From: Verrucomicrobium sp. BvORR106
Lineage (GTDB): Bacteria > Verrucomicrobiota > Verrucomicrobiia > Verrucomicrobiales > Verrucomicrobiaceae
Direction: 5' to 3'
NCBI RefSeq assembly: GCF_000739655.1
Contig: NZ_BATR01000118.1
Coordinates: forward strand, 1-64,000
DNA: 64,000 bases
The notes beneath the pieces are model-generated. The model worked only from the letters and a program-made list of their open reading frames with translations. It did no database searches and had not been told where the DNA came from. Both the position numbers and the translations under genes were made by a program. Of this stretch, positions 1 to 64,000 are shown in pieces. Every line of letters starts with the position of its first letter. Position 1 is the first letter of the stretch.

Positions 1-2
1 AG

Positions 3-1031
3 GAGATTCCGACGGGGAAGGTGAGATCGCTGCAACACCATCCCGTGAGACTGCTTTCCTGCCTGGGGAGCAAGGACTACTACGCCGCCAAAAAGACCTA
101 TCTGGACTGGCAGGCGGCTCGCGAGATCCGGCGGGGCGGCTACGATTTCTTCCACGGCTGGAGCGGGGAGTGCTTTCAGTCCCTGGTGGAGGCCCGCTTG
201 CGGGGCATCCCCAGTGTCATGGACGTACCCACGTGGCATAGGAACAAAGGCGTGGTGAAGCCTGCGGAAACCAAGAAGGAGCGGGAGGCCCGGCTCAAGG
301 ATCGGGGCTGGCGTGACTGGCGGAAGCATCTGCACGCCACCCGCCTGCACAATCTGGCGGAGTACGACCTTGCCAGTGTGCTCCTCATGCCTTCACAGAA
401 ATCCGCTGAGACCTTCTTGGTCGCGGGCATTCCGGAGCACAAGCTACAGTACGTGGGGCGTGGGGTGGATCTCGCCCGCTATCGCCCGGCGGAGGCGCCT
501 CCCGAAGTCTTCCGGGTGGGGTTTGTCGGGGCGCTGATCCAAAGGAAAGGAGTGCATCATTTGATCGAAGCCTGGAAACGGCTGCGTCTGCGCGATGCTG
601 AGTTGATCCTGGTGGGCAGTGTGCACGAGGAAATAGAACCGTTCCTTCGCGGTGCGGAAGAGGCGGGGGTTCGCGTGGTTGGCTTCACCTCCAGTGTGCA
701 GGACGAGCTTCGCCGATGTGCGGTGTTTGCCTTTCCCAGCGAATGTGAAGGGTTTGCCAAGACCACCCTCGAGGCGGCAGCCTGCGGTCTGCCTCTCATT
801 GCCACGCGCGAGTCAGGGGATGCCATTGTGGATCAGGAGACGGGACTTCTCATTCCGCCCAATGATGTGGACGCCCTGTGTGCCGCCTTGGAACATGCTT
901 CCAGTCACCGTGATGAGCTTGCTGATATGGGCCGTAACGCCCGCGCTCTGGTGGAGCGCGAGTTCACATGGGACCACTATCGGCAGCGGATCTCCGCGGG
1001 ATATGCCCGAGCCATTGCCTCTGCGTCCTGA
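3..1031 (+). CDS. Glycosyltransferase family 4, 5'-truncated by window edge
   Basis: The reading frame is open to the left edge, so the N-terminal acceptor-binding part lies outside the window and the GTG at 21 is probably not the true start. What remains is a GT-B fold: the linker, then the C-terminal donor-binding domain beginning near 'RVGFVGALIQRKGVHHL' and the retaining-glycosyltransferase E-x7-E signature in 'EGFAKTTLEAAACG', followed by 'GLLIPPND'. Enzymes of this family transfer a sugar from a nucleotide-sugar donor to lipid, glycan or small-molecule acceptors in the cytoplasm. The acceptor cannot be predicted from this fragment. It has no obvious operon partner downstream, where the next gene is convergent. 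Confidence 0.9.
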   Translation, partial: EIPTGKVRSLQHHPVRLLSCLGSKDYYAAKKTYLDWQAAREIRRGGYDFFHGWSGECFQSLVEARLRGIPSVMDVPTWHRNKGVVKPAETKKEREARLKDRGWRDWRKHLHATRLHNLAEYDLASVLLMPSQKSAETFLVAGIPEHKLQYVGRGVDLARYRPAEAPPEVFRVGFVGALIQRKGVHHLIEAWKRLRLRDAELILVGSVHEEIEPFLRGAEEAGVRVVGFTSSVQDELRRCAVFAFPSECEGFAKTTLEAAACGLPLIATRESGDAIVDQETGLLIPPNDVDALCAALEHASSHRDELADMGRNARALVEREFTWDHYRQRISAGYARAIASAS

Positions 1032-1076
1032 GGTGTGGGTTCTAGGGCAAACCGTTGTCGTGAATCTGGGTGGCCG

Positions 1077-1535
1077 TCATTGCCACTGGCCAAATTCCTC
1101 GATCATCTTCTGCTGACGGTAGGCAAAGATGCGAGTCAGTTGTTTCTTCACCATCGGAAAGGCGATGTCCCCCAGCGGGGTCAGAGGCAGCTTGTACACC
1201 ACATGGTCGCGGGCCAGGGTGCCGCCGTCTGTCAGGTCCTCAAACGTGTGGGTGTGTTCCCAGAGGGCGTAGGGTCCCTTGAGCTGCTTGTCCACAAAGT
1301 GGTGTGGCGGATTCCATGCGGAGATCAGCGTGGTCCAGTGAAATGACAGGCCGAAGATGCCCAGCTCGTAGTCGATGAGAGCTCCCTCTTTGATTTCGAG
1401 CGGGAGCGGGGTGATGATGTGGAAGTTGAGTTCCGGAGGGGTGATTCTTTCCAGATTGGTGGCGTCAGAGAAGAAGTCAAAAATCCTTTCCCGCGGGGCC
1501 GGGAGTTTCAGCTCATAGTCCAACGTGTGTTCCAT
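1077..1535 (-). CDS. SRPBCC (START-like) family protein
   Basis: A protein of about 152 residues with the helix-grip pattern of SRPBCC ligand-binding proteins: an early 'PAPRERIFDFFSDATNLERITPPEL' type segment, alternating beta strands ('LIDYELGIFGLSFHWTTLI'), and a long C-terminal helix 'MVKKQLTRIFAYRQQKMIEEF'-like. Members bind hydrophobic ligands or act as cyclase/aromatase-like proteins; no specific ligand can be named. I place the start at the ATG at 1535 ('MEHTLDYEL'), where homology-like sequence begins. An in-frame ATG at 1595 would add 20 residues without a ribosome binding site. It is convergent with the glycosyltransferase. Confidence 0.8.
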   Translation of the reverse strand: MEHTLDYELKLPAPRERIFDFFSDATNLERITPPELNFHIITPLPLEIKEGALIDYELGIFGLSFHWTTLISAWNPPHHFVDKQLKGPYALWEHTHTFEDLTDGGTLARDHVVYKLPLTPLGDIAFPMVKKQLTRIFAYRQQKMIEEFGQWQ

Positions 1536-1643
1536 GGAGGTGGATACGGCGAAATCCCTGCGGGGTAAACTTTCATTTGCCGGGGACCAGATCATCCGGA
1601 TGCACTTTCCCTGTCAAAGAGGCGGGCTTCCTGACTAAATCAT

Positions 1644-2912
1644 GTGATGAAACGCCGCCACCTTCTCCAGGGTTCTCTCGCTGTTGCCGCCTCTGCCTGG
1701 GGTTTCCCGGCCATCGTCTCTAGTGCGGCAGGGCGGAAGCCCCGGATCGTCCTCCGCTCTTCCTGGCAGACGGTGAACATTGGCGATATCGGACACACAC
1801 CCGGAGTGCTGGCTCTGCTGGAGAAACACATTCCCGAAGCTGAACTCGTGCTCTGGCCCATGGACGTGCGCAACGGGGTCGAGGAGATGTTGCAGCAGCG
1901 ATTTCCCAAGCTCACGATCACCAAAGATCCTGCGGTAGTGAACGGGTGCGATTTTCTGCTGCATGGTTCTGGTCCTTACCTGACGGCCCAGAAGGATGTT
2001 TCGGAATGGCGTCGGAACACCGGCAAGTCGTATGGCGTGTACGGCATCACCATGGCCGCAGCAGGAGACCCTGGCATGAAAATCATGCGCAACAACGGTC
2101 TGGATGCCGCCTGCAAGGCAGAGCTCGACCAGGCGAGCTTTGTTTTCCTGCGGGACAGCGCGTCTCTGAAAGTGGTCAAGGACGCCGGGGTCAAGAGCCC
2201 TGTCATTGAGTTTGGTCCCGATGGGGCCTTTGGAGCCGATGTCCGGGATGACGCCAAGGCCAAGGCCTTCATGGAAGCGCATGGGTTGGAGGAGGGGCGC
2301 TTTGTCTGTGTCCTTCCCAACTTGCGGAACGCACCCTATTGGAAGGTGAAACCCAACTACGCATTCAATGAGGAGAAGCACCGCAGGAATGAGGAGATGA
2401 AGGAGCACGACCATGCCCCTCTGCGCGAGGCCATGACGGCCATCATCAAAAAAACCGGAATGAAGGTCCTCGTTTGCCCGGAAGATTCCACGCAGATGGA
2501 GACTGGGAAAGAGCTCCTCGTTGATCCGCTGCCGGAGGAGGTGCGGAAGCAGGTGGTGTGGCGGGAGCAGTTTTGGCTTACGAATGAAGCCATCGGTACC
2601 TACGTGAAGTCTGCGGGGCTGATCAGCAATGAAATGCACAGTCCCATCATGGCAGTCGGGAACGGTGTCCCGGCCATCGTCTGCCGGTTCGTGGAGCAGA
2701 CTACCAAGGGCTTCATGTGGCGGGATATCGGCCTGGGGGATTGGCTCTTCGACCTGGATGTGCCTCAAGAGCTTCAGGCTGTCGCGCCTACGGCCCAGGC
2801 CATGGCGTCCGACCCGGCGGTGGCGAAAGCCAAGGCGGCAAAAGCACAGGCATTTGTGCGGCAGCGGCAGGCGGATACCATGGGTGTATTGCGAAAAGTG
2901 CTCGAGGTGTAA
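1644..2912 (+). CDS. TAT-exported polysaccharide pyruvyl transferase family protein
   Basis: 422 residues. The N-terminus has a twin-arginine signal ('MMKRRHLLQGSLAVAASAWG' followed by an Ala-rich cleavage region). The mature part has the pattern of the polysaccharide pyruvyl transferase superfamily: an N-terminal Rossmann-like half starting 'VNIGDIGHTPGVLALLEK', then 'FLLHGSGPYLT', 'FVFLRDSASLKVVKDAG' and a second GT-B-like half with 'SNEMHSPIMAVGNGVPAIV', which resembles the usual 'R.H..I.A...G.P'. The classical enzymes add ketal-linked pyruvate to exopolysaccharide in the cytoplasm. A TAT signal on this fold is unusual but common in Planctomycetes/Verrucomicrobia paralogues, so catalysis is uncertain. 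The second half lies outside any obvious polysaccharide operon. Confidence 0.8.
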   Translation: MMKRRHLLQGSLAVAASAWGFPAIVSSAAGRKPRIVLRSSWQTVNIGDIGHTPGVLALLEKHIPEAELVLWPMDVRNGVEEMLQQRFPKLTITKDPAVVNGCDFLLHGSGPYLTAQKDVSEWRRNTGKSYGVYGITMAAAGDPGMKIMRNNGLDAACKAELDQASFVFLRDSASLKVVKDAGVKSPVIEFGPDGAFGADVRDDAKAKAFMEAHGLEEGRFVCVLPNLRNAPYWKVKPNYAFNEEKHRRNEEMKEHDHAPLREAMTAIIKKTGMKVLVCPEDSTQMETGKELLVDPLPEEVRKQVVWREQFWLTNEAIGTYVKSAGLISNEMHSPIMAVGNGVPAIVCRFVEQTTKGFMWRDIGLGDWLFDLDVPQELQAVAPTAQAMASDPAVAKAKAAKAQAFVRQRQADTMGVLRKVLEV

Positions 2913-2971
2913 AAAGAGGAGTCAATGGGGAGATAGCACTTTTTTCACAATTTCTATTGCAAGGTGTTCAA

Positions 2972-3469
2972 ATGTTAATTATTCATTTGAACACTATGCG
3001 ACACCAACGACAATTGACTCCCTACGAGCTCTTGAAGTTCTTCGCCGACGGCGCGCAGTGGCGTCGTCTGTTCTCCAAGGTGAGCACGATCGAAACAGCG
3101 CCGCAGTGGCGGCATTTGTACGAGACCTACCTAGACTCTCAAGCATGGTGTGAGGTTCGTCAGCAGCGCTTGGCCATGGATCAGCATCGCTGCGTGTGCT
3201 GCGGTTCTTCTGGTGAAGCGGGCCGCTATCTTGAGGTCCATCATCAGGACTACCAGAAGGTGGGAGGGGAGGATGTGGCGGAAGACGTGCGCACGCTCTG
3301 CCGGCATTGTTTCCATCGGGACAAGGGGCGCCTCGATTTTCTGGCCCGCCTGCGTGGTCCCCGTCCGTGGGATGAAATTTGCCGCTTGGGGTGTGACTCC
3401 ATCATGGAGACCGTCCGCACCCGGCGAGACCTGGCGGCAGCATCAGCACCCGCGGCCATGGTCGCCTAG
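2972..3469 (+). CDS. Small HNH-like zinc-binding protein
   Basis: 165 residues from an ATG at 2972 that is preceded by an AAGGTG-type ribosome binding site five bases upstream. A zinc-finger/HNH-like core is visible: 'CVCCGSSGEAGRYLEVHHQDYQ' (written in pieces: CVCC, then EVHH) followed by a second metal pair 'LCRHCFH'. This CxxC...HH...CxxC arrangement is typical of HNH endonuclease-like domains with treble-clef zinc ribbons. The sequence upstream of 2972 in the same frame overlaps the preceding gene and is not protein-like. Its substrate is unknown; such short HNH proteins are common in this phylum outside mobile elements. Confidence 0.65.
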   Translation: MLIIHLNTMRHQRQLTPYELLKFFADGAQWRRLFSKVSTIETAPQWRHLYETYLDSQAWCEVRQQRLAMDQHRCVCCGSSGEAGRYLEVHHQDYQKVGGEDVAEDVRTLCRHCFHRDKGRLDFLARLRGPRPWDEICRLGCDSIMETVRTRRDLAAASAPAAMVA

Positions 3470-3526
3470 AATTTCACTTTCATACGATGGCTTTCACCGG
3501 CCTCGTAAAAGCCCCCTGAAAGTGAG

Positions 3527-3559
3527 GAGAGCGGGACGGCAACGTCCCGCTCTCTTTTT
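3527..3559 (+). terminator. Rho-independent terminator of the HNH-like gene
   Basis: A perfect 12-bp stem (GAGAGCGGGACG / CGTCCCGCTCTC) with a GCAA tetraloop is followed directly by a run of Ts. The T run is on the plus strand, so it terminates the gene ending at 3469. Confidence 0.9.
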
Positions 3560-3613
3560 GTTTCTCACCAGGTATCGGTTCGGATGCCTGGAGCTTTGAA
3601 GTTGATTCTTCTG

Positions 3614-4840
3614 CTACTTCTTCTGTCTGCCCACGTCAGGCAGGAACGCCGTCAGCAGACCGATCAGCGGCAGATACGCGCACACTTGGTACACGTAGTT
3701 GATGCTGGTATGGTCAGCCAGATTGCCCAGCAGGGCGGAACCGATGCCGCCCATGCCGAAGGCAAAGCCGAAGAAGAGTCCCGAGATCATGCCCACCTTG
3801 CCCGGCACCAGTTCCTGGGCATACACCAGGATGGCTGAGAAGGCGGAGGAGAGCACCAGTCCGATGATCACACTCAGCACCGCCGTGGTGTACAGGCCTG
3901 CATGCGGCAGCCACAGGGTGAAGGGAGCCACACCCAGGATGGAAGCCCAGATCACACGCTTGCGACCGAAGCGGTCACCCACCGGCCCACCCAAGATGGT
4001 CCCAGCGGCCACGGCGAACAGGAACACGAACAGGTAGATCTGTGCGCTCTGCACCGTCAGATGGAAGCGGTCCATCAGGTAAAAGGTGTAGTAGCTGGTC
4101 ATGCTGGCCAGGTAGAAGTACTTCGAGAAGATCAACGCTCCCAGAATGGTCAGTGACCACACGATGGTGGAGGTGGGAAGAGCCGCATGGGCCGAGTCCA
4201 GAGACTTCGCAGACTTACGATGCACCCGGTGCAGGTTGCGGGCCTGCCAAAGGCCCACATTCCACAGCACCGCTACACCCAGAAATGCCACCACCGAAAA
4301 CCAGGCGATGGAGCCCTGGCCATGCGGCACAATGATCAAGGCGGCCAGCAAGGGGCCAATGGAACTGCCAGCGTTGCCACCCACCTGGAACAGAGATTGC
4401 GCCAGACCGCGGCGACGTCCTGCCGCCATGTGTGCGATGCGGGAAGCTTCAGGGTGGAAGATGGCGGAGCCCATGCCCACCAGTGCGGCTGAACCCAGAA
4501 TAGAGGCAAAGCTGCCTGCCATCGAGAGGGCCACCAGCCCACACAGAGTCAGTCCCATACCGATGGGCAGTGAGAAAGGCAGGCTGCGCTTGTCCGTGTA
4601 CCAGCCCACTAGAGGCTGCAGCAGCGAGGCGGTGACTTGAAAGGCAAAGGTGATCATCCCAAGCTGGCTGAAAGTAAGATGGTAGGACTCTTTCAGCAGG
4701 GGGTAGATCGAGACGAGGAGCGCCTGGATCGTATCGTTAAGCAGGTGGGAAAAGCTGATGGCGAACAGCACAGCGTACACCGTCGTCTCCGCCGTCCGCA
4801 TGGCGGGCGACGGCATGTCTTCATTGCAGGTGGATTCCAT
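3614..4840 (-). CDS. MFS transporter, fosmidomycin-resistance (Fsr) type
   Basis: 408 residues with twelve predicted membrane spans and no signal peptide. The pattern matches the Fsr branch of the major facilitator superfamily: 'SHLLNDTIQALLVSIYPLLK' in the first span, 'GMGSAIFHPEASRIAH' (the conserved G..A.FHPEA motif) after span 4, and 'FQVGGNAGSSIGPLLAALI' in span 5. Family members export fosmidomycin or other small molecules using the proton gradient; the native substrate here is unknown. An AraC-family regulator lies 64 bp upstream on the same strand, so co-transcription and control by it are plausible. Confidence 0.88.
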   Translation of the reverse strand: MESTCNEDMPSPAMRTAETTVYAVLFAISFSHLLNDTIQALLVSIYPLLKESYHLTFSQLGMITFAFQVTASLLQPLVGWYTDKRSLPFSLPIGMGLTLCGLVALSMAGSFASILGSAALVGMGSAIFHPEASRIAHMAAGRRRGLAQSLFQVGGNAGSSIGPLLAALIIVPHGQGSIAWFSVVAFLGVAVLWNVGLWQARNLHRVHRKSAKSLDSAHAALPTSTIVWSLTILGALIFSKYFYLASMTSYYTFYLMDRFHLTVQSAQIYLFVFLFAVAAGTILGGPVGDRFGRKRVIWASILGVAPFTLWLPHAGLYTTAVLSVIIGLVLSSAFSAILVYAQELVPGKVGMISGLFFGFAFGMGGIGSALLGNLADHTSINYVYQVCAYLPLIGLLTAFLPDVGRQKK

Positions 4841-4904
4841 AACCCTGCTATGATCCTGGATCCCGCGGGGGACGCAAAATCAGTGGCAGGTGAGAAGCTG
4901 CATT

Positions 4905-5795
4905 TTAGTGGTACTTTTCTCGGATCTGATCCCGGAACGTCTCTGGTGAAGCTCCGGAGTACCGGCGGAAGAATCGGCTGAAGTACGACGGGTCGTGAAA
5001 GCCCAGGTCGTAGCCAATCTCGGAAACGCTCATGTCGGAATGCAGCAACAGGCGCTTCGCGTCGAGCAGGCGCCGCTGGCGGATGATGTCCCCAGCCGAC
5101 CGTCCGGTCTGTTCGTGAACAATGTCATTGAGATGATTGGCGCTTACGCCCAGCATCTCTGCATAACCACCTACCGTGGTTATTTCTTTGAATCGCTGTT
5201 CGACGGAGAGGTGGAAGTGCCGCACCAGTTGCCCGGACCGGGAGGCTTCCTTATACGGATGCAGGCGGGCATAGAGTCGGTTTACCCTCACGAATAAGAC
5301 CCGCAGGATGGAGCGCAGGGCGTCCGCGGCACCGGGGAGTGCCGTGTCAAACTCCGACTGCAGAAGGGGGACCAGCGGCAGAATACCATCGGGATCCCCG
5401 TCAGGCAGTTGCAGCAGTGCTGCGACATCCACGGAGAAGAAGAAGGGGTAATCGTACAGAACGCTCGGCGGGGTGGAGCGTAGATCAAAGAACTCCTGGG
5501 AAAAGGAAAGGGTGGTGCCTTCCAGATCGGCCCCGGGGCGGACGGTGTGCACCTGGCCCGGACTGAGGAAGACGAGGGTGGTGCCACTTACCTGGTACTC
5601 CTGGAAGTCATGCATCACCTGAGCCTTTCCGTGGAGGATAAAGACCTGGAAGAACTCGTGATAGTGAGGCTGGAGCCGCTCGGGATCCATGCGGACCGAG
5701 TCCATAAAGGGAATGACCACCACACCCTGCTGCCGAAGTTCAGCCTGACCTGTTGCAGTCATGCCGTAATGGGGAATGGAGTCTCGCCGGATCAT
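4905..5795 (-). CDS. AraC family transcriptional regulator
   Basis: 296 residues from an ATG at 5795, chosen because GGAGG lies nine bases upstream; a longer frame would need a TTG at 5837. The N-terminal cupin sensor domain shows 'PHYHEFFQVFILHGKAQV' and 'LSPGQVHTV'. The C-terminal part carries two helix-turn-helix motifs: 'GVSANHLNDIVHEQTG' and 'VSEIGYDLGFHDPSYFSRFF', followed by 'SPETFR'. It lies 90 bp from, and divergent to, the desaturase/DUF3419 operon starting at 5885, and upstream of the Fsr transporter. Either or both are reasonable targets; this is inferred from position only. Confidence 0.9.
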   Translation of the reverse strand: MIRRDSIPHYGMTATGQAELRQQGVVVIPFMDSVRMDPERLQPHYHEFFQVFILHGKAQVMHDFQEYQVSGTTLVFLSPGQVHTVRPGADLEGTTLSFSQEFFDLRSTPPSVLYDYPFFFSVDVAALLQLPDGDPDGILPLVPLLQSEFDTALPGAADALRSILRVLFVRVNRLYARLHPYKEASRSGQLVRHFHLSVEQRFKEITTVGGYAEMLGVSANHLNDIVHEQTGRSAGDIIRQRRLLDAKRLLLHSDMSVSEIGYDLGFHDPSYFSRFFRRYSGASPETFRDQIREKYH

Positions 5796-5884
5796 CGGTT
5801 CGTCCCTCCATGCTTGTCTCGCCGGATGATTTGTCAAATGACTGAGGATGAGCGGTCACACCGGACAAAGGTGTATTGACACCC

Positions 5885-6643
5885 ATGGCGAAATCACGAA
5901 GACTTTGTCGCATGAGTGCTGGAAGCATCGGTTCCCCCGTCGATCATCCGCCGTCGCTCGCCACTGCACCGCATATTCTGGCTGCTGCCAGGGCGGTGTT
6001 GGTGGAGCGTCCCATCATCTCCCAGTCGTATTTCACACGCCTGAGGGATGGTTCCATGTCGCATGCTGAGTTCGTCCGTTCCCAGCAGCAGTTTTATTTC
6101 GCAGTGCGCTATTTTTCGAGGCCCATTGCGGCGTTGGTTTCGCGGTGTCCGGATTCGACCATGAGGATGAATCTCGTGGAAAATCTGGCGGAGGAACAAG
6201 GGGGCTTTCTGCCATCCCATGCTCATGATCGCACGTTCCTGAGTTTCCTGGAGAGCTTGGGGAGCACGGCTCCAAACAAAGAGGGGGCCGAAGTCCAGGC
6301 CTTTAATTGTGCTCTGCTCGGAGTTTGCTTGGGCGAGGAACTGGAGACGGCCTTTGCTTGTCTTGGCATCATTGAACTGGCTTTCGCGGACATCTCCGCA
6401 TGGATCGGCAGTGCCGTGGTGGATCGCGGATGGATTGCCCCGGACCGGTTGGTGCACTATGCCCTGCACGCCGAGCTGGATCATCGTCATGCGGAGGAGT
6501 GCTTCGTCGTCATCGAGCCACGTTGGGAGGAATCACTGTCCCGGAGACAGTCCATTCAGCGAGGCCTCGAGCTGGGGCGGCATCTTTTCTCCCGCCTCTA
6601 TCTGGATCTGGATGCGTTGAACCCTGCACAGGCTGACGGATGA
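5885..6643 (+). CDS. Heme-oxygenase-like diiron oxidase (HDO/CADD-type), iron-containing redox enzyme family
   Basis: 252 residues, all helical in character, matching the TenA/CADD-like heme-oxygenase fold. Counting from the ATG at 5885, candidate metal ligands are E103 or E104, H112, E164, H195, D199 and H202. The spacing H-x3-D-x2-H in the last helix ('HAELDHRH') is the one found in CADD-type diiron or iron/manganese oxidases, so a dinuclear metal centre is likely. Known HDOs use O2 to cleave or desaturate amino acids or fatty acids (CADD, UndA, BesC, SznF). The TGA stop overlaps the next start (ATGA), so it is translationally coupled to the desaturase. The start is uncertain: ATG 5912 is an alternative. 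Confidence 0.8.
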   Translation: MAKSRRLCRMSAGSIGSPVDHPPSLATAPHILAAARAVLVERPIISQSYFTRLRDGSMSHAEFVRSQQQFYFAVRYFSRPIAALVSRCPDSTMRMNLVENLAEEQGGFLPSHAHDRTFLSFLESLGSTAPNKEGAEVQAFNCALLGVCLGEELETAFACLGIIELAFADISAWIGSAVVDRGWIAPDRLVHYALHAELDHRHAEECFVVIEPRWEESLSRRQSIQRGLELGRHLFSRLYLDLDALNPAQADG

Positions 6644-7620
6644 ACGACACGCAGGATCGTCCCCGGCTAAATGCTCAACTGGCCCGGGAACTGCATGAGC
6701 ATCACCCCGTGCGGCACTATGTGCGGCTGGGATCTTTCGTGGCCATCTATGCAGCTTGTGCCAGTACGGTCTGGTGGTGCTCTGCGATAGTGGCATCACA
6801 ACCAGCATGGTGGTTGCTCATGCTTCCGCTCTATCTGGCAGCGGCTGGAGCCCTGCATGGGATCAGCCTGTTCACTCACGAGGCGGTCCACAATACCTTG
6901 TCGTCGAATCCTGTTTGGAATCGGGTCTTGGGGGCTGCCTGTGCCATCCCTGTCTTGCAGAACTGCTCCGCCTACCGGGTCCTGCACCTCCGTCACCACC
7001 ACCATCTGGGGGAGGGCGGGGACCCGGATCACTATGCCAACTATTCCCGGTGGTCCTGGATGGTGTCCGTGTTGAACTGGCTGCGGTTGCTCGTGGGTTA
7101 TCCCGTGTACATCGTTGCCATCCCCATCCTCGGATTCAAACATGGAACGAGTCGGGACCGCGTGGGAATCCTGGCGGAGTTCGCGGCCACCCTGGCGCTG
7201 GTGGTGGCCGTCGTGTTGGCTCCTCTTCCCACAGGGCTGCTGTGGCATGGCTGGGTGGTGCCGATGATCTTCATCAACTTCATGGTGAATGTGCGGGGGA
7301 TGAGTCAGCACACGCTGCTGCCAGAGGCGACTGATGAGGTGCGGGGCACGCGCAGTATTCTCACCGGGCCGGTGGTCTCGTTCTTCATGTGCCACGAGAA
7401 CCTGCATCTGGAGCATCATCTCTATCCGGGCGTGCCGTGGTATCATCTGCCCAAAGTGCATCAGGCACTTCGACCGCAATTGGCGGCGATGGGGGCACCG
7501 TACATCGGGTCCTACTCGGCGTTTGTTTTGAAATTTATGCGCAACAGTGTGAATCGGGGCCATGAAGTGGTCAGAGACGGGGACCGGACAGCGGTCGGGG
7601 ACGAGGGGAGGAACTCGTGA
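6640..7620 (+). CDS. Membrane fatty acid desaturase
   Basis: 326 residues with the three histidine clusters of membrane-bound diiron desaturases: HEAVH at residues 80-84, HLRHHHH at 116-122 and HLEHH at 256-260, the last in the usual 'NLHLEHHLYPGVPWYHLP' context. Hydrophobic spans lie near residues 30-75, 145-165 and 180-215. It would introduce a double bond or hydroxyl into an acyl chain at the cytoplasmic membrane face. It overlaps the preceding diiron oxidase gene by four bases and the following DUF3419 gene by four bases (GTGA), so it belongs to a translationally coupled set. Whether it acts on free phospholipid acyl chains or on the product of the neighbouring transferase is not known. 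Confidence 0.92.
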   Translation: MNDTQDRPRLNAQLARELHEHHPVRHYVRLGSFVAIYAACASTVWWCSAIVASQPAWWLLMLPLYLAAAGALHGISLFTHEAVHNTLSSNPVWNRVLGAACAIPVLQNCSAYRVLHLRHHHHLGEGGDPDHYANYSRWSWMVSVLNWLRLLVGYPVYIVAIPILGFKHGTSRDRVGILAEFAATLALVVAVVLAPLPTGLLWHGWVVPMIFINFMVNVRGMSQHTLLPEATDEVRGTRSILTGPVVSFFMCHENLHLEHHLYPGVPWYHLPKVHQALRPQLAAMGAPYIGSYSAFVLKFMRNSVNRGHEVVRDGDRTAVGDEGRNS

Positions 7621-8741
7621 GCGGGGGTGGGAAACTGCCGCCACCTGATGCTTGGGCGGTGGAAGCGGCCACCTGGCCCCTGGCGTTCGCCCAGGTTCGG
7701 GAAGACCCAAGATTGGATCTGGAGGTGATTCGATTGCTCCCGCCACGTGCGGAGGTGGTGATGATCGCTTCCGGTGGGGAGACGGCGGTATGTCTGGAAA
7801 GGTATGGTCTGGGCAGGCTGACGGTTGTGGATGTCAATCCAGCCCAACTGGCGTTGGCGCGGTTGAAACGCCACCTTGCCCGGCATCATGCAGTCGTCTT
7901 TTCATTGCCTCTGCTCGGACATGCGAGCATGCCACCCGGAGCCAGACAGGTGGCGCTTTCCGCGCTGTTGGATACTCTGGAGCTGGACAGGGGAGTCCTA
8001 GGGCCACTGGAAGGCGTTGCGGCACTGGGGCCGGATCATGTTGGGCGCTATGAAATTACCTTTGCCGAGTTGTGGAAGGAGCTTTCCGCCAACCCTGAGA
8101 CTCTCCAGGTGCTGCTCATGTCCGATCGGATGCCGGGAGCCGCAGACTTGCTGGGTCCTGAGACCCAGTTGGGACAATTGTTGGATCAGGCACTGAGCCG
8201 GGTCATGAGTCTGCAGAATCTTGTCTGTCTCTTTGGAGAGGAGGCCACACGCAATCCCCGCCAGCCTTTTGACCGGCATTTTGCCGCGCGACTTCGGGCG
8301 AATGCTGCGCGAGGCTTCGCCGCAGAGAACCCCTTTCTCTGGCAGATGCTGGTCGGCATGTTTCCGGCGGCCCAGCCGTATGACTGGCTGCTGCCCGGTC
8401 CTCTCTCTTCCCAGGTGGACTGGCTGCCTCCAGAGCGCATCCAGTACCTGCCGGGCAGGATGAATGAGGTGCTGGAGAGCCTGCCGGATGCGAGTGCGGA
8501 TTTCGTCCATCTATCGAACATTCTGGACTGGCTTACTCCGGAGGAGGCTACGGCCAGCCTGAAGAGCGCGGCCCGAGTGTTGCGTCGGGGCGGGCGGGTG
8601 CTGGTTCGCCAGTTGAATTCCACGCTGGAAATCCCCGCCTTGCAGGCAGGATTGCAGTGGGACGCCGCTCTGGGGGCAAGCCTTCACGCCAGAGACCGCA
8701 GCTTCTTCTATACTGCGATTCACGTGGGAAGAAAGGAGTGA
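7617..8741 (+). CDS. DUF3419 / BtaA-like SAM-dependent 3-amino-3-carboxypropyl transferase
   Basis: 374 residues beginning with GTG inside the stop of the desaturase gene. The N-terminal half has the DUF3419 signature: 'FAQVREDPRLDLEVIRLLP' followed by the SAM-binding region 'MIASGGETAVCLERYG' and 'VVDVNPAQLALARLK' (residues about 25-85). BtaA moves the 3-amino-3-carboxypropyl group of S-adenosylmethionine to diacylglycerol, giving diacylglyceryl-homoserine, the precursor of betaine lipids. The C-terminal part contains a second methyltransferase-like region with 'ADFVHLSNILDWLTPEE' and 'VLRRGGRVLVRQLN'. No BtaB-type N-methyltransferase is in the operon, so the product may be something other than standard DGTS. 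Family assignment is strong; substrate is inferred. Confidence 0.85.
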   Translation: MSGGGKLPPPDAWAVEAATWPLAFAQVREDPRLDLEVIRLLPPRAEVVMIASGGETAVCLERYGLGRLTVVDVNPAQLALARLKRHLARHHAVVFSLPLLGHASMPPGARQVALSALLDTLELDRGVLGPLEGVAALGPDHVGRYEITFAELWKELSANPETLQVLLMSDRMPGAADLLGPETQLGQLLDQALSRVMSLQNLVCLFGEEATRNPRQPFDRHFAARLRANAARGFAAENPFLWQMLVGMFPAAQPYDWLLPGPLSSQVDWLPPERIQYLPGRMNEVLESLPDASADFVHLSNILDWLTPEEATASLKSAARVLRRGGRVLVRQLNSTLEIPALQAGLQWDAALGASLHARDRSFFYTAIHVGRKE

Positions 8742-8742
8742 G

Positions 8743-9702
8743 ATGGAGGTGTTGTGCTTTCAGCATGAGGTTCCCTCCGGGCTGGAGCTTGCGCTGAGAG
8801 AGTTCGAGGAACAATTTTCCTATCCGCTCGGAGAAGGGGAGTCGTTTCACGTGTCTCATGGCGGCGGATACTTGAACTTCTTTCGCGCCATGGGGCAGGC
8901 CAGCCTCTTTGTCGCCATGGGACGGGAAAAGGTGTTGGGCACTTTGGTGGGCGTGCGGCGGCCCATGAGGCTGGCAGACGGGCAAATGATCTCGGCCACG
9001 TATGTGTGTGACCTCAAGGTGGCGTCTGGAGGGCTTCGCGGCCGGGTGTTGTTGAGTCTGGGTAGGGCCTTGGAGGAGGTCTGGCGGGAATCTGGCGGGG
9101 GACCGGGGTACGGGGTGGTGATGCAGGGGACCTCCCAGGCACCCACTGCCTACACAGGCAGAGGCCTCCTCCCTGGATTCACGAACGTGGCGGATCTGGT
9201 GATTTTCAGGGTGCCAGTTCGTGAAGTCGAGGCGCTGGATGAAGAGGTTCGCGTAGTGGATCTTGCAGAGGCGCAGCGAATATTCATTGAGTTGACCGTG
9301 AGCGGAATTGTCCCCATCGGAGGGATGCCCTCGAGTCGGTCCACAATGATTCCCGTGCCGCTTGTCTTGGGAGATCCGGTTCGCGCATATGGCGTGGTCG
9401 AAGATACCCGGCTGGGGAAGCGACTGGTCGTCAACGGGGGCCGGGAAATGAAAGCGGCCCACCTGTCTCACTTTGCGTTTCGTTCCGCCGAGGAGGGCTC
9501 ACGCTTGGTTCGCGCTGCTTTGTCTGAGGCTGAACGTGCCGGGTTCCCGGCGCTGTTTGTGTGCGTGCCTGCGGCCAGGGCACACGCTTTGCAGAAGTGT
9601 CTGGCAGATCTCGAGCCCACGGTGGCTCCGGCCACGGTGTATGGTCACAACATCGGTTCAGACGGCGGGGCCGAGTGGTGGGTGCATTCCTCGGAGATTT
9701 GA
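8743..9702 (+). CDS. GNAT-like acyltransferase, last gene of the lipid-type operon
   Basis: 319 residues starting one base after the preceding stop. The N-terminal half looks like a GNAT N-acyltransferase: 'SLFVAMGREKVLGTLVGVRR' (strands 2-4), 'ISATYVCDLKVASGGLRGRV' leading into the acyl-CoA pyrophosphate loop, then a helix 'LLSLGRALEEVW'. The C-terminal half seems to be a second, weaker GNAT-like repeat ('FAFRSAEEGSRLVRAALSE'). It could acylate the free amino group made by the DUF3419 enzyme, in the way lyso-ornithine-type aminolipids are built, but this is inferred only from operon context. Confidence 0.65.
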   Translation: MEVLCFQHEVPSGLELALREFEEQFSYPLGEGESFHVSHGGGYLNFFRAMGQASLFVAMGREKVLGTLVGVRRPMRLADGQMISATYVCDLKVASGGLRGRVLLSLGRALEEVWRESGGGPGYGVVMQGTSQAPTAYTGRGLLPGFTNVADLVIFRVPVREVEALDEEVRVVDLAEAQRIFIELTVSGIVPIGGMPSSRSTMIPVPLVLGDPVRAYGVVEDTRLGKRLVVNGGREMKAAHLSHFAFRSAEEGSRLVRAALSEAERAGFPALFVCVPAARAHALQKCLADLEPTVAPATVYGHNIGSDGGAEWWVHSSEI

Positions 9703-9781
9703 GTCAAACAATAGTGCGAGACTCCCGGGTGGGGTTCGTGGTAAGTTCGATGGGATTTTTCCAACGCCCACCCGACTACCC

Positions 9782-10759
9782 ATGATCGTTCCCGAATACT
9801 GGGCAGAAGCCCGCCTCCAGACCAAGGAAGATGGCCGCCAGATCACCATGCGGCGGTTCGGGTGGTCTGATGACAGCCAGGAGGCTGCTGAGGCCATGGC
9901 TCAAGAGCGGGCGGCAGAAGCCATGCGGCGGGCTCGTGCCGGTGAAAAGCTGGACAGGAGAGAATTCAAGATTCCCTACAATGGTGCCGATGGGGTGCCG
10001 ATCCGGGAGGAAATCCTGGCCCGACATGGGGATGTGGTCATCACCCGGAATTCCTATGGAGCCCCCTGCCTGAATACTCCAGACGTCATGTTTCTGGATG
10101 TGGACTTCGAGGAGAAGGCAGGATGCGGGCTGATGGTGAGAATCTGGCAGTTGCTGGCTCTGATCGTAGTGTCGTATGCCATCGTCGAGCGATCATGGAA
10201 GTACGCGGCGATCGGTTTGGCCATCTCGGCGGCCCTTGCGCCCATGGTGGCATCCTTTCTGAAAAAGACCTGGATCCGCTGGAGCGGGGGAGTGGAGAAG
10301 GTGGCGAGGAAGCGGATTGACCACTTCCTGAAGGCTCACCCGGACTGGAATCTGCGGGTGTACCGGACTCCGGCGGGATTCCGGTTGTTGGCGTTGCATC
10401 GCACCTTCCAGTCGGATGATCCCGAGGTGGAATCCGCATTCAAATCCCTGGATGTGGATGAGATGTATGCCCGAATGTGCCGGAACCAACGCTGTTTCCG
10501 GGCAAGGGTCGGTCCCAAGCCTTGGCGAATTGGCATTGGCGATCACCTGCGTCCGCGGCCCGGGGTGTGGCCTGTGCATCCGGACCGCCTGCCCCTCCGC
10601 CAGAAATGGCTGGATCGCTACAATGCCAAAGCACCGGGCTTTGCCTCGTGCCAGTACGTGGAAGACCTGGGCAGCGGGGTGATTGATGCAAAAGTCGCCT
10701 CGGTGGCAAAGGTGCATGATGAGCTCAGTCGCGCCCATTCAGGTCTAACCGCAGCCTGA
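9782..10759 (+). CDS. Uncharacterised membrane protein, possible AEP-primase-like core
   Basis: 325 residues from the ATG at 9782; a longer frame upstream overlaps the GNAT gene and does not look like protein. The N-terminal 100 residues are charged. Two hydrophobic spans follow ('LMVRIWQLLALIVVSYAIV' and 'YAAIGLAISAALAPMVASFL'), then a soluble C-terminal half. 'MFLDVDFEEK' and, later, 'VYRTPAGFRLLALHRTF' resemble the D-x-D and strand-H elements of archaeo-eukaryotic primase-like folds, but the membrane insertion between them makes this a weak suggestion. I do not recognise the family with confidence. It has no clear operon partners. Confidence 0.6.
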   Translation: MIVPEYWAEARLQTKEDGRQITMRRFGWSDDSQEAAEAMAQERAAEAMRRARAGEKLDRREFKIPYNGADGVPIREEILARHGDVVITRNSYGAPCLNTPDVMFLDVDFEEKAGCGLMVRIWQLLALIVVSYAIVERSWKYAAIGLAISAALAPMVASFLKKTWIRWSGGVEKVARKRIDHFLKAHPDWNLRVYRTPAGFRLLALHRTFQSDDPEVESAFKSLDVDEMYARMCRNQRCFRARVGPKPWRIGIGDHLRPRPGVWPVHPDRLPLRQKWLDRYNAKAPGFASCQYVEDLGSGVIDAKVASVAKVHDELSRAHSGLTAA

Positions 10760-10928
10760 TCGCTTCCTCCTGGGAGAGATTCCTGAAAGATGGGATGTCT
10801 TTTGGCGGTTGCGACAGACGAAAAAAAACAGGTGATTTCTGTCCAACGCGATGGGCAAAATTGCCTTCTTCTCCCGTGCGGCAGGTTCGCTTATCGGCCG
10901 GATCCTTTTCATGATTTTCTCTCCTCCC

Positions 10929-13900
10929 ATGTTTCGCCTCAGCTTCATCCTCCCAGTACTGGCTGTCGCCACCCTGAGTCCTGCGGCCGAGCCGGACGCC
11001 AATCGCGCGGCGCTGGAGTTCTTTGAGAAGGATATCCGGCCGATCCTCGCAAATCGCTGCTACAGCTGCCACGGCGAGGACAAGCAAAAAGGCAGCCTCC
11101 GTCTTGATGACATCGGGCACGTCTTGGCGGGCGGTGATTCTGGTCCTGCGCTGGTGGCTGGCAAGCCGGATGATTCGCTGATCGTCCAGTCCATTCGCTA
11201 TACGAAGGAGGACTTCCAGATGCCTCCCAAAGAGAAGCTTCCGGATGACGAGATCGCCAAGCTCGAAAAGTGGGTCAAGCTGGGAGCCCCGTGGCCCAAG
11301 ACCGCTGCCACCGTGCGTTCCACTGTGGACGAGTTCGGCTTCACCAAAGAAGACCGGGCCCAGTGGGTCTTTCAGCCCCTGGCAAACCCGAAACCTCCCG
11401 TCCTGTCGGGAAACAAGTGGGCCAAAGGGAGCATCGATTCCTTCGTCGCTGCCAAGCAGGCCGAGATGAAGCTGGCCCCTGCGCCTGCGGCTGATCCGCA
11501 AGAGCTTGTCCGTCGAGTCTACTTTGACTTGCACGGCCTTCCGCCGTCGCCCGAGCAGATTGAGTCCTTTGCTGCCCGCCATGATGACAAGGCCTACGAG
11601 AAGCTGGTGGATGAACTACTGGCCAGCCCCCGCTACGGCGAGCGCTGGGCTCAGCACTGGCTGGACCTGGTACGCTATGCAGAGAGCGATGGCTACAATG
11701 CGGACGGCTACCGGGATGCCGTCTGGCCGTATCGTGATTGGGTGATCAAAGCTCTCAATGACGACATGCCCTACGACAAGTTCGTGCGGCTGCAGCTTGC
11801 CGGAGATGAGATTGCCCCGGGCAATCCTGACGTCCTCATCGCCACCTCCTATCTCCGCAACGGGATTTACGAGTGGAACCAGCGCGATGTGCGGGGTCAG
11901 TGGGACCTGATTGTCACTGACATGACGGACAACGCCGGTGAGGTATTCTTGGGCCTGAGCTTTGGCTGCGCCCGCTGCCACGACCACAAGTTTGATCCCA
12001 TCCTGCAGAAGGACTACTACCGTCTGAAGGCGTTCTTTGCGCCGGTCCTTTGGCGGGATGATATGAAGTTGGCCACCGCTGAGGAGCAGGCGGCTCACGC
12101 CAAGCTTCAAGCTGAATGGGAGGCCGCCACGGTGGACGTCCGGGGTAAAATGGATGCGATGACGCTCAAGTCTCTGGACGGCAGCATGAAGCGTGCAAAG
12201 GGTCGCTTCTCAGAGGACCTGCAGGCGATGATGAACAAGGAGCCTGATCAGCGCGAGACGCTCGAGCAGCAACTGGCCTGTCTGGCCGAGCGTCAGGTGG
12301 AGTACGAACGCGTGCGTTTCGACCCCATGAAGACGCTCAAGAAGCCTGAAGACAAAGCCGCTTATCAAGCGCTGGTCGAAGAGCTCAAGAAGTTCGACAA
12401 TCTCAAGCCCAAGCCGCTGATGGACGCCTTCGTCGCGACGGACGCCGGTCCCAAGGGGCCTGCGAACTTGCTGAAGACCCGTCGTGGAGAGGCGGACATC
12501 GCCCCGGGATTCCTCACCATTCTTGAGCCGAATGAGCCCGAGATTCAGCCGATTGGCAAGTCCACCGGTCGCCGCAGTGCCCTGGCAAACTGGATCACCC
12601 GTCCCGACAACCAGCTTTCCACCCGCGTGATCGTAAACCGTGTCTGGCAGTACCATTTTGGCCGAGGTCTTTCAGGTACCCCCAGTGATCTGGGCAACAT
12701 GGGTGAAAAGCCCACGCATCCCGAGTTGCTGGACTGGCTTTCCCGCCGGTTTGTCGCGGAAGGTTGGAGCCTGAAAAAGCTGCACAAGGAGATCCTCATG
12801 TCCGCCACCTACCGGCAGACGGCGCTGCGTCAGCCTCCCACGGAGTATGGGCAGATCGATCCCGGCAACAAGTTCCTCTGGCGCTTCCCGCCGCGTCGCC
12901 TGGACGCCGAGCAGGCTCGCGATGCCATGCTGATGGCCAGCGGTGAACTGGATCTGACAATGGGCGGTGCGGCCTCGGACGCCAAGGAGCCCCGACGCTC
13001 CATCTACACCCGGAAGAAGCGCAACAGTCAGGACGAACTTCTGCGGAGTCTGGACGCACCTGCGAACTTCACCAGCACCTCCGAGCGTCAAAGCACCACT
13101 ACGCCAACTCAGGCGCTGCTGATGGTGAATGGTGACTGGATCAACTCTCGCTCCCGCAAGCTGGCCACCAGGGCCGCCAGTGTCGAGGAAGCCTGGAGAT
13201 ACACCCTGGGGCGCTCTCCTTCTGCTCGAGAGAAGAAGCTGGTCGATGCTTTCTTCAAGCAACGCCTGGGTGCGGATGCTCCCGCCTCCAATGGCCAACC
13301 CTCGTCCGCTGACTCTCACGCTGACTTCAAGCCAGGCACCCCGCAGGAGCGGCTGCTGGTAAAGGCTGGCCAGGAGGAAGGGGACGACTTTACAGTCGAA
13401 ACGGTCTTTACCCTCAAGAGCGTGGACGCAGGAGCCTCGGTGCGCACGGTGGCTTCCCGCTGGAACAGCGGAAAAGACACCTTGGAATCCTTTGGATGGA
13501 GCCTTGGGGTTACCGGTGAGAAGTCCCGCTTCAAGCCAGGCAATCTCATCGTGCAACTGGTGGGAGAGGATGACAACGCCAACATCGCTCACGAGGTGGT
13601 GGCTTCTGACATTCGCATTGGTCTAGGCAAGCCGTACCATGTGGTGGTGCATGTGTCCGCCACAGAAGGTGTGGTGGAGTTCAAGGTCACGGATCTGGAT
13701 TCGCCGGGAGCTCCTCCGCAAACGGCGGAGGTCAAACACCGCGTGCGTCGCGGGCTGGGCAAGGGTGTGTCCGAACTGGTGGTTGGCGGCTTGAACCAGA
13801 GAGCCGTCACACACCAGTGGGACGGCCGTCTGGACGCACTGCGGATCACTCGCGGTGAGCTGCCTGCCGATCAGGCCACTCCCAATGCTTCCAGCTGGAA

Positions 13901-14060
13901 GGACAGTCTCGTCATCTGGGATGCGAACCGTCCTCTTGATCCCCGTCTCGAGTGGGCGGGTTACGATGGGAAGTCCGATTCGGACAATCCCTTCCAGAGA
14001 GCGCTCGCGGACCTCTGCCACGTGTTGCTCAACAGCAACGAGTTCCTCTATCTGCACTGA
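10929..14060 (+). CDS. Secreted c-type cytochrome protein with DUF1549, DUF1553 and LamG domains (PSD1-type)
   Basis: About 1043 residues from ATG 10929, chosen because 'MFRLSFILPVLAVATLSPAA' is a good signal peptide; in-frame ATGs at 10911 and 10851 are alternatives. A planctomycete-type cytochrome c domain follows with heme motif CYSCH (C44, C47, H48). Next are DUF1549 ('VRRVYFDLHGLPPSPEQI', 'PRYGERWAQHWLDLVRYAES') and DUF1553 ('RRSALANWITRPDNQLSTR', 'EILMSATYRQTA'). A concanavalin/LamG-like segment is inserted before the final helix ('ADLCHVLLNSNEFLYLH'). Such proteins are abundant in Planctomycetes and Verrucomicrobia, are periplasmic, and nearly always pair with DUF1501 proteins, as here. 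They are linked to polysaccharide or sulfatase metabolism, but no reaction is established. Confidence 0.93.
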   Translation: MFRLSFILPVLAVATLSPAAEPDANRAALEFFEKDIRPILANRCYSCHGEDKQKGSLRLDDIGHVLAGGDSGPALVAGKPDDSLIVQSIRYTKEDFQMPPKEKLPDDEIAKLEKWVKLGAPWPKTAATVRSTVDEFGFTKEDRAQWVFQPLANPKPPVLSGNKWAKGSIDSFVAAKQAEMKLAPAPAADPQELVRRVYFDLHGLPPSPEQIESFAARHDDKAYEKLVDELLASPRYGERWAQHWLDLVRYAESDGYNADGYRDAVWPYRDWVIKALNDDMPYDKFVRLQLAGDEIAPGNPDVLIATSYLRNGIYEWNQRDVRGQWDLIVTDMTDNAGEVFLGLSFGCARCHDHKFDPILQKDYYRLKAFFAPVLWRDDMKLATAEEQAAHAKLQAEWEAATVDVRGKMDAMTLKSLDGSMKRAKGRFSEDLQAMMNKEPDQRETLEQQLACLAERQVEYERVRFDPMKTLKKPEDKAAYQALVEELKKFDNLKPKPLMDAFVATDAGPKGPANLLKTRRGEADIAPGFLTILEPNEPEIQPIGKSTGRRSALANWITRPDNQLSTRVIVNRVWQYHFGRGLSGTPSDLGNMGEKPTHPELLDWLSRRFVAEGWSLKKLHKEILMSATYRQTALRQPPTEYGQIDPGNKFLWRFPPRRLDAEQARDAMLMASGELDLTMGGAASDAKEPRRSIYTRKKRNSQDELLRSLDAPANFTSTSERQSTTTPTQALLMVNGDWINSRSRKLATRAASVEEAWRYTLGRSPSAREKKLVDAFFKQRLGADAPASNGQPSSADSHADFKPGTPQERLLVKAGQEEGDDFTVETVFTLKSVDAGASVRTVASRWNSGKDTLESFGWSLGVTGEKSRFKPGNLIVQLVGEDDNANIAHEVVASDIRIGLGKPYHVVVHVSATEGVVEFKVTDLDSPGAPPQTAEVKHRVRRGLGKGVSELVVGGLNQRAVTHQWDGRLDALRITRGELPADQATPNASSWKDSLVIWDANRPLDPRLEWAGYDGKSDSDNPFQRALADLCHVLLNSNEFLYLH

Positions 14061-14116
14061 TCCGGCGTTCGATCGACTTTTTCAAACCCCGCATACTTCA
14101 CTCAGCACTTTTGGTT

Positions 14117-15546
14117 ATGGCTTGCAACAACATCACCTACGCTTCCAGCCGCCGCGACTTCCTCCGTACTGCCGGTTGCGGCTTTGGAGCCGTGGCGCTG
14201 TCAGCCCTTCTGGGCGAGAACGCTTTCGGAGCAGGTACTGCTGATGCCTTGAACCCCGTGGCAGCCAAGCTCCCACACCGTTTCGGCAAGGCGAAGAGTG
14301 TCATCTTCCTGTTTATGGAAGGGGCCCCAGCCACCTGGACACCTTCGACTACAAGCCGTTGCTCAATCAGCTGGATGGACAGCCGCTGCCCCCCAGCTTC
14401 AAGCAGCCGGTACTGGCCATGGGCGAGTACGGTGCGCCCATTCTGGGCTCCAAACGTGCGTGGAAACAACATGGCCAGAGCGGGCTCTGGGTTTCTGACT
14501 GGTTCCCGAACGTGGCCAATCACGTGGACGATCTGGCGGTGATCCGGTCCTGCCACTCCAGCGGCATCAACCACGCAGGCGGGGTGTGCCAGATGAACAC
14601 CGGCTCGATCTTCGGAGGACGCCCGTCGCTTGGCGCCTGGGTCACCTATGGTCTCGGTACGGAGAATCAAAATCTGCCGGCTTTTGTGGTCTTGAAGGAC
14701 AGCGAGAGCGGCGTCATCAACGGGGTACGGAACTGGGGCACCGGCTTCATGCCCGCCGTTTATCAGGGCGTGGAGTTCAGTCCGGAAGGAGTGCCGATCA
14801 AGTATCTCGACAACCCGAAAGGCATGACGCCGGAGCGTCAGCGCGAGAAGTTGGATCTGCTCGCAGGGCTGAACGGCATCCATGCCGAAAAGCGCCGTGA
14901 TAACAGCGAACTCGAAGCGCGCATCCGCAGCTACGAGCTGGCTTTCAAGATGCAGGCCGAGGCACCGGTCGCTGTGGACATTTCCAAGGAGTCGGAAGCC
15001 ACCAGGAAACTCTACGGGATGGATCAGCCTGAAACGGCAGTTTATGGCCGCAACTGTCTCCTGGCGCGCCGCCTGGTGGAAAACGGCGTGCGCTTCGTCC
15101 AGCTCTACAGTGGCGCAGGCAGCAAGTGGGATTCCCACGCCAACATCGAGGGCAACCACGGCAAGCTCTGCCGTGGCGTGGATCTCCCCATTGCGGGCCT
15201 GCTGGCCGATCTCAAGTCCCGCGGCATGCTGGAGGAAACCCTCGTCATCTGGGGTGGTGAGTTCGGTCGCACTCCCATCAGCGAGCAGGGTGGGGGACGT
15301 GACCACAACCCAACAGGCTTCACCATGTGGATGGCGGGCGGCGGCGTGAAAGGTGGCCAGACCATTGGGTCCACGGACGAACTGGGGCTCTATGCGGTGG
15401 AAGATCGTCTGCACGTGCATGACATCCACTCCACGGTGATGCATCTGATGGGCCTGGATCACACCCAGGTCGTGTACAACAACAAGGGGCGGCCCGAGCG
15501 CATCGACCAAAACGAAGGTCACCCGTACACGAAGATTCTGGGTTGA
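14117..15546 (+). pseudogene. DUF1501 family protein with TAT signal, single-base frameshift
   Basis: The N-terminal part (from ATG 14117) has a twin-arginine signal 'SSRRDFLRTAGCGFGAVAL' and runs in frame to 'SVIFLFMEGAP'. The rest of the protein, starting 'HLDTFDYKPLLNQLDGQPL', continues in the next frame to 15546. The switch is at the GGGGCCCC stretch 14321-14328: one additional C would give one uninterrupted protein of 476 residues, a normal length for DUF1501. The rest is well preserved ('CHSSGINHAGGVCQMNTGS', 'VIWGGEFGRTP', 'GRDHNPTGFTMWMAGGG'). It is a sulfatase/alkaline-phosphatase-fold relative that accompanies the preceding DUF1549/DUF1553 gene, 56 bp upstream. The lesion could be real or a sequencing error. 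Confidence 0.88.
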
Positions 15547-15560
15547 TTCCTTGAGCATCA

Positions 15561-16127
15561 GTGAAGGACGGTTCACACTTCAATGTGTGGATCGTCATCA
15601 CAGGAGCTCCCAGTTCTGGCAAGACCACGCTGTTGCATGAGTTGCAGCAGCGCGGATATCCTGTGGTGCCGGAATCGGCTCGGGAGGTGCTCACCAGTGG
15701 TGAGTTCGATGAGTCTCTCTCTGATGTTCAGACGCTCATCGAAGAGCGTCAGCAGGCCAAGGAGCAGCTCATTCCCCCAGATGAGGTCGTGGTGCTGGAT
15801 CGTGCCCTGCCTGATTCCATGGCTTATCGCCGTCTGGGTGGCATGGAGACGTCAGACCTGCGTGCATTGATTCGTCCTGAGCGCTACGCCACCGTGTTCT
15901 TGTGCGGCTTTGGTGAGCATATTGCGGATGGTATCCGTAAAGACGACACGGAACGCGCCCGTGAAATTGAGCGGTTGTTGCGGGAGGTTTACCTCGAACT
16001 CGGATGCCGGGTCATTGAGCTGCCCTGGTCCTTGGATGCGGACCTGGCCGAGGGCGTGGCCAAGCGAATGGCGTTGATTGAGGCGGCTCTGGGGGGCGGA
16101 GGCTCAAATGATTTCCTAGAGCTTTGA
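15561..16127 (+). CDS. P-loop AAA/kinase-like ATPase (AAA_28, NadR-like)
   Basis: 188 residues starting at a GTG 14 bases after the DUF1501 stop. The Walker A motif GAPSSGKTT is at residues 15-23 and a Walker B-like 'EVVVLDRALPDS' follows near residue 75. The size and the pattern (strand, P-loop, 'YPVVPESAREVL') match the AAA_28/NadR-type small kinase-like proteins, several of which phosphorylate nucleosides or small metabolites. The substrate cannot be predicted. Proximity to the DUF1501 gene suggests co-transcription but not a shared role. Confidence 0.75.
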   Translation: MKDGSHFNVWIVITGAPSSGKTTLLHELQQRGYPVVPESAREVLTSGEFDESLSDVQTLIEERQQAKEQLIPPDEVVVLDRALPDSMAYRRLGGMETSDLRALIRPERYATVFLCGFGEHIADGIRKDDTERAREIERLLREVYLELGCRVIELPWSLDADLAEGVAKRMALIEAALGGGGSNDFLEL

Positions 16128-16400
16128 GCCGGGCTCCACCTGATCCCGCTTTCGGGAGTTCTGTGTTGAGCTGGTGAGGAAAGCGTGTGGCCGGAGGGAG
16201 CAAGACTCCGCTCTGGCCTGTGAGGCTATGGAACCTCACCAGGTGTGGCCAAAGCGGTGATTCTCACCGCAGTCCCAAAGTCCCGCAAGCGGGACCAGGT
16301 GTTGAGAAGGGGAGGGAAAGGGTTGACGCCATTGCCTCCGGATCTGGCATGATTGCGCTGAAATGACAGGCAGTCAGGAGGCGGGGGTTACCAGGCCCGC

Positions 16401-17072
16401 TTAGATCCACAAAGGTGGCTTGGTCATCAGCCGATGCACGGCCGCCTCGCGTTTGGCGCCAATCTCTTCCGAGTTGGTGACACTCATTCCCAAGTCTCGC
16501 ACGAGGCCGTCGCTCAGACGGTAGATCCAGCCATGAACTGAGAGGTCTTGGCCGCGCTCCCAAGCTTGTTCCACGATCGTAGTCTGGCACACGTTCACGG
16601 CTTGCTCGATGACGTTCAGTTCGCAAAGGCGGTCCACGCGGTCACTTTCTTCGATGATGGTGGCCAGGTGCGGATCATGCTTTTGATTCACATCCTGAAT
16701 GTGGCGCAGCCAGTTGTTGATGAGGCCCAGCTTCATGTTGAGCATGGCTGCGCGTACCCCGCCACATCCATAGTGGCCTACCACCATGATGTGCTTCACC
16801 TTCAGCACCTCCACCGCGTACTGGACGACGCTGAGGCAGTTGAGGTCCGTGTGAACCACAACGTTCGCCACATTCCGGTGCACGAAAAGTTCTCCGGGGA
16901 GGAGATCCACGATTTCATTGGCCGGAACGCGGCTGTCCGCGCAGCCAATCCAGAGGTATTCCGGAGCCTGCTGGGCCACCAGACGGGAAAAGAATTCAGG
17001 GTCCTCGGCGCGGCGGGCATCGGACCAAAGACGGTTTTGGGCGAGCAGAGGGGCAAGGTTGGCAGTCGACAT
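16401..17072 (-). CDS. can: Beta-class carbonic anhydrase
   Basis: 223 residues from ATG 17072; a longer frame would need TTG at 17102. It aligns by eye with Escherichia coli Can over the full length: 'LWIGCADSRVPANEIVDL', 'GELFVHRNVANVVVHTDLNC', 'VVGHYGCGGVRAA', 'GLINNWLRHIQDV', 'LCELNVIEQAVNV' and 'VHGWIYRLSDGLVRDL'. Zinc ligands C44, H100 and C103 and the D46-R48 dyad are all present. The enzyme interconverts CO2 and bicarbonate in the cytoplasm and supplies bicarbonate to carboxylases such as acetyl-CoA carboxylase. It is monocistronic in appearance. Confidence 0.95.
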   Translation of the reverse strand: MSTANLAPLLAQNRLWSDARRAEDPEFFSRLVAQQAPEYLWIGCADSRVPANEIVDLLPGELFVHRNVANVVVHTDLNCLSVVQYAVEVLKVKHIMVVGHYGCGGVRAAMLNMKLGLINNWLRHIQDVNQKHDPHLATIIEESDRVDRLCELNVIEQAVNVCQTTIVEQAWERGQDLSVHGWIYRLSDGLVRDLGMSVTNSEEIGAKREAAVHRLMTKPPLWI

Positions 17073-17109
17073 GCGGTGTTTGGTTAGCAGCGCAAGGGCC
17101 AAAATGCAA

Positions 17110-17142
17110 CGCGCCGTTCCTCCAGGTGAGAGAAACGGCGCG
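17110..17142 (-). terminator. Hairpin terminator of the alpha-toroid protein gene
   Basis: A 9-bp stem (CGCGCCGTT / AACGGCGCG) with a 15-base loop lies 32 bases beyond the stop at 17174 on the minus strand. The tail is T-rich but interrupted (TTGCATTTTGG), so termination may be partial. Confidence 0.5.
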
Positions 17143-17173
17143 ATAAGACCTTCAGATAGATCGAAGGGAGAGA

Positions 17174-18364
17174 CTACTGAAGCGCGCGGTAGGTGTGTTC
17201 CAGCGCCAGCAGAGTGTAGGCGGTCATCAGGACGGGATCGTTTTCCATCCAGCGGCCGGTGTCATTGAGCCAGGAGCCATCGGGCTTCTGGATGTTGAGC
17301 AGGTGGCGGCCGAGCTCGTTGCGCCAGTCCACGGTCTTGCCGTCCTTGGTCTTCAGCTCATCCAGATTCGCCACGGACAGGGCCTTGGCCATGGTGTGGT
17401 AGTAGTAGAATTTGCCTTCCTGGCCGAGACCGGGGTTCTCTTCCAAGGTGAAGTTGTCACCCAGCCACTTCAGAACCGCTTGGATCCGAGGATCTTCCGG
17501 GGCAAGGCCTGCGTAGATGAAGCTGAGCATCCCAGCATAGCTGATGCTGCCGTAGGAGCGCAGCGCGGTGCGGCCGTCAGGGAGTTTGTCCACTTCGGCA
17601 GCCTTGCTCACGCCCGGCTCATAGACGAAACCACCGGCGTTTTTGGGGTCGTTACTGGCCCAGGCCTGGTCGTTGGACTCAGGGCGGTTCTGGCAACGCT
17701 CCACAAACTTGATGGCAGCAGCCCAGTTGAGGTCGTTCTTTTTGTCCTCTGGCGTGCCCTTGTCTTCAAAAAGGCGCTTCGAGTAGTAGAGGGACTCCAG
17801 GGCGAAGTGCGTGTTGGAAAGGTCCGCATGAGCCGGGCTGTTGGGGCCCGGGCGGCCGTAGCCGATGCCACCGTCAAAGGCGTTGTCGGTGCTGCCCTTG
17901 GCATCGAAGTCATTTTGCTGACCGACGACAAAGCGGCGCGCCTTCAAAATGGTCTGCTCATACTCGGGTTTGGCGTTCAGAGTCAGGGCCAAAAGGGACA
18001 GCGAGGTGTTGTAGTTGGCGCGTCCTTTGGCGTAGATGCCGCCGTCTTCCTTCGCATTGCTGAGGATGAATTTGTAGCCCTTGTCAGCCTCCGAGGGGAG
18101 GGCATCCGACGGTTTCCTGGTGGGATCGGCCGCGAAGGCGCTGAGCACGAGTGCCGTGATGGCGGGCTCTTCAGGATTGCTCCAGGCACCAGTGTCTTTT
18201 TGCTGGGTCTTGAGGAAAGCCAGCCCTTTGCTGATGGCCAGGTCAATTTCCTGGCGCAGGGAGGCGTTCCGGTCCGGTTGGGTGGATTGGGCCTGAAGCC
18301 CAGTGAGTCCCAGCCCGAGGGCCAGACCAACAGTGATGAGGGAGCGTTGTGTGCGTGTTTTCAT
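17174..18364 (-). CDS. Secreted prenyltransferase/squalene-oxidase-repeat (alpha-toroid) protein
   Basis: 396 residues with a signal peptide ('RSLITVGLALGLGLTGLQAQ'). The mature part is built of alpha-alpha toroid repeats: 'GLAFLKTQQKDTGAWSN', 'YKFILSNAKEDGGIYAKG', 'FVVGQQNDFDAKGS..DGGIGYG', 'YAGMLSFIYAGLAPEDPR', 'LLNIQKPDGSWLND'. This repeat is shared with squalene-hopene cyclase and prenyltransferases, but the catalytic DxDD motif of cyclases is not seen and export argues against terpene cyclisation. Such secreted forms are frequent in Planctomycetes/Verrucomicrobia and their role is unknown. The YdjY gene lies 27 bp upstream on the same strand, suggesting an operon. Confidence 0.85.
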   Translation of the reverse strand: MKTRTQRSLITVGLALGLGLTGLQAQSTQPDRNASLRQEIDLAISKGLAFLKTQQKDTGAWSNPEEPAITALVLSAFAADPTRKPSDALPSEADKGYKFILSNAKEDGGIYAKGRANYNTSLSLLALTLNAKPEYEQTILKARRFVVGQQNDFDAKGSTDNAFDGGIGYGRPGPNSPAHADLSNTHFALESLYYSKRLFEDKGTPEDKKNDLNWAAAIKFVERCQNRPESNDQAWASNDPKNAGGFVYEPGVSKAAEVDKLPDGRTALRSYGSISYAGMLSFIYAGLAPEDPRIQAVLKWLGDNFTLEENPGLGQEGKFYYYHTMAKALSVANLDELKTKDGKTVDWRNELGRHLLNIQKPDGSWLNDTGRWMENDPVLMTAYTLLALEHTYRALQ

Positions 18365-18391
18365 TTGAGGAAATTGAGAAGCGGGTCGGGA

Positions 18392-19186
18392 TTAGGCACC
18401 AGGATTCTTGGGGCTGATCACGAGGGTCACCGGGGTATCTACCGCAGGTACTTTGGCGGTTTCCACCTTCCAAAGGTCGTCGTTGGCGTTCTCTTTGACT
18501 GGGAAATTGACCAACGAGATGAGATCGAAGTAGATGGCCACCATGGACCCGTCGAACTGGGCGGCAAAGCCGGTCTGGCTGATCATGGAGCCTGTGTACG
18601 TCCAGTGCTGGGTTTCCCGGGCGGATTTGGCATCCTTCTCATGAATCCAGCGGGTGACGGGTGCGGTTTGGTCTTTGCCGTCCTTATCCTTCCATTGGAC
18701 GTTCAGGGTGATCTGGTTGGCTCCGGCCTTGGCCATCGGTTCAGCCATGAGCTTTTGGGTCATGGGGGTCGGGTCAGGGAGGAACTGGGCAGCCTCCTTG
18801 ATGTTTGGCTCATAGTGGGCCAGCAGGAGGGCCACATTCAGCTCCGTCGGGCTGACCGAGGTGCGCAATAGGCTCTCGTGAGTCTTCCCGTGCTCGTGCA
18901 CCAGGACATACTCCAGGAGGCCTTCCGTCATGTTCAGCACGCAGGGCACGCTGATTTGCCGGGTCTTGCTGTTGATTCTGATGCCGCCCAGATCGTATTC
19001 GTTGTCCGCCACTTTTTTCACCCGGGACTGGGCCTCGGCCATTTCCTTGGCGGCCACGGTTTTGCCCGCATCGTTCGGCGAGGGTTGTTTGGTGGGTTCG
19101 GCATCCTGAGCCATTACCAAGACGGAACTGGCGGCTGCGGCGACCAGCAGGAGCGGTAGAGAAAAGCGGCGAGGGAAAGCGATCAT
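18392..19186 (-). CDS. Exported YdjY-domain protein
   Basis: 264 residues with a signal peptide ('FSLPLLLVAAAASSVLVMAQ'). The YdjY pattern is clear: 'GGIRINSKTRQISVPCVLNM', 'TEGLLEYVLVHEHGKTHESLL', 'TELNVALLLAHYEPN'. YdjY domains occur in periplasmic proteins and in some ferredoxin-type proteins; no enzymatic role is known. A long Lys/Ala/Glu-rich linker separates the signal from the domain. It is the first gene of a likely two-gene transcript with the alpha-toroid protein downstream. Confidence 0.82.
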   Translation of the reverse strand: MIAFPRRFSLPLLLVAAAASSVLVMAQDAEPTKQPSPNDAGKTVAAKEMAEAQSRVKKVADNEYDLGGIRINSKTRQISVPCVLNMTEGLLEYVLVHEHGKTHESLLRTSVSPTELNVALLLAHYEPNIKEAAQFLPDPTPMTQKLMAEPMAKAGANQITLNVQWKDKDGKDQTAPVTRWIHEKDAKSARETQHWTYTGSMISQTGFAAQFDGSMVAIYFDLISLVNFPVKENANDDLWKVETAKVPAVDTPVTLVISPKNPGA

Positions 19187-19525
19187 GGCGGCAATTTTGG
19201 GTTATCGCTCATCATCGTATCTTCCCCGGGCCAAGGGAAGAGCGCAGTGGTGAAAAGTCGTCCTTCGAAAGGTGGCCAAGAGCAGCAACATGGATGTGGG
19301 AGGCTGCGCCAGATGGCACACATCGTGCCAGCCTGTGGAAAAAGCAGCTCTTCCCGCCTGCAAGCTGGATAGATCGTGTTCGAGTTGAAGGGGGCTGCTG
19401 GGGAGGAGGGGCATTTTGTGATCTCGTGGAAACTTGGTTGGGCAAAATGTGTCCACTCAATGGTTGTGAATTGATCATTGCCATGGGCTTGCACGCAGGT
19501 TGGAAAGACGCTTCAATGATCTGAC
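19187..19525. other. 339-bp intergenic region with no gene seen
   Basis: Lies between two divergent genes, so it should hold both promoters. Short open frames on both strands here have no ribosome binding site and no protein-like composition. I see no hairpin or repeat that I would call. Confidence 0.5.
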
Positions 19526-20287
19526 ATGACGAATGAGGCTCATCCACCCAAAGAACCTGACACCATCACCTGTCATGTGACCTCTTGGTACTACCGGAGA
19601 ATGGGGCTGCTGGCGGCGATGTTTTTAGGGATGGGGTTGTTCTTTTTTTACGATGGGAAGGTGGGCTACCCCAAGAAGAATGCGGTGGCTGCCAAGAAGG
19701 TCTGGTTTGAAGAAACGGTCCTCAAGAGCTACGACGCCGCGCAGAGCGCCGGGGAGGCCGCAGTGACGATCTGGCTGAAGGAGGCCAGAGAGAAGGGCTG
19801 GATCGTCAATGCGAACCTGCAACAGCCGCGGTGGGATGACTACGCCGCGCCGCATGACTGGCCCAGCGATCCGAAAAAATACAGTCCAGAAGAGATTGAG
19901 CAGCAATTCTACTGGGGGGCGGCGATGATTCTGGGGGCGGCCATTGCCGGAATGCTCGTGCTGTTCAATCACAACAAGGTGTTGATCGGCCATAAATCAG
20001 ACATGCTGATGCCCAACGGGGTCAAGGTGGCGTTTGCCGACGTCTTCAAGGTGGACAAACGCAAGTGGGACAACAAGGGGCTCGCGACGGTGTACTACCG
20101 CGAAGGAGGCGCTGGCTCGGAGCGCAAGGCGGTGGTGGACGATCTCAAATTCCACGGCGCAGATCGTGTCCTCAAGCGTCTCCTGGAGGGCTTTTCCGGA
20201 GAATTAATCGAAAAAGTGGCGGACGATCAAGGGGCGAACAACGAAGAGAAGGAGAACCCTGAATCCTCCCCTAAAAATGCCACATAG
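19526..20287 (+). CDS. Uncharacterised two-span membrane protein
   Basis: 253 residues. Two hydrophobic segments: 'MGLLAAMFLGMGLFFFYDG' near residue 30 and 'FYWGAAMILGAAIAGMLVLF' near residue 135. The charged region between them would face the periplasm. The C-terminal part ('MLMPNGVKVAFADVFKVDKRKWDNKG') looks like a small beta domain ending in a low-complexity Glu/Asn tail. I do not recognise a named family; the architecture recurs in Verrucomicrobia in my recollection. It precedes acpP by 125 bp and might be cotranscribed, but the gap is AT-rich and may contain the acpP promoter. Confidence 0.7.
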   Translation: MTNEAHPPKEPDTITCHVTSWYYRRMGLLAAMFLGMGLFFFYDGKVGYPKKNAVAAKKVWFEETVLKSYDAAQSAGEAAVTIWLKEAREKGWIVNANLQQPRWDDYAAPHDWPSDPKKYSPEEIEQQFYWGAAMILGAAIAGMLVLFNHNKVLIGHKSDMLMPNGVKVAFADVFKVDKRKWDNKGLATVYYREGGAGSERKAVVDDLKFHGADRVLKRLLEGFSGELIEKVADDQGANNEEKENPESSPKNAT

Positions 20288-20412
20288 TGGGCAAGCCCTT
20301 TTTGCTTGGAATCAGGCAAAAAAGAGTACGTAAAAAATCGCATTTTCCCAGTTGCGAAAAATGGCGCACCCGCTAATGCTCCCCGCCACTTAGCAACCTA
20401 CAACACGCATTT

Positions 20413-20655
20413 ATGGCCGAATCCAACATTGCAGACAAAGTCCGGGACATCATCGTCGAACAGCTCGGCGTGAACCCCGAACAAGTCACTCCTGAAGCCA
20501 AGTTCATTGAAGACCTTGGCGCCGATTCACTCGACACCGTGGAGTTGGTCATGGCTTTCGAAGAAGAGTTCGGTATCGACGTGCCCGATGAAGAGGCTGA
20601 AAAGCTCCTCTCCGTGGGTGATGTGATCCGTTACGTCGAAGAGAACGCCGAGTAA
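20413..20655 (+). CDS. acpP: Acyl carrier protein
   Basis: 80 residues with the standard acidic four-helix ACP sequence. The phosphopantetheine attachment serine lies in '[19 protein letters not shown]'. Holo-ACP carries growing acyl chains in type II fatty acid synthesis and donates them to acyltransferases, such as the lipid A-type acyltransferase encoded convergently downstream. The gene is followed by its own terminator, in keeping with high monocistronic expression. Confidence 0.97.
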
Positions 20656-20696
20656 GCTTTCGCTTACGGGGCTGACGCCTTCTATATATTTCTGGG

Positions 20697-20723
20697 AAAG
20701 GCACGGTATACCGTGCCTTTCTT
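20697..20723 (+). terminator. Rho-independent terminator of acpP
   Basis: A perfect palindrome AAAGGCACGGTA/TACCGTGCCTTT followed by CTT. The symmetrical A/T flanks would also allow termination from the other side, useful for the convergent acyltransferase gene. Confidence 0.8.
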
Positions 20724-20830
20724 GCGTTCATAATCAGGTGCTTGCGGGCGGTAGGTGGGCTCTGTCCGGTCAGGCTAAGCCCGGGATCGCGGTTAGTGCG
20801 ACCCCAGAGTTGTCGGTCAGAGCGGGGCCG

Positions 20831-21808
20831 TCACTGAGGCGTCAGTTGGCTGACCGACAGCATCTCCCGGAATTGGCGGTTGGGATTGGCGTAAGTTGGG
20901 TAGCGGGGGTCGTTCTCTGTGCCGGGAAGGTAGCGCCAGTGCTTGTACATCCACATCCAGCACTCCGGGTGTTGGCGAATTTGGGGCTCGAACCGATCCC
21001 ACACCGCCTGGGTCATGACATTGATGGTGGGGTAATCTGAAGCCTCCATCGGGTCCAGGAAATGGCAGCGGTAAGTCCCGTCTGAGAGGGGGAGGGCAGT
21101 GGCGGGAAGCAGGGGGAGCCCCAGGCGGAAGGCCAGGCTGGTGTGCAGGTTGGGAACGCAGGTTTTCAGTCCGAAACATTCGATCACCGTGGCGGCACGA
21201 CCAGGCTTGACCGTGAGGTCGGCGAGGAGTGATGCGTGCCCGCTTCGCTTCAGTTGCTTGAAGATCCGCAACATGGCCCCTTGTTGGGGGATGATCTCGT
21301 GCCCGGTTTTCTGCCGGAGGCGGGCGAAGATATCGGTCAACGCCTCATTTTTGAAGTCCTGGGCGATGGTGAGTTGGGTGAAACCTTGCAAACCTACAAT
21401 GAGGTTGAGGATCTCGAAGTTGCCGTAGTGGGGCGTTACCCAGAGGGCACCCCGGGATTTTGCCATGGCAGGAGTCTTCGGGTCCTGCCAGAAGAGCTTG
21501 GCAATCTGGGGCAGTTCCTCCTTGGGGTGGCCAGCGATCCAGAAGAGGTCTAGAAAGGTGCGGGCGAAGTTCTGAAAACTGCCAATGGCGATGCGGCGCG
21601 CTTGGTCAGGCGTGATGTTTTCGCTCGAAAAGGCGACCATGAGGTTTGCAATGGCGGCACCGCGGCCGCGGTAGTCGATGGCGAAAGCCAGCATTCCGAC
21701 CACTTTGCTGAGGATCAAAACTTGTCCCCGGGAGAGTTTTGGGAGCCACCAGACTCCGAAGTTCACTAGAAATGTCTCAATCCGGTGGCGAATCTTCTTC
21801 ACGATCAC
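20831..21808 (-). CDS. Lysophospholipid / lauroyl (LpxL-HtrB-like) acyltransferase
   Basis: About 325 residues from a GTG at 21808; the frame could extend to a TTG at 21844 that would overlap the divergent peptidase start, which I find less likely. The catalytic H-x4-E motif is in 'ALWVTPHYGNFEILNL', followed by a second block 'IIPQQGAMLRIFKQLKRSGH' and 'LLADLTVKPGRAATVIECFG', as in LpxL/HtrB. The C-terminus has 'HPECWMWMYKHWRY', the typical 'PeqW.W.H.RW'. These enzymes transfer acyl chains from ACP to lipid A precursors at the inner membrane. This fits a diderm cell envelope and the neighbouring acpP. Confidence 0.85.
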   Translation of the reverse strand: MIVKKIRHRIETFLVNFGVWWLPKLSRGQVLILSKVVGMLAFAIDYRGRGAAIANLMVAFSSENITPDQARRIAIGSFQNFARTFLDLFWIAGHPKEELPQIAKLFWQDPKTPAMAKSRGALWVTPHYGNFEILNLIVGLQGFTQLTIAQDFKNEALTDIFARLRQKTGHEIIPQQGAMLRIFKQLKRSGHASLLADLTVKPGRAATVIECFGLKTCVPNLHTSLAFRLGLPLLPATALPLSDGTYRCHFLDPMEASDYPTINVMTQAVWDRFEPQIRQHPECWMWMYKHWRYLPGTENDPRYPTYANPNRQFREMLSVSQLTPQ

Positions 21809-21843
21809 GTTTGGTACTGGGAGAAATGAGTATAGAGTAGGCA

Positions 21844-22848
21844 ATGGCCGACACGCTGACCTCTATCCTCAAGAAGCTCCTGAATCAACCGACCGCCCCA
21901 TTTCATGAGTATCATGTGCGGGCGCAAATTGAGCAGCTCCTTCTGGACGTGCCCCATGTGGAGCTGTCCACCGATGCCTTTGGGAACTTGCTGGCGACTT
22001 ATCGCAAGGGTAAGCGCAAGTCCAACCCGGTCTGGGTGTTGGGCGCACACATGGATCACCCGGCATGGGTGAAGGGCCCCGGCAAGAATGGGGACTGGGA
22101 GTTTCTGGGTGGCGTGCCGAAATCGATTGTCGATCTTCCTGAGAATATCGCTCTTCGTCGTGAGTCGGGCGACATCGCCCCTTGGGGGTTCCCGGTCACG
22201 ATCGAGGAAGGCAAAGTGGGTGCTGCGGCCTGTGATGATCTGGTTGGCTGTGCCGTGATTATTGCCACCATCAAGGAACTGGCGCGGTTGGGTCTGGACG
22301 CCACGGTGCATGCCGCCTTCACCCGCGCTGAGGAAGTGGGCTTTCTGGGTGCCTGGCATCTGGGCAAGCATTGGCCCTTCGGCAAAGAAGCCGCGTTTCT
22401 TTCCGTCGAAACCAGCCGTCCGGTGAACGGAGCGGAGATGGGCGATGGTCCCATCGTCCGTGTGGGTGACCGCCTTTCAGTGTTTGACCACGACCTGATT
22501 GCCACGGTGATGCGCACTGCGGCGGAGCAGGGGATTCGAGTGCAGCGCTGCCTTCTGGATGCGGGTGCTTGCGAGGCCACTGCCCTGCAGGCCTGCGGGA
22601 TCCGTAGCGCCGGGCTGAGCGTGCCGCTGGGCAACTATCACAACCTTGATGACGACCAGAACATCTCCGCTGAGTACGTGATGCTGGAAGATGTGAAGGC
22701 CACGGTGAACCTGGTGGTCGCTTTGGTGGGCACGGAGCACCAGGGGCTGGGTGAGCGCACTCTCGAAGAGCGCGTGACCCTTCGCATGAAGGAGTACAAG
22801 AAGCACCTTGAGGCTTCCAATGCCCGGTTTGAAGAGACGTTGGTCTGA
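21844..22848 (+). CDS. M42-family metallopeptidase (glutamyl aminopeptidase-like)
   Basis: 334 residues with the metal-binding pattern of M42 co-catalytic zinc aminopeptidases: 'VLGAHMDHPAWVKG' (His/Asp), 'AACDDLVGCAVIIAT' (bridging Asp), 'FTRAEEVGFLGAWHLG' (catalytic Glu pair), 'FLSVETSRP' and a late 'NYHNLDDDQNISAEYVML' with the final His. These cytoplasmic enzymes remove N-terminal residues from peptides, and some family members act as cellulase-like or deblocking peptidases. The start codon overlaps the possible start of the divergent acyltransferase by one base, so the two genes share a promoter region. Confidence 0.88.
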   Translation: MADTLTSILKKLLNQPTAPFHEYHVRAQIEQLLLDVPHVELSTDAFGNLLATYRKGKRKSNPVWVLGAHMDHPAWVKGPGKNGDWEFLGGVPKSIVDLPENIALRRESGDIAPWGFPVTIEEGKVGAAACDDLVGCAVIIATIKELARLGLDATVHAAFTRAEEVGFLGAWHLGKHWPFGKEAAFLSVETSRPVNGAEMGDGPIVRVGDRLSVFDHDLIATVMRTAAEQGIRVQRCLLDAGACEATALQACGIRSAGLSVPLGNYHNLDDDQNISAEYVMLEDVKATVNLVVALVGTEHQGLGERTLEERVTLRMKEYKKHLEASNARFEETLV

Positions 22849-22851
22849 TTG

Positions 22852-23784
22852 TCAGGCCGCCAGCCACAACTTCAGCAGGCTCAGGGTCACCGTGGTCGTG
22901 AGCATGCTGAATAAGGTGGTGTAATAGACTGATGAGGTGGCGAATGAAATATCGCCACCGAATTCGTGAGCCAGGAGGGCAGTGTTGACTGCGGTAGGGG
23001 CGCCGGTGGCCAGGACCAACGAGGCGGCCACTGCCGGGGGAAAGCCCATAAGCTGAGTCAGCCCCAACGCGAGTAGGGGGCTCAGGATGAGGCGGATGCC
23101 CAAGGCAGTGTACAAAGGCGCGTGAAAAGGAGCGGGGCGGGTTTGGGACATCTGAACCCCCAGAGTGAGGAGGGCAAATCCCACCAAGGCGGCCTGGAGC
23201 AGATCCAGTGGTTGCCAGAGCCAGGTCACCTCCTGAAGGCGGAGCCCTAGGGATTTGGCCAGCACCCCTGCCAGCAGCGCGTAGAGAGTGGGTTGGCGCA
23301 GCATCCCATTCAGGGCCCGCCAGTGCGCCCCCGGTTTCTCACCGCGTTCCTGGGCCAGGAACAGGCCCAGAGTGAAGGTGGCAACGTTCATCGTCGCCAG
23401 GACGTACACCTGCACTGCAGCCCCCTCATGGCCAAAGGCCAGTGTCACCAAGGGCAGGCCATAGTTCCCGCAATTGTAGAACATCGTGGCCAGTCGCAGT
23501 GCCTGTCTCTGCTGGGCGTGCATGCCAAGAACCTTGGCGGCGATCGTGCTCAAGACGAACATGGAGGCGATGGTGGCGAGCGTGAATCCGACGATTTGCA
23601 GCGCCTCCTGGCCGCCCAGCTCTGTGTCCAGCACCCGGGTGAAGATGAATGCCGGGACCAGCAGGTAGATGTTCAGTTTGACCAGGGTCTCCAGATGCAG
23701 GCGGAACTTCCGGTCCAAAAGCCACCCCAATCCCACGACGAAAAAAATGGGAGCACAAACATTCAGGAAGAGGTCAAAGAACAT
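22852..23784 (-). CDS. AEC family transporter (auxin efflux carrier type)
   Basis: 310 residues, about ten hydrophobic spans, convergent with and only three bases from the peptidase stop. The family pattern is visible: 'FFVVGLGWLLDRKF' in span 1, 'ATMFYNCGNYGLPLVTLAFG' (the conserved N.GN.GLP motif) in span 4, and 'SLVLATGAPTAVNTALLAHEFGG' near the end. AEC proteins move organic acids or auxin-like anions across the cytoplasmic membrane. Substrate not predictable. Confidence 0.9.
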   Translation of the reverse strand: MFFDLFLNVCAPIFFVVGLGWLLDRKFRLHLETLVKLNIYLLVPAFIFTRVLDTELGGQEALQIVGFTLATIASMFVLSTIAAKVLGMHAQQRQALRLATMFYNCGNYGLPLVTLAFGHEGAAVQVYVLATMNVATFTLGLFLAQERGEKPGAHWRALNGMLRQPTLYALLAGVLAKSLGLRLQEVTWLWQPLDLLQAALVGFALLTLGVQMSQTRPAPFHAPLYTALGIRLILSPLLALGLTQLMGFPPAVAASLVLATGAPTAVNTALLAHEFGGDISFATSSVYYTTLFSMLTTTVTLSLLKLWLAA

Positions 23785-23911
23785 CGCCGCAGATTCATGG
23801 GGGCCGGCTTCGCATTCAAGAGCGATGTGATGGAATCCCTTCCGCAGCCCTCAGCCTCAAAAAACGCTAGCCACGAGGCCATTCCGCACTACCCTCTGCT
23901 CCCTCCTAGTA

Positions 23912-24439
23912 ATGCATTCTGAGTTCGATTTTCAGTACGCGATCGAAAACACGAAGGTTCTTCACGAACCTGATCGTCGCATTGATACGTTTGGCACCAC
24001 CCAGTTCGAGTTCCAACTGGTGACCGAACTCATGGACTCCACCAATGTCACCCGGGTGCGCCATGGCCGGATCGAGGCAGAACGCCCCATGATAGTCACC
24101 CCCACGGTGACCGATGACTGGAGCTTCGAGGGGTTTGGGGCCGAGGCGGAGGCGTTTGGGCAGTGGGTGAAGAACCACCTGAAGGACCTTGCGATCCTGC
24201 GTTACCGGTTCAATTTTAAGCGTACTACGGTGAGCGAGGAAGTCGTTCACGAGTCATTTGCCACGGTGTGCGACAAGCTGCTGACCGAGCAGCGCGCCTC
24301 TGGCAATCCCATGCGAGCCATCATCCAGGGAGTCGATGACACTTGGGAGATCTCGCTGCTGCGGTTCTTTTTCGAAATGATTGAGAAGTCCCACAACATC
24401 AACATGTTCGATTTCAAGCGTCGGGGCCTGCTGGGCTGA
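23912..24439 (+). CDS. Conserved hypothetical protein
   Basis: 175 residues, acidic, no signal or membrane span. It has alternating strands ('FGTTQFEFQLVTELMDSTNVTRV') then helices ('FGQWVKNHLKDLAILRYRF', 'LRFFFEMIEKSHNINMF'). I do not recognise the family. It lies 18 bp upstream of the LysM gene and 1 kb upstream of accA, all on the same strand, so it may be part of that transcript. Confidence 0.75.
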   Translation: MHSEFDFQYAIENTKVLHEPDRRIDTFGTTQFEFQLVTELMDSTNVTRVRHGRIEAERPMIVTPTVTDDWSFEGFGAEAEAFGQWVKNHLKDLAILRYRFNFKRTTVSEEVVHESFATVCDKLLTEQRASGNPMRAIIQGVDDTWEISLLRFFFEMIEKSHNINMFDFKRRGLLG

Positions 24440-24457
24440 TAGGACGCCACGGATACG

Positions 24458-25426
24458 ATGAGCCGTTTCAAAATTCTCGTCTTCCTGCTTGCGGTGGGTA
24501 TCGCAGGTTCGGTGCTTGCTGCTGCCTACTGGTACTACACCCGGGTTCTCGGGCATGAGTCCGTGGTGCAAGGGCAGATCAAGAACCTGCAAGGCAAACA
24601 CACCAACCTGCCTGATCCGGGCGTGCGCCGTTTTGATGAGGCGATGGAGCTCATCAACAACTCGAATTACACAGAGGGTCGCAAGGCGCTCTATCGACTG
24701 CTGGACAGCTTCCCTGAAACCACTGCTGGACCAGAAGCCCGCCGAATCATCGGTGAGCTGAACATGGACATGCTTTTCTCCCAGGAGGCCAATCCTCAAA
24801 GAAAAGACTACATCGTTCAGCCGGGGGACTCCATGGGGAGGATCGCCAACAAGAACCAGACCAGTGTGGAGTGCATCATGCGCGCCAACGGGATGCTGAG
24901 CACGAACCTGCAGCCGGGGGATCACCTTTTTGTATTTCCGCTCGACTTCGAGATCGTGGTGGATCTTTCCTCCAAGACGGTCCAGCTCTGGCGCGGGACC
25001 CGGGAGAAGGGGTACTTCTTCAAGGAATATCAAGCTCTGGAGATCCGCCTGCCCCCTGGGATGAAGGCTCCCGCCGAGACAGTCATCCAGGCAAAGAGCG
25101 CCTGGCATAATGGCAAGTCCGTGACCTCCGAGAATCCGATTTTCATCAGTGCTGACAAATGGCTGGTTGGGCACAAGACCGGATTCAACGTCCGGGGTCT
25201 GCCCAAGGCAAAGCCGCTGGTTGATAAGACGACGAATCCTTCCCAGCCGACTGCGGCGAACAAAGGGAAGTCCAAAGGCGGCTCCAAGGCCGCCAATAAA
25301 GTTGTGGACGACGACGACGATGACCTGGCGGGCATCCCGGAGACCGGGGTGTTTTTGGCCCGGGAGGACATCGAAGAACTCTTCACAATCGTCCGCACGC
25401 AGACGAAATTGTTCGTCGCGCGCTAA
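24458..25426 (+). CDS. LysM protein with degenerate L,D-transpeptidase-like domain
   Basis: 322 residues. An N-terminal signal anchor ('FKILVFLLAVGIAGSVLAAA') is followed by a helical hairpin, a LysM domain at residues about 118-161 ('YIVQPGDSMGRIANKNQT', 'LQPGDHLFVFP'), and a region that begins like a YkuD L,D-transpeptidase ('FEIVVDLSSKTVQLWRG'). The C-terminus 'TGVFLAREDIEELFTIV' aligns with the usual 'SHGCIRLSNEDIEELF' but lacks the catalytic His and Cys: E-T-G-V replaces S-H-G-C. It therefore probably binds peptidoglycan without crosslinking it. An Asp-rich low-complexity insert precedes the C-terminal motif. It is followed closely by accA. Confidence 0.82.
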   Translation: MSRFKILVFLLAVGIAGSVLAAAYWYYTRVLGHESVVQGQIKNLQGKHTNLPDPGVRRFDEAMELINNSNYTEGRKALYRLLDSFPETTAGPEARRIIGELNMDMLFSQEANPQRKDYIVQPGDSMGRIANKNQTSVECIMRANGMLSTNLQPGDHLFVFPLDFEIVVDLSSKTVQLWRGTREKGYFFKEYQALEIRLPPGMKAPAETVIQAKSAWHNGKSVTSENPIFISADKWLVGHKTGFNVRGLPKAKPLVDKTTNPSQPTAANKGKSKGGSKAANKVVDDDDDDLAGIPETGVFLAREDIEELFTIVRTQTKLFVAR

Positions 25427-25453
25427 CTCTAAATTCAACTTTTTGTCAGCAAC

Positions 25454-26416
25454 ATGAAACAAGTTTTGGAATTCGAAAAGCCGCTGGTCAAGGCGCGTGA
25501 AGAGCTGGAAGAGCTGCGGCGTAAACAGGCGTTGAAGAACACGGGCAAAGTCACTCTTGCCATTGCCGATCTGGAGAAGAAACTGGCAGAGCTACAGGAG
25601 GAGACTTACGCCAACCTCAGCCCCTGGCAGCGCGTGCAAATCGCGCGTCACATCCAGCGCCCGTATATGCTAGATTACGCCAGACTCTGTTTTGATGAGT
25701 TTGTCGAATTGCACGGGGACCGCCACATCGGGGATGACAATGCGATGCCTGGCGGGTTTGCCACCCTCAATGGCCAGCGCGTGATGCTGATCGGTCAACA
25801 AAAAGGCCGTGATACCAAGGAAAACTTGCTGCGTAACTTCGGCAGTGCCCACCCTGAAGGGTATCGCAAGGCCCTCCGTCTCATGCGCATGGCAGAGAAG
25901 TTCGGTCTCCCGGTCATCTGCATGATCGATACCCCGGGAGCCTTCCCTGGCATCGGGGCTGAGGAGCGCAACATTGCAGAGGCCATTGCCTTTAACCTGT
26001 TGGAGATGATGAAGATCCGCACTCCGATGGTCTCTGTGGTCATCGGTGAAGGGGGTTCCGGTGGGGCCCTGGGCATCGGCGTCACCGACCGCGTTATGAT
26101 GCTGGAAAATGCCTACTACTCGGTGATTTCACCGGAAGGTTGTGCCGCCATTCTTTGGAAGCACCGCCAGCACGCTCCGGAGGCTGCGCAGGCTCTGAAG
26201 CTAAGCGCTCCTGACCTGATGGATTTGGGGATCATTGATCAGATCGTCCCTGAGCCACACGGTGGGGCGCACCACGACCACCATGCGGTGGCGGCCTCGC
26301 TGAAGTCCGCTCTCGTTTCAGCCCTCGCGGAACTGACCCCGCTGGGTACGGAAGATCTGCTGCAGAAGCGGTACGAGAAGTTCCGCGCCTTCGGCAAGTT
26401 TACGGAAGGCGAGTAA
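25454..26416 (+). CDS. accA: Acetyl-CoA carboxylase carboxyltransferase subunit alpha
   Basis: 320 residues, full length. The N-terminal helical segment ('LEFEKPLVKAREELEELRRK') and the crotonase-fold core are as in AccA: 'PYMLDYARLCFDEFVELHGDRH', 'FGSAHPEGYRKALRLMRMAEKF', 'PVICMIDTPGAFPGIGAEE', 'VVIGEGGSGGALGIGVTDRVMMLENAYYSVISPEGCAAILW' (cited in parts). With AccD it transfers the carboxyl from carboxybiotin to acetyl-CoA, making malonyl-CoA for fatty acid synthesis. accD is not in this window. It is 28 bp downstream of the LysM gene. Confidence 0.96.
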   Translation: MKQVLEFEKPLVKAREELEELRRKQALKNTGKVTLAIADLEKKLAELQEETYANLSPWQRVQIARHIQRPYMLDYARLCFDEFVELHGDRHIGDDNAMPGGFATLNGQRVMLIGQQKGRDTKENLLRNFGSAHPEGYRKALRLMRMAEKFGLPVICMIDTPGAFPGIGAEERNIAEAIAFNLLEMMKIRTPMVSVVIGEGGSGGALGIGVTDRVMMLENAYYSVISPEGCAAILWKHRQHAPEAAQALKLSAPDLMDLGIIDQIVPEPHGGAHHDHHAVAASLKSALVSALAELTPLGTEDLLQKRYEKFRAFGKFTEGE

Positions 26417-26498
26417 TCCCTCCGGGTAAGTTGGTCGTGGGTGACGGAAACGTGACCCACGGCTTGATACGCCGTGGCGGGACGGGGTAAAGTGGAGC

Positions 26499-27644
26499 AT
26501 GGCAGAAGGGGATGGCGCAAGCTCAGGTTCAGGTTCGGTTCTGAAGGGTGAAGTCGTCTACTTTTACGCGTTTGACGTTGCTTATGAGTTTCGTCGCCCC
26601 GGCTTGACCCATCTACTCGGTCAGCCACTGGTGGCCCAGCATGTGGGGGTTTCGAAGAGGAGTCCCCGTCAGCAGTTGTTCTATCAGCCGCGCATGGCCC
26701 GGCTGGAGCCCTTGGATCTAACCATCGACGGGGGCAAGATTGTCCGCGTGGGGCGGTCGGTGAAAGTCCTCCCCATCGGAGCGATTAGTCTGACGCTGCG
26801 GGTTTCATTTGAGGTGGAGCGCCTGGAGCAACTCAGCCAATTTCACCGATCTCATTTTGCTGGCGGAGCCCTCCAACGGCATGCCAGGGAGCTGTCCGAG
26901 ACATTGCGGCAGGAACTGGGGACCGTCGCGGTCCGCCCTGTCGAGACGCTTCAGGAGGAGGAGGCCTACACCGTGTTCTGCGTGGAGTCACCTGGTGGGG
27001 CGGTGGGAGGGCAGTGGTTCAATGCGGAGGAGTGGTTTCGTGCCAACCGGAGGACCATCGCCACGCTCATCACCCAGGAAACGTCCGACCCACCGCTGTC
27101 GCACCAGGAGGCGCTGGAATCGACCAGCAAGCACCTGTCCTACTACCAGTCGGACTTGATCGTGGTGGACTGGGATGCTGCCCTCATCGTGGACCGACCG
27201 GCGGATTTCGAGGAGTCACTGTTCGTGATGGAACTGGCCAATGTTCAGCTGGAGGAGTTGGAAGCCTATGACCAGCTCATTGACACCGCACTGGAACGTT
27301 CCTACGCGGACTTGCAGCGTCCGCCCCGGATCCGCGATCACAAGAGGCTCCTGCCTCATCTGAGGGAGGTTCGCATCGATCTGGCCCGATTCAGTGATGA
27401 GCTTTCCAACATCACGAAGTTCTTTGGTGACTGGCACCTGGCGCGTCTCTATGACACGGTTTCCCGGCGCTTCCACCTGCCAGACTGGCACCGTAGCATT
27501 GATGAGAAGCTGAAGACGCTGGACGACCTGTATGAGATGCTAAAACAGGAGCAGAATCACCGCATCATGCTGGTGCTGGAGGCCTCCATCGTGCTGATGT
27601 TTGTGATCGATATCGTGCTGCTCCTGGCAGAGCTCGCCAAGTAG
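26499..27644 (+). CDS. DUF155/RMD1-family-like membrane-anchored protein
   Basis: 381 residues. The C-terminal third matches the RMD1/DUF155 plan: a long helical region ('LREVRIDLARFSDELSNITK', 'DWHLARLYDTVSRRFHLPDW'), 'LKTLDDLYEMLKQEQNHRIM', then a single C-terminal membrane span ('LEASIVLMFVIDIVLLLAEL'). In yeast, RMD1 relatives are organelle proteins; in bacteria the role is unknown. The N-terminal half starts with a Ser/Gly-rich stretch and a beta-rich domain ('VVYFYAFDVAYEFRRPG'). There is no obvious operon partner. Confidence 0.72.
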   Translation: MAEGDGASSGSGSVLKGEVVYFYAFDVAYEFRRPGLTHLLGQPLVAQHVGVSKRSPRQQLFYQPRMARLEPLDLTIDGGKIVRVGRSVKVLPIGAISLTLRVSFEVERLEQLSQFHRSHFAGGALQRHARELSETLRQELGTVAVRPVETLQEEEAYTVFCVESPGGAVGGQWFNAEEWFRANRRTIATLITQETSDPPLSHQEALESTSKHLSYYQSDLIVVDWDAALIVDRPADFEESLFVMELANVQLEELEAYDQLIDTALERSYADLQRPPRIRDHKRLLPHLREVRIDLARFSDELSNITKFFGDWHLARLYDTVSRRFHLPDWHRSIDEKLKTLDDLYEMLKQEQNHRIMLVLEASIVLMFVIDIVLLLAELAK

Positions 27645-27744
27645 GGGCCGCAGGCGGGGATCTGGCGCTCGGGAGCCGGGAAACGTATGCTCGTTGAATG
27701 CACAACCTGCTCGCATTTTCCCGCTCCGTACGTAACGTCACTGG

Positions 27745-29130
27745 ATGCGCCCCCGCAGTTCCATTTTTGGTGCCTCACTAGATCGTTCTCTGCCTTGGCT
27801 GAAGCAGCTGGCAGTGGCGGTACTGTGCCTTTGCGTCCTGACCTCATGCCTGGAAAAGCTCAAGGAATTCCTCCCCAAGCCGCCTCCACCCGCGCCTCCA
27901 CCTCCAGTGGAAGCTCCGCTCACGGCTGAGGAGGAGAAGCTTCAGCAGGCGCTGGAGAACGGAAAGATGTTTTCGGCGGATGGCAGCGAGATCGAGGTGC
28001 CCAAGGCTGAGCTGTTTGAGCTGAACAAGTCCGCGCTGGTGTCGATCATGTGTTACCATGACTTTGCGGAGAAACCTTCCCGCAGCGACATGGTGATCAC
28101 GGCCACCACCTTCCGCACGCAGATGCAGGCGCTGAAGGACGCGAAGATACCGGTGATTCCCCTGGCCGATGTGCTGGCTTGGAAAAAGGGGGAGAAGAAT
28201 ATTCCGGAAGAGTCCGTGGTCATCACCATGGATGACGGCTGGCTGGGGGTGCATGAGTATTGCTTTCCGATTCTGAAAGAGTTCAACTACCCGTTCACGG
28301 TGTATCTCTACAAAAACTACGTGAACCGCGGCGGACGCTCTCTGACGCTCGACCAGATTCGCGAGATGATGAAGTATGGGGCCGAGCTGGGCAGCCACAG
28401 TGTTTCCCACCAAGCGCTCACCGCCCGGCACGGGAAGACGGATGAGCAGTACCGCAAGTGGCTGGAGGTTGAGATCGTCGAATCCAAGAAGTTCCTGGAG
28501 GAGACCTTCGGCGTCCCATGCCGAACCTTTGCCTATCCTTATGGCAACAAGTCAGACGAGATCGCCCAGATGTGTCTGGATGCTGGCTATGAAGCCGCGG
28601 TCACGGTGAACCCGCAGAAAACGACTTGGGACACCCCCAACGGCAAGCTGCCCCGCTTCGTGCAGATCGGCGACAAGGATGTGAACTTCCGCCTGGCCAC
28701 TAACTTCCGCGGGGGCGGCGGCAACATCGCGGACAGCAAGTTTCTTAGAACCGATGAAGTGGACGAGCACGGCAACAAGCTTGTCACGCTCCGTCCCGAG
28801 CCTGGGACGACCATTACGGATCGCCGGCCATTGATCGAGGCCAACCTCGCCCGGGTGGGGCCGGTGCTGCCGGAGAGTCTTGCACTTCGCGTCAGCGGCT
28901 TCGGTCTGGTTCCTGTGGAGTTCGATCCTACAACGCAGACGGTCCGCTTCCGCGTACCGCAGATGCTGCGCCTGGAGGAATGTACCGCGCAGCTCTCCTT
29001 CCGTCGCGCCACCGCAGACAAGGCGGAGGTTCTTAGTTGGAAGTTCAAGGTCGACCAGGCCACTGCCTACCAGCCCACCGCCGGCTCCGCCGCTGCCACA
29101 ACACCTCCTCCTCCAGCGCCCAAAGCTTAG
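27745..29130 (+). CDS. Polysaccharide deacetylase (NodB-type) lipoprotein
   Basis: 461 residues. The N-terminus has a lipoprotein signal with lipobox ending at Cys35 ('CVLTSC'), followed by a proline-rich linker. The NodB homology domain shows the catalytic/metal Asp pair in 'VITMDDGW' (D163, D164), the metal-binding HSVSH at 218-222 and 'TFAYPYGNKSDEI'. It would remove N- or O-acetyl groups from a glycan at the cell surface or periplasm. The C-terminal ~150 residues form an additional beta-rich domain. It sits 55 bp upstream of ffh, an arrangement that may simply be adjacency. Confidence 0.9.
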   Translation: MRPRSSIFGASLDRSLPWLKQLAVAVLCLCVLTSCLEKLKEFLPKPPPPAPPPPVEAPLTAEEEKLQQALENGKMFSADGSEIEVPKAELFELNKSALVSIMCYHDFAEKPSRSDMVITATTFRTQMQALKDAKIPVIPLADVLAWKKGEKNIPEESVVITMDDGWLGVHEYCFPILKEFNYPFTVYLYKNYVNRGGRSLTLDQIREMMKYGAELGSHSVSHQALTARHGKTDEQYRKWLEVEIVESKKFLEETFGVPCRTFAYPYGNKSDEIAQMCLDAGYEAAVTVNPQKTTWDTPNGKLPRFVQIGDKDVNFRLATNFRGGGGNIADSKFLRTDEVDEHGNKLVTLRPEPGTTITDRRPLIEANLARVGPVLPESLALRVSGFGLVPVEFDPTTQTVRFRVPQMLRLEECTAQLSFRRATADKAEVLSWKFKVDQATAYQPTAGSAAATTPPPPAPKA

Positions 29131-29185
29131 TTTCCCACCGCGGCGCACTCCCGACTGTTCCAATTTCATCTCCTTTTCAACTGCC

Positions 29186-30637
29186 ATGTTCGACGCTCTC
29201 CAGGAAAAACTCGAAGGTGCTTTCAAGAAGCTCCGCGGTCACAGCAAGATCAGTGAATCCAACATCAGCGATGCGCTGCGTGAGATTCGAATGGGGTTGC
29301 TGGAGGCAGATGTGGACTTCAAGGTCGCCAAGGACTTGGTTGAAAACGTCAAAACCAAGGCACTGGGCGAGGAAGTGCTGCGGACCGTCTCACCCAGCCA
29401 GCAGATCGTTAAGATCTTTCACGACGAACTGGTCGTCTTGCTGGGGGAAGGCACTGCCACCCTCGATCTGAACCCTCCCCAGCGCCTGCTTATTGCCGGT
29501 CTCAACGGAGCGGGTAAAACCACCACCTCGGGCAAGCTTGCAGCCCATCTGAAGAAGCAGGGCAAGAAGCCGCTGCTGATCGCCTGTGACGTCTTCAGAC
29601 CTGCTGCGGTGAAGCAACTCGTCGTGTTGGGGGAGAGCATCGGGGTACCGGTGTTCCAGCCAGAAGAAGGGGAGAAAGACGCGGTTCGTGCAGCAAAACA
29701 AGGACTTGAGTGGGTGGAGAAGCAGGGGGGCGGTATTGCCATCTTCGACACCGCTGGTCGTCAGGAAGTGGACGAAGGCCTGCTGGAAGAGCTCATCAAG
29801 ATCAAGAATGTCGTGCAACCTCGTGAGGTGCTGCTCGTCGCGGACGCCGCCACCGGGCAACAGGCCGTGAGCGTAGCCAAGACCTTCAACGACGCGATCG
29901 GTATTACCGGGCTGGTGATGACGAAGCTGGACGGTGACGCGCGTGGGGGTGCCTTGCTCTCCATGAAGCAGGTCACGGGATGTCCGGTGAAGTTCGTGGG
30001 CATGGGGGAGAAGATCGAGCAGCTCGAAGTCTTCCACCCCGACCGCATGGCTCAGCGCATCCTGGGGATGGGGGATGTGGTCTCGCTCGTGGAGAAGGCC
30101 GCAGATGCCATCAACGAAGAAGACGCCATGCGCATCGCCAAGCGTGTGCAGGAGGCGAAGTTCGACTTCACTGACTTCTTGGGTCAGATGAAGTTCATGC
30201 GCAAATTGGGTCCCTTGGAATCCATTCTCGGTATGCTGCCGGGCATGGGGGCGCTGAAGGGCCTGAATGTGGAGGAGAAGCGGATGAAGCACGTGGAAGC
30301 CATCATCCTGAGCATGACTCTCAAGGAGCGCGCCAAGCCAGAGCTGCTCAACGGCAGCCGTCGCAAGCGCATTGCCAATGGCAGTGGTCGGCCTGTGGTG
30401 GAGGTGAACCAGTTGCTCAAGCAGTTCGAGATGATGCGCAAGCTCATGCGGAACAAGGGCATGATGAAGGGTCTCATGGGGAGCATGATGGGCGGAGGCG
30501 GCGGGGCTGGTGGCATGCCAGATCTTAGCAGCCTCGGCGGGATGGGAGGGATGGGCGGCATGCCTCCGGGCTTCGGTGGCGGTGGCAAAGGGGGAATGCC
30601 CAAAATGAGCAAGCGGCCCAAGGGCTTCAAATTTTAG
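29186..30637 (+). CDS. ffh: Signal recognition particle GTPase Ffh (SRP54)
   Basis: 483 residues from ATG 29186 ('MFDALQEKLEGAFKKLRG'); the open frame further upstream overlaps the deacetylase gene and is not real. The N domain is followed by the G domain with P-loop 'GLNGAGKTTTSGKL', 'CDVFRPAAVKQL', 'IFDTAGRQEVDEGLLEEL', 'MTKLDGDARGGALLSM', and then the M domain with 'LGPLESILGMLPGMG' and the Met/Gly-rich C-terminal tail. Ffh with 4.5S RNA brings ribosomes making membrane proteins to FtsY. No SRP RNA gene was found in the window. Confidence 0.96.
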   Translation: MFDALQEKLEGAFKKLRGHSKISESNISDALREIRMGLLEADVDFKVAKDLVENVKTKALGEEVLRTVSPSQQIVKIFHDELVVLLGEGTATLDLNPPQRLLIAGLNGAGKTTTSGKLAAHLKKQGKKPLLIACDVFRPAAVKQLVVLGESIGVPVFQPEEGEKDAVRAAKQGLEWVEKQGGGIAIFDTAGRQEVDEGLLEELIKIKNVVQPREVLLVADAATGQQAVSVAKTFNDAIGITGLVMTKLDGDARGGALLSMKQVTGCPVKFVGMGEKIEQLEVFHPDRMAQRILGMGDVVSLVEKAADAINEEDAMRIAKRVQEAKFDFTDFLGQMKFMRKLGPLESILGMLPGMGALKGLNVEEKRMKHVEAIILSMTLKERAKPELLNGSRRKRIANGSGRPVVEVNQLLKQFEMMRKLMRNKGMMKGLMGSMMGGGGGAGGMPDLSSLGGMGGMGGMPPGFGGGGKGGMPKMSKRPKGFKF

Positions 30638-30670
30638 ACCCGGAAGCAGTCCCGCTCGGTTGACAGGGTA

Positions 30671-30832
30671 CAAGAGCCTTCCCGGCTCTTGGGCGCTGGG
30701 TCATTGGGGGAACAAGAACCGAGACGGTTCTTCTACAGTGGCGGCGAGGTCATCCCGACAGGTCGGGGTTACCTAGCAGTGACTGTCGCCTCCAGGCGAT
30801 GGGAGCATCCCGGAAACAAGCTTTCCGAGGAT
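30671..30832. repeat. Cluster of five short inverted repeats between convergent genes
   Basis: Five different hairpins lie in about 160 bp: CAAGAGCC/GGCTCTTG (30671-30691), AAGAACCG/CGGTTCTT (30714-30732), CCCGA/TCGGG (30754-30767), TCGCC/GGCGA (30786-30799) and ATCCCGGAAA/TTTCCG..GGAT (30807-30832). They are unlike each other, so this is not a tandem repeat. None has a T run. They separate ffh from a convergent gene and may act as terminators or mRNA ends, or form a structured RNA. Confidence 0.65.
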
Positions 30833-30834
30833 CG

Positions 30835-31272
30835 CTAAGGGCCCTTCTTCTCGTCTTTTGCGCCTGCTTCTGGGGGCGGCACGAGGGGCGTGACCTCGGC
30901 AGTCGGGTTGGCCATGTCCCAGATTTTTAGCTCGATGGGGCGTGCCATCAGAGGCTTGATCTTCTCATCCATGATGAGGGTGTACTCCTTCAGCGCGGCA
31001 TCCAGTTGAGCACGGGTCACGGGCGCATCCACAGGGATGCCCGCAGTTGGTCCCTTTTTGAAGTCCTCCTTGAGCGCGAAAATCTGGTCGTCCAGAAAGG
31101 ACGCAGTTCGCGTGGTCTCCTCAAGCTTCTTGCGCGTGTCTTCCAGTTCCTGACGCAGTTTTTCCAGGGCATGTTCCTGATGCACCACGCGTGATTCCAC
31201 GGTCAGCGTCAAATACCCAACCGCCAGCGCGATGAGCACGCTGAGGATGGCCGGAATGTGGTTCATGCTCAT
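30835..31272 (-). CDS. Membrane-anchored coiled-coil protein, uncharacterised
   Basis: About 145 residues from ATG 31272; a longer frame to 31344 has no membrane or ribosome-binding support. An N-terminal span ('IPAILSVLIALAVGYLTLTV') is followed by a coiled-coil ('HALEKLRQELEDTRKKLEET') and a Pro/Glu-rich C-terminus. It resembles small divisome-type or stalk proteins in plan only. Function unknown. Confidence 0.6.
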   Translation of the reverse strand: MSMNHIPAILSVLIALAVGYLTLTVESRVVHQEHALEKLRQELEDTRKKLEETTRTASFLDDQIFALKEDFKKGPTAGIPVDAPVTRAQLDAALKEYTLIMDEKIKPLMARPIELKIWDMANPTAEVTPLVPPPEAGAKDEKKGP

Positions 31273-31455
31273 GCGTTTTCGATCCCAGGGAAGCGAAGAC
31301 AGGTGCGACGGACACAAGACGATCGTCCGAACAGAATCCCGCAAGGGCGCCCGGAAGGTCGATTCTTAAACACCATAACACTCAATACGATCCCGTCGAG
31401 AAGCTTGCGCGTAGGAGGCCCGTGAAATGGCATTTCCCTGTCGGGTTGTCGTCCG

Positions 31456-31743
31456 TCAAGCTTGGGGGCTTGGCCTCGGGAAGCCCGAGACAGGACCGGG
31501 CGGCAAAACGAACGTTCCGCATCGGGGGCAGAGAAAGCACGAAGGCGTCTGGGTGTAGTCGAGGACTTTGACGTCCTTGGTTCGAGGTGCTTCGGGATTT
31601 TCCCGACGTGGTTTGAAGTAGAGGTGCTGGTAGCCATAGCCGAACAGGAGAAAGCCCAAGCCCGTGGAGTGAATGTCCGCTTTGCCCAAGGTCATCTTTT
31701 CCCCACAACAGGGGCAGGGGAGCGGGTGGGGAGCAGTTGGCAT
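31456..31743 (-). CDS. Small zinc-ribbon protein (DUF6487-like)
   Basis: 95 residues with two CxxC knuckles, 'CPCCGEKM' near the N-terminus and 'CPRCGTF' near the C-terminus, separated by a short beta segment containing 'YGYQHLYFKPRR'. This is the layout of small zinc-ribbon proteins of the PF20097 (DUF6487) kind. It probably binds one zinc. Role unknown. Confidence 0.65.
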   Translation of the reverse strand: MPTAPHPLPCPCCGEKMTLGKADIHSTGLGFLLFGYGYQHLYFKPRRENPEAPRTKDVKVLDYTQTPSCFLCPRCGTFVLPPGPVSGFPRPSPQA

Positions 31744-31872
31744 GGAGCAAAAACGCAGCCTCAGGCGAAGATCTCACGAGCGTCCTGTTGCTCTTTGCCG
31801 AAGTGCCCTTTGCTTCGATTCGAGAACAAGGTATTCTAGTAGGGTCAAAATTTCAGCAACCAAGCAATCCCT

Positions 31873-31971
31873 ATGAAATCCAACGACGCCAGAAAAGAGA
31901 AGAAGAAGGCCCCAAGCAAAACTCCCAAGGAGAAGAAGCTCGCCAAGGCCGAGAAGAAGAAGAACAAGTAG
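31873..31971 (+). CDS. Very small lysine-rich protein (32 residues)
   Basis: ATG 31873 to TAG 31971. About half of the residues are lysine ('KEKKKAPSKTPKEKKLAKAE'), with few hydrophobic residues. I see no clear ribosome binding site. The composition recalls short histone-like or ribosome-associated tails, but the product may not exist. It is recorded because it is too short for most gene finders and its codon composition is consistently Lys-AAG. Confidence 0.35.
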   Translation: MKSNDARKEKKKAPSKTPKEKKLAKAEKKKNK

Positions 31972-32029
31972 TCCGTCTACGAGCGAGAGGTGGCAGTCAG
32001 CGTGGGCCGGAAGGTTCCACCTCATTGAG

Positions 32030-32446
32030 TCATGGAAAAGCGTACTCAGGCGTTCGATGCTCCTGAGGTGCCGCCAGACTGCGTTTTGGACTGCCATCTC
32101 CGATCGAAAAGCTGTTGTGCTTGCGATCCAGTTCAGCTTGCCAGACACCGCGCTCCGTCACCGTGATGACGTCTGAGGTGGGGTCATAGGTCATGACGAC
32201 ATTCCGCCAACGGGTCGCTTGGTGGTCAATGTAGCACCAGCCCCAAGGTCCGCCTGCCGAGCGCATGTAGAAAGCGACGGTGTAGGGCTCTGCACTCCAG
32301 TTGCATCTTTGAGTGACCATGTACTCGGAGCCGTCTGGCAGCCGCATAGAGGCGGCCACTCCGCTGCCTCCCGGCTGTAGGACGATAAGAAGGGTCGCCA
32401 GGGCGAGTGTGGCCAAGACACCGAAGAGAAGAGCAACAGTTCTCAT
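32030..32446 (-). CDS. Uncharacterised exported protein
   Basis: 138 residues with an N-terminal signal anchor ('VALLFGVLATLALATLLIVL') and a small periplasmic domain that is rich in aromatics ('WSAEPYTVAFYMRSAGGPWGWCYID'). No known family recognised. It is separated by about 160 bp from the TonB-receptor gene on the same strand, with a terminator in between. Confidence 0.65.
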   Translation of the reverse strand: MRTVALLFGVLATLALATLLIVLQPGGSGVAASMRLPDGSEYMVTQRCNWSAEPYTVAFYMRSAGGPWGWCYIDHQATRWRNVVMTYDPTSDVITVTERGVWQAELDRKHNSFSIGDGSPKRSLAAPQEHRTPEYAFP

Positions 32447-32547
32447 GATGGTTCTCCAACCGATGATCGAAGTCTGACTCAGTGTGTGGTGTCCGAACTC
32501 TCTTCCCCTTCACACGGATAGCAAGTGTGACTTGTGTTTCCATAAGC

Positions 32548-32575
32548 AAAAAAGGATGCGGACTGGTCCGCATCC
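32548..32575 (-). terminator. Rho-independent terminator of the TonB receptor gene
   Basis: On the minus strand, GGATGCGGAC / GTCCGCATCC is followed immediately by TTTTTT, 34 bases past the stop at 32609. Confidence 0.88.
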
Positions 32576-32608
32576 CCTTGGGATGATTTATCCAAATGTC
32601 GATTGGGG

Positions 32609-34452
32609 CTAGAACTTCACCTCCACACCGAAGGTGACAATCCGAGGCGCACCGGGCTGAACAATGTCAGCGAAGCCCTGGGTGGCCAGATAGTAAGTTT
32701 CATCCGTGACGTTCTGGCAGGTGAGTTTGAAGTTCCAGTTGCGCCACTGGTAGTACAAGCCGGCGTCAAACCGCCAGTAGTCGGGAAGGGCAAAGCTGTT
32801 GGTGGCGTCGCCAGCGCGTTCCCCCACATAGATGACCCCCGCGCCCAGGCTGAGCCCCTTAAGGAGCCAGCGGCTCGTGTCGTAACGGAGGCGCAGCCCC
32901 GCCTGGGTATTGGGAACGTTGTAGAACTCCTTGCCCTTCGTGAGAGGATCCAGGGTCTCGGTGATCTCGGAATCCATGAAGGCAATGCCACCCTGGATGT
33001 CGAGATCTTCCGTAATCTTGCCTGTCATCTCATACTCAAGCCCACGGACACGAACCGTGCCCAGAGGAACAACGAAGGTGAAGGTGGGATCCGTCGGGTC
33101 GGATTCTAACAGGTTCTTGCGTTCGGTTTCATACACTGAGAGGGACGCCTGCAGTCGGTTGTTGAAGAAGCTTCCCTTCAGACCGGCTTCAAAACTGGTG
33201 GCTTCCAGGGCATCCGGGAAACTGCCGTTCGACAGGAGGCCAGACTGGGGCTGGAAGGAGTTGCTGTATCCCGCGAAGAGGGAAACGTTGCTGAGCACAT
33301 CCACCACGGCACCGGCGCGCCAGGAGAGATTCTGATCAGAGAAACCTTCTACAGGGTCCAGGGGGCTGGTGCGTACGTTGCGAGTGAACGCGATATCATC
33401 TTCATACCAGTCGTAGCGGACCCCGCCAAGCAGATGAACCCGCTCACTGATGTCCAGCTTGTGCTGATAGTACACGCCGTACTCTTCCAGCTCTTCTGAA
33501 AGGCGGAAATCCCGTGCGCCTGCCGGGATGGAGGTTGGATCTGAAGGATCTGCCGGCGGCCGCTTGATCGGCGGCAGACCGTAAACGGGATGTCTGAAAT
33601 CAATGGGTCGCAAATCAAAGCCGTCTTGGGAAAGAGTCTCGGTGTAGGTGATGAGATAGTTGAATCCCAGCAACCCATGGTGTTTCACCGGTCCGGTGTC
33701 GAACTCAAGCAGCAATTCCGGCTTCACACCGTAGGAGGAGGCGCTGCCATCGATGAACTGGCCAGGCCCAGGTCTGTTGGCGTGGCGGCAAGGGCAATTG
33801 ATTTGCCGTCTGGACTGGTCGCAGCAGGGGGTGCGGCGTCGGTGGGACGCCAGAGCGGGCCTGTGGCATCCAGATAGCCGCCGTAGTAGTCGTAGATTCC
33901 TATCTCACTGCCAAGAGTCAGTGATGGAGTGTACTGGGGCTTCTTGGTCACGTAGTTGACAAAGCCACCTGGATCTCCAGCACCAAATTCCACTCCGCCC
34001 GGACCTTTGAAGATTTCGACGCGTTCGATGTTGTTGAACTCCCGAGATGCCTGCAACGCCAGGCGATTGCGCATGCCGTTGACGTAGCTCTGATAGATGA
34101 AATCAAAGCCGCGGATGTTCAGCAGATCCCCGGTGCCGCCACTGTCCTCGGAGGCATTCACGCCCGGAACATAGCCAACCAGATCCCGCACTCTGCGCAC
34201 AGAGGTGTCCTCAAGAAACTGGCTGGAGATGGTGTTGACCGTGTAAGGCAACTCCCGAACCGGGGCGGTGAGACCTCCCACCGTGGTGGCGGGAGGTGGA
34301 CCATAGGGAGTCTGCACAGAAGGCGCCGTGACCACCACCTCGGGAAGAGTGGTGCTGGAGGCGGGGGCAGGGGCAGGCTGTTGCGCGGAAGAGGCTGAGG
34401 CGACAGCCAGAGACAGAAGCAATGGGAGCTTTGCTTTGTTGGACTTTTGCAT
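32609..34452 (-). pseudogene. TonB-dependent siderophore-type receptor, broken
   Basis: Two reading frames together make one receptor. The first (34452-33724) has a signal peptide, and a full plug domain ('RELPYTVNTISSQFLEDTSV', 'LLNIRGFDFIYQSYVNG', 'RVEIFKGPGGVEFGAGDPGG'). The second (to 32609) continues with barrel strands and the typical C-terminus ending in Phe ('GAPRIVTFGVEVKF'). The joined frame 'NRPGPGQFIDGSASSYGVKP' shows that coding continues across the switch near 33775, and the total length fits one missing base. In addition the early barrel strands after 'DATGPLW' appear to be missing, because about 614 joined residues is short for the family (about 700+). Such receptors import ferric siderophores. 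The lesion may be real decay or sequence error. Confidence 0.85.
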
Positions 34453-34497
34453 TTTGGCAGGTTGGGTTGGTGTGAGGTTGAAATTTGAGATCCAGTC

Positions 34498-37400
34498 TTA
34501 TGGGGATGAGTCAACAGACAGGGCCACCCGAAAGCCCAGCACATATCCTCTGGAGTTCGGGCTGTAACCATTGCGGTTGGCGGATCTGGCATTCACTGCC
34601 GGAGCTTCCCACGAGCCACCTCGGAGCACCCGCTCGTCGCCAGTAGGCGGGCCTTGCGGATCCATGGTGGGGCTGTCCTTATAGTAGGTGGGGGAGTACC
34701 AGTCTGCGCACCACTCGTAGACATTGCCGTGCATGTCGTAGAGGCCAAAGCCGTTGGGCTCTTTCTGTGCTGAAGGGTGGCTCTCATCATCGGACAAGGC
34801 ACGGTTCAATTCGTCGCCATATCCAAACCAGCCAGCTTGCAACGCGGACTGCTGCGTGGTTCCAGAGGAATAGGCGGTGGTGATTCCTGCGCGACAGGCA
34901 TACTCCCACTGGGCCTCCGTGGGCAGTCGTAGAGGAGCACCGCTCGCCTTGATGAAGGCGATGGCATCATGCCACGTGACCTGCTCGACCGGCTTGTCAG
35001 GGGCCTTGAAGTGGCTGGGGTTCACTCCCATTACTTTCTCGTAGAGGGCCTGGGTGATTTCGCCGGAGCTAAGGTAGAATGGCTCGCTGATGACGACCCG
35101 GTGCCGGGGGGATTCGTCAGTGGACCGCCCCACTTCGTCTGACGGACTTCCCATAAGAAAACTTCCAGCGGGAATGAGTTTGAGTTCCAGGGGGATGCCG
35201 TGCAGCTCGATGGTCTTCTTTGCCGGAAGCTTCACCAGTTTGGCGTATTCCGACACAGGCTGCCGACCATCCCAGAGCGGCCACTTGAGTCCCGAGGTGT
35301 TGACCGGTTGGTCTCGCTCGACGGGCGGCTGAACTTCGGTAGGTGCTGTCAACTCCGACACGGGTGGAGCAGCCTGGGAAGCCGCAGTGGGTTTGGGCTG
35401 GGAGATGCGCTTGCTCTGAAGAGGCCGGGTGTAGGCCAGTCGGTGACCTGTCGTCTCTGCATTTCCATTCTCATCCACTGCCTTGGCTTCAAACACACCC
35501 GATAGAGCAGGAGAGGCAAGCACCGCTACCCAGGTCGTGACAGGTCCATCTTGCAGTTCTGCGGGGATGCCATTCACGGTCACCTGCTTCACCCGCACAT
35601 CATCAACAGAAACGCCGGAGACTCTTGCTGTGTAAGGGGTCAACCAGTCCACGCCGGTGATGACAGAGGAAGGATGGAAATCATCAACAGGATCGACATA
35701 TCGCAACAAATCGGAGCGGTTGTTACCTGAACCCCAGTTGTTGAAGAAGGTGGATACGTGGATGTTCTGGAAGTCCACATGGTTGTAGTCGTGACCAGCG
35801 ATGTTGGAACGCCAGACGACGTAGTTGATATCGTGGGCGGTGAATCCATCAATCACCACGTTGGGGGCAGTGGAATGGAACGCCCAATGGCTGCGCCAGA
35901 CGAGAAAGTCTTTGATTCGGAAAGGATGCAGGGCATCGGGACCCACCCCTTGCACATCTCCGCCCAAATACGCGACGCGGTCGATGACATTGCCATCCCG
36001 ATCAAGGTCTTCAGTGGTGCTCTGTCCGTGGAAGCCACCCAGGTTGAGGGCGAAGCGCCGCTGACTGCGCGCCTCATTGCCCTCGAATCGGATGAACGGG
36101 AGCGTGCGGACATCCACTTTCTTCAGTTTGCCGTCCACCTGGCGGACTCTCAACTCGGGGTCGAAGGTGTCGGTCTTGACCATCTGGAACCGGTAGCCAT
36201 GTTTGTCACATTCGACCGCGACATTGCGGGTGAAGCTGTTCTGACAATTGGCCCACCAAAAGCCTGCTGCGTCGTTGGTATCGAAGGGCAGATTCTGTTC
36301 CGGGAGGGGTTTCCCCATCAAGGCCTGCACCGCCAGGTTGCGATCCATGACGTTGTTCACCTCGGTGCCGTCTTCAAAGAAAAAGCCGTGCCCAATGCTG
36401 CGAAATCCGACACAGTCCCGGACGACCAGATAGTCGGTACCATGGATGGTGAGCCATCGGTTTTTGCTGTCCCAGATGGAGCAGCCCACCACGCTGGAGC
36501 CGCGCATGGTGTCTCCGCACTGATGAAAGTGGATGGGGTATCGTCCCAGCACTCCTTCCTTACCCAGATGACGGAATTCCACGTGCGACAAGGAGCCTGC
36601 AGAGTTGTGGTGATACATGGTGTGCCCACGAACCCCGTCGGGATCTGCTGATTCCACGATGACGTTCCGGCTTAGATTAGCCACCTCTCCTCGAAAGCGC
36701 CCCACAGCCTCATGTTTGAACTTCAGCGGCTTTTTCAGCGTGAGCACGCTTCCTCTCACGTTCGAGATTTCATGTTGCTCTGTCTGGCTGTTGTCCGCAA
36801 CGGAGGCGATGATGCGTCTGCCATCTTTGTCCTCCGTGTAGAAGGGGCTGCCCTCTGTGGTAGGGATGGTGATCTGATTGCCAGCATTCCAACCCGTGAC
36901 AGGTTCCGCGAGCACAATTTGCGATTCCCCAGGGTAGTGGGTTTCGCCCAGTTTGACCCAGGACCGATTCAACGGCGCACCGTGTAGGTCCAGGCGTCCA
37001 CCGCAGCACATGAGGGCCGGGAATGATTCTGCGCCATGTCAGGGAGGTGAGTGAGGCGGATGATCGCGGTGTGGCGGGCATCCAACGGGGCGGACGAGGT
37101 GCCTATTTCCAGGGCTGGACCATTACTGCGGTCTTCGAGCGCCATCGGCTCCCGAGGCAAGGCGTGACAGTCAAAACCCTCTTCCGCGCAATCCTCCCCT
37201 GGAGCAATACGGAGAAGGCCAACGCAAAGCAGCGTGTCGCGGTCCGTGGCGAACTTTAGTACTCCGCCGACATGAACGGCTCTGATCACCTTGGGGCTGG
37301 CCTGATCATAGGTGACCTGGTGGCTGGGTCTGATCAGCACGGTATCTCCGGGACCGGGGACTCGGCCATTCTCCCAGGTGGAGGCTTCAGACCATGCTCC

Positions 37401-37529
37401 TTGTTGGGCGGATCGTACCATTTCCGCCCCGAGACGGGCAAAGCTGGCGACGAGGAGCGAGACGGCCACTCCGCAAAGAGAGGCAAAAAGAAAGCTAAAT
37501 CTGCGAAGTAGGCGGGACGAGACTGGCAT
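34498..37529 (-). pseudogene. G8 domain / beta-helix / formylglycine-enzyme-like fusion protein, frameshifted
   Basis: An N-terminal signal ('SFLFASLCGVAVSLLVASFA') leads into a G8 domain ('ASTWENGRVPGPGDTVLIR', 'AVHVGGVLKFATDRDTLL') that changes frame near 37014, in CGGCCCTC, and continues with 'MCCGGRLDLHGAPLNRSWVK'. A right-handed beta-helix follows ('NRWLTIHGTDYLVVRDCVGF', 'GHGFFFEDGTEVNNVMDRN'). The C-terminal third is a SUMF1/formylglycine-generating-like domain ('LIPAGSFLMGSPSDEVGRS', 'RLPTEAQWEYACRAG', 'GLYDMHGNVYEWCADWY', 'LRGGSWEAP'). The length fits one missing base; repaired length is about 1010 residues. G8 plus beta-helix proteins include hyaluronan-binding CEMIP. The broken frame makes function doubtful. 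Confidence 0.85.
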
Positions 37530-37726
37530 GCGCACGCCTAGGCCTATCAAAACATGCCTGCTGGGTGCAATTCTAAATCAGACCATTTTGTCGCAGCTTT
37601 ATTACATGAAATAACCATCTCGCGACATGAGTAAGAAGTGACCGAGGAACTGAGGTCAATGGATGAAAAATGAGCGATGTAGCGACATCCTTTGGGCCTC
37701 ACCCCTGACGGCAGCCGCCCCGCCAG

Positions 37727-38347
37727 TTATCGATTCGGAAACGAACCTGGAGTCTTGGCAGTGTTTGCCCGGTGCCAAGAACCAAAGACGTAGTCTGTGG
37801 CCTTGGCGGTGGCATGGCACTGAACGCAAGAGGCAATGCGCCCACTTTCAATTTTGGCCGGATCTTCGAAGTAAAAGTACTCCCAATCACCATGGGCGGG
37901 ATCGTAACCGGCCTGACGCTTAATCATGCCACCCACGCCGTTGTCTGCCGGGCGGACAGCTTTCCCATCTTCACCGACATACCCAAGAATCGACTTCTGC
38001 TTCACAATCACCGAGCCGAGAGGATAGTGGGTGAGGCCAGCATTGAAGGCATTCGCTGCCAGGGCGTTCATCTGAATGACCACCGCAGTATTGGCATGAG
38101 GCCCGTGCTTGCCCCTCGCCTTCTCCACCTCCTGTTTTGAGGCTCCTCTACAGCGCATGGCCAGAACGGGATTTACATACACCGGCTCCGGCGTGATCTT
38201 TTCGTACTTGGCGTAACCCGCTGCGATCTGGGAGACAGTGATCTGCGTGCTCTCACGCGGCTCGGCAGACTGAAGCAATACCGTGGAGCCGCACGTGAGG
38301 ATGGCGGTTGATCTCGTGATCCAATGGAAGCGCCTAGGTGACTTCAT
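37727..38347 (-). CDS. Cytochrome P460 family protein
   Basis: About 206 residues from ATG 38347 (a GTG three codons earlier is possible). A signal peptide ('STAILTCGSTVLLQSAEP') is followed by the P460 pattern: 'YVNPVLAMRCRG', 'KHGPHANTAVVIQMNALAA', 'YPLGSVIVKQKSILGYVG', 'GMIKRQAGYDPAHGDWEYFYFED' and a c-type heme motif CVQCH near the C-terminus. P460 proteins oxidise hydroxylamine or related nitrogen compounds in some bacteria, but many relatives of unknown role exist. There is no nitrification context here. Confidence 0.85.
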   Translation of the reverse strand: MKSPRRFHWITRSTAILTCGSTVLLQSAEPRESTQITVSQIAAGYAKYEKITPEPVYVNPVLAMRCRGASKQEVEKARGKHGPHANTAVVIQMNALAANAFNAGLTHYPLGSVIVKQKSILGYVGEDGKAVRPADNGVGGMIKRQAGYDPAHGDWEYFYFEDPAKIESGRIASCVQCHATAKATDYVFGSWHRANTAKTPGSFPNR

Positions 38348-38444
38348 GATGCACACTTTATCAGATGAACCGCGGGAGTTTGTCAGATCGGTGTCAGAAG
38401 TGTGTCACCTCGTTGTCGGGAGCCGGGGTGTCCTTTTGAAGATG

Positions 38445-38493
38445 AAAAAAAACCCAACGATGACTCGCGCAGAAGGCAGGTCAGCGTTGGGTT
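38445..38493 (-). terminator. Rho-independent terminator of the Gfo/Idh/MocA gene
   Basis: On the minus strand, AACCCAACG / CGTTGGGTT, extended by an inner TGAC/GTCA pairing, is followed by a run of Ts (plus-strand A run 38445-38452). It lies 49 bases past the stop at 38542. Confidence 0.82.
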
Positions 38494-38541
38494 GTGAAGA
38501 CCTTCGAAGGAAGGACGTGGCGGGTCGCCAGGGGCAAACGA

Positions 38542-39693
38542 TCAGAGCTTCTCGAGATCGATCCACTTGCGCTGCTCCCAAGAGGCCAGGCCTGCCTCGG
38601 CGAGTTGCACGCCTTTGGCACCCTCACGCAGTGTCCAGCGGAAGGGGGCGTCGATGGCAACGTGTTTCAGGAAGAGCTCCCACTGGATCTTGAATGCGTT
38701 GTCGTAGGTCGTTGCGTCCGGGACTTCCTGCCAGCCGCCGTTGAAGTCGATGGGCTGATCGATGTCGGGATTCCAGATGGGCCGGGGAGTGGTGCCGAGG
38801 CTTTGGGCCCAGCATTTGCGCAGGCCCACGATGGCGGAGCCGTGGGTGCCATCCACCTGCATGGTGAAGAGATCATCACGGCGTACGCGGACCGTCCAGG
38901 AGCTGTTGAACTGGCAGACTACTCCGGTCTCGGTTTCAAAGGTGGCGTAGCAGGCGTCGTCAGAGGTGCAATCGTATTTGTTGCCGCGCTCATCCACTCG
39001 CTGGGGGAGGTGGGTGGCCCCGAGACAGCTGACAGACTTCACTTCGCCGAAGAGGTTGTCCACGACATAACGCCAATGGCAGAGCATGTCCACGATGATG
39101 CCGCCGCCGTCTTCCTTGCGATAGTTCCAGGAAGGGCGCTGGGCCGGCTGGTCTTCATCCAGACCGGTGAAGACCCAGTAGCCGAACTCACCGCGCACGC
39201 TGAGGATCTTGCCGAAGAAGCCTTGATCACGGAGGACCTTGAATTTGCGGATGCCGGGCAGCCACAGCTTGTCTTGCACCACACCATTCTTGACGCCAGC
39301 ATCTTCACAGAGCTTGGCCAGGCGGAGGGCTTCGTGGGTCTCCACCGCGGTGGGCTTCTCACAATAGATGGCTTTGCCTGCGGCCACGGCCATCTCAACA
39401 AAACGGGCACGTTGCAGGGTGCCGGAGGCATCAAAGAAGATCTCGTAGGAAGGGTCCTTCAGCACCGTTTCAAGGTCCGTGCTGTACTTCTGCACCCCGG
39501 TGCGGGCCGCGAGGGCGCGCAGCTTGTCCTCGTTTCGTCCTGTCAGAATCGGATCCGGCAACAGGGTCAGATCGTCATTCACCTTCAGGCCGCCCTGCTG
39601 GATGATGGCCAGGATGGACCGAATGAGGTGCTGGTTGGTGCCCATGCGTCCCGTGACGCCGTTAAGGATGATGCCGATTCTGCGTGTTTCCAT
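38542..39693 (-). CDS. Gfo/Idh/MocA family oxidoreductase
   Basis: 383 residues. The N-terminal NAD(P)-binding domain starts 'RIGIILNGVTGRMGTNQHLI' and contains 'FFDASGTLQRARFVEMAVAAG' and the family-typical 'YCEKPTAVETHEALRLAKL'. The C-terminal domain has 'RGEFGYWVFTGLDEDQPAQR', 'DGGGIIVDMLCHWRYVVD'. These enzymes oxidise or reduce sugars or sugar-like compounds. The sugar-isomerase gene lies 63 bp upstream on the same strand, and a divergent AraC regulator follows, so this looks like a small sugar-catabolic unit. Confidence 0.92.
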   Translation of the reverse strand: METRRIGIILNGVTGRMGTNQHLIRSILAIIQQGGLKVNDDLTLLPDPILTGRNEDKLRALAARTGVQKYSTDLETVLKDPSYEIFFDASGTLQRARFVEMAVAAGKAIYCEKPTAVETHEALRLAKLCEDAGVKNGVVQDKLWLPGIRKFKVLRDQGFFGKILSVRGEFGYWVFTGLDEDQPAQRPSWNYRKEDGGGIIVDMLCHWRYVVDNLFGEVKSVSCLGATHLPQRVDERGNKYDCTSDDACYATFETETGVVCQFNSSWTVRVRRDDLFTMQVDGTHGSAIVGLRKCWAQSLGTTPRPIWNPDIDQPIDFNGGWQEVPDATTYDNAFKIQWELFLKHVAIDAPFRWTLREGAKGVQLAEAGLASWEQRKWIDLEKL

Positions 39694-39756
39694 GATATGA
39701 GGTTGGCGTGGAGTGAGTGAAAGAGGAAGGGGTATCAGGAAAGAACGGCCCGTCGG

Positions 39757-40572
39757 TCAGGCCACATGTTCATGAAAGGCCTGGGTGATCTGTCCCAGGT
39801 AGGCGGTCTGGTCCATGGACCAGTAGCGGGTGGAGAAGATCTCCACCTCCGAGTAGCCTCGGAAGCCGGTCGCCTCCACCCACCCCTTGATCTGGCGGAT
39901 GGGGATGCAGCCTTCGCCCATCAGGCCGCGATCATTGAGAAGGTCGGTCGTGGGCGTCTTCCAGTCGCAAACGTGGAAGGCAAAGAGACGGTTCTTGTTC
40001 CCGGTGATCTTGATCTGGGATTCCAGAGCATCATCCCACCACACATGAAACACATCAACTGCCAGGCCGAGATTGGAGGGGGATCCGAGATGATCGCAGA
40101 TCTCGTTGGCCTGACGCATCGTGTTCACGGCCGAACGATCATCGGCGTACATGGGATGCAAAGGCTCAATGGCGAGTTTCACGCCCGCTTGTTGTGCGGC
40201 CGGGAGCACGGCGGCGATGCCGTCAGCAATCTGGCGTCGGGACTCTGCCAGCGGTTGTCCAGGGACGGCACCGCAGACCAGGACGATGAGCGGAGCACCC
40301 AGTGCATGAGCTTCGTCAATGGCCCGAAGATTGTCGTCAATGGCGGCCTGCCGGCTGGTAGGAGAGTGGCTGGGGAAGAAGCCGCCGCGGCAGAGGCTGA
40401 TGATCTCCAGGCCAGACCCGCGCAGCATTTGACCAGCTTTCGCAATGTCGTGGCCTGCCAGGTGCTGCCGCCAGACCGTAATGCCGCCCACGCCAGCCGC
40501 CGGGTAGTGGCGGGCACAGTCGTCGAGCGACCAGGGCTTGGTCGTCATGGTGTGAATGCAGCAGCGGCTCAT
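39757..40572 (-). CDS. Sugar phosphate isomerase/epimerase (xylose-isomerase-like TIM barrel)
   Basis: About 271 residues from ATG 40572 ('MSRCCIHTMTTKPWSLDD'). The TIM-barrel pattern of AP endonuclease 2/xylose isomerase-like proteins is visible: 'GVGGITVWRQHLAG', 'LIVLVCGAVPGQPLAESRRQ', 'AGVKLAIEPLHPMYADDRSA', 'LGLAVDVFHVWWDD', 'FAFHVCDWKTPTTDLLNDRG' and a final 'YSEVEIFSTRYW', with Glu and His residues placed for metal binding. It would epimerise or isomerise a keto sugar. It is likely co-transcribed with the downstream dehydrogenase and controlled by the divergent AraC protein. Confidence 0.9.
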   Translation of the reverse strand: MSRCCIHTMTTKPWSLDDCARHYPAAGVGGITVWRQHLAGHDIAKAGQMLRGSGLEIISLCRGGFFPSHSPTSRQAAIDDNLRAIDEAHALGAPLIVLVCGAVPGQPLAESRRQIADGIAAVLPAAQQAGVKLAIEPLHPMYADDRSAVNTMRQANEICDHLGSPSNLGLAVDVFHVWWDDALESQIKITGNKNRLFAFHVCDWKTPTTDLLNDRGLMGEGCIPIRQIKGWVEATGFRGYSEVEIFSTRYWSMDQTAYLGQITQAFHEHVA

Positions 40573-40703
40573 GGGGGTCAGTCTGGAGGGGGATCGCACT
40601 GGATGAAGTTGACGGGTTGAGGTTAATCGCAACCTGCTAGAACTATGGCATTTGCACTAGCACTTTTTCGACAGTGCGCTTTTGTCTAGGCGGAGCCCGA
40701 CCT

Positions 40704-41534
40704 GTGAAGAACTACCGCCCTCTGCTCATCCAGGATCTGAATCTGCAAATCGCGGGTATCAAGGTCATGCGATTGAGGATCAACCGCCATCTGCCCGAGG
40801 CCCGGTGGAACGAGCACTCCCATGATCACGATCAACTCTTGATTTACCTGATGGGGCGGGGGCAGCAGAGGCTGGGAGACGCTCTTTACACTGCCCGACC
40901 TGGGACGGTCATTCACGTGCCGCCAGGGCAATCACACGCCTTCGCCCAGCAGGCGAGCCGTCCACCGCTGTGCCTGGTGCTGGACCTGGAGATGAGCACC
41001 GGCAGAGGCGTGGCTCATACCTGCGATCAGCTCACGGCCGATCAACTCACCGAGACCAAGTCCCGGCTCAGTACCTTGTTCCGGGATCCGCAGATCGAGC
41101 GGCGGGAGATGAGCTTCCGCGTGGCTGCGGTGGTACTCGACATTTTGGACATGGCCCTGAAGGCTATCGGCTGGCTCGTACCTGTGAACCGCTTCAGCAG
41201 CGCCCGTCATTACTCACTGGCCAAGCGGGTGGAGCGACTGCTTGAGACCAAGGATGCGAGCGATGTGCCGCTGGAAGAGATCGCCCGGCAGAGTGGCTAC
41301 CAGCAAGATCACCTCAACCGCCTGCTCCGGGCGGAATGCGGACTCACTCTGGGGCAGATGCGCGCCAGGATCCGGTTGAAGAAGGCCGTCGCCTTGATCG
41401 AGGAGAAACGACCCATTCAGGAGGTAGGGGAAAAAGTGGGCATCCTGGACCCGAACTACTTCGCGCGTTGGTTCCGCCAACAGACCGGCATGACGCCGTC
41501 CGCGTGGCGAAGGAAGCCAGGGGAGTTAAGGTAA
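40704..41534 (+). CDS. AraC family transcriptional regulator
   Basis: About 276 residues from GTG 40704, preferred because GGAG lies eight bases upstream; an earlier GTG at 40674 lacks one. The N-terminal cupin domain ('HDHDQLLIYLMGRGQQRLGD', 'VIHVPPGQSHAF') is followed by a C-terminal AraC DNA-binding domain: 'VPLEEIARQSGYQQDHLNRL' and 'IQEVGEKVGILDPNYFARWF', then 'GMTPSAWR'. It is divergent to the sugar isomerase/dehydrogenase pair and is a likely regulator of it. Its stop codon is followed within three bases by a repeat that recurs downstream. Confidence 0.88.
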   Translation: MKNYRPLLIQDLNLQIAGIKVMRLRINRHLPEARWNEHSHDHDQLLIYLMGRGQQRLGDALYTARPGTVIHVPPGQSHAFAQQASRPPLCLVLDLEMSTGRGVAHTCDQLTADQLTETKSRLSTLFRDPQIERREMSFRVAAVVLDILDMALKAIGWLVPVNRFSSARHYSLAKRVERLLETKDASDVPLEEIARQSGYQQDHLNRLLRAECGLTLGQMRARIRLKKAVALIEEKRPIQEVGEKVGILDPNYFARWFRQQTGMTPSAWRRKPGELR

Positions 41535-41536
41535 AA

Positions 41537-41889
41537 GTGACAACCCATAGCAGGCCGTGCCAACAGCCGCCATTGCGCAAATAAACACCAAAACAAGGGT
41601 ACTCTTTCGTCGTGCTTCGCAGCTCGTGAGCAGAGGCTTTGTGGGCGTGCTCTCTTACCATCCGAACGCGTCAACACACGGTCCCACCACCATCCAGTGT
41701 TCGTCCCCGGCAACCGTTGGGGAGGGCTAAGCGGTGTTTTTCAACCTGCCTCTTGCGCACGAACCGGGTTAGACACGCGACTTGTTTGGCTATGTCCGCC
41801 CATCGTTGCTTGCAAGCCGATGGTCGTCAAGCATCACCTGGGAGCGTCAGCATGGACATCCGGGTCAAAGTGGGTATGTTGAGCTGAAG
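41537..41889 (+). repeat. Direct repeat copy A, 353 bp
   Basis: It begins GTGACAACCCATAGCAGG directly after the AraC stop and ends at the RHS reading frame. Most of it matches copy B at 43573-44006, with about 90 extra bases in B. It carries no convincing gene; short frames in it lack ribosome binding sites. Confidence 0.85.
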
Positions 41890-42564
41890 CGTGACAGCAC
41901 CCTGCTGATGAAAACCACCACCAGCTTCGACAGTGCCGGCCGGCTGGGCACGGTGGCCCGGGAAAACGGGGACACCTGGGGCTACGGCTACACCAGCGGG
42001 AGTTCGAGGATCCACACCGTGGGGTTCAGCGGCAGCGGGGTGACCGCACACACGGCCGTGCGGGAGTATGACAGCATCGGCCGGGTCAAATCCATCCGCT
42101 ATCAGCGGGGCAACAGCAGCGCCACCTGGGCGTCCAACCGTCTCATCGGATGGACCTATGGGTACAAGTCCAACTCACCCTGTCAGAGGGAGACTGCGGA
42201 ACCCTACGCCCCCACTGGCAGCCCTGCCGGGGCGGATGAACCGAATCCGATGCCAAACACATGTGCCGTTGCTTCCGCAAAAATGTCACCGCATGATATG
42301 GGACTTCAACTGACCCGAGGGGATCCAAATATGGCAAAATACAAAAGAGATGACGGAAATTTTTCAATGTATAAGACTGTGGACGAGTTAGCCAAGAGGT
42401 TGGAAGAGAAGGTTTGTGTAAGAAGGTCAGAGTGCTTGGTCCGACCGGTGACTCTCTTTACGGCCAGGGTAGAAAAAGAATTCCGCGGGCTCCGCAGCCG
42501 AATCCGAGTGGGAGTGGCCCCAATCAAGTCCCACGCGTTCCGCAACCCAGATAATGGAGGTTGA
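41782..42564 (+). pseudogene. RHS-repeat protein fragment with unrelated C-terminal tip
   Basis: The frame encodes RHS/YD-repeat-like sequence: 'YVELKRDSTLLMKTTTSFDS', 'AGRLGTVARENGDTWGYGYT', 'VREYDSIGRVKSIRYQRG'. There is no N-terminal half and no RHS core end motif, so this is a remnant; the best ATG is 41908. After 'YGYKSNSPCQ' comes a tip of about 100 residues with different composition, where the frame may have slipped ('KVRVLGPTGDSLYGQGRKR' is readable in another frame). Intact RHS proteins are large toxin carriers whose C-terminal tips are toxins. The next gene begins six bases after the stop, as immunity genes do. Confidence 0.6.
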
Positions 42565-42569
42565 TCAAG

Positions 42570-43127
42570 ATGTATATGAAATGCGTAGCAATAGTAGTAT
42601 TGGTGATTCAATTCCTCGCGCCGACTTCAAGTGCCCAGCCTTTGAATGCCGATAGAATTCAGGTTGTGTTGTGGGGGTTTGGCGTTGGCGCTCCACCCCG
42701 GCCATGTATGGTGATTTGGAATATTAGGCTTAAGAATGCGGATGGACAACAAAAGCCTATCTTATCGCATGACTCCGGGTTGCTTGCTCCAGAGAATGCT
42801 CAGTACTCGATTGATCGGGGGATAAGGTCATTGCTTGATGATGTGCAAAAGAAAGTGAACGAACTGGTTGAGCTGCCTTCTGTGGACAACGCTGTTCGTC
42901 GGAAATTTGGGGAGATTGCAATAACTGCGTACCGATATCAAGGGGATGCGGTTGCCGCGATAACTGTAACAAGTGTCTCTGATGAGCGAGTGCGGTCGAG
43001 CGCGGTTGAGCTTGTTTCTGCCTTGGACAAATTGATTCCCGAGGGGCGGCGAACACGTTTGAGTGACGAGCTTGAAGTTCTGAAACGTGGGGGAAAAGCA
43101 GATGCCAAAAAGAGTGAAAACCCATAG
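42570..43127 (+). CDS. Exported orphan protein next to RHS remnant
   Basis: About 185 residues from ATG 42570, with GGAGG nine bases upstream. It has a signal peptide ('CVAIVVLVIQFLAPTSSAQP') and a small domain with 'RRKFGEIAITAYRYQGDAVA' and 'SAVELVSALDKLIPEGRR'. G+C content is visibly lower than in the flanking genes. It follows the RHS tip by only six bases, which suggests an immunity role, but the sequence has no recognised family. The 25-base repeat overlaps its stop codon. Confidence 0.55.
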   Translation: MYMKCVAIVVLVIQFLAPTSSAQPLNADRIQVVLWGFGVGAPPRPCMVIWNIRLKNADGQQKPILSHDSGLLAPENAQYSIDRGIRSLLDDVQKKVNELVELPSVDNAVRRKFGEIAITAYRYQGDAVAAITVTSVSDERVRSSAVELVSALDKLIPEGRRTRLSDELEVLKRGGKADAKKSENP

Positions 43128-43359
43128 CAGGCCGTGCCAACAGGCTGCTTCAAGAAAAATTGCGGACATTTCAAAGCAGGTGAGAAAGCTTGTCGAAGCT
43201 GATAAGGGGGCGTTCCAATTGGACCCAACAAGATACAAAACAATTGAGGCTGCTACAAAATGGCGAAAATCGAGTGCTTTGTGGCTGTGCCTATGTAATG
43301 GAGACACCCCAACAAAAGAAGAGATTGCATTTAAGTGGTGGCACATAATATCTATCTAA
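43102..43359 (+). CDS. Short orphan gene overlapping the repeat
   Basis: About 85 residues if the ATG at 43102 is used. The first residues come from the repeat, whose translation includes 'KTHSRPCQQAASRK', and the rest is a small basic/helical protein ('ISKQVRKLVEADKGAFQLDP', 'EEIAFKWWH'). It may be a displaced fragment rather than an intact gene. AT-rich codon use supports an island origin. Confidence 0.4.
   Translation: MPKRVKTHSRPCQQAASRKIADISKQVRKLVEADKGAFQLDPTRYKTIEAATKWRKSSALWLCLCNGDTPTKEEIAFKWWHIISI
43119..43143 (+). repeat. Short copy of the repeat core (25 bp)
   Basis: AACCCATAGCAGGCCGTGCC plus CAACAG, identical to bases in copies A (41542-41566) and B (43578-43602). It sits at the 3' end of the gene ending at 43127. 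Confidence 0.9.
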
Positions 43360-43360
43360 C

Positions 43361-43576
43361 ATGAGGAGTACTTATAGGCTGGGCATTTCTGTGGGTATTT
43401 TATGTTTACTAATATTGTGCCTCGATGACATTGTTATTTTTATTTCACTAAATCTTTTTAAAAATGAGTTTCCCGCTTTGGAACTGTTGATTGCCAATTA
43501 TTTGAGGCTTCCAATTGTAATTTTCCATGTGGCCATTTCTCTAATGTGGATTTGCTGGCCAAGGAGCAGAAAGTGA
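43361..43576 (+). CDS. Small membrane protein of the AT-rich island
   Basis: 71 residues with two hydrophobic spans ('LGISVGILCLLILCLDDIVI' and 'LPIVIFHVAISLMWICW'). It has no recognised family. Its stop lies inside the start of repeat copy B, the same position as the other two genes relative to their repeat copies. Small two-span proteins beside RHS remnants are often orphan immunity proteins, but this is inferred. Confidence 0.5.
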   Translation: MRSTYRLGISVGILCLLILCLDDIVIFISLNLFKNEFPALELLIANYLRLPIVIFHVAISLMWICWPRSRK

Positions 43577-44006
43577 CAACCCATAGCAGGCCGTGCCAAC
43601 AGCTGCCATTGCGCAAAAATAAACACCAAAACAAGGGTGCTCCTTCGTCGTGCTTCGCATCTCGTGAGCAGAGGCTTTGTGGGCATGCCCTCTTACCATC
43701 CGAACGCGTCAACACACGGTCCCGCCACTTCTGAATTGGTTTGATTTGCTCGCTCCTCCCGCGAGCGCACCCTTCGGGCTTCGCTTCGCTGCGTCCTAAA
43801 TGCCTCCGTCCCTTGGCGCTTTTCCGGCAACCGTTTGGGGGGTAAGGTGGCGTGTTTCAACCTGCCTCTTGCACTCGAACCGGGTCAGACGCGCGACTTA
43901 TCTGGCTATGTCTGGCTCTTCGTTGTATGTAGGTCTATCGCCGTCAAGCGCCACCTGAGAGCGTCAGCATGGACATCCGGGGTCGAACGGGTATGTTGAG
44001 TTGAAG
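43573..44006 (+). repeat. Direct repeat copy B, 434 bp, with the gene-free stretch to 44113
   Basis: Matches copy A over most of its length (shared landmarks: CAACCCATAGCAGGCCGTGC, CGTCAACACACGGTCCC, AACCTGCCTCTTGC, GCGTCAGCATGGACATCCG, TATGTTGAG). About 90 bases near 43730-43825 are present only here. It ends at a truncated RHS start. From 44007 to 44113 I see no gene. Copies A and B flank the AT-rich island. Confidence 0.85.
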
Positions 44007-44113
44007 TTGCTGTCACTCCTCCGGGTCGAACGCGGGTTCTTGTTCTCCGGGTGGTAACTCTACGCTCAACCCCCGGCTCGTATTGGGCGGGATGCCTCCG
44101 GTATCTTATGGCG

Positions 44114-45391
44114 TCAACCCACACTGTGAGTCCAGAACAACACGCGATCATCCACATTGGCGATCATGCGGACCTGGCTGTCTTGAGAGATGACGAAGCC
44201 GATGACCTCGGGCTCCACGGAGCAAAGGCGATAGACGGAACGGTGCCGGGTGCCGTCTGCCTGCACATTCCAGGGGACGGTGTAGATCCCATCCAAGTCC
44301 TGGGCGTGGCCCACTTGGAGGACGGTGCGGTCCACGCGGATCTCTCCGCCAAAGCCCAGCAAGCAAAGACGCTGATCAAGGACCAGGGCTCCGTCCACTT
44401 GCATGAGGTCGGAGAAGAAACGAGCGAGCTCGAAGAAAGACTCTTCCAACTGATCCAGCTCTGGATCCCGGCTGTTGCAGAAAATCTCCCAGGCCTGCTC
44501 CACGGTGGCGCCTGAGGGAGACAGTTCACCCACCCGCCGGATGAATGACTGCAGGAGGTGACGGAAACGAAGCCCAGCATCGTCGGCTTCGGCAGTGTAC
44601 TTGCAGTCGATCCAGCGGGCAGCGGCGTCTTCCCCCTCAGCACCTTCTGGCAACACCACCACACTGCCGCCATGGCCGCTGGTTCGCACGAGATTGATGA
44701 TCCGCTTTACAAACTGAAGGGAGATGAGGTGACTGAGCTCCGCATACGCTTCCAGATGGAGCGAGCAGGGGAGGCAGTCGTCGGAGAGTTCAGCCACGAG
44801 CTTGCGGCGCAATTCGACAAAACGATCATTGAGCAGGCGGGACTGAAAGACATCCAGCCGGGGCCCGTGAAACTCCGTGCCGCGCCACTCCGCCATGAGT
44901 TCGTAGCCGTGGTAAAAGAGCAGCCATCCTGGATCGCGGACATGGATGACCGGGTTCGAGATGTCATTGCCCGCGGATTTGCGCCCGCCCGCCACGAGGT
45001 TCATCCAGCGAGGGCCAGTGTTGATCACGCCCCAGATGGAAAGGCTGCGGTCTCGCGATTCATCCGGCCAGACCGCCACCACCGAGTGAAAGAAGCTGGC
45101 GGCGGGGCTGAGCCGTTTGATCTCATTCGGCGTCAGCTTGTGCGGCACCGCGAAGCGGATGGCGTGGCTGGCACTGGGTGGTCCCTCTGTGGGATTGAAG
45201 CTGTCTGGCGGGGCGAGGATGACACGCGCACGCACCGCCCGGCCCTCCTCCTTCAGCAGACTCGCCGCATAGAGGATCTGGCAAATCTTCTCGATCTCAT
45301 GCGGCAGGGGGCAGCCAGGCAGGTGCTGCACAAGGCCGTGGATCACATTCAGTGTGTCCTTGAGGGTGAGTTCAGAGGAATTGCCGGTCAT
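44114..45391 (-). CDS. DACNV sensor plus diadenylate-cyclase-like domain protein
   Basis: 425 residues. The N-terminal ~160 residues match the DACNV sensor plan ('LPHEIEKICQILYAASLLKE', 'VIHVRDPGWLLFYHGYELMA'). The C-terminal domain has the diadenylate cyclase motifs: DGA at 333-335 ('VDGALVLDQRLCLLGFGGEI') and GTRHR at 380-384 ('GTRHRSVYRLCS'), followed by 'VIGFVISQDSQVRMIANV'. In known DisA/CdaA proteins the DGA and RHR motifs bind ATP and the next motif is SE; here it is SQ (402-403). Synthesis of c-di-AMP or another cyclic dinucleotide is possible but not proven. It is the last gene of the phytochrome operon, 90 bp after the methyltransferase. Confidence 0.8.
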   Translation of the reverse strand: MTGNSSELTLKDTLNVIHGLVQHLPGCPLPHEIEKICQILYAASLLKEEGRAVRARVILAPPDSFNPTEGPPSASHAIRFAVPHKLTPNEIKRLSPAASFFHSVVAVWPDESRDRSLSIWGVINTGPRWMNLVAGGRKSAGNDISNPVIHVRDPGWLLFYHGYELMAEWRGTEFHGPRLDVFQSRLLNDRFVELRRKLVAELSDDCLPCSLHLEAYAELSHLISLQFVKRIINLVRTSGHGGSVVVLPEGAEGEDAAARWIDCKYTAEADDAGLRFRHLLQSFIRRVGELSPSGATVEQAWEIFCNSRDPELDQLEESFFELARFFSDLMQVDGALVLDQRLCLLGFGGEIRVDRTVLQVGHAQDLDGIYTVPWNVQADGTRHRSVYRLCSVEPEVIGFVISQDSQVRMIANVDDRVLFWTHSVG

Positions 45392-45481
45392 GGTGGGGAG
45401 ATCGGGCAGGGAGCAACTGCATTACGACGGGAGTGGATTGTCCGTCAATCCCGGATGTAAGAAGGGTCTTGGTGGCCTCCT

Positions 45482-46129
45482 TCAGAGCACCAGATGACGC
45501 CGGGTGTGCACCCAGAGCTTCAACTGGCCCCCGAAGGCGGTGCGGTGGCATTCGTAGCCTTCGGGGATCTCATGACATTGCCCCACGTAGGTCACCACGC
45601 GTGCGCCCACAGGCAGCTCAGAGAGCTGAGCAGAGACGTAGCGAGTGTAAATGTCGTAGAGTTGCGCCTTGAGCTCGACCGTTCCGTCGATCTGGTAAGC
45701 CTGGCGGACATTTTCCTCGAACGGGTTGAAGATGTAAAACGCGTCGTAGTCGGCGAAGTTCACGGCAGTGATGTTGCCGTGCACGATCTGCACGCGGGGA
45801 ATGCCCGACCGGTCGATGAGGTCCCGTGCGATGCCCACCAGTTCCCCCCGCTGCTCGATGCCGGTGAAGACGCCCTTTGTGGTGGCTGCGCCGATCACGC
45901 AAAACTTTCCCGGGCCGCAGCCGACATCAAGCACCCGGGTGCCCGGCCTGCTCACCAGGAGAGAGGCTGCTTTCCTGGCGACTTCCACCGGCGTCCAATG
46001 CCACGGTGAGATCTCCCGCACCTCCTTCGGATACAGGCTGTCAAAAGAGTCATCTTCAATGGAGTGAAGAAAGCCCGCATCCCACCCACGGGAGGAAGGA
46101 TCCGGCGGGTCTGCAAAAGTAAGTGGCAT
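45482..46129 (-). CDS. SAM-dependent methyltransferase
   Basis: 215 residues with the class I motif 'TRVLDVGCGPGKFCVIGA' near residue 65, then 'GVFTGIEQRGELVGIARDL' and 'VQIVHGNITAVNFADYDAFY'. There is no aromatic-acceptor motif that would identify its substrate. It lies 25 bp past the hybrid kinase and 90 bp before the DAC-like gene, all on the minus strand, so it is probably part of the light-signalling transcript. A role in chemotaxis-type methylation is not supported by sequence. Confidence 0.8.
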   Translation of the reverse strand: MPLTFADPPDPSSRGWDAGFLHSIEDDSFDSLYPKEVREISPWHWTPVEVARKAASLLVSRPGTRVLDVGCGPGKFCVIGAATTKGVFTGIEQRGELVGIARDLIDRSGIPRVQIVHGNITAVNFADYDAFYIFNPFEENVRQAYQIDGTVELKAQLYDIYTRYVSAQLSELPVGARVVTYVGQCHEIPEGYECHRTAFGGQLKLWVHTRRHLVL

Positions 46130-46154
46130 AGGGGGAGGAGGCCTGGACTACGCC

Positions 46155-48230
46155 TCACTCAGACGGTGGAATCGCGTATCTGGAGATCACGGCCTCCAGT
46201 TCCTGAATACGTACCGGTTTGGTCAGATGGGCTAAAAATCCCACGGAGGTACTGCGGGAGATGTCCTGCTCCATGCCATAGCCCGTCAAGGCGATGGCCC
46301 GGATGCCGTACTGGGCGTGGAGCTCCTCCATAAGATCATAGCCGCTGCCATCGGGCAGACCGATGTCGGAAATCATCAGGTCAAAAGAATGACATGCGGC
46401 AGCGTGCCGGGCTTCTTCAATGGAGGCGACATTGGTGATGCGGTGGCCTCGGCGGGTCATGAGTACTGTCAAGGCCGCACGGGTGGGCTCATGATCCTCC
46501 ACGATCAGAATATGCAGCGGGGGACAGTGGCTGGTGGCGGCGAGTGCGGCTGGTGCCGCCACGGGGTGGGCCCCATTGGAGGCCGGGGGCGGAAGGGGGC
46601 GGCAAGAGTCGGATTGAATGGGAATACGAATCCGGAACAGGGCCCCGGCATTCCGTCCCGGACTCGACGCGGTAATCTCACCAGAATGCATCTCGACCAG
46701 CATGCGGGAGATGGCCAGCCCCAGTCCCAAGCCGCCAAAACGATGTGATCCATTGGGCCAGGAATGCTCGCCCTGAGCAAAGGCATCGAAGACACTGGCC
46801 AGCTCTTCCTCGGATAGCCCGATGCCATCGTCCTGAACTTCGACAGCCACCCAGCCATCGTTGACCTGGGTGGACACACCGATCCTGCCTCCCTCCGGGG
46901 TGAACTTGACGGCGTTGTTGAGCAGGTTCCAGAAGATCTGTTGCAGGCGCACCGCATCCCCCAGGACGTAGGGACCTTCGCCATCCAGTGACAGCTGCAG
47001 CCGCAGGTGCTTCTTGTCCGCCTCTCCCTTCACACTGGTGAAGGCATCGCGCAGGACATCATGCACGTCGAGCCTGCGGAGTTCGAGCGAGAGCTTGCCC
47101 CGGCTGATGCGGGTGATGTCCAGCAGGTCGTCGATGAGACGGGCTTCGAGATCCACATTCTTGCGGATCGTATGAAAATCCGCCCTCACGTCTTCCGGAA
47201 GATCAGGGTTGGCGGCGGCTTCGCTCGCAAGGAGCAGCACGGGATTGAGCGGGGTGCGCAGTTCGTGGGAGAGGCGGGCCAGAAACTCATCCTTGGCACC
47301 GGACGCGGCGAGCGCCTGATCTCGGGCGAGTTTGAGCTCCTGTTCGGCCCGCTTCCTCTCCGTCAGATCGGAGAGCACCGCAATCACACCCACGACCTGC
47401 CCATCAGCGTCGAATTCGGGCTTGTACACCACGTGGATCCAGCGCGGCCCCAGCTCTTCATAGGGGAGCTCCTTTTCGAACTCCACGCGTTGCCCTTCAA
47501 AGGCGGCAGCCAGCTCCGGCAGGGCGGTGAGATAGGCCTTTTCGCCAATAATTTCTGTCGCGTGGCGACCAATGATGTCCTTCACCTCCCGGCCATAGCG
47601 CTCAGCGTAGGCACGGTTCACGAACTTGTAGCGGTGCTCACGATCCACCTGCGCCAGCAGGACGGAGGCGTGGTCGGTCACCAGTCGGAGCTGGGTTTCG
47701 CTGGAGCGGAGGGCCTCTTCAGCCCGCAGACGCTCAGCGGCTTCGCGTTCCAGTTGGGTGACATGTTCTTCGAGCTGGGCATTCTTCTCCGCCAAGGCAC
47801 GTCGCTGGCTTTCCAGTTGTCGCTGGATGGTCGCCTTCTCCATGGCGTTCTCCACCGCACGCCTGAGGGCAAACCCATCCGCGCTGCTCTTCTCCAGATA
47901 ATCGTGAGCGCCGTTTTGCAGTGCGTTCACCGCCACGGAGATTTCCGCGGCCGAGGTGAGCATGACAATGCCGAAGGTGTGGTTTCCATGAACTGAAACC
48001 AGCTGCCGGACAAAGCTCAACCCATCCGTCTCCGGCAGGTGAAAGTCCACGAGCACGCAGTCGGGAAGCTCCTTGGCGATCTGGGCAGCAGCCTCGGCCG
48101 CCGTCTCAGCCTCGTCCACATGGTACTCCCGGTGCGCTCCACGAGTGAGATGACGCCGGAATACCACACGATCCGTGGGGGAGTCATCCACGATGAGCAC
48201 ACGCACAGAGGGACTTCTGATTTCTGCCAT
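46155..48230 (-). CDS. Hybrid sensor histidine kinase/response regulator (REC-PAS-HisKA-HATPase-REC)
   Basis: About 691 residues from ATG 48230, eight bases after the response-regulator stop. Domain order: receiver ('RVLIVDDSPTDRVVF', phospho-site in 'CVLVDFHLPETDG'), a coiled-coil ('RRALAEKNAQLEEHVTQLER'), PAS ('VLLAQVDREHRYKFVNRAYA', 'RWIHVVYKPEFDADGQVVGV'), HisKA with H in 'ARLSHELRTPLNPVLLLA', HATPase ('FWNLLNNAVKFTPEGGRIGV', 'FGGLGLGLAISRMLVEMHSG') and a C-terminal receiver ('LHILIVEDHEPTRAAL', 'LMISDIGLPDGSGYDLM'). It likely receives the light signal from the phytochrome through the separate receiver protein, or acts in parallel. Confidence 0.93.
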   Translation of the reverse strand: MAEIRSPSVRVLIVDDSPTDRVVFRRHLTRGAHREYHVDEAETAAEAAAQIAKELPDCVLVDFHLPETDGLSFVRQLVSVHGNHTFGIVMLTSAAEISVAVNALQNGAHDYLEKSSADGFALRRAVENAMEKATIQRQLESQRRALAEKNAQLEEHVTQLEREAAERLRAEEALRSSETQLRLVTDHASVLLAQVDREHRYKFVNRAYAERYGREVKDIIGRHATEIIGEKAYLTALPELAAAFEGQRVEFEKELPYEELGPRWIHVVYKPEFDADGQVVGVIAVLSDLTERKRAEQELKLARDQALAASGAKDEFLARLSHELRTPLNPVLLLASEAAANPDLPEDVRADFHTIRKNVDLEARLIDDLLDITRISRGKLSLELRRLDVHDVLRDAFTSVKGEADKKHLRLQLSLDGEGPYVLGDAVRLQQIFWNLLNNAVKFTPEGGRIGVSTQVNDGWVAVEVQDDGIGLSEEELASVFDAFAQGEHSWPNGSHRFGGLGLGLAISRMLVEMHSGEITASSPGRNAGALFRIRIPIQSDSCRPLPPPASNGAHPVAAPAALAATSHCPPLHILIVEDHEPTRAALTVLMTRRGHRITNVASIEEARHAAACHSFDLMISDIGLPDGSGYDLMEELHAQYGIRAIALTGYGMEQDISRSTSVGFLAHLTKPVRIQELEAVISRYAIPPSE

Positions 48231-48238
48231 GGTATGGG

Positions 48239-48718
48239 TCAAAGTCCGGTGGGCGCGGCAGTGGAACTGCCGGAGGTGGGAGGCAACCGGACGGCCTCCA
48301 GCCAGTAGGCGACAAGCATTTCCACCCCTCGCTTGAACGCAGAATAGTCCATTTCCTTCACGTGATACGAATTGGCACCGTTCTCATAACACCAGGCGAT
48401 GTCCTGGGGATTGCTCGAAGTCGAGAAAATCACCACCGGCACCGTCTTGAAGCGTGGATGCTCGCGGACGGCTGTGAGCACGGTCCGTCCATTGAGCCCG
48501 GGCAGGTTGAGATCCAGCACGATGAGCGACGGCAGTTCTGGAGGCGTGCGGTCAGGGATCACGGGAGCGCGCATCATGGCCAGGACCTGCTCGGCTGAGG
48601 TGCAGCGCTGGAGGCGGGCAGGAGCGTTGGCCCGGCGCAAGATGCGCTCCAGTGCCATGAAGTCTTCGTCGCTGTCTTCTACGACCAGAAACGACGGTTG
48701 AGTGGAGCTAGGGGGCAT
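48239..48718 (-). CDS. Single-domain response regulator (Rcp1-like)
   Basis: 159 residues from ATG 48718, overlapping the phytochrome stop by about eleven bases, so it is translationally coupled. The receiver fold is complete: acidic pair in 'FLVVEDSDEDFMALERIL', phosphoacceptor Asp in 'LIVLDLNLPGLNGRTVL', switch Thr/Ser in 'PVVIFSTSSNPQDI' and Lys in 'NSYHVKEMDYSAF'. This type (Rcp1, CheY-like) is the usual direct phosphorylation partner of bacteriophytochromes that lack an attached receiver. There is no output domain. Confidence 0.92.
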   Translation of the reverse strand: MPPSSTQPSFLVVEDSDEDFMALERILRRANAPARLQRCTSAEQVLAMMRAPVIPDRTPPELPSLIVLDLNLPGLNGRTVLTAVREHPRFKTVPVVIFSTSSNPQDIAWCYENGANSYHVKEMDYSAFKRGVEMLVAYWLEAVRLPPTSGSSTAAPTGL

Positions 48719-50963
48719 GTGGGGAGGCGACCGGAAGGGTGAAGGAGAAGGTCGTGCTGACCCCAGAGACAGAGTCGATCCAAATATTTCCTCCATGACG
48801 CTCTACGATCTTTCGGACAATGGTCAAGCCCGCGCCGATCCCGCCGCCGTACTCGTTCCGGCCGTGCAACCGTTTGAAAATCTGGAAGACGATGTTGCGA
48901 TGTTCTGGAGCGATGCCGATGCCATTGTCACGTACCTGCAATTCGCATGTGGTGCCGTCGGCGGATGTTTCAAACGTGACGAGCACCTCCGGGACAGGCT
49001 TGTCGTTGTATTTGATCGCGTTGCTGATCAGGTTGGTGAAGAGTTCACACAGGCGGTCGGAGTCCCCTTGCACGATGGGTAGGGGGCGCGGGATGGTGAT
49101 CCTCAGCCCGCTTTCCTGGACCCGGGAGACCAGGAACTCCAGGGCATCCGCCACGCATTCATTGAGGTCGACAGCCGTGTTCTGGATTTCCTGCCGGGAC
49201 AGACGGGAGTAGTGCAGGAGCGAGTCCAGCAGCATTTCCATCCGGTCTGCCAGGCGCATGACCGTACGGGTATAGCCTTTGGCCTCCTCTGCCAGATCAT
49301 CGCCAAAGTCCTCCATGAGGAACTGGGAGTAGTTGCGGATGCCGCGGAGCGGTTCCTTCAGGTCGTGCGAGGCCACGTAGGCGAAGGAGTCGAGCTGACT
49401 GTTCCTTTCCTGGAGGTCGGCGTTGAGGCGCACCAACTGCTCGGTGTGGCGGACGAAGTGCTCCAGGATCGACTGGCGGAGCTGACGGGCCGCGTCGTAC
49501 TCGCAGGTCAGCCAGGGGCGGGAGCGTCCTTTCACGGTCTCCTGCCAGAGGGCAAAGGATTTGCGCGGCGTGAGTCGATCCCCATGAGGGCCCAGAGTTA
49601 CCGCCTTTGCCGGCTCGCCCGCCCAGTTGACAGTCTGTGTCTCCTCCTGGCGGAACCAGAACAGGTAGGCCTCCGCCTGCTTGGAGAGGCGCACGGAGAG
49701 CGTGCCACTGGCGGCGGCACAGGATTCCGCCAGGTCGGGGAAGCGCTCACCCAGCCGGTCTGTGCTCCAGACTGCTTCCTCCACTTCGTTGCCCAAGCGG
49801 GCTGCCAGCTTACGGATGGAGGCCTCGTCAGGCGTGATCCCGTACAATTGGACTTGATGGTTGAAAAGCAGGGCAGCACCGGTGGCTTGAATGCCGCCGA
49901 TCATCCCTTCGGGCGGGCAGCGCAGCGCTTCCGGCAGGGAGGGGGCCGCATTCAATTCTGCTACCAGCGCGTGGTGTTCGCGATGGAGCGCCTCCGCATA
50001 AGTATGCTGGTCCGCAGCCTCCTTCCCCGCCACTTGAAGGGAGAGTGTGTGGGCGAGAAACTCACACGCCATGCGGGTGCCATGGGACACGTAACGCGGC
50101 GAGTAGTGATGACAGGCGAATAGCCCCCACAGCCGGTCATTCACCACGATGGAGATCGACATGGAGGCGTGCACCCCCATGTTCTGCAGATACTCCGCGT
50201 GAATGGGGGACATGGAACGCGTGATGCAGAAGCTCATGTCCAGAGGCTGATGGGTGTCGGGCCGCAGGGCAGGCACGAGGGGGACGGGCTGGTAGCGGAC
50301 GTCAGGATTGAGCCGGAGCTGAGAGCGTTTGAAGAGCTCCCGCGCCTGTCTCGGGATGTCTGCTGCCGGGTAGTGCAGGCCCAGGTAGCTCTCCAAGTCG
50401 CTGCGGCGCGCCTCGGCAATGACATGGCCGGAATCATCCTCCGCAAACCGGTAAACCATGACCCGGTCGAAGCCGGTGAATTCCTTGACCTGCTCGGCGG
50501 CCTTCTGGCAGAAGCTTTCCAGTGTGGGCATGCGGTCGAGCTGGGAGAGCGTCGCTTTCAGCGAACCGTAGATCTCCTCGTGCACGGCTGTTTCGTCATG
50601 GGGCCAGTGTTCCAGCTCCAGAATGAGCGCGCCTTGATAGCGGTGCACGATGGCCTCGAACTCCGTCGCGTGACCCATGAAGCGCATGCCCGGAAGGTAG
50701 TGGGGCGCTTCGTCCAGCTCCCGTGGCAGCACCTTTCGTCGGAGGTAGTCGAGATCGCGGGATTCCACCAGCTCTGACAACGGGCGGTTCAAGCAGGATG
50801 CGGCTCCTCCGCTGATCGCAGAGGCGACGTTGTTTGTTATTTGCTGAACCACCAGATCCGGCTCTGTCAGCACCATGAGGATGGCGTGAGGCTGGATGGA
50901 GCCGGGGATGTGAATGGGCTCCCGGTCGCAGTTCGCGAGGTTAACAGTGGTCTCCTGACTCAT
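48708..50963 (-). CDS. bphP: Bacteriophytochrome histidine kinase
   Basis: 751 residues from ATG 50963, whose ATGA overlaps the heme oxygenase stop; an ATG at 50987 would overlap more. PAS-GAF-PHY-HisKA-HATPase in that order. Cys12 in 'NCDREPIHIPGSIQPH' is the conserved biliverdin-attachment cysteine. 'HYPAADIPRQARELF' and 'SFCITRSMSPIHAEYLQNMG', 'SISIVVNDRLWGLFACHHYS' are the GAF pocket with the chromophore-facing Asp and His residues. The kinase part has the His in 'SYVASHDLKEPLRGIRNYSQ' and 'GGGIGAGLTIVRKIVERHGG'. It senses red/far-red light and phosphorylates the next-gene response regulator. Confidence 0.95.
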   Translation of the reverse strand: MSQETTVNLANCDREPIHIPGSIQPHAILMVLTEPDLVVQQITNNVASAISGGAASCLNRPLSELVESRDLDYLRRKVLPRELDEAPHYLPGMRFMGHATEFEAIVHRYQGALILELEHWPHDETAVHEEIYGSLKATLSQLDRMPTLESFCQKAAEQVKEFTGFDRVMVYRFAEDDSGHVIAEARRSDLESYLGLHYPAADIPRQARELFKRSQLRLNPDVRYQPVPLVPALRPDTHQPLDMSFCITRSMSPIHAEYLQNMGVHASMSISIVVNDRLWGLFACHHYSPRYVSHGTRMACEFLAHTLSLQVAGKEAADQHTYAEALHREHHALVAELNAAPSLPEALRCPPEGMIGGIQATGAALLFNHQVQLYGITPDEASIRKLAARLGNEVEEAVWSTDRLGERFPDLAESCAAASGTLSVRLSKQAEAYLFWFRQEETQTVNWAGEPAKAVTLGPHGDRLTPRKSFALWQETVKGRSRPWLTCEYDAARQLRQSILEHFVRHTEQLVRLNADLQERNSQLDSFAYVASHDLKEPLRGIRNYSQFLMEDFGDDLAEEAKGYTRTVMRLADRMEMLLDSLLHYSRLSRQEIQNTAVDLNECVADALEFLVSRVQESGLRITIPRPLPIVQGDSDRLCELFTNLISNAIKYNDKPVPEVLVTFETSADGTTCELQVRDNGIGIAPEHRNIVFQIFKRLHGRNEYGGGIGAGLTIVRKIVERHGGNIWIDSVSGVSTTFSFTLPVASPHAP

Positions 50964-51544
50964 GAATTTTGCGATCGGTTCAGCCATTGATCAAAACTAA
51001 CAAAGGCAGCCTTGGCTGCGGTAGTCGCCTCAGCTTCATTCAGCTGGCTCTCCACGGATCGCACCCAGGCACCAAAGGCCCGCCAGTGCGGCACCGTTTC
51101 CTCCCCATACCCTGAGAAAAAGCGCCCTCCCTGGTCGGGGGTGGTGCCCAGGGTGGAGGAGAATCGCTTGGTAATGAGCTGCCCTCCCAAGGTGGAGCCC
51201 TCCAGCACGTAGAGACAGCCCACGGCATGGGACGCCGAGGAGAGGGGTGGAAGATCCCGACAGCGGGGAAGAGAATCAAGCCCGGCGGGCTCCGCTCCCA
51301 GGTTGAGGAGATCTTGTGCCAGCCACGCCGTCTTACGTGAGGCTTCAAAATCCCACCCCATAGCATTCCAGTTCACGACCCCGGCGAGCGCGTCCTCGAG
51401 GGGTTCATAGAGCGTGAAGAAATCCTCAAGCAAACGTCGGTAAGCGGCGAGATCGGTGACCCGGTTGAAGAGGTCCAACCGGTCTTCGAGGAGCTGGTGT
51501 TCTGTTTGCGTAGCGGCTTTGAGGGTCGGGAGCAGTTCGGGCAT
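50960..51544 (-). CDS. bphO: Biliverdin-producing heme oxygenase
   Basis: 194 residues from ATG 51544 ('MPELLPTLKAATQTEHQLLE'). The heme-ligating histidine is H16 in 'TEHQLLEDRLDLF', and the distal helix has 'AVGCLYVLEGSTLGGQLITK', the conserved glycines that lie over the heme. It opens heme to biliverdin IX-alpha, iron and CO. The TGA overlaps the phytochrome ATG, which fits the usual bphO-bphP operon in which the enzyme supplies the chromophore. Confidence 0.93.
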   Translation of the reverse strand: MPELLPTLKAATQTEHQLLEDRLDLFNRVTDLAAYRRLLEDFFTLYEPLEDALAGVVNWNAMGWDFEASRKTAWLAQDLLNLGAEPAGLDSLPRCRDLPPLSSASHAVGCLYVLEGSTLGGQLITKRFSSTLGTTPDQGGRFFSGYGEETVPHWRAFGAWVRSVESQLNEAEATTAAKAAFVSFDQWLNRSQNS

Positions 51545-51620
51545 TGGAGGGAGTCTGGCGGAAGGGATGCCGGGCTGGCGCGGGAAACGTGGATGGAGCG
51601 TTTCCCGGCCTGGGTCTTTT

Positions 51621-52115
51621 TTAGCTGGCTTGCGGAAGCTTGTACAAGCCTGAGTCGCGCAGTTTGCGGACTTCGTCATGCGCCTGTCGCACCTGGGCCG
51701 ACTGGGCTGCTATGGCGGATCTCACGTCCACTGGGAGTTCGGCGAAGTCGCGCTGGGCGTCCTCGAAGGCGGCCTTGGCGGCATCCTCCCCACGTTCCGC
51801 CTCCTCCAGCAGTGCTTGGTCGTCGTTGCTGGTAAGGGCGGTGCGGAGGCCGATCCACGCCCGGTGAAGCCCGCCCGTGGCGGAGCCTTTCTCATCCACA
51901 TCGGACTCGCCGAAGCGGCGCTCCAGATCCTGGAGCTGGGTTACAAAGTCATGGCGCTGGTGGCTGTAGTTGGCGAACACGTGTTTCAGTTTCTCTGATC
52001 GTGCGTGCTCTGCGGCTACCTTGAAGCCTTCCTCACCATCCCGGCTGATGCCGATGAGGTTGTGAAGCAGCGAAAGAATGTCCTCAATGGGCTTGATGTC
52101 CAGGTTCGAATTCAT
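51621..52115 (-). CDS. DUF2383/PA2169-type four-helix-bundle protein
   Basis: 164 residues from ATG 52115. The pattern is of the PA2169 family: 'IEDILSLLHNLIGISRDGEE', 'RSEKLKHVFANYSHQRHDFV', 'LEEAERGEDAAKAAFEDAQR'. It is all helical with many Glu/His residues and ferritin-like spacing, and members are often stress-induced. It is the first gene of the likely phytochrome transcript, 76 bp upstream of bphO, or could be independent. Confidence 0.82.
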   Translation of the reverse strand: MNSNLDIKPIEDILSLLHNLIGISRDGEEGFKVAAEHARSEKLKHVFANYSHQRHDFVTQLQDLERRFGESDVDEKGSATGGLHRAWIGLRTALTSNDDQALLEEAERGEDAAKAAFEDAQRDFAELPVDVRSAIAAQSAQVRQAHDEVRKLRDSGLYKLPQAS

Positions 52116-52330
52116 GATTTTTTTGGGGTTTCGATGGGGGGAGGTCAGAATGAACCCAACCCATTTTGAAAGGGATCGCATCCCGGCGGGGGAATGCGTC
52201 CCGTCGATGTCACCGCACAAAATCGAACAAACTTTTTCCGGGCACCCAACCGGTTCATGGTTAGGCTTCGATACTTGAAATTGGCAGCGAGTTTCCGCCG
52301 GATCAAAACACCCTCGCGCCAGCCCGTCGA

Positions 52331-53359
52331 ATGTTGATGACCGCCCCGCCCGAGATCATGGAATTGTTGCTAGTAAGTGTCGCAGATGGCCCAGAGGTGA
52401 CGACACAGGTGGCGGTGGCTGGCCGGACCGCGTTTGGTGAAGCCGGAGTGAGGGCGGTGCGGGACTCGGAGGAACTGTTGCATGAACCTGCGGTGACGCA
52501 TCGCCAGATGGTGGTGCTGATCAGTCCAGACTCTGGCGTCATCAGTGCCGTACGGAGCGCGCAGGATCCGCAGCAGCTGCCTCGCTGGGCGGTCATGGTG
52601 CTGGATGATCCTGAACTTCTCACCTCGCCTTCCGGGCTGACCCGGGCGCTGCGGGATGCCTGGAAGATTTATGAGGGCGAGCGGGAGTACGCCCGGTTGC
52701 GTGGGGATCTCAAGGCCGTGGCCCGCCGGGTGAACCATGATCTACGTTCGCCTTTAGGTGGCATCACCACCACGGCGGAGCTGATCAAGGAACTGCTTGG
52801 AGAGTCCAATGCGGAGCTCGCTTCGTTGACCGATCCTCTGTTTGATTCGGCCCAGTCCATGATTCGGTTGATGGATCGTATCAGCTTTATGGCCCGGGCG
52901 GTGACGGAACGTCCGGCCAAGGCACCCGTGGTGATGATGGAAGTGGTGTGGGCCGCAGAGCAGCGGCTCCAGCGTGCACTCATGAGGAAAAAGATCTCCA
53001 TCCGCCATCCCGAGGGCTGGCCGGAGATCTCTGGCGTGGCCTCCTGGCTGGAGGTGATCTGGCATAATCTGATGGGCAATGCCATCGAGCACTCCGCGGC
53101 CGGAACTGAGGTGCAGCTTTTCTGGGAGCTCGCGGGGACCCGTGAGTTGCGTTTCGGCGTCCGAGATATGGGAAGAGGGGTGCCGGCAGCCAAGCGTGGC
53201 CAGCTGTTCTACCCCTTCCATCTGCTCCAGGTGCCCAACAGCCCGCATGGTCTGGGCCTCCCCATTGTACAACGGCTGGTGGAGATGCAGGGAGGGGCGG
53301 TGAAATGTGATTTCCCTGAATCCGGGGGAAGTGTCTTCTCCTTCACCCTGCCAGTCTGA
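52331..53359 (+). CDS. Sensor histidine kinase with degenerate receiver-like N-terminus
   Basis: 342 residues. The N-terminal ~110 residues look like a receiver fold but lack the phosphoacceptor Asp (the equivalent strand end reads 'MVVLISPDSGVIS'). HisKA follows with 'AVARRVNHDLRSPLGGITT' and HATPase with 'VIWHNLMGNAIEHSAAGTEV', 'FGVRDMGRGVPAAKRG' and 'PHGLGLPIVQRLVEM'. It is divergent to the phytochrome operon, about 215 bp away, and could feed into the same response regulator. Confidence 0.85.
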   Translation: MLMTAPPEIMELLLVSVADGPEVTTQVAVAGRTAFGEAGVRAVRDSEELLHEPAVTHRQMVVLISPDSGVISAVRSAQDPQQLPRWAVMVLDDPELLTSPSGLTRALRDAWKIYEGEREYARLRGDLKAVARRVNHDLRSPLGGITTTAELIKELLGESNAELASLTDPLFDSAQSMIRLMDRISFMARAVTERPAKAPVVMMEVVWAAEQRLQRALMRKKISIRHPEGWPEISGVASWLEVIWHNLMGNAIEHSAAGTEVQLFWELAGTRELRFGVRDMGRGVPAAKRGQLFYPFHLLQVPNSPHGLGLPIVQRLVEMQGGAVKCDFPESGGSVFSFTLPV

Positions 53360-53363
53360 GGTG

Positions 53364-53398
53364 CAAAAAAGCCTCCGCCACCCTGAGGCGACGGAGGC
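53364..53398 (-). terminator. Rho-independent terminator of the outer-membrane barrel gene
   Basis: Minus strand: GCCTCCG / CGGAGGC stem followed directly by TTTTTT, 26 bases past the stop at 53424. Confidence 0.85.
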
Positions 53399-53423
53399 GG
53401 TGCAATCACTCAACCAGGATTCG

Positions 53424-54035
53424 TTAGAACGCGAAACGAACGCCAGCGCGAATCAGCGTGAAGTCGCTGTCATCGCGTTCGACGAAGGTGTAGCGAGCAT
53501 CCGTAAAGATGCCGAAGTTCGGGCTGAAACGGTATTCGACTCCGAGACCGACATGGCCCTGAAGCAGGACATCATCTGTATCCCGTGGATCATCGTCATC
53601 TTCCACCCGGTCCTGAAAATCATCGAAGTCATCGCTGTCGATGTCATCCGCGTTGAAGGTGATGCCGATGCCCGTGAAACCATAGACAGCAAAGCCAGAC
53701 TCACCAAGCGGTGCCCGGAAGAAGACGTTGAAGGTGGCGGTGCCCACGGCGTCGCCTTCGGTATCGAAGAGCGATCCTTCACCCCCGATGCCGAACCAGC
53801 GGGTGATGAAATAGTTTACTCCAAGGCCGCCGCCGAAAGCGTCGTCACCGATGAGCCGTTCGTTGCCGGAACTGGTCACTCCATACTGGCCAAAAAGGTC
53901 AAACTGGAGTTCGTGGGCGTTGTAAAGGGAGACCGGGGCCGGAGGAGGCGTGATCACCGTGGGCACAGGCGTGCCTGCTATGGCAGTGCTGCCAAGGCCG
54001 CCAAGCGTGGCGAGGAGGAGGAGGGTGTTCTTCAT
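53424..54035 (-). CDS. Outer-membrane beta-barrel protein
   Basis: 203 residues with a signal peptide ('TLLLLATLGGLGSTAIA'), then short amphipathic strands: 'YNAHELQFDLFGQYGV', 'FGGGLGVNYFITRWFGIGGE', 'ATFNVFFRAPL', 'VGLGVEYRFSPNFGIFTDARY', ending in Phe ('IRAGVRFAF'), as barrels do. An Asp-rich loop of unusual density sits near residue 140 ('DSDDFDDFQDRVEDDDD'), which may bind divalent ions. No function assigned. Confidence 0.85.
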   Translation of the reverse strand: MKNTLLLLATLGGLGSTAIAGTPVPTVITPPPAPVSLYNAHELQFDLFGQYGVTSSGNERLIGDDAFGGGLGVNYFITRWFGIGGEGSLFDTEGDAVGTATFNVFFRAPLGESGFAVYGFTGIGITFNADDIDSDDFDDFQDRVEDDDDPRDTDDVLLQGHVGLGVEYRFSPNFGIFTDARYTFVERDDSDFTLIRAGVRFAF

Positions 54036-54101
54036 ATTGAGGTCGCGGGCTCTGGGTTGGAGTGGGTGGTTGTTTTTTGGTCGTTCTCCCTGTCTTGTGG
54101 A

Positions 54102-54827
54102 TCAGGAAGGAAGGGGGGTGCCGAGGTCGAACGGCGCGCGCATGCCTGCTGCAGCGTAGTGTATGAGGGAGCGGACCAACTGCTCTCCCGTAAGTCGGGA
54201 GGTGTGCGGCATTCCTGCCATGCTGGCGAACTGGCAGGTCTCAAAGCGGCTCCACTTATAGAGAGCATGGTGGAGGGTCCCAAACATGAAACTGGTGCGC
54301 CAAAACAGCTCCCTCTCCGGGAGTCCGGGAAGTGCGCGGAGGAAGTGGGGATTGAAGGTGGAAACCACCTCTGCAAACACTCCGACGAGGAAGGTCTCCA
54401 GCTTGGGATTGGGCTCCTGGAGGCACCGCCCCATCAGGCGGAGAAAGTCATCGGAGTATCCGCCCGTGCGCAACTCGTCCACCGACGGGCGGATGAAGGC
54501 ATCAAGGATGTCCTCAAGAGGAACAGGAGACCCACCGGCATGCTTGACGGCGGCCGCGAGGCGGGTCAGCCGATGGTCATTAAGCGGGGCCAGTCGGCGG
54601 AAGAACACCGCCTCTACCAAGCCGTCCTTGCCTCCGAAGTGGTAGTTGACTGCCGAAACGTTCGCTGCTGCGGCTTTGGTGATGTCGCGGACGGACGTGC
54701 CGTCGATGCCTCGCTCGGCGAAAAGCCTCTCGGCAGTGTCCAGAAGAGTGAGGCGGGTGACGGCGGAGGGGACCTTCGCGACAGCGGGTGGGTGGCTCTG
54801 GTCAGGAAAGGTGAGCAGGGTGGACAC
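54102..54827 (-). CDS. TetR family transcriptional regulator
   Basis: 241 residues from GTG 54827. The N-terminal TetR helix-turn-helix is standard: 'LDTAERLFAERGIDGTSVRD', 'ITKAAAANVSAVNYHFGGKD'. The C-terminal ligand/dimer domain is of the CerR-like (DUF1956) type in length and in its 'FMFGTLHHALYKWSRFE' segment. A palindrome lies directly upstream of the start, so autoregulation is likely. It may also control the divergent mechanosensitive channel. Confidence 0.88.
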   Translation of the reverse strand: MSTLLTFPDQSHPPAVAKVPSAVTRLTLLDTAERLFAERGIDGTSVRDITKAAAANVSAVNYHFGGKDGLVEAVFFRRLAPLNDHRLTRLAAAVKHAGGSPVPLEDILDAFIRPSVDELRTGGYSDDFLRLMGRCLQEPNPKLETFLVGVFAEVVSTFNPHFLRALPGLPERELFWRTSFMFGTLHHALYKWSRFETCQFASMAGMPHTSRLTGEQLVRSLIHYAAAGMRAPFDLGTPLPS

Positions 54828-54829
54828 CG

Positions 54830-54847
54830 TTCAAACAAACGTTTGAA
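54830..54847. promoter_or_regulatory. Probable TetR operator
   Basis: TTCAAACAAACGTTTGAA is an inverted repeat (TTCAAAC / GTTTGAA with a four-base AAAC spacer) two bases upstream of the TetR start codon, in the TetR/channel intergenic region. Position and symmetry fit an autoregulatory operator. Confidence 0.65.
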
Positions 54848-54931
54848 ATGAGTTTTAGTCAATCACCAACTGCAGCCAACTGCTGAAAAACCCGGTTGCC
54901 CCGAGGCCCATAGGTCTCTAAGGGTGATTGG

Positions 54932-57313
54932 ATGAAGCTGCTGGCAATCGCTTTCTGGACGGTCATGTGGGCGATGGCAGGGGTGGCTCAGCAGCCACCC
55001 AAACTGCCGGACATTGGCACCATGGTGAAGCCGGCCGAACCGGTGGAGCCGGTGCTGCCGGACTTCTTTCCTCTCGCGCAGGTCGCGGAGCAGGCTCAGA
55101 ACTCGGACCAGGAGATGGAGGCGCTCCAGGCTGATGCTGAGGGAGTGAAGGTGGAAACAGGGGTGACGGCGCAGCTCGGCAAGCAGGCCAAAGAGATCTC
55201 CGCACGGACGGCAGAAACGAGCGCCATTCTGGGGGCCAGTCCCGGATTGGATGCGTTGCAGTCCCAGGAAACGGTATGGGCGGAGATGCGTCGCTTGCTC
55301 AGCAATTGGCAGAGTGAGCTGGCTGCCCGCGCGGATCTCCTGGAGCGGCGGGACCAGCGGCTGGCCAAGCTGCTGGACACCTGGCAGAAGACCCTCGACG
55401 AAGCCAAGAAGGCCGGGGCGATGCCGGAGGTGCTCAAGCGGATCGGGGCCGTGATGGACCAAATCCAGAAGGCGCGCACCGCGGGGCAAAGAGCCAGCAG
55501 CGGGATCGTCGCCTTGCAAACCAAGGTGAGCAATGAAGACGCTCGTGCCAGGGAGATGCAGGTGGCCATCACCCAGGCGCAGAGCCGGGCGATGCGGATG
55601 CTACTGCAACCAGATGCGCCGATGATCTGGAAGCCGGACGCACTCCAGCGTTCTGCGGATGTGATGAGAATGGATGCCGGTGAGGCATTGCCCGTGCAGT
55701 GGTCTGCGCTGGGCGCGTACTTGCTCCGCCAACGCGGGGCGTTGGTTCTGCACGGGCTGATTGTCGTCGCGTTCTTTTTGCTCATTACCTGGATGCGACG
55801 TCATGTGGGACAATGGGCAGTAGGGGATGAGTCCCTGCGCGGTGCGGCCGTGGTCTTTGGCGTGCCCAAAAGCACGGCGCTGGTCCTGGCGGTGCTGGTG
55901 AGTGGCTGGATCTATCCTCAGCCTCCCCGCATCTTCTGGGCGGTGGTGGGAGGCGTGGCGCTCGTGCCGACGCTCTATGTGCTGCACCACCTGGTGGCGG
56001 GCTCATTGAGGAAGCTCCTCTACGGTCTGGCCGGCTTCTATCTCTGCGGTGTGGTCTTGAACCTCGCGGCCCCATGGCCGGTGCTGTCTCGATTCCTTTT
56101 CCTCGGGGAGACCCTGGCGGGTGCGTTGTTTTGCCTTTGGTTCTTGCGCCGTGCCACCAAGCCGGATGACACCTCCGCCCGGCTCTGGTCCATCTCCCTG
56201 CTGGCGGTGCGGCTGGCGATGACGGTGTTCGGGGTGGCCTTCGTGATGAACGCCCTGGGATACGTGGGGTTGGCCAGATTCCTCACGGCCGGCCTGTTCA
56301 AGAGCACCTATCTGGCACTGGTTTTGAATGCGGCGGTCAGTGTGGTGGATGCGCTGGTGGGTTGTTTCCTCCACTTCCGCCCGGTGGCGAAGCTTCGCGC
56401 GGTGCAGCGGCACCGGCCGATGTTGCGTCGTCGCAGCAGCCGACTTCTGCGCTGGCTGGCCGGGCTCTGGTGGGCCACTTCCACCCTGGATGTGCTCTCC
56501 CTGAAGCGGCCGGTGTTTGAAGCCATCGAGACTACGCTGACGAGCAACTGGATCCTGGGCTCAGCCACTCTATCCATCGGTGGCGTCGTCACCTTCCTGT
56601 TGATGGTGGCCGGGGCGTTCCTGCTCTCCAAGATCCTGCGCTTCGTGCTTGAAGAGGACATTTATCCCCGGGTGCGCCTGGCTCGGGGTGTTCCCTATGC
56701 GATCTCCACCATCCTGCACTATGTGATCCTTCTGGTGGGCTTCGTGCTTGCCGTGGCCGCCTTGGGCTATGACATGACGAAGTTCACCATACTGGCGGGT
56801 GCATTCGGTGTGGGGCTGGGCTTCGGCATGCAGAACATCGTGAACAATTTCGTCTCTGGCCTGATCCTGCTCTTCGAGCGTCCGGTCCAGGTAGGGGACA
56901 TTATTCAATTGGAGACGATCACGGGAGTGGTCACGCACATCGGCATTCGGGCCAGCATCGTCAAGGTGGGGGATGGCTCAGAAGTGGTGGTCCCCAACGG
57001 AAAGCTCATCGCGGATCGCTTCACGAACTGGACGCTGACGGATCGCAAACGGCGGTTGGAAGTGGCGGTGACGGTTGCGAAGGATGCGGATCCCCAGCGG
57101 GTGATTGAGGTCATCAATGGGGTTGCGGCGGACCACCCACTGGTGGTACAGGCCCCCGCACCACAAACCTGCCTTACTGAGTTCGTAGCCGGGGGCATCA
57201 AGTTCGAACTCCGGGTGTGGACAAACCGCTTTGAAGACGCCCGGCCCCTCAGCAGTGACTTAAGTGTGGCAGTTCATAAAGCCCTCACCGAGCAGGGGAT
57301 AGCCCTGCTCTAG
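54932..57313 (+). CDS. MscS-family mechanosensitive ion channel, large periplasmic form
   Basis: 793 residues with a signal peptide, then about 200 residues of coiled-coil in the periplasm ('QAQNSDQEMEALQADAEGV', 'LAKLLDTWQKTLDEAKKAG'), about eleven hydrophobic spans, and the MscS core: 'FTILAGAFGVGLGFGMQNIV' (pore helix TM3), 'FVSGLILLFERPVQVGDIIQ', 'IGIRASIVKVGDGSEVVVPNGKL' in parts, and the C-terminal beta domain ('DRKRRLEVAVTVAKDADPQR'). It resembles KefA/MscK-type channels that release ions under membrane tension. The nearest upstream gene is the divergent TetR regulator, which may control it. Confidence 0.93.
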   Translation: MKLLAIAFWTVMWAMAGVAQQPPKLPDIGTMVKPAEPVEPVLPDFFPLAQVAEQAQNSDQEMEALQADAEGVKVETGVTAQLGKQAKEISARTAETSAILGASPGLDALQSQETVWAEMRRLLSNWQSELAARADLLERRDQRLAKLLDTWQKTLDEAKKAGAMPEVLKRIGAVMDQIQKARTAGQRASSGIVALQTKVSNEDARAREMQVAITQAQSRAMRMLLQPDAPMIWKPDALQRSADVMRMDAGEALPVQWSALGAYLLRQRGALVLHGLIVVAFFLLITWMRRHVGQWAVGDESLRGAAVVFGVPKSTALVLAVLVSGWIYPQPPRIFWAVVGGVALVPTLYVLHHLVAGSLRKLLYGLAGFYLCGVVLNLAAPWPVLSRFLFLGETLAGALFCLWFLRRATKPDDTSARLWSISLLAVRLAMTVFGVAFVMNALGYVGLARFLTAGLFKSTYLALVLNAAVSVVDALVGCFLHFRPVAKLRAVQRHRPMLRRRSSRLLRWLAGLWWATSTLDVLSLKRPVFEAIETTLTSNWILGSATLSIGGVVTFLLMVAGAFLLSKILRFVLEEDIYPRVRLARGVPYAISTILHYVILLVGFVLAVAALGYDMTKFTILAGAFGVGLGFGMQNIVNNFVSGLILLFERPVQVGDIIQLETITGVVTHIGIRASIVKVGDGSEVVVPNGKLIADRFTNWTLTDRKRRLEVAVTVAKDADPQRVIEVINGVAADHPLVVQAPAPQTCLTEFVAGGIKFELRVWTNRFEDARPLSSDLSVAVHKALTEQGIALL

Positions 57314-57398
57314 ACACAGCGAAAAAAATTACCCTCAACGCAGGCGGTTCTGGCGATGTCCCATCTGATGACTCCCGAACTCCTGAATTGAGGTTTCT

Positions 57399-58100
57399 AT
57401 GGATGATAGCAGATGGGTGACACGATTCCGTCCGGCCGCCGGATGGAAAGCGGTCGTGGCGTGCTGGGTGGGCTTGAGCCTCGGTCTGGGGCTGGCCCTG
57501 GCCGACCCGGTGGTCGAGTTGAAGGAACTGGAAGCCAAGGCTCTGGCGGGAGAGGGGGCGTCGCAGCTGGCCCTGGCCCTCCGCTACGACGGGCGTGAAC
57601 GCTCCGATGACCGCGATCCGGTGAAGGCCTTCCATTGGTACAAGGAGGCTGCGGGCAAAGGGTATGCGGAAGCCCAGGCGGCTTTGGGACTCCTCTACAT
57701 GAAAGGGGAAGGAACTGTCGAAGACCAGGCCGAAGGGGCGAGGTGGTTTCGCCAGGCCTCGGAGCAGGGGGATCCAGTGGCCCAATTGAACCTTGCAAGC
57801 TGCTACGCCAATGGACACGGCGTTACCAAAGATCTCAAGGAGGCCGCACGGTGGTTCCGCGAATCGGCAGAGCGCAACGAGCCGATGGCCCAGTATTATC
57901 TGGGGATCCTGTATGGTCGGGGCGAGGGCGTGCCACAGAGTTACATCGAGGCCTACAAGTGGCTTACCGCTTCCGCCGCTCAGGGCGTGAAGGCGGCCCG
58001 TGCCAGTCTGGAAACGCTGGACTCGGTGCTCAGCGCCGGGGAACTGGAGGCCGCGAGGAAAGCGGCGGCCAGCATGAGACTTAGCCTCGTGGGACGGTGA
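57399..58100 (+). CDS. Sel1-repeat protein
   Basis: 233 residues. A signal peptide ('WVGLSLGLGLALADP') leads into Sel1-like tetratricopeptide repeats of about 36 residues: 'DPVKAFHWYKEAAGKGYAEA', 'LYMKGEGTVEDQAEGARWFR', 'CYANGHGVTKDLKEAARWFR', 'LYGRGEGVPQSYIEAYKWLT'. Such periplasmic repeats bind other proteins and are often regulators of envelope processes. No partner is indicated. Confidence 0.88.
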   Translation: MDDSRWVTRFRPAAGWKAVVACWVGLSLGLGLALADPVVELKELEAKALAGEGASQLALALRYDGRERSDDRDPVKAFHWYKEAAGKGYAEAQAALGLLYMKGEGTVEDQAEGARWFRQASEQGDPVAQLNLASCYANGHGVTKDLKEAARWFRESAERNEPMAQYYLGILYGRGEGVPQSYIEAYKWLTASAAQGVKAARASLETLDSVLSAGELEAARKAAASMRLSLVGR

Positions 58101-58167
58101 GGCCGGCCAGTTGTGAGGGGCGCAATCCTGCTTGCCTCGGTAGGGACGTGGTCCTAGCATCGCGCCC

Positions 58168-58950
58168 ATGAAAGTGTCCGGGTTCCGCCTCCATCGTCTC
58201 CACCACCTCACCGTCGCCAGTCTGGCAGCCGCCATTGGTCTGGCCAACAGTCCACTGGCAGCCCAAGCTCCCGCACCGGCATCTCCGACCGCGACGGCTC
58301 CTGCGGAAGCAGCCCTGACGCCGGGAAAGCGCCCTGACCCGGCCAGATTTGAAAAGGAACTGGCCAAGTTTGACGCTGAGTTCAAGGAAAAGCCTGTCAA
58401 AGGGGGCATCGTCTTCACTGGGAGTTCCAGCATCCGGCTCTGGAAGACCGCCACTGCGTTTCCCAAGCTTGCCATCCTGAATCGCGGATTCGGAGGGTCA
58501 GTGGCCAATGACCTGGTGGTGCACGCGGACCGGGTGGTGTTGCGGTATGAACCCAAGGTACTGGTGGTTTATACAGGAAGCAATGACCTGAACGCGAAGC
58601 TCAAGCCTGAGGAGGTTCTTGCCGACTACACCGCTTTCCTGAACCTTGTACACGAGAAGCTCCCTGACTGCCGGGTCATCGTGAATTCCGTAAAAGTTTC
58701 CGAATCTCGTCTCAAACAGATCCCTGCAGTGAATCAACTTAACAGCCTCCTGCAGGCTTGGTGTGAGGGTAAAAGCTGGGTGCGGTGGCTGGAGTCGATG
58801 AATTACTTGATGGATGACAAGGGTGTGCCCAAGAACGAGTATTTCCGCAAAGACAAACTGCATCTCAACGACGCCGGTTATGCCAAGTGGAACGCCATCA
58901 TAGGGCCTGTGATCAAAGAGGAATGGGCCAAGGCGGGAGGAAAAGACTAA
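58168..58950 (+). CDS. SGNH/GDSL-type hydrolase, exported
   Basis: 260 residues with a signal peptide. The SGNH blocks are present: block I 'IVFTGSSSIRLWK' (Ser 86-88 region), block II Gly in 'LNRGFGGSVANDL', block III 'VYTGSNDLNAKL' (Asn139) and block V Asp/His in 'KDKLHLNDAGYAKWN'. It would hydrolyse ester bonds, perhaps acetyl groups on glycans, in the periplasm. An Ala/Pro-rich linker follows the signal. Confidence 0.88.
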   Translation: MKVSGFRLHRLHHLTVASLAAAIGLANSPLAAQAPAPASPTATAPAEAALTPGKRPDPARFEKELAKFDAEFKEKPVKGGIVFTGSSSIRLWKTATAFPKLAILNRGFGGSVANDLVVHADRVVLRYEPKVLVVYTGSNDLNAKLKPEEVLADYTAFLNLVHEKLPDCRVIVNSVKVSESRLKQIPAVNQLNSLLQAWCEGKSWVRWLESMNYLMDDKGVPKNEYFRKDKLHLNDAGYAKWNAIIGPVIKEEWAKAGGKD

Positions 58951-59157
58951 GAAAGGCTACGCCGATTATTTGCAGCCGCGAACAACTGTTTGCTGGAGTA
59001 AAAAGTTCAGTTCGATTGATTAATGTCTTGGCACAGACGATGCAGTTTCATAATAATGAGTCGTCCTGTAATTCCATCCGAAATTCCTCGGAATAAAGGG
59101 TGGCTGAAGGGACGAGCGAACTGATTTGTCAGGTGTCGAATGGTGTTGTGTTGTGTA

Positions 59158-59191
59158 TGATGAAGGCGGTCTAGGTGGGCCGCCTTCATCA
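59158..59191. terminator. Long hairpin between convergent genes
   Basis: A 12-bp stem (TGATGAAGGCGG / CCGCCTTCATCA) with a ten-base loop lies between the SGNH gene and the convergent lipoprotein gene. T runs are weak on both sides, so it may be a bidirectional or rho-assisted terminator. Confidence 0.5.
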
Positions 59192-59195
59192 TTAA

Positions 59196-59660
59196 TCAAC
59201 GCTTGGACGGAGCTGGTCTTTGAAGCTCAAACACCCCGTTGTCGATGTCGCAGCGGTAAGTTGCCTTGAACTGGGAAGGGGAGGCCTTCCCCTCATAGTG
59301 ATAGACGCCGCCGACCAAGGCTCCGAGGTTCTGCTGCCCGGTCACCTTACCGCGATGGTCCACGAGATGACGGGCGGTGTAGCCCCCGCTGAGTACCTTG
59401 GCCCAGGTGGCGTGGTAGCGGAAATCGTAGGCGGTGTTCTTTCCTTGCTCCTCCACGCGGCTGACGATGGCTTTGAGCTTGCCGTGATGTCCGTTTTTCA
59501 GGCTGTACCAGCGGCCTTCCCAGGCACCACTCAGATCTTTGGGCGGGTGTTGGGCGTCACGCGTCGCCGCCTTGGTCCAGTCGCTTTGGTAACCCAGGGA
59601 GCAGCTTGAGAGGAGACTGGCGGCCAGGGCCAAGATCAGCAGGCTGAGGCGGGATGGCAT
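59196..59660 (-). CDS. Small lipoprotein, uncharacterised
   Basis: 154 residues from ATG 59660. A lipoprotein signal ends at the lipobox 'SLLSSCSLGY'. The mature part contains beta-like sequence ('SGAWEGRWYSLKNGHHGKLK', 'GALVGGVYHYEGKASPSQFK'), suggesting a small barrel-like lipoprotein. No family recognised. Confidence 0.75.
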   Translation of the reverse strand: MPSRLSLLILALAASLLSSCSLGYQSDWTKAATRDAQHPPKDLSGAWEGRWYSLKNGHHGKLKAIVSRVEEQGKNTAYDFRYHATWAKVLSGGYTARHLVDHRGKVTGQQNLGALVGGVYHYEGKASPSQFKATYRCDIDNGVFELQRPAPSKR

Positions 59661-59761
59661 GGTGGTAGGAAAGTGAATGAGATGAAGCGGGATGAACCAT
59701 GCACAGGCGCCTGCCAGAAGAACCGGCGTCTTGCCACGCTGCGGGTCGACCGCTAGGGTGC

Positions 59762-60577
59762 ATGCTGATGAATGGCGCAAGCGATGTCAAGGATCTGGTG
59801 GTGCTGGTGATGGGGGGGACGACTGGCCTGGGGCTCTCGGCAGCCCAAGCACTGGCGGACGGAGGGGCTCGTCTGGTCGTGGTCGGGCGGTCTGGAGAGA
59901 GCCTGGAATCAGCCCTGGCTGTGCTGGGAGGTGGAGCCTGTGGCTTGGCTGGCGACGCAGTCCTGCCGGAGACGTCTGAGCGTGCGGTGGAACTGGCAGT
60001 CCAGCGCTTCGGCCGCCTGGATGGGCTCTATCACGTCGCAGGAGGTAGTGGCCGCTCCAGAGGGGATGGGCCGCTTCACGAACTTACGGACGAGGGTTGG
60101 GACTATACCCTCGACCTCAATCTGAAATCGCTGTTCAACTCCAATCGGGCAGCCGTTCGACAGTTCCTCAAGCAAGACGATGGCGGCACCATCCTGAACA
60201 TGGCGAGTGTGCTAGGGTGGTCTCCCTCCCCGAAGTTCTTTGCGAGTCACGCGTATGCGGCGGCCAAGGCAGCGATTGTGGGGTTCAGCAAGGCGACGGC
60301 GGCGTACTATGCGACCCACAATATCCGGATCAATGTGATCGCTCCCGCGCTGGTGGAGACGCCGATGTCCCGGCGGGCGGTGGGAGACGAGCAGATTGTG
60401 CAGTTCGTTTCCAGCAAGCAACCGCTCGATGGCGGGCGGGTGGGGATTCCGGGGGACTTGGATGGTGCCGCAGTGTTTTTGCTCTCACGTCAGGCGCGAT
60501 ACGTGACCGGCCAGGTACTCGCGGTTGACGGCGGATGGACCGTCACGGAGGGTCAGTACGGCGGGTTATCCGAATAA
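59762..60577 (+). CDS. SDR family oxidoreductase
   Basis: 271 residues from ATG 59762 (ATG 59768 is also possible). The Rossmann glycine motif is 'VMGGTTGLGLSAAQAL', and the catalytic set is S149, Y165 and K169 ('SHAYAAAKAAIVGFSKA'). The C-terminus ends 'VTGQVLAVDGGWTV', the usual SDR tail. It would reduce or oxidise an alcohol with NAD(P). The ROK kinase follows 30 bp downstream on the same strand, so a small sugar-metabolism transcript is possible. Confidence 0.9.
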   Translation: MLMNGASDVKDLVVLVMGGTTGLGLSAAQALADGGARLVVVGRSGESLESALAVLGGGACGLAGDAVLPETSERAVELAVQRFGRLDGLYHVAGGSGRSRGDGPLHELTDEGWDYTLDLNLKSLFNSNRAAVRQFLKQDDGGTILNMASVLGWSPSPKFFASHAYAAAKAAIVGFSKATAAYYATHNIRINVIAPALVETPMSRRAVGDEQIVQFVSSKQPLDGGRVGIPGDLDGAAVFLLSRQARYVTGQVLAVDGGWTVTEGQYGGLSE

Positions 60578-60607
60578 GCCCGGTCCACATTGTATCAGCT
60601 TCCCAGC

Positions 60608-61525
60608 ATGGATCTCATTGGAATCGACATCGGCGGCACCAACATCAAAGCCGGACTTTTTGACAGTGAAACAGGGCAGTGCCTGGAGCGCGCCACGCTG
60701 CCTACCAACGACGGGGCCATTGTAGCTGGAGTGCCCGCCTGGGCGGAGGCGGTGAAGACTCTGATTGCTGGCTTCGAAAGTGCCAGAGGGCGCTCGGCGG
60801 TGCCAGTGGGTATCTCGGCCCCTGGATTGGCTGCGCGAGATGGACGCACCATCCAGTGGATGCGCGGACGCATGGCTGACCTGGAAGGTTTCTCCTGGGC
60901 CAACTACCTGGGGCGTGAGGTGCAGGTCCTCAACGATGCTCATGCGGCTCTGGTGGGCGAAGTTTGGAAAGGGGCGGCTGAGGGTTCCCAAGATGTGGTG
61001 ATGTTGACCCTTGGGACAGGAGTGGGAGGAGCTGTCATCGCAGACGGGCATCTGCTTCGTGGTCATCTGGGCAGGGCCGGGCATCTGGGGCACATCACCG
61101 TGAATTTCACCGGTTCGGGCGATATCGTCGGGACGCCCGGCAGCCTGGAAGACGCCGTGGGCAATTCCACAGTCTCCCTGCGTACTCAGGGTCGCTTTCA
61201 GAGTACCCGCGAGCTGCTGGAGGCAGCGCAAAGAGGCGATGATGTTGCCAAGGAAGTTTGGGATCGTTCCATGCACGCCTTGGCGGCAGGGATGGTGTCC
61301 TTGATAAATGCCTTTGATCCGCAGGATTTCATTCTGGGAGGCGGCATCGCGGCGGGGGCTTGGGAGTTGGTGATGGCGGGCATTCAGCCGCACTTGGATG
61401 CCTCGGAGTGGTGTCCTACTGGAGAGCGTGTCCGGATCGTCCAGGCAAAGCTGGGAGAGTGGGCTGGAGCTTACGGTGCCGCAAAAACTGCCAGTGTAGG
61501 CGGTGTCGCGCGTCCCACCCGTTGA
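60608..61525 (+). CDS. ROK-family sugar kinase without zinc cysteines
   Basis: 305 residues from ATG 60608. The phosphate-binding motif is 'IGIDIGGTNIKAGLF' and the ATP/sugar region 'LGTGVGGAVIADGHLLRGHL', 'GRAGHLGHITVN'. In classical ROK glucokinases and repressors the next segment is CxCGxxGC, which binds zinc; here it reads 'SGDIVGTPGSLED' and has no cysteines. The protein is probably a ROK kinase of the non-zinc kind and would phosphorylate a hexose. Confidence 0.87.
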   Translation: MDLIGIDIGGTNIKAGLFDSETGQCLERATLPTNDGAIVAGVPAWAEAVKTLIAGFESARGRSAVPVGISAPGLAARDGRTIQWMRGRMADLEGFSWANYLGREVQVLNDAHAALVGEVWKGAAEGSQDVVMLTLGTGVGGAVIADGHLLRGHLGRAGHLGHITVNFTGSGDIVGTPGSLEDAVGNSTVSLRTQGRFQSTRELLEAAQRGDDVAKEVWDRSMHALAAGMVSLINAFDPQDFILGGGIAAGAWELVMAGIQPHLDASEWCPTGERVRIVQAKLGEWAGAYGAAKTASVGGVARPTR

Positions 61526-61549
61526 GAGGGTGTCCAGACAAGAAAGAAC

Positions 61550-61585
61550 CCTGCTCCCAGAGGTGGGAAGCAGGGCTCCAAAGGA
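61550..61585 (-). terminator. Rho-independent terminator of the aldolase gene
   Basis: Minus strand: CCCTGCT.CCC / GGG.AGCAGGG stem followed by a TTCTTTCTT tail, 26 bases past the stop at 61611. Confidence 0.8.
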
Positions 61586-61610
61586 GAGGCAAGATGTGCC
61601 TGATGAAGGA

Positions 61611-62642
61611 CTACACCGTGCCGTAGATGGTGCGGCCGGTGCTGCGAAGGTCATCGCAAGCCTGCTGGAGGCGCTTGGCGAGGCCGACTTCCGCTTTCTT
61701 CAGATAGCCACGGGGATCGTAGAGCTTCTTGTCACCCACTTCGCCGTCGATCTTGAGAACGCCGTCGTAGTTCTTGAACATGTGCTCCGCGATGGGGCGG
61801 GTGAAGGCGTACTGGGTGTCCGTGTCGATGTTCATCTTGATGACGCCGTAGTCGAGCGTCTCACGGATTTCTTCCAGCGGGGTGCCGGAACCGCCGTGGA
61901 ACACGAGGTCCATCTCAGCGTCAGCGCCGTACTTGGCCGTCACTGCAGCCTGACCGTCACGCAGGATGGTCGGCTTGAGCTTCACTGCGCCTGGCTTGTA
62001 GGCGCCATGAACGTTGCCAAAGGTGGCGGCGAACATGAACTGGCCAATGCCGCTGAGGGACTCGTACACTTCCACCATGTCCTCAGGGGTGGTGTAGAGT
62101 TTTTCATTCGGCTGATCGCCATGGTCCACGCCGTCTTCCTCACCACCGACCACGCCGGCTTCGACTTCGAGGATGATTTCGTTGGCCACGCACTCGGCAA
62201 GGAGCGCCTTGGAAAGCTTCATGTTCTCTTCAAGTGGCAGCTCAGAGGCGTCCAGCATGTGGGAGTTGAAGAGGTTGCCTTTGCCAGCGGCGCGGCGGGC
62301 GGCCGTGGCGGCAATGAGGGGTTTGAGGAAAGTGTCCACCTTCTTGGGCTGGCAGTGGTCGGTATGGAGCGCCACGAGCACGTTGTAACGCTCGGCCAGG
62401 GTGTGGGCGGCTTCCGCCAGCACGATGGCTCCCAGGGCCATGTCCTTGACCGAAGTTCCGGAGGCGAACTCGCCACCGCCGGTGCTCACCTGGATGATGC
62501 CGTCGGACTTGGCGTCTGCAAATGCCTTGAGCGCGCCATTGATGGTCGTGATGGAGGTCACGTTGATGGCGGGATACGCATATCCGCCCTCCTGGGCGGC
62601 AGCCAGCATGGCGCGGTATTGGGCAGGTGTAGCAATAGGCAT
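61611..62642 (-). CDS. fbaA: Class II fructose-bisphosphate aldolase
   Basis: About 343 residues from ATG 62642 ('MPIATPAQYRAMLAAAQEGG'); an ATG four codons upstream is possible. The metal- and substrate-binding segments are 'LVALHTDHCQPKKVDTFLKP', 'ILEVEAGVVGGEEDGVDHGD', 'AATFGNVHGAYKPGAVKL', 'MDLVFHGGSGTPLEEIRETL' and 'GVIKMNIDTDTQYAF'. It cleaves fructose-1,6-bisphosphate into DHAP and glyceraldehyde-3-phosphate, using zinc, in glycolysis and gluconeogenesis. Confidence 0.95.
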   Translation of the reverse strand: MPIATPAQYRAMLAAAQEGGYAYPAINVTSITTINGALKAFADAKSDGIIQVSTGGGEFASGTSVKDMALGAIVLAEAAHTLAERYNVLVALHTDHCQPKKVDTFLKPLIAATAARRAAGKGNLFNSHMLDASELPLEENMKLSKALLAECVANEIILEVEAGVVGGEEDGVDHGDQPNEKLYTTPEDMVEVYESLSGIGQFMFAATFGNVHGAYKPGAVKLKPTILRDGQAAVTAKYGADAEMDLVFHGGSGTPLEEIRETLDYGVIKMNIDTDTQYAFTRPIAEHMFKNYDGVLKIDGEVGDKKLYDPRGYLKKAEVGLAKRLQQACDDLRSTGRTIYGTV

Positions 62643-62742
62643 AGGCCCATCCATAGAGCAGAATTCGGGCCGCCGCAACCCGCAAGACCCTTCACGAGAT
62701 TGCAACTTTTCTGTTTTGGAAGTGTTTCCTCAGCTTGTGAAG

Positions 62743-63639
62743 ATGAAGTTGCCCTTGTCCAGCGTTGCGTTTTACACCAGCATGCTAATGGTCTTCTCCA
62801 TGAGAAGAGCGGCAGCAGTAGCAGCCATGGGGATCACCTTCGTGATGATGGGAGGCCCTGCCAACTTGCCTGCTCAGGGGCCACGTACGCCAGAGGGTGG
62901 ATCGGAAGGGGGCGGCCCCGGACCTGGTCCTGGACCAAGGCCCCCCAAATCCGGTATGGACGGCAAGGATCGTGACCGTGACCGGGATGGCCGGTCTGGA
63001 TTTGGCCGTGGCGGCGACCGGGATCGCATGGATGCCTTTCGCACCATGACCGAAGAAGAACGTCAGCAGGTGCGTGACGCCTTTGAAAAAGCTTGGCAGA
63101 ACCCTGCAGTCACGGCGGCGCGGGAACGGTACCAGAAAGCCAATGACGAATACCGTGAAACGCTGCAAAAGGCGCTCAAGGAAGCTGACCCTGCGGCGGT
63201 GGAATTGCTGGAGAAGCACAAGCCCAAGGGAGGTCCCTTCGGGATGATGCCGATGCCGGACCCGAATGATCCAGAGTTTGTAAAAAAAGCCGTCAACCGA
63301 CTGGGAATGGAGCTGCATGCTCTCTCCCGGTCCGAGAATCGCCGTTTCCCCACGAAGGAGATTGCGGAGAAAGTACAGGCTGATCCTGCCGTCAAAGCGG
63401 GGATTGAGGCGCTCGAGAAAGCTCCGCCTGCTGGGCGGTTAGAGGCTTGGGGCAAGCTGGTCGGTATCGTCCAGGAAGTAGCTCGCAAAGAAATGCCCGT
63501 GCAAGAAGGCGGTTGGCGTCCGGGACCGGGTGGTCCAGGACCTGGACCAGGGGGGCCTCCTGGTCCGCCGCCTTTTGATGATCGGCGCCCAGAGGGGCGT
63601 CCAGAGCCGGGCCCTGATGCAGGTCCCCGCAGCAGGTAA
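62743..63639 (+). CDS. Exported Pro/Gly-rich protein
   Basis: About 298 residues from ATG 62743; an ATG at 62800 ('MRRAAAVAAMGITFVMMGGP') is an alternative that still gives a signal peptide. The mature protein has a low-complexity Gly/Pro/Arg/Asp start ('DRDRDRDGRSGFGRGGDRDR'), then helical sequence ('MTEEERQQVRDAFEKAWQNP', 'ARERYQKANDEYRETLQKAL') and a Pro/Gly-rich tail. The helices recall Spy/CpxP-like periplasmic proteins, but I do not assign the family. Confidence 0.65.
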   Translation: MKLPLSSVAFYTSMLMVFSMRRAAAVAAMGITFVMMGGPANLPAQGPRTPEGGSEGGGPGPGPGPRPPKSGMDGKDRDRDRDGRSGFGRGGDRDRMDAFRTMTEEERQQVRDAFEKAWQNPAVTAARERYQKANDEYRETLQKALKEADPAAVELLEKHKPKGGPFGMMPMPDPNDPEFVKKAVNRLGMELHALSRSENRRFPTKEIAEKVQADPAVKAGIEALEKAPPAGRLEAWGKLVGIVQEVARKEMPVQEGGWRPGPGGPGPGPGGPPGPPPFDDRRPEGRPEPGPDAGPRSR

Positions 63640-63695
63640 GAGGCTGCCCAATTCTGATCGTCCTGCGTGCTTGCGCCGCGCCTTGGCGGGCGCGC

Positions 63696-64000
63696 TCAGG
63701 GCGTAGGGCTCTTTGGCCAGCAGGCGTCCAGGATCTCCTCCTGGATGCGGTGCATCTCTGTGCGCTCCGCAGGCTCATAGTCGCTCCAGCCTGCTAGATG
63801 CAGGAGGCCATGTACGATGTAGCGGGCTACTTCACGCTCATAGCTCTCGCTGTGCTCGGCGGCTTGCTTCTCGGCAGTGTCGAGACTGATGAGGATCTCG
63901 CCGTGGTGAAAGGTAATCACGTCTGTCGGAGTCGGATCATCAAGAAACTCACCGTGGACCTTGGTAATGGTCCGGTCTGAAACAAGGATGAACTCCACCT
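63696..64000 (-). CDS. ybeY: rRNA maturation endoribonuclease YbeY, N-terminus outside window
   Basis: The frame is open to the right edge; 'EFILVSDRTITKVHGEFLDD' and 'PTDVITFHHGEILIS' match YbeY after its start, so the first ~40 residues lie beyond the window. The metal motif is 'YIVHGLLHLAGWSDYEPAER': two of the three usual histidines (HGxLHLxGYDH) are present, while the third is replaced near 'WSDY'. YbeY processes 16S rRNA 3' ends and checks ribosomes. The substitution could weaken zinc binding. Confidence 0.85.
   Translation of the reverse strand, partial: VEFILVSDRTITKVHGEFLDDPTPTDVITFHHGEILISLDTAEKQAAEHSESYEREVARYIVHGLLHLAGWSDYEPAERTEMHRIQEEILDACWPKSPTP

Follow-up and report, generated by a model that had tools for sequence, protein, structure and literature searches.

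A conserved bacterial operon combining a BtaA-like DUF3419 protein, an N-myristoyltransferase-like acyltransferase and a heme-oxygenase-like oxidase: a candidate N-acyl aminolipid-type pathway

Four adjacent genes of Verrucomicrobium sp. BvORR106—encoding a heme-oxygenase-like di-metal oxidase (HDO), a membrane desaturase or hydroxylase, a DUF3419 protein related to BtaA, and a tandem-GNAT protein resembling eukaryotic N-myristoyltransferase (NMT)—belong to a conserved biosynthetic operon that has apparently not been described so far. That the four-gene set constitutes one functional unit is close to certain. The chances appear evenly balanced that it encodes an undescribed N-acyl aminolipid-type pathway, in which a 3-amino-3-carboxypropyl group would be transferred from S-adenosylmethionine (SAM), N-acylated, and oxidised by the HDO; every chemical step, and the acceptor as well, we infer.

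Layout and conservation of the operon

All four open reading frames lie on the plus strand of the window, i.e., the whole stretch of 64,000 nucleotides that was analysed. The HDO gene (5885–6643), whose start is an uncertain choice between ATG 5885, an in-frame TTG at 5876, and ATG 5912, is followed by the genes for the desaturase (6640–7620), the DUF3419 protein (7617–8741), and the NMT-like protein (8743–9702). When the coordinates were rechecked, the overlapping or touching gene ends listed in the original prediction proved exact throughout: an ATGA at 6640 joins the HDO stop to the desaturase start, a GTGA at 7617 joins the desaturase stop to the DUF3419 start, and a single base (8742) separates the last two genes.

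Scanning a DUF3419 alignment against 84,980 species genomes yielded 75 loci. Removal of a remote, mostly actinobacterial clade, and addition of loci from genome searches and of the window itself, resulted in a set of 63 operon-clade loci. The NMT-like GNAT gene adjoins the DUF3419 gene in 61 of them, the remaining two being cut by contig ends. An HDO gene is present at 55 of the 63; contig ends cut six of the eight exceptions, and a genuine absence is confined to L080 and L083, two early-branching loci with complete flanks, in neither of which a profile search found a hidden copy. The desaturase gene occurs at 38 of the 63 loci and a gene for a PAP2-type (PAP2_3) membrane protein at 15. The operon loci, mostly from metagenome-assembled genomes (MAGs), are spread over at least six phyla (Verrucomicrobiota, Planctomycetota, Pseudomonadota, Chlamydiota, Elusimicrobiota, and Myxococcota). 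Absence of synteny in related genomes had been named beforehand as an outcome that would refute the pathway reading; a co-occurrence search found synteny kept in related genomes and across these phyla.

Gene order is far from constant. The arrangements HDO-DES-(PAP2)-DUF3419-GNAT, DES-(PAP2)-DUF3419-GNAT-HDO, DUF3419-GNAT-HDO, DUF3419-GNAT-HDO-DES, HDO-DUF3419-GNAT, and GNAT-(DUF3419-HDO), where DES denotes the desaturase, are all found. In a Chlamydiota MAG (L060), a single open reading frame of 610 residues represents DUF3419 fused to the HDO, and DUF3419 is fused to a related GNAT domain in three actinobacterial loci (L075, L078, and L090). A linkage that survives both reordering and fusion is the hallmark of one functional unit. 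Among 289 Verrucomicrobiota genomes, the GNAT protein is found in only four, strong HDO matches occur in the same four, and in each of these both genes adjoin DUF3419. A search of viral contigs revealed no relative.

The encoded enzymes

The third gene product matches DUF3419 (PF11899, 1.5e-25; 90.7 bits against a curated cut-off of 28.2). Its collinearity with canonical BtaA extends from end to end, and it keeps both the SAM half (ASGG...VDxNPAQ) and the helical insert; its AF2 model (pLDDT 94) displays a class I SAM fold, the helical insert being large. A solved BtaA structure was not among the structural matches of this model. At the position of the CWED motif of canonical BtaA, however, the operon protein reads FAQVREDP, i.e., REDP instead of CWED. 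Phylogenetically, the operon DUF3419 proteins form a clade of their own, remote from canonical BtaA and distinct also from a second clade of Verrucomicrobiota that is uncharacterised, although the tree was built by a quick method and has long branches, which leaves its deeper joins unsure. The genome from which the window derives contains no second DUF3419 gene.

Canonical BtaA and the operon protein also keep different company. In Verrucomicrobiota, a BtaB-like methyltransferase adjoins canonical BtaA in at least nine of 12 loci, and an NMT-like protein or an HDO in none of the 12. BtaB, originally noted as absent, is not found near DUF3419 at the operon loci, where the NMT-like acyltransferase and the HDO take its place. 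The product of the operon would share with the betaine lipid DGTS, made by BtaA and BtaB, a SAM-derived aminocarboxypropyl group. Since N-trimethylation and N-acylation are competing fates of one amine, the exchange of BtaB for the NMT-like protein suggests that the latter acts on the α-amine introduced by DUF3419, and N-acylation probably replaces N-methylation in the operon pathway. The second verrucomicrobial DUF3419 clade (L011, L104–L117) carries CWED and DIFEYM motifs. At L104 and L011, its genes lie without adjacent BtaB, NMT-like, or HDO genes, between a gene for an upstream protein (with a PEP-utiliser domain in L104) and one for a multi-spanning protein downstream that contains an SRKxVHV motif.

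Pfam gives no match for the fourth protein itself; within its family, 22 of 53 members match Acetyltransf_9 and 17 match Acetyltransf_1. These matches and the tandem GNAT fold of the AF2 model (pLDDT 94) bear out the initial description as GNAT-like. The best 50 Foldseek matches of the model are all N-myristoyltransferases, a result from which the margin over other tandem GNATs cannot be read. Residues 1–319 of the model align with residues 156–496 of human NMT1 (Z 21.6, 287 residues, rmsd 3.6 Å, 12% identity), and its last residue, I319, superposes on Gln496, the final residue of NMT. The C-terminus, ending in -SSEI-COOH in the window, ranks with the most strongly conserved segments of the family. 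The ending [EDQ]-[IV]-COOH, without extension, is seen in 51 of 61 members; of the others, seven are truncated at contig ends, and the termini of three (L056, L062, and L073) are disrupted or ambiguous. In NMT, the catalytic base is the free C-terminal carboxylate, and removal of the last three residues leaves almost no activity (PMC7048800). The operon protein is thus probably an NMT-like N-acyltransferase, and the structural alignment predicts that its own C-terminal carboxylate serves as the catalytic base, a prediction missed by sequence annotation. Nothing in the model corresponds to the part of NMT that precedes residue 156, and the acyl donor may therefore be a different one. The likeness is structural only: given the 12% identity and the lack of a match to the NMT Pfam signature among the 53 family members, a shared ancestry with NMT is unproven. 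The features common to eukaryotic NMT (EC 2.3.1.97) and the bacterial protein are the tandem GNAT fold from end to end and a free, conserved C-terminus in the position of the catalytic carboxylate. In contrast to the operon protein, which has a shorter N-terminus and is, as far as visible, an operon partner, NMT is a modifier of proteins.

The first gene product matches Haem_oxygenas_2 (PF14518, 8.5e-16), in agreement with its prediction as an HDO. Its nearest solved structures are CADD (5.2e-10 in the PDB search) and 4-aminobenzoate (pABA) synthase. Of the CADD-like ligand set proposed initially, E103, E164, H195, D199, and H202 held, whereas H112 has to be replaced by H114; position 112 is mostly L or A among the operon HDOs and is not conserved. 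In an alignment of 44 operon HDOs, E103 and H202 are present in 43 sequences each and H114, E164, H195, and D199 in all 44, which corresponds to the three histidines and three carboxylates (3H/3C) expected of the superfamily. CADD and the operon HDO thus have the family and the six ligands in common, but their gene partners differ. The position of Tyr27 of CADD is occupied by F50 in the operon HDO (F or L in 42 of the 44 sequences, never Y), and no lysine is conserved near that of Lys152; Tyr27 and Lys152 are the sacrificed residues of the self-sacrificing pABA synthases. The match to NCBIfam TIGR04305 reaches 40 bits, below the cut-off of 200 bits. With both sacrificed residues missing, the operon HDO should not be a pABA synthase, and this candidate function was discarded. 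Known HDOs catalyse C–C cleavage, desaturation, azetidine closure, or nitrogen oxidation, mostly on amino or fatty acids (PMC13108848). The fusion of DUF3419 to an HDO suggests that the substrate is the product of DUF3419, either as such or N-acylated. A further HDO, DtpC of Acinetobacter, was set aside, its operon being a different one that includes katE (PMC13232832).

The second gene product is a membrane protein of the FA_desaturase family (PF00487, 4.6e-45, 154.8 bits). The three histidine boxes recognised at the outset (H80xxxH84, H116xxHH120, and H256xxHH260) show no variation across 32 sequences, and the protein has the highest mean column identity among the four operon alignments (53%), albeit on the smallest set of loci. 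Its best NCBIfam matches are a model of the arginine hydroxylase GntB and then carotenoid enzymes, all far below cut-off. The PAP2 superfamily, to which the additional membrane protein belongs, includes lipid phosphatases and phosphotransferases, which would suit a role in providing the acceptor.

Proposed pathway and competing explanations

Three consecutive reactions are proposed. First, judging from its homology, the DUF3419 protein would move the 3-amino-3-carboxypropyl group of SAM to the hydroxyl of an acceptor, most likely diacylglycerol or another lipid alcohol. Second, as its fold and the exchange of partners suggest, the NMT-like tandem GNAT would acylate the new α-amine in place of N-methylation by BtaB, with a long-chain acyl-CoA or acyl-ACP as the putative donor and the enzyme's own C-terminal carboxylate as the general base. 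Third, the HDO may use O2 to oxidise the amino-acid part before or after N-acylation, a step proposed from ligand conservation and the DUF3419-HDO fusion that could be a desaturation, a C–C cleavage, or an N-oxidation. The desaturase may tailor the acyl chain or the head group, and the PAP2 protein may be the source of the lipid acceptor. The operon is best read as N-acylating a SAM-derived aminocarboxypropyl product. The original prediction had the enzymes build, N-acylate, and oxidise a homoserine-type lipid. Co-occurrence of the genes, a full-length BtaA homologue with its SAM half, the lack of BtaB, and an NMT-like N-acyltransferase agree with this scheme; its lipid part holds as a fit, the PAP2 gene at 15 loci and the desaturase gene at 38 being compatible with a lipid product, and the H112 detail does not stand.

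A lipid acceptor is not forced, since PAP2 and desaturase genes are missing at many loci, and whether the acceptor is a glycerolipid is about an even question. The same enzymes could, with appreciable but lesser probability, produce a small N-acyl amino-acid metabolite—a signal, a metal chelator, or an antibiotic-like compound—without any glycerolipid. DUF3419 would then place its group onto an amine, a thiol, or a hydroxylated amino acid, the NMT-like enzyme would N-acylate the product, and the HDO would desaturate, cleave, or N-oxidise it. Such a route would suit the preference of known HDOs for amino or fatty acids (PMC13108848) and the many loci, including all gammaproteobacterial ones, that have neither PAP2 nor desaturase. 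Against it, PAP2_3 and the FA_desaturase-family protein are recurrent in verrucomicrobial and planctomycete loci, which show no recurrent ligase or carrier genes for a special acceptor.

A further argument for a small metabolite comes from the distant, mostly actinobacterial DUF3419 clade. This clade keeps a related GNAT (profile-profile probability 97.9), and its neighbours form a natural-product set comprising KASIII, an AurF N-oxygenase, an amino acid:ACP ligase, a thioester reductase, a ferritin-like protein, and PPTase/ACP. Clusters of this kind are seen at L079:2279–9098 and, similarly, at L072, L074, L077, L084, and L086, in Actinobacteria and Gemmatimonadota; they likely represent an unexplored natural-product pathway. 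Di-metal oxidases of another fold seem to stand in for the HDO, and the acceptor is probably other than diacylglycerol. The distant clade speaks for aminocarboxypropyl transfer, N-acylation, and di-metal oxidation as a common core, but weakens diacylglycerol as a universal acceptor.

It is rather improbable that the operon DUF3419 protein, as a SAM-fold enzyme, catalyses a different SAM reaction—azetidine-2-carboxylate cyclisation, release of homoserine lactone, or ordinary methyl transfer—whose product is acylated by the NMT-like enzyme without attachment of a lipid head group. The missing canonical CWED, the separate clade, and a remaining fold that is the ordinary class I SAM fold speak for such an enzyme. 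However, collinearity with BtaA extends over the full length, the SAM motif and the helical insert are retained, and aminocarboxypropyl transfer is, to our knowledge, the sole activity assigned to DUF3419. Very unlikely is a role of the NMT-like enzyme in acylating protein N-termini or lysines, as eukaryotic NMT does, with the neighbouring enzymes supplying an unusual acyl group. Although the NMT fold is matched over the whole length, including the catalytic C-terminus, the strict linkage and the fusions of DUF3419 to the HDO and to a related GNAT suggest that the amine to be acylated is the DUF3419 product, and no gene for a peptide substrate recurs at the operon loci. A chance run of four unrelated enzymes on one strand is refuted by the linkage kept in about 60 genomes and by the gene fusions.

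N-acylation of the DUF3419 product, the preferred reading, could in its fullest form lead to a membrane lipid or lipid-like metabolite of a class new to bacteria, namely an N-acylated, oxidised homoserine ether made via a genuine bacterial counterpart of NMT that acylates a small amine with a C-terminal carboxylate base. This is a tentative proposal, itself rather doubtful; were it true, bacteria would harbour relatives of NMT that act on small molecules.

Related systems, novelty and flanking genes

N-acyl aminolipids of the OlsB/OlsF/OlsH type are known in planctomycetes (PMC12493201). Those pathways likewise place an N-acylated amino acid in a membrane lipid; they differ from the operon in that other acyltransferases are employed, the amino acid is not built from SAM, and no HDO takes part. 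Stieleriacines, i.e., N-acyl tyrosines from a genus (Stieleria) in which one operon is found, were considered and rejected: the published route invokes N-acyl amino acid synthases and, as a proposal, a nitroreductase-type desaturation, and the work mentions neither DUF3419 nor heme oxygenase (PMC12479983). In the searchable literature, which includes few subscription papers and preprints, the papers naming DUF3419 deal with algae, the betaine lipids of plants, a smut fungus, and a picoalga, and none describes the operon; aminocarboxypropyl transfer is nowhere linked to HDOs, and no paper retrieved under the terms used names a bacterial NMT-like protein. With the operon, bacterial aminolipid chemistry would gain a SAM-based branch, in phyla about whose lipids little is known. 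Its NMT-like enzyme has a fold and a C-terminus treated as eukaryotic in the reviewed literature and thereby opens a testable view of the origin of NMT chemistry, and an HDO of unassigned chemistry gains a substrate context in what its operon and fusion partner produces.

Upstream of the operon, the minus strand of the window encodes a divergent AraC-type regulator (4905–5837; HpaA-like; PF12833, 3.3e-25), a possible regulator outside the conserved core, and an MFS transporter (3614–4840; PF07690) that is probably outside the system. The two genes (3614–5837) are kept beside the operon only in a genome of the same genus. Pho-box control, as for phosphate-starvation lipids, was discarded as a candidate, the window containing four matches against 5.4 expected and hence no signal above chance. 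A gene for a membrane protein without Pfam match (L010:2879–3574) overlaps the end of the HDO gene in the divergent operon found in a MAG labelled Lentisphaera. About 500 bases (L009:6787–7284) separate the HDO from the desaturase gene in Haloferula BvORR071, where a small open reading frame (6678–7238) that is absent from the window operon overlaps the HDO end. Beside the same Haloferula operon (L009:11386–18974) lie two very large opposite-strand open reading frames, one of which begins like an NRPS condensation domain.
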